DNA from: a virus
IMG/VR virus record: IMGVR_UViG_3300025168_000521
Location: 1-27,448 of that record
DNA: 27,448 bases
Direction: 5' to 3' (one strand)
The position numbers were made by a program, and so were the translations under genes. Positions 1 to 27,448 of the stretch are shown piece by piece. The notes beneath the pieces are model-generated. The model searched no databases, was not told the DNA's origin, and worked only from the letters and a program-made list of their open reading frames with translations. Position 1 is the stretch's first letter, and each line of letters starts with the position of its first letter.

Positions 1-111
1 TCTATCAATTTTATCAAAAGTTTCAATATCAGTAGTATAAGTTTTATGTCCTAATTCTTCAGCAACCTTACTAAAACTTCTTGATCCTGCAAACAATTCT
101 AATATTTTCAT
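1..111 (-). CDS. DNA cytosine-C5 methyltransferase, N-terminal fragment (runs off the left edge)
   Basis: The minus strand reads 37 codons without a stop from an ATG at 109-111 to the window edge. The start is supported by an AAGGA box six bases upstream. The product begins MKILELFAGSRSFSKVAEEL, which matches the S-adenosylmethionine-binding motif I (hydrophobic strand, then F-A-G-x-x-S) that opens phage cytosine-C5 methyltransferases. The catalytic Pro-Cys motif would lie outside the window. It is the last visible gene of the left operon, behind an unusual inverted-repeat leader at 128-197. It would methylate the phage genome or its host's DNA; the target sequence cannot be told. It is not the same gene as the methyltransferase end at the right edge (see findings). 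Confidence 0.8.
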   Translation of the reverse strand, partial: MKILELFAGSRSFSKVAEELGHKTYTTDIETFDKIDR

Positions 112-127
112 TTTATTCCTTAATTAA

Positions 128-197
128 TGGAAGGTGCATAGTGTGAGTAGAGAGAAACATCACCCACAGGGATATGGGTGTGTAAATGCACCTTCCA
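128..197 (-). promoter_or_regulatory. Nested inverted repeats in the leader of the edge methyltransferase gene
   Basis: A perfect 12-base inverted repeat (128-139 and 186-197; TGGAAGGTGCAT and its complement) encloses a second 6-base hairpin (161-166 and 175-180; CACCCA/TGGGTG). The whole lies in the 113-base gap before the methyltransferase start at 111. On the minus-strand transcript it would form a long stem closed around a small inner hairpin. The outer stem contains the GGAAGG/CCTTCC pair, so it could mask or expose a ribosome binding site or bind a regulator. There is no T-tract, so it is not a normal terminator. A 29-codon ORF (113-202) spans the structure and ends one base before the methyltransferase ATG; it could be a leader peptide. 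Function is inferred only. Confidence 0.5.
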
Positions 198-224
198 ATC
201 ATCCTTTAATTTATTTTTAATCCT

Positions 225-548
225 TTAACACTCTCTATCAATATTATAAAAATGTTCATATTCATGTTTCCAATCAACAAAAGCATAATCCCATTTCTCT
301 AAATATATATACTGATTTAAAAGTAAATTATAACCACCTTCTAAACCACAATATTCAGCTATTTCTCCAGTAGGGATATTTCTATATTCCCTTCTTTTTC
401 CATTTATAAGTGGTCTTTCTTGTCCTATTAAGCATAACAAAAATTCCCTTTCCTTTGAAAATGAATCTATACAGAATTCATTATCATTGTCATTCTTAAA
501 TCTTCTTAAAAAAATATTTGGCTTTTCTTGTATTTTATCCTTTTTCAT
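225..548 (-). CDS. Hypothetical protein, 107 residues
   Basis: I do not recognise the family. The protein is soluble, rich in charged and aromatic residues, with no membrane segment and no clear catalytic motif. The ATG at 546-548 overlaps the TGA of the replication initiator candidate upstream (ATGA), so translation is probably coupled. A region around residues 60-70 (IPTGEIAEYCGLEGGYNLLL) might be part of a helix-turn-helix, but this is weak. It belongs to the left operon with replication and recombination genes and is followed by the hairpin leader of the methyltransferase gene. Confidence 0.7.
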   Translation of the reverse strand: MKKDKIQEKPNIFLRRFKNDNDNEFCIDSFSKEREFLLCLIGQERPLINGKRREYRNIPTGEIAEYCGLEGGYNLLLNQYIYLEKWDYAFVDWKHEYEHFYNIDREC

Positions 549-1285
549 TTTATCCCCAATGCTTTCTTTTTATCATCATCAGTTGCTACATTAGCATCTG
601 CTTCCATTAGTCTTTTCTTTTGGTTCTGATATTCCTTCTCAACTTGCAATTCTCTTGCTTCTATATCTTCATTAGATGGTTGAAATGTACTCTGAAATTT
701 CTTTGAGTTGGAAATCCATGTTTGCATTCTCCTTTTAACAGCAAATATGCTTTGTTGTTCAAACCTCATTACCCTTCCACCATCATTATGCTCACTCCAG
801 TATGATATAAAATCCTGAATATCTTTAGCTGCAACCTTCATATCAGCAATTTCATTTTCAACTCTTTTAGAAAAATCTGATTGTCTTTGTTTTATATCTT
901 TAACCTTATCTATATCTTTATCTTTGTCCTTAAGTCTTATGAAAGACTTATCTAAGTCTATGTTATATTTACTCAAGAGTTTAATCACTGAAGCATGAAC
1001 TCTAACTGATGGATTAAGTGGTAAACCATATTGAAATTCAATAAACTTGCTTAAATAGTACTTATTATCACCTAATTCTACTATGTTATCACCAAATGCT
1101 TCCATTATTTCAGATAATTCATAAACTTCTCCTATCTGGAAGGATAATAGATCAATATCACATTCCCACACACCTGCATGATTACATTTATTAATTAAAT
1201 AAAACCAAACTATCTTCAATCTTAATGGTAACTTTCTGAACCATTGCTTTTCAAAAATGGTATTATCCATAAATCTCTTAGCCAT
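545..1285 (-). CDS. Winged-helix replication initiator-like protein
   Basis: The 246-residue product starts MAKRFMDNTIFEKQWFRKLP and continues with a predicted winged-helix-like region (about residues 10-95). This includes a stretch on discriminating self-sized segments such as CNHAGVWECDIDLLSFQIG, seen in phage replication initiator/replisome organiser proteins. A Lys/Asp-rich linker (about 115-130) and a helical C-terminus with many charged residues follow. The ATG at 1283-1285 is chosen because GGGAG lies eight bases before it; a GTG at 1304-1306 would add seven residues but has no ribosome binding site. Its place after the annealing protein and nuclease fits a role in opening the replication origin or loading a helicase. 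The family call rests on sequence style, not on an aligned match. Confidence 0.6.
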   Translation of the reverse strand: MAKRFMDNTIFEKQWFRKLPLRLKIVWFYLINKCNHAGVWECDIDLLSFQIGEVYELSEIMEAFGDNIVELGDNKYYLSKFIEFQYGLPLNPSVRVHASVIKLLSKYNIDLDKSFIRLKDKDKDIDKVKDIKQRQSDFSKRVENEIADMKVAAKDIQDFISYWSEHNDGGRVMRFEQQSIFAVKRRMQTWISNSKKFQSTFQPSNEDIEARELQVEKEYQNQKKRLMEADANVATDDDKKKALGIK

Positions 1286-1315
1286 ATCTGTTTCTCCCTT
1301 ATTCACTTTTTGTTA

Positions 1316-1459
1316 TTATCCCTTTTTAGTCTTTTTACTAATGTATAAATCTACTGATTTTTCTACTATTTCTGATATAGTTGTTTCATTAATAGCACAA
1401 TACAATCTTAACTTCTGATGGAGTTTTGAATCAATTTGTAAACTCTTTTTAATTTTCAT
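1316..1459 (-). CDS. Ribbon-helix-helix DNA-binding regulator, 47 residues
   Basis: The product is short: it begins MKIKKSLQIDSKLHQKLRLY and continues CAINETTISEIVEKSVDLYI. This is the classic ribbon-helix-helix plan (Arc/CopG/ParD type): an N-terminal basic beta strand with alternating residues (KKSLQID), a first helix, the turn INET, and a second helix TTISEIVEKSVDLYI. Such proteins dimerise and read palindromic operators. The ATG overlaps the TGA of the zinc-finger gene upstream (ATGA). It is the only clear regulator in the window, so it is a good candidate for binding the palindrome at 3431-3451 in front of its own operon. That link is inference. Confidence 0.8.
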   Translation of the reverse strand: MKIKKSLQIDSKLHQKLRLYCAINETTISEIVEKSVDLYISKKTKKG

Positions 1460-1620
1460 TCCCAATAACTTCCTTTCATTGCTTCTTTTCTTTTTTGAGC
1501 ATATTCTTTTGCAGCTATTTTTCTACAAGGAATACATTGATTTACAACATATCCATTATTCCATATCATATGCTTTTTCTGTATCTCTTTTTCACATCTC
1601 TTACATACCTTAGCTTTCAT
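1456..1620 (-). CDS. Small zinc-finger protein, 54 residues
   Basis: The product starts MKAKVCKRCEKEIQKKHMIW and carries two CxxC pairs (Cys6/Cys9 and Cys29/Cys32) about 20 residues apart, followed by a basic helix rich in Lys and Arg. This is a four-cysteine zinc-binding knuckle as found in small phage nucleic-acid-binding proteins and in HNH-nuclease-like N-termini; no HNH residues are seen. The ATG at 1618-1620 overlaps the TGA of the nuclease gene (ATGA). A GTG at 1653 would extend the frame by 11 residues into the nuclease gene but is less likely. It may bind DNA or partner with the nuclease; the exact role is unknown. Confidence 0.75.
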   Translation of the reverse strand: MKAKVCKRCEKEIQKKHMIWNNGYVVNQCIPCRKIAAKEYAQKRKEAMKGSYWE

Positions 1621-2099
1621 TTCAACAAATCCAGGAATGGTATTACATAGCACTTTTTAGGTGGATTATCTTTTGGTAATTCTTTAATTGGATAATTACC
1701 ATCATTAATTAATTTAGACAATTTATCTATGGATATTTTTGCAAACATATCTTCATTGTTAAGAACAAATAGATAGACATCATAACCTTTATTCCATTTT
1801 TGATAATCAATTAAATCATTAACCTTTAGCCATAGATTTATCTTAATTCCTTTAACTTCAACTAATGAAAATTTACCATTTTCTACAACCATAAAATCAG
1901 GTGTTTTTCTTAAGCAAGAAGGTATATGATATAATAACTTAGCTTGATTTTCATTTTGAAATTTTACATCATCTAATCCATATTTAATACATATTCCACT
2001 ACCATCTCTGTTATTATAATTAAACATATTAACAAAACTATCTTCAGTTTCCTTTGCATCTTGCATTCTTTTTTCTATTGGATCAGTTGAATTAGCCAT
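1617..2099 (-). CDS. PD-(D/E)XK superfamily endonuclease
   Basis: The 160-residue protein has the core signature of PD-(D/E)XK nucleases: TPDFMVV at about 66-72 supplies the Pro-Asp, and LVEVKGIKIN at about 79-88 supplies the Glu-x-Lys (Asp68, Glu81, Lys83), with the usual spacing and beta strands. The start is firm: GGAGGAG lies seven bases before the ATG. The family includes exonucleases, Holliday junction resolvases and packaging nucleases. Lying two genes after a Rad52-type annealing protein, it is best read as the nuclease partner in phage recombination, or a resolvase. Which of these cannot be told from motifs alone. Confidence 0.7.
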   Translation of the reverse strand: MANSTDPIEKRMQDAKETEDSFVNMFNYNNRDGSGICIKYGLDDVKFQNENQAKLLYHIPSCLRKTPDFMVVENGKFSLVEVKGIKINLWLKVNDLIDYQKWNKGYDVYLFVLNNEDMFAKISIDKLSKLINDGNYPIKELPKDNPPKKCYVIPFLDLLK

Positions 2100-2211
2100 G
2101 AAATATCTCCTCCCAATATTCTGCTACTACTTCACCTAAATAAAACACCATATTAAACATTGCTATAATTAAAGCTGAAATAAGAACTAAATCCAGAATT
2201 GTACTAAACAT
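2092..2211 (-). CDS. Small single-span membrane protein, 39 residues
   Basis: Direct translation gives a 39-residue protein starting MFSTILDLVLISALIIAMFN. One hydrophobic segment covers about residues 5-28 and an acidic tail follows (EVVAEYWEEIF). The gene is real by context: AAAGGAG lies eight bases before the ATG, the start overlaps the end of the annealing protein gene, and the stop overlaps the start of the nuclease gene. It should sit in the inner membrane with the acidic tail in the cytoplasm or outside. The function is unknown. Its place in the early operon rather than the lysis region argues against a holin. Confidence 0.7.
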   Translation of the reverse strand: MFSTILDLVLISALIIAMFNMVFYLGEVVAEYWEEIFHG

Positions 2212-2923
2212 TGTTTGCTCTCCTTTTTGCTTCTTTAGTTGCCAACTCTCTCTGCCAATCTACCTTAGAACTCTGTGAAACCCATAAAATCCAACTTTCA
2301 TCTTGTATGTCTTTCCACTTAACATCTCTGTATTTACCAAATCTACAAACTTCTTCACCTGTAAAATCATCATCATCATCAGGGATACCATCAAAGTCAT
2401 CTATAACTTTTTGTTTAAATTTAACTTCTTGGTCCTGGAGATTAATCTTAGGTGGTGCAGGTGGACTACTTGGAGTTGTATTAGCTACTTTATTGTTTGG
2501 TTTCCAACCTCTTGGTAATGCCCACTTGCTGCCTTTTTTCTCTAAGTCAGCAAACATTGTTTCAGCAGAATATAAATCTCTACCTATTCCAAACATTACT
2601 GCTGCTCTTTTGAAAGCATCACTTGCTTCACCTTTAGCAGGTGCAATATCAGATTCAGTTCCACAATCAGATTTAGATATTTTAATACCATCTATATTAA
2701 TTATAATTTCACAAAACAAAGCACCCTTTGCTTCATAAAATCTGTTTTCCCAAAATTCTGGACCTATAAACTTATCTAATGTATCTTGAACATATCTTGC
2801 ATCTACATAAGACAATATAGTTGCTTTACCTCTATCCTTATCATAAACTGAACCAACCCTATATTTTATTTCAGATTTAGCTGTTGGTTTTTTTAATTGT
2901 TCTAACTTTTCTCTTGGTGTCAT
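2204..2923 (-). CDS. Rad52/Rad22-type single-strand annealing protein
   Basis: The 239-residue protein has the hallmark of the phage Rad52/Rad22 annealing family: KGEASDAFKRAAVMFGIG followed by RDLY (about 97-118), preceded by beta strands (ILSYVDARYVQDTLDKFIGP at about 36-55). These proteins coat single-stranded DNA and anneal complementary strands in phage recombination and replication. After a Pro- and Asp-rich linker (five Asp in a row), a C-terminal stretch FGKYRDVKWKDI (about 195-206) resembles the FGKYKG-type motif of small DUF3820-like domains. The ATG at 2921-2923 is preferred because GAGGG precedes it and it follows the upstream stop by one base; an ATG at 2938 lacks a ribosome binding site. 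Confidence 0.8.
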   Translation of the reverse strand: MTPREKLEQLKKPTAKSEIKYRVGSVYDKDRGKATILSYVDARYVQDTLDKFIGPEFWENRFYEAKGALFCEIIINIDGIKISKSDCGTESDIAPAKGEASDAFKRAAVMFGIGRDLYSAETMFADLEKKGSKWALPRGWKPNNKVANTTPSSPPAPPKINLQDQEVKFKQKVIDDFDGIPDDDDDFTGEEVCRFGKYRDVKWKDIQDESWILWVSQSSKVDWQRELATKEAKRRANNV

Positions 2924-2924
2924 C

Positions 2925-3161
2925 TTATTTACCCTCATTTTTTTTTATAAAATATGTTTCAAAATCTTTATGTCTTGTTTCCTTTATAAATTCAATATAC
3001 TCAGGTTGAAATTTAAATGGATTTGCAACTATATCTATAATCACACTTGCAGTATCAAATTCCTCAATATGTTCATTACCATATACATCCTTATACCATT
3101 TTAAAAACATTACAAATTTATGGCTTGTAACATCTATATTATATTTTAAATCTATTCCCAT
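2925..3161 (-). CDS. Hypothetical protein, 78 residues
   Basis: I do not recognise it. It is a small soluble protein starting MGIDLKYNIDVTSHKFVMFL with mixed helix and strand character and an aromatic-rich C-terminus. The ATG at 3159-3161 is chosen because GGGAG lies upstream inside a repeated leader (see 3163-3401). A TTG at 3212 would extend the frame by 17 residues into the previous gene without a ribosome binding site. It is the second gene of the left operon, directly before the annealing protein, so a role in replication or host takeover is likely but unproved. Confidence 0.65.
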   Translation of the reverse strand: MGIDLKYNIDVTSHKFVMFLKWYKDVYGNEHIEEFDTASVIIDIVANPFKFQPEYIEFIKETRHKDFETYFIKKNEGK

Positions 3162-3162
3162 T

Positions 3163-3401
3163 ATTTGTTTCTCCCTTGCTTTATTATTTATACTTTTCAA
3201 TGTATGAATCAAAACACTTATTGATAAATTTAAAATCTTTTTCTTTTAATTCTGAAATATCCCTATGTTTTATAATTTCATTATAAAATATTTCATTTTG
3301 GTCATAGTTATTACACATTTTTTTATATGTAAGATTTTCTTCATTATAAATATTTTTTATAATTGTATCAATCATTTGTTTCTCACTTGCTTTAATATTT
3401 A
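3163..3401 (-). repeat. Imperfect 28-base direct repeat carrying ribosome binding sites
   Basis: Bases 3163-3190 and 3374-3401 agree at 26 of 28 positions. On the minus strand both read roughly AAAGCAAGNGAGAAACAAAT and each ends at an ATG. One copy is the leader of the 78-residue gene. The other lies inside the first codons of the 74-residue gene, before its second in-frame ATG (3373-3375). The first ATG of that gene (3408) has a related AAGGAGAAACAA leader, and the replication gene at 1285 has GGGAGAAACAGAT. This looks like duplication of a translation start module. Confidence 0.6.
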
Positions 3402-3408
3402 ATTTCAT
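3184..3408 (-). CDS. Hypothetical protein, 74 residues, first gene of the left operon
   Basis: I do not recognise the family. The protein is highly charged, Lys- and Glu-rich, and looks all-helical, with no membrane segment. The start at 3408 has a strong ribosome binding site (AAGGAG, six bases before the ATG). A second in-frame ATG at 3375 has its own GTGAG leader, so two products are possible. It is the first gene after the promoter and operator candidates at 3431-3490, a typical place for small early phage proteins that act on the host. Confidence 0.6.
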   Translation of the reverse strand: MKLNIKASEKQMIDTIIKNIYNEENLTYKKMCNNYDQNEIFYNEIIKHRDISELKEKDFKFINKCFDSYIEKYK

Positions 3409-3430
3409 TTGTTTCTCCTTTTTGTTTTAA

Positions 3431-3451
3431 TTGATTTACTCACTAAATCAA
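3431..3451. promoter_or_regulatory. Palindromic operator candidate
   Basis: A perfect inverted repeat of eight bases (TTGATTTA, five-base spacer, TAAATCAA) lies between the promoter candidate at 3461-3490 and the first ribosome binding site of the left operon. The place, just downstream of the expected transcription start, is where a repressor would block transcription. Ribbon-helix-helix and helix-turn-helix dimers bind sites of this size. The operon's own regulator (1316-1459) is a candidate ligand. In AT-rich DNA an 8-base palindrome can arise by chance, so confidence is moderate. Confidence 0.5.
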
Positions 3452-3460
3452 CACTCCAAT

Positions 3461-3490
3461 AATATAATAATATAATAATATATAAACCAA
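3461..3490 (-). promoter_or_regulatory. Promoter candidate for the left (early) operon
   Basis: On the minus strand, TTGGTT (3485-3490) and TATATT (3461-3466) are separated by 18 bases, a sigma-70-like pair. It lies in the 166-base gap between the terminator of the structural operon (3506-3535) and the first early gene. The intervening DNA is a run of TAT repeats, so the exact -10 box is uncertain, but a promoter is needed here after the terminator. Confidence 0.5.
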
Positions 3491-3505
3491 ATGTTTTTTG
3501 TTTAT

Positions 3506-3535
3506 AGAAAAGAAAAAGCCACAATTAAGTGGCTT
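3506..3535 (-). terminator. Rho-independent terminator of the structural operon
   Basis: On the minus strand a perfect 7-base stem (AAGCCAC/GTGGCTT, 3516-3522 and 3529-3535) with a six-base loop is followed by TTTTTCTTTTC. It lies 40 bases past the stop codon of the last tail gene. This is the clearest terminator in the window and separates the late structural genes from the left operon. Confidence 0.88.
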
Positions 3536-3574
3536 CTTCCATCTCTGTGGGTTTTTGAGGATGAGGATCAGAGA

Positions 3575-4570
3575 TTAAACTTGTTCTTCAAGCACCATAC
3601 TAATGTCTAAAAATTTTGGATTGCTTTCTTTCATAGTCATTTTTGTTATTCTAACTATTGCCCATTGGTCTGCATTTTGACTATCTGATATATTAACAAC
3701 AACAGGAAGGTGAGAACCTTGAGTATATTTCCAGACACTATTAAGAAAGTTTGGTGAATTTTGATTGTTATATAAACTTGAATTATCTGCACCTAATGAA
3801 TAATCACTTGCAGTATCTTGATTCCAGTCATTATTTGTTATCATTTGGTTTTGACTAAGTATATCAGAATCATTCAACATAGACCAATTAACATTCCACT
3901 TCCTGATACCACTTCTCTGATTACCTCTGTAACTTTTATTTTGTCCTGATTCACTAAAATCATTTTCTAAGTCTGTCATTAATTCCCATGCAGGAAGATT
4001 TCCCCAATTAGATACTTTATCATAATTAAGTGTAGATAATGTCTTACCACTTATTGTTTTTTGCTGTTTTGAACTATAATCAACAGAATAAGATTGACCT
4101 ACATTAACATTTATTGGAGCAGTCCAAGACTTCCCATATAATATTGATCCTATTCTACATAATTGTGAATCATTTATGAAATTAAACATCTTATCATCAT
4201 CATCAGCACCAATATTAGCTGTTGATAAGCTCCAACCATTAAAACCTGGAACATTATTACTGCAATCATTAACAACTCCAATAGTATCAATACCATCTAA
4301 TTTAAGTTGCTGTGTAGTATATTCAAAATTGTGTCCTAAAACCATACAAAAATCAGCTTCAGCATCTAATCTATCTTGATAAGTTATAATATCATCTTCT
4401 CTTACATTTAACTTATGCCATTTAGAAGGCTCTAAAGTAATCATACTTTTTAATGTTTCATCATCTATATTTTCTGTTGATGAAGCTACATTTAATCTTC
4501 CAATAGAATAAGAATATAAAGGAAGTGAAGGATAGAAAGTTAATTTATTTGCTAAACCATAAGAACCCAT
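3575..4570 (-). CDS. Putative minor tail protein, 331 residues
   Basis: I do not recognise a named family. The protein is rich in Ser, Asn, Asp and aromatic residues with alternating beta-strand character and no membrane segment, as in phage tail and receptor-contact proteins. It is the last gene of the tail block: its ATG overlaps the stop of the gene before it (TAATG) and a strong terminator follows. Its first five residues, MGSYG, and the 15 bases encoding them also open the protein at 20238-20753. A virion tail role is inferred from place and composition. Confidence 0.6.
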   Translation of the reverse strand: MGSYGLANKLTFYPSLPLYSYSIGRLNVASSTENIDDETLKSMITLEPSKWHKLNVREDDIITYQDRLDAEADFCMVLGHNFEYTTQQLKLDGIDTIGVVNDCSNNVPGFNGWSLSTANIGADDDDKMFNFINDSQLCRIGSILYGKSWTAPINVNVGQSYSVDYSSKQQKTISGKTLSTLNYDKVSNWGNLPAWELMTDLENDFSESGQNKSYRGNQRSGIRKWNVNWSMLNDSDILSQNQMITNNDWNQDTASDYSLGADNSSLYNNQNSPNFLNSVWKYTQGSHLPVVVNISDSQNADQWAIVRITKMTMKESNPKFLDISMVLEEQV

Positions 4571-5130
4571 TAGTAACCTCTCTTAATTTGTTGCCCTTTT
4601 TTAAGGCTTTTTTTAGTTTTGTTAGTATCTATATCAAAATCAGATAATCTTGTTAGTCCTATATCTTTAGGAGATAATTTTGATAATCTCCTGCCTGTTT
4701 CTTTGGTATTAGTTACAACACCAGTATCAGGATCAGTAATTGATTTAAATTTTACAGCATTTACATAATTATTTGAAGCATCTAATCCATCTTCCCAATT
4801 ACTACTATCTTCATCCCATACACTTTTTGATATATTCCAGGTATCTACTGATGGTTTATCTATATCAAGGTTATGTTTTTCTAAATCTTTATCTACCAAG
4901 TAACCATAAGTTATATTACAATAACCATTGTAGTTAAATAGTTCAGTTAATATTTCTTCTCTTTTGTTAAATTTTACAATAATAATTTTACTATTATTTT
5001 TACTTACTATATAATCTTGTGGTAATAAATTTTCTATAAATAGCTTTCCATTATAATGCAACTCTATTGCTTTATATTCAATATCAGTTTCAAGTTCTAC
5101 TAATCTTTGATTTATTATTAATTTATTCAT
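4570..5130 (-). CDS. Putative tail-associated protein, 186 residues
   Basis: I do not recognise the family. The N-terminal half is strand-rich (LIINQRLVELETDIEYKAIE), the C-terminal half is polar and basic and ends in a Lys-rich tail (TKKSLKKGQQIKRGY). It overlaps the end of the 1291-residue tail gene by eight bases and the next tail gene by one base, so it is translated with them. It may be a small tail-tip or assembly component. That is inferred from the gene order only. Confidence 0.55.
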   Translation of the reverse strand: MNKLIINQRLVELETDIEYKAIELHYNGKLFIENLLPQDYIVSKNNSKIIIVKFNKREEILTELFNYNGYCNITYGYLVDKDLEKHNLDIDKPSVDTWNISKSVWDEDSSNWEDGLDASNNYVNAVKFKSITDPDTGVVTNTKETGRRLSKLSPKDIGLTRLSDFDIDTNKTKKSLKKGQQIKRGY

Positions 5131-8100
5131 TATAAAGTATCATATCTACTAATGCTACTATATCTACTACATTTAAAATCTCATCTTCATTTATATCACC
5201 TAATTCACTATATTGATAATCACCTAAAATATTATTAACAACATCAACTATATCTACTACATTAATAATACCATTCATATCTGTATCACCATAAGGTATT
5301 TCTAATCCTTGTACATATATTGCACCTTCTTCTCTTTGTTCAGGTGGTAAATAATTATAGTTTCTTTGAGTAGGATATGTAGTATTAAATTCTCTTAAAT
5401 TTGCTACATAAGTAGGTGCTTGACCAGGAAACAAAAATCCATGTTGTCCATCTGTGCCTAAATAATGTAGTTGAATTGCTTCTATTTTAATATTATTTAA
5501 ACCAATACTAATTCCTGTTATAAGCCATAAAGGATAAATAGGTTGTCCATTTAGTATTTCAACTTTAGAATAATCTATTCCAAAGGCTTTTGTATTGTTA
5601 ATTACTGGAATATGTATTACATCACCAAGTTTAGCTTTAGCCATTGATAATGGAAGGGTTATATCTATTATAAGATGTTGATTACATTTATTTAATAAAT
5701 CAAAATTAGCAAATTTATTAGCAGTTGCAGTATCAGTATGGTATCTTAATTCTGTCTCTTTATATGAATTTTCTAATTTTTTATCATCTAATTCCTCAAA
5801 GTTGTAGTATTCATAACCATTATATTCAGGAAGCATATTTAAACTTTTAACACTAATTACACCTGTATCAAATGGATAATTATCTTTACCATTATCATAT
5901 CTATAAAAATACTTAGCACTTGTTACTACATCTTCTCTTTTTGTTCTTGTTATTTTATAGTTTATAATATCATTGCTATCTATAATATAATCTATATCAT
6001 CATAAACATATTTTGTTTTAGTTGTAATTAAACCAAAATTACCTTCTGCTGTGAATGTAAATAAACTCTGTGTTTCTTTTGATATATCTTCTAATAATTT
6101 TTTAGCATCTACTGATTCATCTAAACAAAATCCCATTTTCCAATCTGCATATATTTCTCTTGATTCAGTAAGTAAATCAGTATTAAAGAAATTAGGATCA
6201 AGTATATTATCTCCAGTTCCATATCCAAGTTCTCTTGATAATAAGTTAATAAATATATCTGTTGGCTTTTCTACTATTCCATCTGTTTGATATGGTACAT
6301 CTAAATTAACAAAATTTTCAGTTTTTATAGAATCAAAATCTATGTGTGTCCATAGTTTTACCAAATAAGGTGCTTGTGTACCATATATATTAGGATTTTC
6401 ATCCCATAAATATAATTCATTTCTTCTACCTGCATTAGAATTAACTCCTGTTGAACTTACTTCTGAACCTACATCTAAAATATCTTTGTTAATAGTATTT
6501 ATTGTATCATCTAAATATGCAGTTAAATTATTTGTCCAACCATCTATTCCTTCATTAGTATCAGGGTCAAAATCAAATGAATCCCATTCATATAAAAATC
6601 CAGAAACTAAACTATCTGTTGCATCATCATCACTTAAATTGTCTTGATATAAATATTTAAATATTCTTCTTAATAATAACCTTCTGTATGAATCATAAAC
6701 TCTTACTGAATCCAAAAAAGAATCAAGATAGTCATTTCCTGAGCCTTCTTCATAATATCTTGATTCCCCTAATATCCACTTACCATAAGCATCATAATTA
6801 TAAGGTGGATTTCCTTCATTAAAGGCAATATCTATCCATGAAACATAACTTGGAGGAATACCATTAAAATAACTAACAAAAAAACTAAAAGTACTTGTAT
6901 CAATAAACATTACTTTGTCAATAATATTTATATATAACTTTTTCATTAATCCATGAAGAACTAATTGTGTAATTTGTGTATTATTTACTAATACTGAATC
7001 ATCTACATCAGATGTGTTTTTATTATATTCTCCTATAACTGCATAATCACCATTATTGTATGGATACATTCCATAGAGCCATTCATTTAAAAATGTACCA
7101 TTACCTGAAGAAGTATATTCTGTATATTTATTAGCAAAATAATCATCCCATTCATCTATCAATGCTTCAAAATCAGGTAGTTGTCCATCTAATCCTAATG
7201 ATGCTTCTCTTGGAGTTATAATAGCTTCATCTTGTAATGCTGTTAAGTTGTTTATATTTTCTGTTGAAGAATAATCTTTTCTTCCTTTAAGTGAAGCATA
7301 AAATGTTTCAGATTCATAGTCTGTTTTTTCAGTAATATAATTAAATGCTAAACTACTAAATCTGTGTCCTTGTATTCTTGTACCTGCTGGTGTAAATGGT
7401 TTTTCATACCATAAAACTCTATCTACTTCTATTGTATCATCAAAAGATTCTTTTACTATTGTGTGTTCAACATTTGTTAAATCTCTGTTAGTACCTTCTT
7501 TCCAATTTTTTATAATTGCAGCATTTCTAAAATTATGAGCTTGATTTGGATTTAATGGTAAAGTTGCATCACCTACATCTTCAAATTGTTCACCAACTGC
7601 ATTATCATCTAAAATATAATCATTTTGTGTTACACCTGCTGAATTTTGAAAATTACTCTCAAACATTTTTAACCAAAAATCTGGATTAAATGGTTTAAAA
7701 ATAGTACCTACATTTGATGTATTTGTTATTGATGAGTTTAAATTAGGATTACCATTTTCATCTAATTCAGTAAAATGTTCCATACTACCTGTTATTCTTA
7801 TTAGTTTTTTATTTTTATCTAATTTGAATAATATCCATCTTGCTAATTTATCTTCTTGATAATCTATTGGTGGTAAGGTTATAGATTTTTCTTGTCCTTG
7901 TGATGGTTCTCTATACCATTTTTTTTCTAATCCAAAGTTATACCACAAAGCAGAATCATCTTCAGTTTGATTTACATCAGATGCTTGATTATCTAAAGAA
8001 GTTAAAGTGCTTTCTCCTGATAAATCTGAATATGCAGATAATGGAAATGTCCAACCAATACATATTATTGGAGTAGATTCATTTTCTCCTTCCATTTCTG

Positions 8101-8998
8101 GAAATATATATGGTCTATTTTCTAAATATTCTTCTTGAGTAACAAAGTTAGTCTGTGCATTTAATTTATCAAAATCTGTTTCATAAGGGAAATATACATA
8201 ATCATCATCATCTTCTAAGTATATATAAAATGGTGGCATATCCATTGTTTTAGATGTATAAAAATTACCTGATATTGGATTACTATCATGTATCATAGAT
8301 ATAGATTTAAAGTTACTACTTGTTTTAATGTTTGTTTTATAGGTTATAGCAGGACATCTATCAACTTGACCAAATATCATTGGTATAGGTTGTTCATCAT
8401 CTCTATCAATAATATTATCTTTTATTACTTGGTCTAAATCACCAACTTTATTTACTGGTAATTGTTTATCCTGGATAAATTGCTGTGTAAAATCTTCTGC
8501 TTGTATAGATATTGATTTATCTGTTTGGGTAATTCTATTTACTATTCCTGTAAACATAATAGAACAAGAACTATCACCTAAACTTAGAATACCTTTATTT
8601 AAGTCAATATTGCTTGTATTTGGTGTTTTATAGTAAAGTATAACATACTTACCTATAAATGAATTTGTTGGATTAGAACCATCTTTTAAAATATATGATT
8701 CTGAAGAAGTTAATTTCTTAGTTACATCATAATAATCATAAATAGAAAACCTAAATGTATTAATCTTTATTTTTTTATTATCATAATCAACATTATTTTT
8801 AACACCTGATATTTTGCTAATTATTTCTTTTGATTCTATTATGTTATTATCTGTATCTCTTATATGTACTTTTTTATTTGAAAAACAATCTAATACTTCA
8901 AATTTATCATCAACTAAATTAGCTACAACAACTATTGGTACTACATCTATTGCACTACCTTGTGTATCTTCTATAAAATTTTTACTTACTAAAGCCAT
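5123..8998 (-). CDS. Large tail tip protein with C-terminal dockerin-like domain
   Basis: This is the largest gene (1291 residues), directly after the tape measure gene, where long-tailed phages encode their distal tail or tail-tip hub proteins. The first 220 residues (for example IMFTGIVNRITQTDKSISIQ near 150-170) and residues about 990-1190 (ITLPLSMAKAKLGDVIHIPV) are strand-rich and look like hub or tail-tip folds; the middle is long, acidic and aromatic. The last 55 residues (1237-1291) hold two copies of a calcium-loop repeat: GDTDMNGIINVVDIVDVVNN and GDINEDEILNVVDIVALVDM. These fit the type I dockerin pattern, Asp at 1, 3/5 and 12 followed by a helix. The ATG overlaps the stop of the tape measure gene. 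Confidence 0.75.
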   Translation of the reverse strand: MALVSKNFIEDTQGSAIDVVPIVVVANLVDDKFEVLDCFSNKKVHIRDTDNNIIESKEIISKISGVKNNVDYDNKKIKINTFRFSIYDYYDVTKKLTSSESYILKDGSNPTNSFIGKYVILYYKTPNTSNIDLNKGILSLGDSSCSIMFTGIVNRITQTDKSISIQAEDFTQQFIQDKQLPVNKVGDLDQVIKDNIIDRDDEQPIPMIFGQVDRCPAITYKTNIKTSSNFKSISMIHDSNPISGNFYTSKTMDMPPFYIYLEDDDDYVYFPYETDFDKLNAQTNFVTQEEYLENRPYIFPEMEGENESTPIICIGWTFPLSAYSDLSGESTLTSLDNQASDVNQTEDDSALWYNFGLEKKWYREPSQGQEKSITLPPIDYQEDKLARWILFKLDKNKKLIRITGSMEHFTELDENGNPNLNSSITNTSNVGTIFKPFNPDFWLKMFESNFQNSAGVTQNDYILDDNAVGEQFEDVGDATLPLNPNQAHNFRNAAIIKNWKEGTNRDLTNVEHTIVKESFDDTIEVDRVLWYEKPFTPAGTRIQGHRFSSLAFNYITEKTDYESETFYASLKGRKDYSSTENINNLTALQDEAIITPREASLGLDGQLPDFEALIDEWDDYFANKYTEYTSSGNGTFLNEWLYGMYPYNNGDYAVIGEYNKNTSDVDDSVLVNNTQITQLVLHGLMKKLYINIIDKVMFIDTSTFSFFVSYFNGIPPSYVSWIDIAFNEGNPPYNYDAYGKWILGESRYYEEGSGNDYLDSFLDSVRVYDSYRRLLLRRIFKYLYQDNLSDDDATDSLVSGFLYEWDSFDFDPDTNEGIDGWTNNLTAYLDDTINTINKDILDVGSEVSSTGVNSNAGRRNELYLWDENPNIYGTQAPYLVKLWTHIDFDSIKTENFVNLDVPYQTDGIVEKPTDIFINLLSRELGYGTGDNILDPNFFNTDLLTESREIYADWKMGFCLDESVDAKKLLEDISKETQSLFTFTAEGNFGLITTKTKYVYDDIDYIIDSNDIINYKITRTKREDVVTSAKYFYRYDNGKDNYPFDTGVISVKSLNMLPEYNGYEYYNFEELDDKKLENSYKETELRYHTDTATANKFANFDLLNKCNQHLIIDITLPLSMAKAKLGDVIHIPVINNTKAFGIDYSKVEILNGQPIYPLWLITGISIGLNNIKIEAIQLHYLGTDGQHGFLFPGQAPTYVANLREFNTTYPTQRNYNYLPPEQREEGAIYVQGLEIPYGDTDMNGIINVVDIVDVVNNILGDYQYSELGDINEDEILNVVDIVALVDMILYNE

Positions 8999-10803
8999 TA
9001 TACACCTAAATCTCCACCAAGTCTTAAGGCTTCTTTAATCTGAGGCAAAAGCATTGATTCAGTAAATTCTTCTGACATAACATTACCTGAAATATTTAAA
9101 GTAATTCCTGAACCTTGTGGTCCATTGATATTAGGATCACCACCTAATGGTGTAACCTGTACTCTTTCTTGTCCTGATGGATTATCACCTACCATAATTA
9201 ATTCTGGACCTGATGTTGTATAATCTGCTCCTGTTGCAAATCCTGATATATTTTTTGCATAAGACAAACCTGCTGTAAGTCCTGCTGCTCCTGTTATTGC
9301 TCCTAATAGTGGACCACCTAATTTTGTACCCCACTTATATGCATCTTGTCCTATTCCCCAAGCATTTCTAAAGGCTTCTTTTATATCTCCAGATTTTTCT
9401 AATTCATTATGCTTTAGTATTTCCTCTTTTACTTTACCTTTATTTTTCAGCATTACTGCATCAATTTTTTCTTTAAATTTAGATGCTTTTTCCTCTCCCT
9501 TTATTGTGTCATCTACTTTCTTATTTTCTATTTCTGATGTTGATTTAGAAAGTGCTTGTTCCTGTATTCTTAAAGCAATTAATTCTTCTCTTTTTTCTAC
9601 TTCATTATTTAAATTTTCAATATCTTCTTCAAATGTTTTTGTTTTTTCTACATGAAGTTCTTTTTCTCTTTCCAATGCCATTAAATCCAACAATTCTTGT
9701 TCATATTTTCTACTTGTTGATTGGTCAATTTTTTTAGCAATTAAATTTTCTAAACTTACTTTCCCTTCTGTTGCTTCTAATATTCTGGTTTCTAAATCAA
9801 CTCCCTCTTGTACATGAGAATTTTTTTCTATTTGCAAGGCTACTATTTTTTCATTATCTAATTTTATTTTATTAGAATTTATTCCAACCCTTGTAAATAC
9901 ACCTCCCAGTTCCCTTATTGCTGTGCTTTTTTGTAGTCTTACATAAGATAATTCCAGTTGTGTTGTATCTGCCCCTAATTCTTTTAAATTTCTAATAGCA
10001 GTTTGAGCATCATCTTCTGCATTTTTTCTCATAAAATCAGCAACAGCCATTCCTGCAACAACAAACTTAGATGTTAAATTTTCTAATGCAGGTGATAATG
10101 CTTTTCCTAAGTCTGCTGTCATATCAGCAAAGGTTGCACCAAGTTCTTCCATCCTCATATTAGAAGTTTCTAATTCTGGACCCATTGAGTTCACAATATC
10201 TTTTGCTTGTCTCATGGCTTCATTATTAAAAGCAATCTTCTTTTCATTATCATCTAATTCATTTGATGCTTTTCCAACTGATACTGCATAAGTTTCATAA
10301 GCAACCTTAGCATCTACCATAATACCTAAATTATCTAACATCAACTTGGATTGCCTACCCATACCAGTAACAAGTGAATCTAATGCTCTTGTTGTATCTA
10401 CTCCTAATGCAGCCCCTAATCTTTGTGCTGTATCAAACAACTCTGCCATTTCTTCATCTGAACCAACAATAGATAAAGCCATAGCATTGTTTGCTTTAGT
10501 CATTAATTGAATTTCACTTATAGTACCATTAGTTGCTTGTTTTAATTTTGATAATGATGCTGAAGTGAAACCAATTTTTGTTCCCATATTATCAAATGCT
10601 TGTGTTACATTTTTAAGTTTTGAACCTTCTTCTGATAGTTTTTTAAATCCACTAATTAAACCAGAAGCACCAAAGTATGCAGCAGAAGCAATTCCAACCT
10701 TCTTTGCCATTGAAGATAAACTTGAATTAACACCACCTAATTGTTTTTTAGCTTTTTTAGCACCTTTTACAGATACTTCAATTATTTCTCTATTTGTTGC
10801 CAT
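8998..10803 (-). CDS. Tail tape measure protein
   Basis: The 601-residue protein has the composition of a tape measure: an Ala/Gly/Ser/Lys-rich helical N-terminus (GGVNSSLSSMAKKVGIASAA), a domain about 70-250 like phage tail-length tape measure proteins (MALSIVGSDEEMAELFDTAQ, TTRALDSLVTGMGRQSKLML), a long coiled-coil (about 330-480) and a hydrophobic Gly/Ala segment (LGGPLLGAITGAAGLTAGL at about 510-530). It sets tail length and is ejected before the DNA. At 601 residues the tail should be short. AAAGGA lies five bases before the ATG, inside the end of the chaperone GT gene, which overlaps by 14 bases. Confidence 0.88.
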   Translation of the reverse strand: MATNREIIEVSVKGAKKAKKQLGGVNSSLSSMAKKVGIASAAYFGASGLISGFKKLSEEGSKLKNVTQAFDNMGTKIGFTSASLSKLKQATNGTISEIQLMTKANNAMALSIVGSDEEMAELFDTAQRLGAALGVDTTRALDSLVTGMGRQSKLMLDNLGIMVDAKVAYETYAVSVGKASNELDDNEKKIAFNNEAMRQAKDIVNSMGPELETSNMRMEELGATFADMTADLGKALSPALENLTSKFVVAGMAVADFMRKNAEDDAQTAIRNLKELGADTTQLELSYVRLQKSTAIRELGGVFTRVGINSNKIKLDNEKIVALQIEKNSHVQEGVDLETRILEATEGKVSLENLIAKKIDQSTSRKYEQELLDLMALEREKELHVEKTKTFEEDIENLNNEVEKREELIALRIQEQALSKSTSEIENKKVDDTIKGEEKASKFKEKIDAVMLKNKGKVKEEILKHNELEKSGDIKEAFRNAWGIGQDAYKWGTKLGGPLLGAITGAAGLTAGLSYAKNISGFATGADYTTSGPELIMVGDNPSGQERVQVTPLGGDPNINGPQGSGITLNISGNVMSEEFTESMLLPQIKEALRLGGDLGV

Positions 10804-11478
10804 TAGAATCCTTTGATTTTAAATAATTTAGTTCTTGATCTATTAACATAAAATCATCTATTATTTTTATTGGTGTTTCTGAAATTGAAGGGTATGGAGG
10901 ACAAGAAAATGTTTTAGAATATCTATATTTTTTTATTGTATGTTGATAGTTTTCATTTATTAGATCAAAAGTATTACAAAAATAAAAATGTTCCTCATAC
11001 AAAGTTTTACTAACTTTAGACATCCCTCTATCTATAATTTCATCATAGCACATTTCTATCTCCTTGTAAACATCATCTATATTTTTAAATAATTTTCTTT
11101 TACCAGTTACTGGTGATATAGCTTTGTAAGGAAATTTAAACCCATTATCTCCATTATTATTTACTCCATAGAATGAAAATGCTATATTTAAATAAAAAAG
11201 ACAATTATCTATTTTTTTTTTGCAAGATAACTTATTGCTTCAACTGATATTGCTGTTATTTTAACATCATTATAAGCATTTAATTCCTTGCCTGATAACC
11301 CTGTAATTGCTTTTACTATATCATAACAATAATATAAGAAACCATTCTTTTCTGTAAATTCTGGAGTTCTTACTTTATGTATAAGAACAGCTAATGATTG
11401 TCTATCTTCATAAGTAGGTTCTATAAATTCTACTTCAAAATCATCAAAACCTTCACCTTTTATCTTTACTTTTTCCAT
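10790..11478 (-). CDS. Tail assembly chaperone GT fusion, made by -1 frameshift
   Basis: The frame of the downstream segment (10790-11053 and above) is open, without a stop, back to base 11212, which lies inside a run of ten A on the minus strand at the end of gene G. Slipping one base back on this run joins G to the downstream frame and gives a 229-residue product. After the slip it reads IDNCLFYLNIAFSFYGVNNN. This is the arrangement of lambda G/GT and nearly all long-tailed phages: two products from one start, just before the tape measure gene. The extension has no good independent start; the ATG at 11053 is in mid-frame. GT binds the tape measure and guides tail tube assembly. Confidence 0.8.
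11209..11478 (-). CDS. Tail assembly chaperone G-like protein
   Basis: The 89-residue protein is small, acidic and helical (EPTYEDRQSLAVLIHKVRTP), between the tail tube gene and the tape measure gene, the place of lambda G. AAAGGA lies seven bases before the ATG. It ends LAKKK followed by TAG, the three Lys codons being part of the A10 slip site. The unshifted product is expected to be the abundant one. No sequence similarity to lambda G is visible; the call rests on position, size and the frameshift. Confidence 0.75.
   Translation of the reverse strand: MEKVKIKGEGFDDFEVEFIEPTYEDRQSLAVLIHKVRTPEFTEKNGFLYYCYDIVKAITGLSGKELNAYNDVKITAISVEAISYLAKKK
11212..11221 (-). other. Slippery A10 site for -1 frameshifting
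   Basis: Ten A in a row on the minus strand (ten T on the plus strand) end one base before the TAG stop of gene G. Any A-AAA-AAA heptamer in it permits tandem -1 slippage of two tRNA-Lys, and the -1 frame is open for 140 codons up to the tape measure gene. RNA polymerase slippage on the run is an alternative route to the same product. I see no strong stimulating hairpin just downstream. Confidence 0.8.
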
Positions 11479-11524
11479 TTCCTCATCCTTTACTTTATTT
11501 ATATATATATATTAGTATTTGTCT

Positions 11525-11557
11525 TTAAGTGTTAAGTAACCCTTAATTAACTCTTAA
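11525..11557 (-). terminator. Hairpin after the tail tube gene (weak terminator or mRNA stabiliser)
   Basis: An 11-base stem with one mismatch (11525-11535 and 11547-11557) and an 11-base loop sits directly after the stop codon of the tail tube gene. No T-tract follows on the minus strand, so it is more likely to slow transcription or protect the 3' end of the abundant tube message than to stop transcription. The following TATAAATA (11496-11503) could be part of a weak internal promoter. Confidence 0.4.
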
Positions 11558-12556
11558 TTATGCAGTTTTAATTGCAACAATAGTACTTGAAGTTGCACCT
11601 GAATAAGTACATCTAAATGGAATAGTTTGTTTCCAACCATCATCATCCATACTTATTCCTGCACTATCAATATACACTTTTGGTGCATCAATTTGGAATA
11701 CATCACCTGCTGATAAAGCTAAAGCCTTTGGTACAGACATATCTGTATCTATTGCTTCTAAACTTTCAGCATCTCTTTTACAAGTAAGTGAACCTGTTAC
11801 TTCATATCCACCAAGTGAATATCCCATAGGTTTGAAATTACTACTATTATCAAAACCAATTCTATTAACAGGTCTTGCTATTGCTAACTCAAAACTATAT
11901 AACAATAAATCTTGTTCATTTAATGTTTCAACTGTTAAATCATGCATATTAAACATAGTTTGTTGAGCAGACAATAAAGTATGTGTTCCACCTGTAAATG
12001 TTAATGCTGATTCTGTTGGTTGGTATGCTGTTTGAAATGTAGCAGTAGCCATAACTACACCACCATTACTACTTATATCACCTGATAATGTTAATCCAGT
12101 ACACACACAAGATGTAAAAAACAAATCAGTACCTTCACCTGCATGAGCAGAATTTTCAAACCATAGTGTTACAGGCACAGCATTTGTTACACCATCTTTA
12201 AAATGTGTAACACTTGGCATAGAACCTATTAAAGTATTTGTTCCATCATCATCACCATACAATGCTCCACAAACTCTATTTATTGCTTGTGCTGTTGAAT
12301 GAAAAGTTATAGATATATCATACATCCTATCATGTCTTTGCCATTTAACCATATCATCTGACTGAGTTAATGAACCACTACCTGTTCTTGGTGGTGCAAC
12401 ACTTAATGAATGTTTATGTATTTCATCAAAGGAATAATCAGTAACAGGCATTTCTAATGTAGTACCTGCTGCTAAACAAGCAGTACCCATAGTAACTTCA
12501 GTTCCAATTATAACTTTGGTATTTTGTTTTGTTTGAAAAGCTGTATCTAAAGCCAT
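11558..12556 (-). CDS. Major tail tube protein candidate
   Basis: The 332-residue protein starts MALDTAFQTKQNTKVIIGTE and is Ser/Thr/Gly-rich with regular beta strands, for example NGGVVMATATFQTAYQPTES and YEVTGSLTCKRDAESLEAID. This resembles tail tube proteins of long-tailed phages, which carry a conserved beta-sandwich core and a C-terminal segment that polymerises into the tube. It has a very strong ribosome binding site (AAGGAGGG) before a TAATG overlap, as expected for an abundant virion protein, and is followed directly by the chaperone pair. The place fixes the call more than any motif. Confidence 0.72.
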   Translation of the reverse strand: MALDTAFQTKQNTKVIIGTEVTMGTACLAAGTTLEMPVTDYSFDEIHKHSLSVAPPRTGSGSLTQSDDMVKWQRHDRMYDISITFHSTAQAINRVCGALYGDDDGTNTLIGSMPSVTHFKDGVTNAVPVTLWFENSAHAGEGTDLFFTSCVCTGLTLSGDISSNGGVVMATATFQTAYQPTESALTFTGGTHTLLSAQQTMFNMHDLTVETLNEQDLLLYSFELAIARPVNRIGFDNSSNFKPMGYSLGGYEVTGSLTCKRDAESLEAIDTDMSVPKALALSAGDVFQIDAPKVYIDSAGISMDDDGWKQTIPFRCTYSGATSSTIVAIKTA

Positions 12557-12741
12557 TATTTATTCCCTCCTTTATTGGTTTTTTTTATTTCTGTTAAGTA
12601 TTCCTTTAATCCATCAGGAACAACTTTAATTTCTACTTCTAATCCTTCTAACAACCACAAGTGTTTTGAAGAAGAACCAAAAGAATTAAAATTCTTTGTA
12701 TCATCTAATTCTTTATATGATGCTTTTGCTTTATATTTCAT
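12556..12741 (-). CDS. Hypothetical protein, 61 residues, next to the tail tube gene
   Basis: I do not recognise the family. The product is short and basic (MKYKAKASYKELDDTKNFNS). It may fold as a small strand-rich domain around LWLLEGLEVEIKVVPDGLKE and ends in a Gly/Lys tail. Its last codons encode the strong ribosome binding site of the tail tube gene, and its stop overlaps that start (TAATG). The ATG lies just after the upstream gene's stop. A small virion or assembly role is likely from the context. Confidence 0.6.
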   Translation of the reverse strand: MKYKAKASYKELDDTKNFNSFGSSSKHLWLLEGLEVEIKVVPDGLKEYLTEIKKTNKGGNK

Positions 12742-12743
12742 AT

Positions 12744-13181
12744 TTATCCTAAGTTATTTAAGTGTTCACAAGAAAAATCCCAAGATGTAACTAAGTAATC
12801 CTCATATCCTTCTGCTCTTTCTATGTTAATCTCATTATTTCCACTTCTTAAATTATAAGCAGTAGTAGAATCAGCTAAAGATAGTGTTGGATTATCATGT
12901 ATTAATGCTTCAAATAAACTAATCTGATTTAGTATATAGTCCTGGAATTGTTGATTATCTCTATCTAAGAAATAATAATGTATATCAATGTTAAAAGTTC
13001 TGTGTTCAGAGTGTTTAGTTACATCACCTTGCTCTGAACCTAATGGTGTTAATATAATAAATTGATTTGACTTGTTTGTTTCATCAAAGCCACTTAATAC
13101 TGGACATTTCATTTCAGCCTTAATTTTGCTCTTTAAAGCCACTAAAATTTGTTTCCAAGAGTTGGTATAGGTGATACTCAT
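12744..13181 (-). CDS. Tail terminator/completion protein candidate
   Basis: The 145-residue protein (MSITYTNSWKQILVALKSKI at the start, ending VTSWDFSCEHLNNLG) has the plan of tail terminator proteins: an N-terminal helix, then a central strand pair (TFNIDIHYYFLD), a long helix and a final strand. It lies between the connector gene and the tail tube gene, where long-tailed phages encode proteins that cap the tube and join it to the head. The ATG overlaps the stop of the connector gene. The identification is from order and predicted fold. Confidence 0.5.
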   Translation of the reverse strand: MSITYTNSWKQILVALKSKIKAEMKCPVLSGFDETNKSNQFIILTPLGSEQGDVTKHSEHRTFNIDIHYYFLDRDNQQFQDYILNQISLFEALIHDNPTLSLADSTTAYNLRSGNNEINIERAEGYEDYLVTSWDFSCEHLNNLG

Positions 13182-14392
13182 TATCTTCTCATTTCTATGG
13201 TAGCATTGCTTTTATTTGTTTGTTTTCTATGGCTACTTACAACTTCAACTTCCCAAATATCACCATCAGTAGCTTGTAAACCCATAAATCTCCCTGATAA
13301 TCCACCATATATATGTTGTAATCCACCTGTTATTATTTCAGGTGTGGTAACATCTCCAAATATCTTATCATTAGAAAAATGATGTACTTTAAAAGTGGAC
13401 ACTCCATATGCACCAGTTTCTTCAATTTCTATTTTAAGTAAATCATAAGGTTCACCACTATATTCTCCTGCAAGTTCAACTAAATCCATAGTTCCTGATA
13501 CATTTCTGTATTTAATAGAACCTTTTTTATCATTAGCATCTACTTCAAAAGATAGTTTGAATATACCATCATTTAATTTGTCCAATAAACCTGATTTTTC
13601 AGGGTTAGTTACTAAGCTATAATAATAGTCTGCTTCTTCTGATGCACCTTCTTTTGCTCTAATTAAATTTGCTGATGCAATATAACATACTGACTTAATA
13701 ATAATAGGGTCATATTCTTCTTCTATTGATACACCTGCTGTATCTATATCAGTTTGTTTAATCTTTTGTAAAGGTGTTGAATATCTCATATCAAGATAAT
13801 TGTGTAGTTCTAAAGAAGCATCTACTAATGCTTGATTCATAAATGATGAATGATCTTCTCCTGATTCCATAATATTTTGATTTACATCAGAAGATGAAGA
13901 TATAACAACAAAATCATTATCAGAATCATACAGCCATTGACCATCAGCAGAAGGAAAAAAATGTTGATATACAACAGAATCATCAATGTGAGATTCAGCA
14001 GATGTTCCCAACCTTCCTCTTATACAAGTCAAAGTATTTGTACTTATGCTTGATATATACATTATTTCATCATCTATTTTAATATATGATTCATTGGTAC
14101 AATCAGAACCATTATCAACATCTATTTCTACTTCAGAGCTACTTATAACTTCATTTGCAAGAGTAAGAGCAGTTGTTCCTATTGTTTGTTTGCCTGAACC
14201 TAAATCATTACCATCTCTATAAAAATTATTAGCTAAACCTGAATTAGGACTTAAATATGGTGGTGCTGCATAACCCTCTCCTGATTCTTGTAATGTAAAA
14301 CTGAATAACTGCCTTTTAGAATCAAAATCTGAAACCCTGCCAAAATATTTAGTTAAATCAGATATACTTGCATATTTAAAATTAGTAGCCAT
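13181..14392 (-). CDS. Head-tail connector-like protein with inserted beta module
   Basis: The 403-residue protein starts YASISDLTKYFGRVSDFDSK (from residue 7), like DUF1320/gp36-type connector proteins (YASI-DL--YFG). The helical part typical of them (MNQALVDASLELHNYLDMRY, then KSVCYIASANLIRAKEGASE) appears only after residue 180. Between these lies a strand-rich module (about 70-150) with the signature NTLTCIRGRLGTSAESHIDD, also present in the next upstream gene. The C-terminal third is another strand-rich domain. AGGAG lies four bases before the ATG. It should sit at the portal-tail junction; the extra module may be displayed on the outside. Confidence 0.6.
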   Translation of the reverse strand: MATNFKYASISDLTKYFGRVSDFDSKRQLFSFTLQESGEGYAAPPYLSPNSGLANNFYRDGNDLGSGKQTIGTTALTLANEVISSSEVEIDVDNGSDCTNESYIKIDDEIMYISSISTNTLTCIRGRLGTSAESHIDDSVVYQHFFPSADGQWLYDSDNDFVVISSSSDVNQNIMESGEDHSSFMNQALVDASLELHNYLDMRYSTPLQKIKQTDIDTAGVSIEEEYDPIIIKSVCYIASANLIRAKEGASEEADYYYSLVTNPEKSGLLDKLNDGIFKLSFEVDANDKKGSIKYRNVSGTMDLVELAGEYSGEPYDLLKIEIEETGAYGVSTFKVHHFSNDKIFGDVTTPEIITGGLQHIYGGLSGRFMGLQATDGDIWEVEVVSSHRKQTNKSNATIEMRR

Positions 14393-14399
14393 TAATCTC

Positions 14400-16091
14400 C
14401 TATCCTAAAATTATTGCTTTGATTGAAGAATTTTTAATTCTATTAACACTTCTTCCTTTTATTTCTTGTATAGTATTATATCCTGCTGAAGTAAATGATG
14501 AACCACCTGAATGTGCAGATAGTGAAGCATAAGTATATGAAAATTCTGCATCTGGTAAACTTGCTACCTGCCAATGATGATGTCCTTTATCATAGTCAAT
14601 TTTACCAACTATTCTATCCATATATAAAAGATTACCATTACCATCATCAACTATATATGCTTTTTCATTTAATTCCTCTACACCAGTAACAGGGTTTTGT
14701 ATTGTTTCTTGTGGTTGTGTTGCTATAGGTCCAAAACAAATTGTATCTGTTGTTCCACCACCAACTATTGTACCAAGTAAATCAGGAACACTACTTGCTA
14801 ATGCAGGAAATGCTCCAACACCAAATGGTGTAGTTCCTGATACATTTGCAATACCAACTCTTGTTAAGCTGTTATTACTCATTGATTGTACTCTAATATC
14901 ACCATTGTGTATAAATATATTAACTTTCTTATTTCTTAATCCTGATGATGTAGTATAATATTCTGTATCTAATACTGCTTGTATTTTAGGTAATACTGCA
15001 TTTGATGAACCATTAAAAGTTGTATCTGAAGCATCTGTTGTAAATGCTATTGCTTCTTCTGTTGTTGTTCCATCTATTCCATTTGCATGATATTCATCTA
15101 CTACAATATGAAAAGTATAAGCAGTTGAAGCAGCTAAACCTGTTTTTGTATTAGCTTTAATACCAGTTAATCCCCAATCTAAATATCCACCTTCTGTGAA
15201 GAATGGACCAATATTAACTGAACCTGGTACTAATCCTTCAGCTACTTTAGTTGCAGTTCTGGCTTTACCAAAGAAAGAACCTCTTGATTTAAAAGCACCT
15301 GATTTTGAACTAATACACAAGGCTGTATCAAAGGCTAAATGTTCATTACCAAAGAAATAATATAAAGGTGCATCATCTGCTATTGCAACAGCAGTTGAAC
15401 CAAGCAACCCTCTTTTAATAGTTAAATTTTGCCCTGATATATTCAATACTTCAAGAACTTCAGTTCCAGCAACTATTAAATCACCTTCTTTAAACCAATC
15501 ACCATCATCTACAACCATAAGTGTATCTGTAATTGCCATAGCATCACCATCATTAACAAGTACAGCAGTACCTGCTCCATAATTAGCACCATCAGGAAGT
15601 TTAACAGCTACAAACAATTCACCACTATTTAATGCAGAAGGTAAATCCCCTGAACCTCTACCTGAAGCATGATAACCTGCTGATTCAAAAGCAGCACCAC
15701 CTGCATAAGCATAAGCTAAAACTCTATTATTAGGCAAAGAAATAAACTTTCCACCAGGCAATAAGAAACTCCAACTTCTAACACTTGTAGCTGAACCTGG
15801 ACCTATATCAACTGAATTAGCTTCATCAGCAGCAGTTCCTGCTTTCCATTCCATTACACTAATAAGTATTTCAGAGCATACATTACTTTTATTTATTATA
15901 AGAATCTGTTTAGCAGATTGTAATGTGCTATTACCTTTTGAAGCACTACTTGTCATTATATTTATAAAAGCATCTCCATAATCTAATTCCTGATCAACTG
16001 AAAATAATTCTTTGTAATCACCTGAAACAATACAAGAATAGTCATTCTCTGCTTTAAGTGTTATCTCTGTTGTAAATTTTTTAGTAGCCAT
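14400..16091 (-). CDS. Structural protein, fibre- or tail-associated, 563 residues
   Basis: The protein is rich in Gly, Ala, Ser and Thr with repeating beta strands and no membrane segment. Residues about 180-260 carry the module seen in the connector protein: DWFKEGDLIVAGTEVLEVLN followed by NLTIKRGLLGSTAVAIADDA. The rest does not match a family I know. It has a good ribosome binding site (AAGGAG, four bases before the ATG) and lies in a run of three large genes between the lysis region and the connector gene. A virion surface or fibre role is inferred from composition and place. Confidence 0.6.
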   Translation of the reverse strand: MATKKFTTEITLKAENDYSCIVSGDYKELFSVDQELDYGDAFINIMTSSASKGNSTLQSAKQILIINKSNVCSEILISVMEWKAGTAADEANSVDIGPGSATSVRSWSFLLPGGKFISLPNNRVLAYAYAGGAAFESAGYHASGRGSGDLPSALNSGELFVAVKLPDGANYGAGTAVLVNDGDAMAITDTLMVVDDGDWFKEGDLIVAGTEVLEVLNISGQNLTIKRGLLGSTAVAIADDAPLYYFFGNEHLAFDTALCISSKSGAFKSRGSFFGKARTATKVAEGLVPGSVNIGPFFTEGGYLDWGLTGIKANTKTGLAASTAYTFHIVVDEYHANGIDGTTTEEAIAFTTDASDTTFNGSSNAVLPKIQAVLDTEYYTTSSGLRNKKVNIFIHNGDIRVQSMSNNSLTRVGIANVSGTTPFGVGAFPALASSVPDLLGTIVGGGTTDTICFGPIATQPQETIQNPVTGVEELNEKAYIVDDGNGNLLYMDRIVGKIDYDKGHHHWQVASLPDAEFSYTYASLSAHSGGSSFTSAGYNTIQEIKGRSVNRIKNSSIKAIILG

Positions 16092-16099
16092 TTATCTCC

Positions 16100-16879
16100 T
16101 TAGCCTGTAATGTGATATTTAATATTTAATTGACAACTTATATCTGATGTGTCTGTTTCATTTTCTATAAAAGCTATTAATACTTTACCTGATGATACAC
16201 TTGCACTATCTATTGCAAGAACATCTGTTTTTAATGATGTTGTTGTTGCTGCTAAAACTGAACCAATATGTGCTATAAGTGTTCCATTTGATAAATCACC
16301 AGTAGGTGTATGTAAATCATAACTATAAACATGAAAATTTAAATTTACTGAACCATCTGCTCTTGCTATTACTCTTATTGCATCAATAGATATATTATCC
16401 ATAACATACCAATATGTAGGAAGTCCATCTATACTTCTTGAAACATGAGTAGATACATCTAAAGTTGTTGCAGGATCAGCACCTGTTCCAAATCCAGTAT
16501 GTCCTGCATAATCAGAACCACTATCTGAAAACATCATATTGTTAGAAATCAAAGCATAGTGTTGTCCTGCTGATGGACTAAAATCATATATTCCAAATTC
16601 TTTATACATTGTATTCACATGGACACCATTAGCCTTAACAATACTATTTGTAGTATCAACTAATAACTTACTTGTTCCACTTGCATTTTGTACATCTAAA
16701 GCAGCAGTATTATCTGTTAATGATTTTACTTGTAATGCTCTATCTGAAACACTTAAAGAACTACTTGAACCATCTCCAGTCTTTACATTAGTAACTGATG
16801 TTGAAATACCATTATTAGAATTACCTACTTGGAGTATATCTTTATAAGTTGCATTTGGTGCTTTACCTGTAAAACTCAT
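16100..16879 (-). CDS. Putative tail fibre protein, 259 residues
   Basis: The N-terminus (TYKDILQVGNSNNGISTSVT, then GDGSSSSLSVSDRALQVKSL) is a short repeating beta pattern like the shaft of phage tail fibres and fibre-like minor proteins. The C-terminal part (about 90-259) is a compact strand-rich domain with aromatic residues, as in receptor-binding heads. AAAGG lies nine bases before the ATG. The 61-base gap upstream holds an AT-rich hairpin and a candidate regulatory box. Fibre proteins bind host surface sugars or proteins; the receptor cannot be inferred. Confidence 0.6.
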   Translation of the reverse strand: MSFTGKAPNATYKDILQVGNSNNGISTSVTNVKTGDGSSSSLSVSDRALQVKSLTDNTAALDVQNASGTSKLLVDTTNSIVKANGVHVNTMYKEFGIYDFSPSAGQHYALISNNMMFSDSGSDYAGHTGFGTGADPATTLDVSTHVSRSIDGLPTYWYVMDNISIDAIRVIARADGSVNLNFHVYSYDLHTPTGDLSNGTLIAHIGSVLAATTTSLKTDVLAIDSASVSSGKVLIAFIENETDTSDISCQLNIKYHITG

Positions 16880-16903
16880 TAATTTTTACCTTTATTGATA
16901 ATA

Positions 16904-16918
16904 TAATATAACCTAATA
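16904..16918 (-). promoter_or_regulatory. Candidate regulatory box TATTAGGTTATATTA, copy 2
   Basis: This 15-base sequence on the minus strand is identical to 26982-26996 before the terminase small subunit gene. Both copies are intergenic and 13-25 bases before a gene start. The last ten bases, GGTTATATTA, also precede the metallophosphoesterase gene (about 19654-19663), although there they lie inside the gene before it. It may be a late promoter -10 region, but the DNA is so AT-rich that chance is possible. Confidence 0.35.
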
Positions 16919-16940
16919 TATGTTTTTTTAAACATATATT
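16915..16940 (-). terminator. AT-rich hairpin between two structural genes
   Basis: A perfect 11-base stem (16915-16925 and 16930-16940) with a TTTT loop starts right after the stop codon of the 234-residue gene. The stem is almost only A and T and no T-tract follows on the minus strand. It may be a partial terminator or a 3' end stabiliser before the fibre gene. Confidence 0.4.
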
Positions 16941-17645
16941 TTAAGTTCCATCATAAATAGTTGATGGTAATGCTGTTGCTTTTATAATAAATGGATGATA
17001 TGCAAGTCCATGTGTACTTCTAATTCCATAAGTTAAATGTGCTGCACTTGCATCACTTGATTTAAATCCTATATAATATGTTGTATCTGTATATGGTACT
17101 AATCCAGTAACTCCCCACTTAAAAACCATAACATCATCATCTACTTCATCATCTGATAAAGGTCCACCATAATCATATTCATATCCTACACCTAATGAAT
17201 TGTAAGTAGAATTATCACTTAATCCTGCATATATAGTAACATCTGATGTACTTGTTCTATTCATATAAAATGATGCTTCAATTTCTACTTTACCACTTGG
17301 TGGTACAATAAATGTTATTTGGTGTGTAGCATCTTCTATTGTAAATGATGTTTGCAAAGTATGAGAAACAGCAGATGATCCTGATGGTTGTAAATAAGTA
17401 TATCCTAATATTTGCCCATCTACTATACCAGATAAAGCATTGATACCTTTAATAGTTAAAGTATTTGTATCAAGAGTATTTATCTTAACATCAGTTTCTG
17501 ATAGTTCTACACCTGTTGTTTTCTCACCTACTTTTAATATCTTGTATTCACTTTCCAATGGTTTGTCATCAGCAAGGGAAACTATGTTTTTTAGCTTCCC
17601 TTGAAAGATATTAACTAAAGACTTCTTTATTTCTGATAGTGTCAT
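16941..17645 (-). CDS. Structural protein, probable fibre or surface protein, 234 residues
   Basis: An N-terminal helical part (about 1-60; MTLSEIKKSLVNIFQGKLKN) is followed by a strand-rich C-terminal domain (about 85-234) with TLQTSFTIEDATHQITFIVP and many Ser, Thr and Tyr residues. This two-part plan, a short attachment segment plus a beta-rich head, is common in small phage fibre and neck proteins. The ATG overlaps the stop of the small membrane protein gene upstream (TAATG). An AT-rich hairpin follows the stop. The receptor or partner is unknown. Confidence 0.5.
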   Translation of the reverse strand: MTLSEIKKSLVNIFQGKLKNIVSLADDKPLESEYKILKVGEKTTGVELSETDVKINTLDTNTLTIKGINALSGIVDGQILGYTYLQPSGSSAVSHTLQTSFTIEDATHQITFIVPPSGKVEIEASFYMNRTSTSDVTIYAGLSDNSTYNSLGVGYEYDYGGPLSDDEVDDDVMVFKWGVTGLVPYTDTTYYIGFKSSDASAAHLTYGIRSTHGLAYHPFIIKATALPSTIYDGT

Positions 17646-17800
17646 TATCTGAATTTCTTTATAATTGGTTTAATTTTATTCCACATTTCATCATCTTTTT
17701 TAGACTTAGTAATCTTTACTATTAAATCACCAATTATAAGTAATGCTTTAACTCCACCTTTTTTAGCAATCCATTTACCTAACATTGCCTGTAAAATCAT
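17645..17800 (-). CDS. Small membrane-associated protein, 51 residues (second of a tandem pair)
   Basis: Direct translation gives a 51-residue protein with a hydrophobic segment (GGVKALLIIGDLIVKITKSK, about 15-34) and the tail SKKDDEMWNKIKPIIKKF. The tail resembles that of the protein just upstream (SKKDDLVWDMVLKPILDRIK), so the two are probably an old duplication. The ATG overlaps the TGA of that gene (ATGA) and the stop overlaps the next ATG (TAATG). It closes the lysis region; a holin-related or anti-holin role is possible but unproved. Confidence 0.65.
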   Translation of the reverse strand: MILQAMLGKWIAKKGGVKALLIIGDLIVKITKSKKDDEMWNKIKPIIKKFR

Positions 17801-17940
17801 TTTTTAATCCTATCTAATATAGGTTTTAAAACCATATCCCACACTAAGTCATCTTTTTTTGATGGACTAAGTTTAATACCTTTTTCTAACACATATAGTG
17901 CTAATAAAAACCATTCCCAGTTGCTTGTTAATAATTCCAT
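17797..17940 (-). CDS. Small membrane-associated protein, 47 residues (first of a tandem pair)
   Basis: Direct translation gives a protein starting MELLTSNWEWFLLALYVLEK, with a short hydrophobic segment (about 8-20) and a charged tail SPSKKDDLVWDMVLKPILDR. The ATG overlaps the stop of the gene before it (TAATG), the stop overlaps the next start (ATGA). The tail is shared with the following 51-residue protein. In this place, after an endolysin and a holin-like protein, it may help lysis. It is also possible that it is a small virion protein. Confidence 0.65.
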   Translation of the reverse strand: MELLTSNWEWFLLALYVLEKGIKLSPSKKDDLVWDMVLKPILDRIKK

Positions 17941-18155
17941 TAGTTTATTACTCCTTCATCTATTAATTGAATGTTATCTATCCATGCTTCTACTACTTCT
18001 AATCTTTGTTTTAATTCTTGATATTCTGATCCTTTAAATATTGGAGGATGTGAATCCTTTTTTAATTGAGCAACTATTATTTCTAATTGCTCTATATATC
18101 TACCTTGCTTATTAAATGCCTTCCATAATATGTCATTAGTATTTTTTATTTTCAT
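17940..18155 (-). CDS. Coiled-coil protein, 71 residues
   Basis: The product is short and mostly helical (QLEIIVAQLKKD and QELKQRLEVVEAWIDNIQLI have coiled-coil heptads), with a Pro-rich break in the middle. There is no membrane segment and I do not recognise a family. It overlaps the holin-like gene by 20 bases and the next gene by one base. It could pair with the coiled-coil part of the holin-like protein upstream, but nothing in the sequence proves this. Confidence 0.55.
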   Translation of the reverse strand: MKIKNTNDILWKAFNKQGRYIEQLEIIVAQLKKDSHPPIFKGSEYQELKQRLEVVEAWIDNIQLIDEGVIN

Positions 18156-18444
18156 TTCTTTCTTGCATCCTCATGAATTTGTCTTTTAATCCATTACCAC
18201 TTAGTGCTGCAATAATCTCTACTAATGTTTTAAAACTATTTTCTAAACCTTTTTGTTCTAACTGCATTTTCTTTTGTTGATCTATTAACTTAACAATTAT
18301 ACCTTCAACTCTACCAAATGATTCTCTTAATTCTTTTTGTAACTCATTCTGGATAAAATTATTTTGTTTCCATATATATACACCAAAAGCAAATGCTACA
18401 ACTACTGGTATTCCATATTGTTCTAATATTATTAACCAATCCAT
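18136..18444 (-). CDS. Holin-like membrane protein with cytoplasmic coiled coil
   Basis: The 102-residue protein has one N-terminal membrane segment (IPVVVAFAFGVYIWKQN, about 12-28) followed by a long charged coiled coil (NELQKELRESFGRVEGIIVK on). This plan, one span plus a helical tail, occurs in small holin-like proteins near endolysin genes. It overlaps the metallophosphoesterase stop by one base (TAATG). The lysis role comes from the position four genes after the lysozyme. A tail-associated membrane contact protein is an alternative. Confidence 0.5.
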   Translation of the reverse strand: MDWLIILEQYGIPVVVAFAFGVYIWKQNNFIQNELQKELRESFGRVEGIIVKLIDQQKKMQLEQKGLENSFKTLVEIIAALSGNGLKDKFMRMQERNENKKY

Positions 18445-19640
18445 TATACCACCACCTTAAATATAGTTGTTCCTGAACTTATCTTATCATGGCTCTTTGC
18501 ATTGTATGCTTCTAAAGATTTATCTATTTTATACATATCATCATCATAGTTTTGTAAGTCTATTTTAATACCATCTCTATTTCCATTCTCATAAAAAATA
18601 TAACAATTCTGTGATGCTCTACCTGCTAAGTTTAAAGCCTTCTCTGAGTAGTCATTTGCTCCACACATAGAACTGGACCTACCAAAGTTATCTCCAACTC
18701 TTGCAGAATGTATGTGTCCAAATATAACATAATCAACATCTATTCCTCTTTGTTTATATCTTCCCATAATCTGAATTACACTCTTATCTAATCCACCCTT
18801 AATAGCACCATTACCATGCAATATCAGTAAGTTTTGTCCTGCTACCTCAACTACTACTTCAGTAGGATCACCATCAATAAAATTAATATTACTACTCTTA
18901 AATAAATACCTTAATGTTTGGAAGATAGTATAATCATAATTATCAGAAGCTAACATTGTACTCCATCCCCAGTTATCCTTAACTCTTGATTCATTTCCAG
19001 TAACTGATGCAACTGATACATTAAAATGTTCATTTAGTTCCAGAATTACTTGTTGGAATATATCTACTGCTAAGAATGTAGCTTTAGTTCTATTAGTAGC
19101 CATAGATAGTAGCTCATCTAATCTTCTATCACTATTTAGTAAATCACCTGATTGTACAAGCAATACATTTGTTATAGATTGTGATTTAAAGTACATAATA
19201 GCCCTTTTAACAAAGTATTTACATCTTTTGGATGCAATAGTAAAGTCATACTTATTATGCTCTAAATCAATCAATTCATTCATATGAACATCTGAAAATT
19301 GAATTACACCAACAGCCTTAGTTGTTTGCTTGTGTGATTTAGTAAGTGTATTTAATTTATATTTGTCAAAAATCTCTTTCAGGTGCTTAGTATATTCTGC
19401 TATTGCATTTTCTACTCTTGCATATTCCCTGAAAGTCTTTCTTTCTATTCTATTTAAATCTTGGATTGATTGCTTTTGTTTAGCAAGTCTTACATTGGAT
19501 TGAATAATTTCTACATCATCAGGTTGAAGTGGATGTATGGTTTTATAATAACATTTTTTGCAACCATACCTTTGTCTATCTTTATCCCATCCCTCTTTTG
19601 TAAGCTGAGATGAGAAGCAGTTAGGACAAACTAAATCCAT
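18444..19640 (-). CDS. Zinc-ribbon metallophosphoesterase
   Basis: The 398-residue protein starts with a zinc ribbon (Cys5, Cys8, Cys27, Cys30: CPNC and CKKC), a helical linker (about 40-105), then a calcineurin-like phosphoesterase domain with all metal-binding motifs in order: FSDVH (Asp117, His119), SGD (Asp166), TGNE (Asn216), LHGNG (about 275) and FGHIHS (about 305). The third motif reads GNE where GNH is usual. Enzymes of this class cleave phosphodiesters or phosphomonoesters, often in DNA, RNA or nucleotides. AAGGA lies seven bases before the ATG. It sits between an XhlA-like gene and a holin-like gene, far from the replication genes, so it may act late. Confidence 0.85.
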   Translation of the reverse strand: MDLVCPNCFSSQLTKEGWDKDRQRYGCKKCYYKTIHPLQPDDVEIIQSNVRLAKQKQSIQDLNRIERKTFREYARVENAIAEYTKHLKEIFDKYKLNTLTKSHKQTTKAVGVIQFSDVHMNELIDLEHNKYDFTIASKRCKYFVKRAIMYFKSQSITNVLLVQSGDLLNSDRRLDELLSMATNRTKATFLAVDIFQQVILELNEHFNVSVASVTGNESRVKDNWGWSTMLASDNYDYTIFQTLRYLFKSSNINFIDGDPTEVVVEVAGQNLLILHGNGAIKGGLDKSVIQIMGRYKQRGIDVDYVIFGHIHSARVGDNFGRSSSMCGANDYSEKALNLAGRASQNCYIFYENGNRDGIKIDLQNYDDDMYKIDKSLEAYNAKSHDKISSGTTIFKVVV

Positions 19641-19643
19641 ATA

Positions 19644-19841
19644 TTATTCCTTTATAATATAACCCAAGATACAAGAGACTATAAAAGTAATACCTGACCC
19701 AATCCCTTTAATCCAAGATAGTGTAACCTCATTATTCCTTACTCTACCATTTAATTTTTGTAGATGATTAAAATTAGCATCAACTTTGTCCTTGATGTAT
19801 TCCAGGTGTGTCAATACTAATTCTGTGTCTTGTTTATTCAT
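19644..19841 (-). CDS. XhlA-like small membrane protein (lysis-associated)
   Basis: The 65-residue protein has an N-terminal coiled-coil stretch (LTHLEYIKDKVDANFNHLQK), then a C-terminal membrane segment (ITFIVSCILGYIIKE, about 51-65). This order, soluble helix then membrane anchor, matches XhlA-type proteins that work with holins and endolysins. The start overlaps the end of the lysozyme gene by eight bases, which supports a shared job. An Rz-like spanin is less likely: there is no lipobox or periplasmic tail. Confidence 0.6.
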   Translation of the reverse strand: MNKQDTELVLTHLEYIKDKVDANFNHLQKLNGRVRNNEVTLSWIKGIGSGITFIVSCILGYIIKE

Positions 19842-20238
19842 CTATCTCTGATAATGTTTTACTTAATTCTTTTGCTCTATTAGGAGTTTGTTTTGCCCAT
19901 AAACTATCAAGCATCTCTATTGCTCCTGCTCTGTATTTACAATTTTCTATATAATGTAGTGTTTTAATAAAGTCAAATAGTTTGTTACCAAGCTGATAAT
20001 ACATATTCTGAAGTATGTTCTTTACTAATTGTGGTTGATCCTTGTACCATTGAAGTTTGTTTTGTAATACTCTTTCATTAGATATTAATCTTCTTTGTAG
20101 TATTGTATCACATACATCTTCATCTAATTCTAAAGCAGATACAAGGAATCCTATTCCTATTGTGTCATATCCAAGTGTGTCTTTGTACACCTTCTTAGAA
20201 TAACCTTCATGTCTTTTAATTTCTTCTATTAAAGACAT
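19834..20238 (-). CDS. T4-type lysozyme (endolysin)
   Basis: The 134-residue protein has the catalytic triad of the glycoside hydrolase 24 family at the same residue numbers as T4 lysozyme: Glu11 (RHEGYS), Asp20 (VYKDTLGY) and Thr26 (DTIGIG). The C-terminus shares QTPNRAKELSKTL with the family's QTPNRAK motif. It cuts peptidoglycan between MurNAc and GlcNAc for host lysis. It has no signal peptide, so it needs a holin. It is about 30 residues shorter than T4 lysozyme. Start and stop overlap the neighbouring genes. It implies a host with peptidoglycan. Confidence 0.9.
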   Translation of the reverse strand: MSLIEEIKRHEGYSKKVYKDTLGYDTIGIGFLVSALELDEDVCDTILQRRLISNERVLQNKLQWYKDQPQLVKNILQNMYYQLGNKLFDFIKTLHYIENCKYRAGAIEMLDSLWAKQTPNRAKELSKTLSEIDE

Positions 20239-20753
20239 TATTTGTATTCAATATGAAATATAAATTCATAATCATCTGCTGCTGTTGTTGGTGTTCCTCC
20301 TGAAATTGCTGCAAAGTAAACACTTGTTGAATCACTTTCAGCTTGTAGTAAAAATGGTAAACCTTCTCCATTACCATCTGCATCACCATTTCTTGATGTA
20401 TGAACTTGATTGTTTGTTAAGGAAGCAACATTATCTGACCAATCTATTGAAACAAATCCAAGTACTTTTGCTGCTTTTGCTAATGCATTAGTCCACAAAG
20501 AACCACTTCCAACAGCAGCATTAATTGTTCCTAAGTCTTTATCTACCTGCATAAATACTATATCCATATCATTAGCAGCATTATCTTCATTAAAAATAGA
20601 TATTCCTATTAACTTAGAAGTTCCTCCCAATCCTAAAACTGCATTTGGTATTTCTGTTGTAGCAAACAAAACATCACCTGCTGCATAAGTATCAGTACTT
20701 AATGTTGGTGTTACTCTTATTACTTTGAAATCACTTTTACCATAAGAACCCAT
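20238..20753 (-). CDS. Putative capsid decoration or structural protein, 171 residues
   Basis: The protein (MGSYGKSDFKVIRVTPTLST at the start) is a compact strand-rich protein with many Ala, Asp and Thr residues and no membrane segment. Stretches such as KLIGISIFNEDNAANDMDIV and the C-terminal DDYEFIFHIEYK suggest a beta sandwich. It lies two small genes after the major capsid gene and before the lysozyme, where decoration or neck proteins are common. Its first 15 coding bases are identical to those of the gene at 3575-4570. I cannot assign a family. Confidence 0.5.
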   Translation of the reverse strand: MGSYGKSDFKVIRVTPTLSTDTYAAGDVLFATTEIPNAVLGLGGTSKLIGISIFNEDNAANDMDIVFMQVDKDLGTINAAVGSGSLWTNALAKAAKVLGFVSIDWSDNVASLTNNQVHTSRNGDADGNGEGLPFLLQAESDSTSVYFAAISGGTPTTAADDYEFIFHIEYK

Positions 20754-20754
20754 A

Positions 20755-20913
20755 TTAAATACCCTCCACTTTCCAACCTTTTTTCTTATAAGATTTGTCT
20801 AAACCTTCTATATAATCCCTATATATTACTCTACCATTAGGTTTAGTAATTTTCAGCTTCTTTAATTGTTTTTTAACTTCTTTTTTAACTACTTCTTTTT
20901 TATCACCAGACAT
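20755..20913 (-). CDS. Basic small protein, 52 residues
   Basis: Direct translation gives a Lys-rich protein starting MSGDKKEVVKKEVKKQLKKL and ending GLDKSYKKKGWKVEGI. The gene is well supported: AAGGAG lies six bases before the ATG and the stop is one base before the next ATG. The charge suggests nucleic acid binding or contact with packaged DNA. I do not know the family. Confidence 0.65.
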   Translation of the reverse strand: MSGDKKEVVKKEVKKQLKKLKITKPNGRVIYRDYIEGLDKSYKKKGWKVEGI

Positions 20914-20928
20914 TGCAATCTCCTTGAG

Positions 20929-21207
20929 TTATCTTATAATGTTTCCATTTTTATCAAAATCTATACCACCAAAAAAACCAAGATTATCAGAACCTTTGCC
21001 TTTTTTTCTTCTATCAATTCTATCACTTACCTCTTGCATATAGTCTAAGTATTTCATCTTAGAACCTTTATAATATGCTTGTTGTCCTTTGTCTTTATCC
21101 TCTGCTAAACATAGTTTATTAGTAGGATCAAGTTCACATCCAAATTTTTTATTGTTTAAATTACCTATATCTTTTTTAGGCTTTGATTTTTTAATTATAC
21201 TTTTCAT
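20929..21207 (-). CDS. Basic hypothetical protein, 92 residues
   Basis: I do not recognise it. The protein is Lys-, Asp- and Gly-rich and starts MKSIIKKSKPKKDIGNLNNK, with no membrane segment and two Cys residues (FGCELDPTNKLCLAE). It is the first gene after the capsid gene and the hairpin at 21216-21243. There is no clear ribosome binding site before the ATG at 21205-21207, so read-through or weak translation is likely. It may be a minor head protein. Confidence 0.55.
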   Translation of the reverse strand: MKSIIKKSKPKKDIGNLNNKKFGCELDPTNKLCLAEDKDKGQQAYYKGSKMKYLDYMQEVSDRIDRRKKGKGSDNLGFFGGIDFDKNGNIIR

Positions 21208-21215
21208 ATGATTGT

Positions 21216-21243
21216 ATAAGGGTGGCTTTTACACCACCCTTAT
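21216..21243. terminator. Strong hairpin after the major capsid gene
   Basis: A perfect 10-base stem (ATAAGGGTGG/CCACCCTTAT, 21216-21225 and 21234-21243) with an eight-base loop lies 18 bases past the capsid stop codon. On the minus strand no long T-tract follows, so it is best read as a partial terminator or stabilising hairpin that raises capsid over downstream expression, as in many phages. Confidence 0.75.
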
Positions 21244-21260
21244 TTATTAAGAAATATCTA

Positions 21261-22154
21261 TTAAGCTATTTCTGTATGTATTTCTACACCATGTAAATCA
21301 ACTAACTCACTAACAGCCCAATAGCCATTAGCTACTAAATTAGTAGAAGCACCAAGTTCATTTCTTTCAGAAGCAATTTGTATAAAATTACCTGCACCAA
21401 AATCAATGTACCCTGCACCTAAAGCAGTCTTAGCATATATAGCACCTTTTTTTCTTCCAGTAGCACCATCAATTACTTGTGGTGAAGTATAGAAAGCAAT
21501 TCCAGCTAAGTTTGTTACAAAGCCTGGACCATAGAACTGCTCACCTATTGATGAAGCACCACCATGTGCAAAAGCACCAACACTTGAAGATGTTGCAGTT
21601 AATGCTAATTCATTAGATAAACCAAATGAACCATACATTTGCTGTGGGTGTAATACTGCACTATAAGGTCTTGGAGCATCATTAGTTTCCAAAGAAGCTA
21701 CTGCATCCATAATATCAATGAACCTTAAAGAATCATCAGTACCTTTTTCTGTTGCAAAACCATCAAATAAAGCACATACATTAGCATCAAACTCTGTTGC
21801 TACTGCATTACCTAATACTTGACCTGCATTAACCATTAAAGCATCATTGTTACCATAAGAAGCAAGGTCTGTAACTCTTGCATTGATATGATTTCTTAAT
21901 ACTTCAACACTTGTAGCTGCTGTTGTAATACTTGTTGCTGCTACTTCAGTATCTTCATCTCCTGTTGCTTCATTAGTAACATCTGAAGCACCTAATTTAG
22001 TATATACAGGAAATTGTACTGTATTTGAACCTGGAACTGCTGGTGCCATTGACATAGTGCCTGGACACACAGAAGCCTTATTAAATTGAACAATAGCTGC
22101 TGCAATAGTCTTTCCTAAACCACCTGCTGCTATTCCTACATCTGTATTTGCCAT
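21261..22154 (-). CDS. Major capsid protein (HK97-fold candidate)
   Basis: The 297-residue protein (MANTDVGIAAGGLGKTIAAA at the start) is Ala-, Gly-, Ser- and Thr-rich, with features of HK97-type capsid proteins: a flexible N-terminal arm, an E-loop-like stretch (GASDVTNEATGDEDTEVAAT, about 55-74), a long helix (NAGQVLGNAVATEFDANVCA) and a strand-rich C-terminal core (IYAKTALGAGYIDFGAGNFI). It follows a scaffold gene, precedes a hairpin and has an AGGAG box upstream. It forms the icosahedral shell. No protease is seen, so maturation by cleavage is uncertain. Confidence 0.82.
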   Translation of the reverse strand: MANTDVGIAAGGLGKTIAAAIVQFNKASVCPGTMSMAPAVPGSNTVQFPVYTKLGASDVTNEATGDEDTEVAATSITTAATSVEVLRNHINARVTDLASYGNNDALMVNAGQVLGNAVATEFDANVCALFDGFATEKGTDDSLRFIDIMDAVASLETNDAPRPYSAVLHPQQMYGSFGLSNELALTATSSSVGAFAHGGASSIGEQFYGPGFVTNLAGIAFYTSPQVIDGATGRKKGAIYAKTALGAGYIDFGAGNFIQIASERNELGASTNLVANGYWAVSELVDLHGVEIHTEIA

Positions 22155-22178
22155 CTTATTATTTCTCCTAAGTTAAAA

Positions 22179-22742
22179 TTATTTAATGAAGCCTTGTGTA
22201 CTATCTTGTATTGCTGCTTCAGCACCTTTAGGGTCTTTCATAGCAAATTCCTGCCATGAAGAATAACCACCCATTTCACCTGCTGAACCTGTTGTTGCTC
22301 TTGCAGTAGATGTTGATGGAGCATTAACATTAGTAACTTTGCTTACATAAGTTTCAAGTTTATTCAAATCACTCAAACCTTCAGCTATTGATCTATCTGT
22401 ATCATCAGTAATCTTAGACATTAATGATTCTCTTTTATCAGTTTGATAAGTATTCCATTGTTCAGATTGTCCTTTAAATGTATCTCTTTCTTTAGAAACA
22501 ATATCAAGAGCTTCTTTTAGCTTACCATCTTCTATCATTTTATTCTCTTGTTGTTGTTTAGATGTCTGATTCATTTTATCAATCTGTGCCTGGAGTTTAC
22601 CAACCTGTCCTGCTAAATCATTCTTTGCTGAGTTAACTTCTGCAAATCTATCATAAGGAACATTTTTATTATCAGCTTGTGTGCTGGGATTGTTAGCCTG
22701 TGGTTCTTCAGGGGTTTGAGTTACTACATTTTCTTCTGACAT
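22179..22742 (-). CDS. Capsid scaffolding protein
   Basis: The 187-residue protein is acidic and helical: a Pro/Gln/Asn-rich start, a coiled coil (about 38-100; SAKNDLAGQVGKLQAQIDKM), a charged middle and a Gly/Ser-rich C-terminus. This composition and its place directly before the capsid gene are typical of phage scaffolds, which set shell size and leave or are degraded. AGAGG lies six bases before the ATG. A promoter candidate lies 44-73 bases upstream. No Ser-His-Asp protease domain is fused to it. Confidence 0.75.
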   Translation of the reverse strand: MSEENVVTQTPEEPQANNPSTQADNKNVPYDRFAEVNSAKNDLAGQVGKLQAQIDKMNQTSKQQQENKMIEDGKLKEALDIVSKERDTFKGQSEQWNTYQTDKRESLMSKITDDTDRSIAEGLSDLNKLETYVSKVTNVNAPSTSTARATTGSAGEMGGYSSWQEFAMKDPKGAEAAIQDSTQGFIK

Positions 22743-22785
22743 TTTTTACCTCTGTTTGTTGAGTATTAATTGAAAATTTCTATTT

Positions 22786-22815
22786 ATAATATAATTTAGT
22801 AAATCTTTTAAACAA
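22786..22815 (-). promoter_or_regulatory. Promoter candidate before scaffold and capsid genes
   Basis: On the minus strand TTGTTT (22810-22815) and TATTAT (22786-22791) are 18 bases apart, a sigma-70-like pair, in a 76-base gap, the largest in the head block. The sequence TATAAATA (22781-22788) overlaps the -10 box and equals the T4 late promoter consensus, but it is probably coincidence in such AT-rich DNA. Extra transcription of scaffold and capsid would make sense. Confidence 0.4.
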
Positions 22816-22818
22816 TAT

Positions 22819-23274
22819 TTATTTTTTACCAATCTTATGAAATCTTGTTATATATTTTTGATTTCTTTTAATGTGTTTGTGGTATTCTCTTGCTACATAT
22901 TTTAATACTGCAATAGGCATTGGTCTATCCTCTGATGTGATTGTACCCTTCTTCCCAAATCTTTTTCTTAACCCTTGCACTATATTACCATAAGTTGGAA
23001 ACCCTGTTTGGAATCCATTTGGATTTGCTTTTACAAATGAACCTAAATCATTTACTAAATCTCCTGTTAATACTGGTGCAATCTTTGTTGAAGATTGTCT
23101 TTTAAATTTATTAGCTGCCTTCTTAGCACCATAAGACTTTGAATACTTACCATCAAGCCATTGACCACCATGAACATTCTTACCTTTATCAAAGATAATT
23201 GCTTTGATCATATCTCTTGCTTCTTTACCTACCCTATCCCAGAAAGGTTTATGTGATAGCTTAGTTATTGCCAC
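22819..23274 (-). CDS. Virion morphogenesis protein candidate (gpG/gp10-like)
   Basis: The 151-residue protein is basic, with an N-terminal helix (KPFWDRVGKEARDMIKAI), the central APVLTGDLVNDLGSFVKA and NGFQTGFPTYGNIVQGLRKR stretches, and a basic helical end. The LTG-L motif followed by a Gly-rich strand resembles Mu gpG/HK97 gp10-type proteins, which act at the head-tail junction. The start is a GTG at 23272-23274 with GAGGA upstream, 14 bases inside the end of the Mu F-like gene. The family call is a judgement from motif style. Confidence 0.5.
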   Translation of the reverse strand: MAITKLSHKPFWDRVGKEARDMIKAIIFDKGKNVHGGQWLDGKYSKSYGAKKAANKFKRQSSTKIAPVLTGDLVNDLGSFVKANPNGFQTGFPTYGNIVQGLRKRFGKKGTITSEDRPMPIAVLKYVAREYHKHIKRNQKYITRFHKIGKK

Positions 23275-23755
23275 TTGATAATTCCTCTGCTTTCTTTGGA
23301 TTATAAAAACTCTTACTCATTTTTATCCTTGATATTGATTGCCATTTATGTCTGCAATTATATCCACCTCCAAATGATAAAACACTTGAACCAAATTCTC
23401 TTTCAATTTGTTCTGATGTTATTGGTGGAGATGAACCCATAAGCAAACATATATCTCTTGTTTTACCATCTATTGGTCCAATGTATTGATATAGAGTATC
23501 ATCAGGTTCTTCATCCATCATAGACCTTGTTACTGACCTTGAGTAATTATTTAATGATGTTGTAACTAATGTTTCTACTTGTGAAGCAGATAGTGCTGCT
23601 GATTCTATATTAGCTATTATTTGTTCTCTGGTTAGTCCAGTAAATACACCTAATGATAATTGCTGTTGCATTTGAGCAGCAAGATATGGAAGATATGCTT
23701 CCCATACCTGTGAATCCATAGCTATAAGTAGTTGTATTTCTTCTTCAGTCATCAT
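23261..23755 (-). CDS. Mu F-like head morphogenesis protein, C-terminal part
   Basis: The 164-residue protein has the Mu F-like/SPP1 gp7 signature at its end: YIGPIDGKTRDICLLMGSSP (residues 91-110), and FGGGYNCRHKW, where Cys and His close the conserved C-terminal site. These minor head proteins sit inside the head near the portal. It starts with two adjacent ATG codons overlapping the TGA of the preceding 83-residue ORF, in the +1 frame. That ORF looks like the missing N-terminal part of the same family (see findings). It overlaps the next gene by 14 bases. Confidence 0.78.
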   Translation of the reverse strand: MMTEEEIQLLIAMDSQVWEAYLPYLAAQMQQQLSLGVFTGLTREQIIANIESAALSASQVETLVTTSLNNYSRSVTRSMMDEEPDDTLYQYIGPIDGKTRDICLLMGSSPPITSEQIEREFGSSVLSFGGGYNCRHKWQSISRIKMSKSFYNPKKAEELSSGNN

Positions 23756-23996
23756 TAACCTGTGGTTTTATATCTTTTAATACCTCAACATGAGCCTTCA
23801 CATATTCTTTGTTTATATTAGATAATTTTGATTTAACTACTTCTTCCATATTCAAACCTAATAAAGTGGTTGCAAAGTCTTTATTGCTTATACCTTCTTT
23901 TACTTTTAATAATTGATCTACTATATCTGTTATACCATTGATATACATTGATGATATTTTATTAGATGTTTTATCTATTGTTTTTTGAATAGCCAT
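23745..23996 (-). CDS. Mu F-like head morphogenesis protein, N-terminal part (separate frame)
   Basis: The 83-residue protein (MAIQKTIDKTSNKISSMYIN at the start) is all-helical. It looks like the N-terminal helical half of minor head proteins of about 250 residues; together with the next ORF (164 residues) it would make 247. The two frames overlap by 11 bases with an ATGATGACTGA junction. Either the protein is made as two coupled chains, or it is joined by a +1 shift, or one base is wrong in the sequence. The ATG overlaps the stop of the portal gene (TAATG). Confidence 0.6.
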   Translation of the reverse strand: MAIQKTIDKTSNKISSMYINGITDIVDQLLKVKEGISNKDFATTLLGLNMEEVVKSKLSNINKEYVKAHVEVLKDIKPQVNDD

Positions 23997-25330
23997 TACT
24001 CAGTAGTAGGTTGTTGTAGTATTGATAACAATGAATTAGCTTCTTTAACTTCAGGCTTCTTAGTTCTTTCAGCTAAGTATGCTTCTGCTTCTGCTCTATC
24101 TAAATCAGGATTCTGTTGCATTAATACATCTGCTAAATCAATAAGTCCTTTACCTAATTCCCATTCCCATTTATCTCTTTGTTCCTGGTCTGATAATACA
24201 TCAACTGATTCACTAAAATCTACATCTTCTAAATCACCTGTATCTCTACCTTGTTCTACTGCTACCATTAATCTTTCTAATTCAAATAACTTATACTCTA
24301 TATCTCTCCATCTAACAACATCTGACTTTCTATTATCTGTTAGTTCCAAGTTTCTCATCTTTAATGCAACTCCTGAAGCAGGAGTAGTAGCTTCAACAAA
24401 TGATGATGATAAACCATAGTTCTGTGCTAACATCATATAAGATGATTTTATTGCAGCATCTAAAGCAGGTACTGAATTAGGTGGTGAAACAATACTAATA
24501 GCACCATCAACACCTAAAAAATTTATCTTATCTTGTCCAACCTGAATATCATTTTTTTCTATGCCTGAACCATTAACATACATGAAACCAAATGATTGAA
24601 ATTGTATATTAGCTGCCTTATTTAATTCAGCACAATTTATAGTAAGATTAGTCTGTATTAAATCTGGAGAAGCATTAGTATCTAAGTAATCTGTTTCAGG
24701 CTTACCATCTCTAAAACATTCAATGAATGGTAATACACCATAAGGATTAACCATATCAGGATTATCATCTGATGTATATTTCTTTCCTAATGAATCAAAT
24801 ACAAATGTATTCTCTGCATCCCAATAAACAAATTGTTCTGGTGTTGTATCTAATACACTTGCTTTCTGTGCTATTGGATATACTATTGCATAAGGTGTTA
24901 AAGGATCAGTATCAAACAATGGTTCATAGTCCATAATAATATCATACTCAATAGAACCAGTACCATCTTTAATTCTCCAACAAGGTTTGAGCAAGACACC
25001 ATCTAAAAGGTTACACATCCTCTCTACCCTCTGCATTTTCAAATCCTTACCTGTAAAATAATCAGGAGTATCTTCATTGGTATAAGTTCTTATTGGTGGT
25101 GTCATATAAACAAGAGATACTCTGTCTATAACCCTTTTAGTAATATTAACATTAGGAATAGGTACTTTAGATAGTGTGGATTCACTAAAGTATTTACCTA
25201 TATAATCAGCAGTATTTCCTTTATAGTAATCTAATGCTTCATATCTTCTTTGCTTCCACTTGTTCTTTCTCTGTTGCTGTACATCAAATTTTGAATATAA
25301 TACTGCTAACTTACCTGTTTCTGGAATCAT
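23996..25330 (-). CDS. Portal protein
   Basis: The 444-residue protein directly follows the large terminase and has the look of phage portals: an N-terminal helix with YEALDYYKGN (about 30-39), then NVNITKRVIDRVSLVYMTPP (a conserved stretch in portals), a middle strand domain (about 110-240), the long stem/crown helices and an acidic C-terminus rich in Glu, Asp and Gln. Portals form the dodecameric ring through which the terminase pumps DNA. The C-terminal part overlaps the start of the Mu F-like gene by one base, as in many phages. Confidence 0.82.
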   Translation of the reverse strand: MIPETGKLAVLYSKFDVQQQRKNKWKQRRYEALDYYKGNTADYIGKYFSESTLSKVPIPNVNITKRVIDRVSLVYMTPPIRTYTNEDTPDYFTGKDLKMQRVERMCNLLDGVLLKPCWRIKDGTGSIEYDIIMDYEPLFDTDPLTPYAIVYPIAQKASVLDTTPEQFVYWDAENTFVFDSLGKKYTSDDNPDMVNPYGVLPFIECFRDGKPETDYLDTNASPDLIQTNLTINCAELNKAANIQFQSFGFMYVNGSGIEKNDIQVGQDKINFLGVDGAISIVSPPNSVPALDAAIKSSYMMLAQNYGLSSSFVEATTPASGVALKMRNLELTDNRKSDVVRWRDIEYKLFELERLMVAVEQGRDTGDLEDVDFSESVDVLSDQEQRDKWEWELGKGLIDLADVLMQQNPDLDRAEAEAYLAERTKKPEVKEANSLLSILQQPTTE

Positions 25331-25342
25331 ATTGTTCTCCTG

Positions 25343-26608
25343 TTATCTATCTTGAGTTCCTATTAATGGTTTAACTACTGGAAATTCCCACTCTACACCA
25401 TATCCAAAAGCATCAGACATGTGTGTAAGTTCTTTGTTGCTCTTATCTATATCTCTTGTTCCTTCTTTGTTTGTAACCTTTTCCATATCCCCAATCAACA
25501 TCTTACAAGACTTATCTATTAGTATATTGCCCTTAGATAAGTTGTTATTAACTGCATTAACTCTATTAACAACTCTTGGATTAATATGCTTTACCATTAC
25601 CCTTATAGAATTTTTTCTTACTATTGAAATATCACTATGTGAACTGGATGAATGCCTACTTTGACCAGTTGCATCTGGATACCCATAATAAGTTTGTCCA
25701 GGATACAATCTTTTAACCTCATCACACATTCTTTGTGTCATTAAATCCCCTTCACCTCTATGGTATAAGGCAATTTCTTTGACCACTCTAATTTGTGGCT
25801 TTTGTGTGTATATTTGGAAAATGCAGCAACATAAGGGGTCCACATTCCAGTCAAAACATATTCTAAGTGGTAAGTTAGGATTGTAGGATACTTCACCTGT
25901 GTGCTGTTCTCTATTGAAAGCATAATAAGTTGCTCCTCTACTTAAATTAACAAATTGTCCATCCATATATGCTTGTAGCATCTTCTCATCATAGTTGCTT
26001 TCAAGCAGTTTAATATAGTTCTTAGGTAAGTATTTATTGTCTTTAGTCTTACCATGTATTAATAATCTATCATCATTATCATCTTCTACAAATATCTTAT
26101 GGCAATAATGATAACCTTCAGGAGTAGATACAATATACATCTGACAATCTTCTGATCCTCTCATTCTACCAATAGCTTTCTTAAATGCTATATCACAATT
26201 CTTATATGATTCTACATCAAACTCATCAAATCCTATATATGTTAATTCTGCTCCAATAATTCTTTGTGGCTTCTGTAACTGATATATCTTAATAGTTCCA
26301 TAAGGTGTTATAAACCTATGCTTACTAATATTGTATTCATAATAGATACCTTTAGCTTCAAGTAGTTCTTTAAATGGATTAACAAACAATTCTTCTGCTA
26401 AATCATAAGTAGGATATATTACCCAGCCATTAGACACACCTTTATTATTCTTTTTTACTATGTGGCTAATAAAAATTCTTCTTGTGAAAACAAATGTTTT
26501 TCCACTTCCAAAGCCAGAAATTAATCCTGTAACAGGCTTCTTTGATGTTAGAAATTTCCATTGGTGTGGAAAGTAATCTTTCTTATGTAGAGTTAAATTA
26601 TAACTCAT
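25343..26608 (-). CDS. terL: Terminase large subunit (packaging ATPase-nuclease)
   Basis: The 421-residue protein has the Walker A motif GFGSGKT (about 32-38), Walker B with catalytic Glu (LTYIGFDEF, Asp128/Glu129), the coupling motif VSTPEG (about 158) and a C-terminal RNase H-type nuclease: FDWNVDP (first Asp, about 250), YPDATGQ (second) and SDAFGYG (third, near the end). It pumps DNA into the prohead and cuts it. The ATG at 26606-26608 is chosen over a TTG at 26611; the gene overlaps the small subunit by 11 bases. Confidence 0.93.
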   Translation of the reverse strand: MSYNLTLHKKDYFPHQWKFLTSKKPVTGLISGFGSGKTFVFTRRIFISHIVKKNNKGVSNGWVIYPTYDLAEELFVNPFKELLEAKGIYYEYNISKHRFITPYGTIKIYQLQKPQRIIGAELTYIGFDEFDVESYKNCDIAFKKAIGRMRGSEDCQMYIVSTPEGYHYCHKIFVEDDNDDRLLIHGKTKDNKYLPKNYIKLLESNYDEKMLQAYMDGQFVNLSRGATYYAFNREQHTGEVSYNPNLPLRICFDWNVDPLCCCIFQIYTQKPQIRVVKEIALYHRGEGDLMTQRMCDEVKRLYPGQTYYGYPDATGQSRHSSSSHSDISIVRKNSIRVMVKHINPRVVNRVNAVNNNLSKGNILIDKSCKMLIGDMEKVTNKEGTRDIDKSNKELTHMSDAFGYGVEWEFPVVKPLIGTQDR

Positions 26609-26969
26609 CAAACTTTATATCATCTATATTTCTAACTAATTCTAATTCCTGCTTCTCTGTATATCCTCTTTTCTTACCTTTACACTTCAAGAAGAATATA
26701 GTAGCTATAACATTATTTTCTTTTATAAGTCCTTGTAATTGTGATTCAGCAAAATCTAATAAACCTTCTTTAACATCTACACAAGCATCAGCAAACTCCT
26801 GATCTGCTTCTCTCCATTGATAGTAAGTTTGTCTTCCAATGTTGGATTTCTTACATGATACAGAGACATTACCTGAATTAAGTTCCAGTATCTGCAAGAA
26901 CTTTTCTTTTTTATCAGAAAGTGTACTTATTGTACTATCAGAATCTTTATTTTGTGTATTTTTAGCCAT
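26598..26969 (-). CDS. terS: Terminase small subunit
   Basis: The 123-residue protein has an N-terminal helix-turn-helix (KEKFLQILELNSGNVSVSCK, then IGRQTYYQWREADQEF, about 20-60), a helical middle and a C-terminal FFLKCKGKKRGYTEKQELEL that is typical of phage small terminase subunits (FLK-KGK--GYTEK). It recognises the packaging start site and recruits the large subunit, whose gene overlaps it. There is no strong ribosome binding site before the ATG; the box at 26982-26996 lies just upstream. Confidence 0.82.
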   Translation of the reverse strand: MAKNTQNKDSDSTISTLSDKKEKFLQILELNSGNVSVSCKKSNIGRQTYYQWREADQEFADACVDVKEGLLDFAESQLQGLIKENNVIATIFFLKCKGKKRGYTEKQELELVRNIDDIKFDEL

Positions 26970-26981
26970 ATAGTAGTATTG

Positions 26982-26996
26982 TAATATAACCTAATA
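26982..26996 (-). promoter_or_regulatory. Candidate regulatory box TATTAGGTTATATTA, copy 1
   Basis: It lies in the 29-base gap between the 42-residue gene and the terminase small subunit gene. It is identical to 16904-16918 before the fibre gene. TATATT or TTATATTA could be a -10 region for late transcription. There is no clear -35 box. Chance identity in AT-rich DNA cannot be excluded. Confidence 0.35.
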
Positions 26997-26998
26997 AA

Positions 26999-27127
26999 TT
27001 AATTAAAGAAGTTAAAATATTGTTTATTAAGGCTTTTCTTGTACTTAACTGCTTCTTTTTTAGTAACAAATCTCTTTCCATTTACTATATATACAAATCC
27101 TAATTCTTGTTTAATATCATTGTTCAT
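26999..27127 (-). CDS. Small basic protein, 42 residues
   Basis: Direct translation gives MNNDIKQELGFVYIVNGKRF at the start, then VTKKEAVKYKKSLNKQYFNF. The short strand pair FVYIVNGKRFVT followed by a Lys-rich helix is a compact two-strand-plus-helix plan; a DNA- or RNA-binding role is conceivable. The ATG overlaps the TGA of the methyltransferase (ATGA), which supports it as a real, coupled gene. I do not know the family. Confidence 0.65.
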   Translation of the reverse strand: MNNDIKQELGFVYIVNGKRFVTKKEAVKYKKSLNKQYFNFFN

Positions 27128-27448
27128 CTTTTTATAAAACTAAAGATATGTTCTATTATAGGTAAAGTCCAACCATCTCCTAATAGACTTGCAGCTCTAT
27201 TTCTTGTAAGTATTGAAGTCCAGCCATCTGGAAATCCTTGTAATCTTTCTAATTCTATTTGATTTAAAATCCTTAATTCTAAATTATCATTTACATACAA
27301 GGGATCATTTGCTTCTAACAATGCTGTTGATTTATCATCATATATTCTTCTATATTCTTTATTTTTTTTAAGATTAATAATACTATTCTTTTTTAAACTC
27401 TTATATCCATTTTTATTTATATATTTAAATATAAATTCTTCTTTTTCA
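27124..27448 (-). CDS. DNA cytosine-C5 methyltransferase, C-terminal fragment (runs off the right edge)
   Basis: The minus-strand frame is open from the window edge to the TGA at 27124-27126, 107 codons. A TTG at 27319-27321 could be read as a start, but the frame continues upstream without a stop, so the gene starts outside. The end carries the last motifs of cytosine-C5 methyltransferases: LRILNQIELERLQGFPDGWT (motif IX region) and ASLLGDGWTLPIIEHIF (motif X, normally LGNGWTVDVI-HIF). Motif X completes the cofactor pocket. Asp replaces the usual Asn in G-N-x. The catalytic Cys and the target-recognition region are beyond the edge. Confidence 0.85.
   Translation of the reverse strand, partial: EKEEFIFKYINKNGYKSLKKNSIINLKKNKEYRRIYDDKSTALLEANDPLYVNDNLELRILNQIELERLQGFPDGWTSILTRNRAASLLGDGWTLPIIEHIFSFIKR

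Follow-up and report, generated by a model that had tools for sequence, protein, structure and literature searches.

Dockerins are best known from the cellulose-digesting complexes of bacteria, the known ones mostly bind other proteins, and cohesin-dockerin pairs are among the strongest protein contacts known. Outside cellulosomes, most dockerins have, to our knowledge, no known role. The cellulosomal type I dockerins, for example those of C. thermocellum Xyn10B (1ohz/2ccl) and of A. cellulolyticus DocCel5 (5nrm) and ScaB (4uyq), are built of two D-x-[DN]-x-[DN]-G-x-x-N-x-x-D loops with a helix after each, span about 57 aa at a C-terminus, and sit on secreted enzymes. Dockerin pairs are also borne by phages: besides other gut phages, Ruminococcus phage NatCom_28274 encodes one in XTK83925, a separate, host-like and apparently secreted protein (apparent signal peptide) that is no tail protein. 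When phage GenBank records were searched with a hand-made consensus query, such pairs were found in 7 gut records only; the module of one hub-family member, used as the query, matched none, probably an effect of the low-complexity filter of BLAST. In the NatCom_28274 records (L042/L075, positions 538-1626), the dockerin is C-terminal and the protein begins with an apparent signal peptide; it is possibly a cargo that the phage brings to a cellulosome or amylosome of its host.

The tail tips of several other phages end differently. In T5, the C-terminus of pb3 leaves hub domain IV (hdIV) through a long linker and starts the central fibre, and the closed tip is held stable by this extension of the C-terminus (PMC10038345). 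The C-terminal part of lambda gpJ is the central fibre with its receptor-binding domain (PMC11101478). In phage LSH1, a small antireceptor domain directly follows hub domain IV (PMC13243795).

Here we describe a tail-tip hub in which a dockerin takes this place. It resembles the hubs of lambda (gpJ), T5 (pb3), Chi and T1 in its predicted C-terminal hub fold, in the position of its gene after the tape measure gene, and in the linker leaving the last hub domain where the central fibre begins. Unlike them, it has no FNIII domain or fibre and its C-terminal end is a 57-aa dockerin module; moreover, it has no sequence-level match to them. With gp25 of LSH1, a minimal siphoviral hub, it shares a small domain attached directly after hub domain IV, but that of gp25 is an S16-type antireceptor whereas that of the present hub is a dockerin. 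Where gpJ/pb3-type hubs carry a central fibre or an antireceptor, this one has the dockerin in its stead. Hub and dockerin are each of a known kind; what is new, as far as could be checked, is their combination, not the kind of system. The family consists of small uncultured tailed viruses that bear a dockerin where other phages have the part that touches the host. In our reading, which we put slightly above even (roughly 55%), the module is a calcium-folded protein-docking plug at the tip of a siphovirus-like tail hub, gripping one protein partner. A conserved dockerin at a phage tail tip gives a non-cellulosomal dockerin a testable role, and the partner of the module could lead to the host of this uncultured phage group.

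The hub gene and its surroundings

The window, i.e., the whole stretch of DNA analysed here, is one IMG/VR virus record spanning 27,448 bases. Its genes read as those of a small, siphovirus-like phage. Nearly every gene lies on the minus strand, and the gene content includes a terminase, head proteins, a tape measure protein, the 1291-aa protein, two more proteins and an Erf/Rad52-type annealing protein. The features of the tail-tip region are as follows.

8998..10803, minus strand: tape measure protein gene, directly upstream of the hub gene (phrog_3779, E 5e-12)
5123..8998, minus strand: tail-tip hub gene, an ORF of 1291 aa, gpJ/pb3-like by Foldseek of aa 885-1291 and by its place next to the tape measure gene, with a C-terminal dockerin-fold module
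6359..8101, minus strand: variable central region of the hub protein, about aa 300-880 (pN/pS 0.65, raised dS among close relatives)
5435..6346, minus strand: C-terminal hub domains, aa 885-1188, the best conserved part (pN/pS 0.18)
4570..5130, minus strand: 186-aa protein, whose start overlaps the hub stop and whose gene adjoins the hub gene in nearly all relatives; candidate tail-tip partner
3575..4570, minus strand: 331-aa protein, the next kept neighbour, adjoining the 186-aa gene; candidate tail-tip protein, possibly the distal tail protein

Scans of the whole hub protein against Pfam and PHROG matched no family model. A structure model of its C-terminal 407 aa (aa 885-1291, pLDDT 80) was matched by Foldseek to the tail tips of Chi, T1, lambda, JBD30, DT57C and T5 (E 2e-10 to 4e-7). 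Because this predicted fold matches tail tips and the gene comes right after that of the tape measure protein, an order found in every relative covering that stretch, the 1291-aa protein is, on the modelled structure, a hub of the gpJ/pb3 type. The last hub domain ends in HYLGTDGxHGF (aa 1178-1188), after which the linker and then the dockerin module end the chain. The first-pass annotation had put a dockerin at the tip of a phage tail, and this placing held: the module lies C-terminal to the hub domains, where gpJ and pb3 begin their central fibres. No FNIII domain or central fibre follows the hub domains; the chain closes with linker and dockerin or, in one clade, directly behind the hub.

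Within one close clade, pN/pS was 0.18 in the C-terminal hub, 0.34 at the N-terminus and 0.65 in the middle. For the pairs L008/L013 and L010/L015, dS was about 0.6 in the hub middle versus about 0.2 in its flanks; a middle so much more divergent than the ends suggests exchange of a receptor-contact insertion, and this region is a candidate receptor-contact region.

Profile searches of the PDB with the hub-neighbour proteins gave no match of note, and none at all for the 331-aa protein. Some other genes deserve mention. The protein at 13181-14392 has 403 aa in the window versus 326-332 aa in 13 relatives, its extra residues (about 73-148) match families of tail fibres (phrog_11439), and the neighbouring 563-aa protein of relatives contains a stretch like them. 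The protein at 14400-16091 is fibre-like as well. A conserved 259-aa protein (16100-16879) contains, in relatives too, the fibre-like sequence LDVxNASGTxKFxVDTTNNxVKALG; it is possibly a beta-rich virion protein and possibly a partner of the module. In two related genomes, the contig both starts and ends inside the hub gene, whose halves lie at opposite ends (L038/L096 of G031; L034/L051 of G029); these genomes, of about 30-33 kb, are either circular or circularly permuted.

A dockerin fold at the C-terminus of the hub

The sequence after the last hub domain is divided as follows.

5297..5434, minus strand: linker between hub and dockerin, aa 1189-1234, with a conserved NYNY/NWNYNP...EIPY motif; by position the counterpart of the T5 hdIV-FNIII linker
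5126..5290, minus strand: dockerin-fold module, last 55 codons (profiles, predicted fold, loop ligands)
5252..5287, minus strand: calcium loop 1, DTDMNGIINVVD, aa 1238-1249, 5/5 ligand positions
5228..5260, minus strand: helix 1, aa 1247-1257 (AF2 model, conservation)
5162..5197, minus strand: calcium loop 2, DINEDEILNVVD, aa 1268-1279, 5/5 ligand positions in the window
5132..5170, minus strand: helix 2, aa 1277-1289 (AF2 model)

The ORF 5123-8998 on the minus strand indeed encodes a tail protein of 1291 residues whose last 55 codons, exactly 5126-5290, contain the two repeats that had been reported from the sequence alone. They read GDTDMNGIINVVDIVDVVNNILG-DYQYSEL-GDINEDEILNVVDIVALVDMILYNE, and both calcium-loop/helix repeats are present, DTDMNGIINVVD with its helix and DINEDEILNVVD with its helix. 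At all five calcium-ligand positions (1, 3, 5, 9 and 12) both repeats have acceptable side chains.

Taken alone, the window sequence reached 8.7 bits with Pfam Dockerin_1, below the cut-off of 22.9, and its best PDB match was a dockerin with E 0.043. Because these matches were weak, relatives were needed to settle the identity of the module. Dockerin_1 matched 15 of 20 family members, and its cut-off was passed in 6 of 32 related records, always within the hub ORF. The family profile ranked solved dockerins first (1ohz, E 1.6e-5). A leave-one-out profile, built from the relatives without the window, gave the window ORF 44.9 bits (E 2e-13), compared with 4.1 bits for the runner-up among 323 six-frame ORFs; shuffling the 57 aa 20,000 times gave 16.5 bits at most. 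Thus the profile search for a dockerin, weak on the window alone, became clear once relatives were included.

The predicted structure agrees. In the AF2 model of the module (pLDDT 78), a loop, a helix (13-23), a second loop and a second helix (43-55) follow one another, so that the F-hand loops, whose absence from a structure would have spoken against the original proposal, are seen in the model. Its first 30 PDB matches by Foldseek were all dockerins, with TM mostly 0.75-0.84; the E-values were weak (0.03 upward) because a 57-aa query is short, though the ranking was unanimous. The dockerin fold of the module is therefore well supported at the level of prediction. That the module is instead a chance or EF-hand-like acidic repeat is very improbable: the window alone is under the Pfam cut-off and EF-hand models match some family members as well, but the leave-one-out score, the shuffles, the PDB profile ranking and the fold search all point to dockerins, and on these we rejected it in silico.

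The module is like the cellulosomal type I dockerins in its predicted fold, in the two loops each with a helix, in its size and in its C-terminal position, and differs from them in sitting on a phage tail hub, in a second loop that is often degenerate across the family, in the lack of any cohesin found in the viral genomes, and in having aliphatic V/I and N for the clostridial recognition residues. In repeat 1, position 10 is mostly V/I, position 17 nearly always V/I and position 18 usually N. The window has V-V at positions 10-11 and V-N at 17-18, and the S-T/K-R of C. thermocellum occurs in no member. Considering that V10, V11, V14, V17 and N18 of helix 1 make up the face that meets the cohesin in known dockerins, the surface has been kept, but as an aliphatic and not a clostridial one. 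Consequently, the early assignment to the type I pattern stands for the loop-helix arrangement and the fold and fails for the recognition residues, which are replaced by V10, V17 and N18.

Conservation and loss of the module

Single queries with the hub or the module against viral contigs gave nothing new. With the 563-aa neighbour protein as query, seven viral loci were obtained, four of them with the same large protein, and an alignment of these then retrieved 35 and subsequently 38 loci. Among 30 orthologs from IMG/VR with a readable C-terminus, 25 (all distinct, window included) had the module at the C-terminus of the hub, while five hubs ended before it. Against the concern that in related phages this tail might be only a random extension, 25 of 30 share the module at the same place. 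Loop 1 retained all five calcium ligands in 24 of the 25 modules, loop 2 in 8 of 25, among them the window, and the hydrophobic pattern of helix 2 was maintained.

In a phylogeny of the hub domains with the module excluded, its absence was a single change (SH-aLRT 99) leading to L002, L003, L028 and L030, whose nearest relative, L025, has a degenerate module. The fifth hub without a module, L065, was not in the tree. Loss of the module takes the linker too, so that the protein ends at HGFV; this linker is about 46 residues long and predicted with fair confidence. No gene family among the relatives was absent exactly where the module was absent. In the close clade mentioned above, pN/pS of the module was 0.76, a value from few sites, so that either the constraint on the module is looser than that on the hub or the demands on it change.

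These data bear on whether the module does anything at all. It might be a domain captured from bacteria, still able to fold but of little use and now in decay; this would fit the incomplete loop 2 ligands of 17 of 25 members, the degenerate L025, the clade without a module and the pN/pS of 0.76 in close relatives. A neutral tail should, on the other hand, often be lost or scrambled, while the tree requires one loss. Over deep divergence, loop 1 ligands stayed intact in 24 of 25 members and the helices kept their hydrophobic pattern; we consider such a leftover quite improbable.

Possible partners and role of the module

In the docking reading, the hub, trimeric in known relatives and by analogy expected to be so here, would close the tail tip with the dockerin module at its C-terminus. 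Cytoplasmic calcium is low and extracellular calcium is higher, and the module would fold on calcium in a virion that has left its host; given this contrast, we hypothesize that it could fold only after release. Calcium binding is suggested by the intact loop 1. The exposed aliphatic face of the module would then grip one protein partner, either a protein of the host cell surface or another tip or fibre protein of the phage, and the contact would aid attachment or opening of the tip. Protein docking is suggested by this kept face together with the dockerin fold: the face persists across hubs only about 28-44% identical, which argues for a partner. On the same footing, the module may be proposed to serve in attachment or to hold or open the tip. 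Besides the negative cohesin searches described next, two findings count against docking: the module is dispensable in one clade with no other gene gone with it, and in close relatives its evolution outpaces that of the hub (pN/pS 0.76 versus 0.18, few sites).

A search of 32 related viral records for a cohesin, as a possible partner, turned up none. A profile of 19 bacterial cohesins was also compared by hhalign with every protein family of the related phages; the best probability was 0.7%, while a split-cohesin control gave 98%. Several members of the 259-aa protein family headed the sub-threshold list of the cohesin profile (E 0.07-0.4), which is not significant. The search for a cohesin within the phage genome thus came out negative, by both routes. 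As to hosts, searches of 84,980 species genomes of bacteria and archaea and of 50,697 phage GenBank records yielded no hub relative, and the module matched only one gut Lachnospiraceae MAG among the species genomes, which is uninformative on the host. The suggestion that a type I dockerin here binds a cohesin has therefore lost ground, with no cohesin found in the phages and the type I recognition residues replaced.

A narrower version of it has the phage imitate secreted dockerin proteins and dock to a protein of the host surface that bears a cohesin. The dockerin-like fold with its F-hand loops and the location at the distal tip, the place of antireceptors, speak for this, and a part facing the host could well evolve faster than the hub; but the type I recognition residues are absent, host range is more readily assigned to the variable hub middle and the fibre-like genes, and we regard genuine docking to a host cohesin as unlikely. 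The broad scenario in which, in a widespread group of small tailed phages, a dockerin plugging into a cohesin-like protein of the host surface took over from a receptor-binding fibre at the hub end, so that infection would use calcium-gated cohesin-dockerin adhesion, is in our judgment rather unlikely.

The module might also work without any outside partner. As an intrinsic cap or latch, the three modules of a hub trimer would pack together or on the hub and keep the tip closed at high calcium, and a trigger at the cell surface would free them and pull the linker, in the manner of the T5 hdIV-FNIII linker. The conserved and fairly confidently predicted linker, lost as one unit with the dockerin, is consistent with this, as are the failure to find a partner gene or cohesin in related phages, the stabilisation of the closed T5 tip by its C-terminal extension (PMC10038345), and the sufficiency of loop 1 and two helices in many members. 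One clade, however, lives without linker and module and with no visible compensation, and most known dockerins bind other proteins. We hold such a latch to be a tentative possibility, and docking to one protein partner is still the reading that we prefer.

Dockerins and dockerin-like annotations in other phages

No description of a dockerin on a phage tail hub was found in the open-licence literature searched. Two apparent precedents were discarded: the 'dockerin' of E. coli phage HSE2 is a match to a carbohydrate-binding module (PDB 2wz8), and for VvAW1 gene 40 the word stems from a BLAST remark about a gene that was considered in connection with the attachment site. Among BFVD entries, the nine that match the module best are unnamed proteins, seven of them at 926-1374 aa; by length and rank they are probably members of the hub family described here. 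The sequences are thus already public, and the dockerin reading is new as far as could be checked.

Three further genes of the window were noticed. A metallophosphoesterase-type exonuclease (18444-19640; 70-73% identity with relatives) and the Erf/Rad52-type annealing protein (2204-2938) form a recombination pair carried by a 27-kb genome. A lysozyme-like protein of 134 aa (19834-20238) matches endolysin and tail-lysozyme families and is the sole candidate noticed for a lysis or cell-wall enzyme. Finally, two named BFVD entries match the module and are possible independent cases: A0A8S5M688 ('Dockerin type 1', Myoviridae sp. ctCL221) and, weakly, A0A8S5P366 ('Tail protein', Siphoviridae sp. 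ctQtc11).
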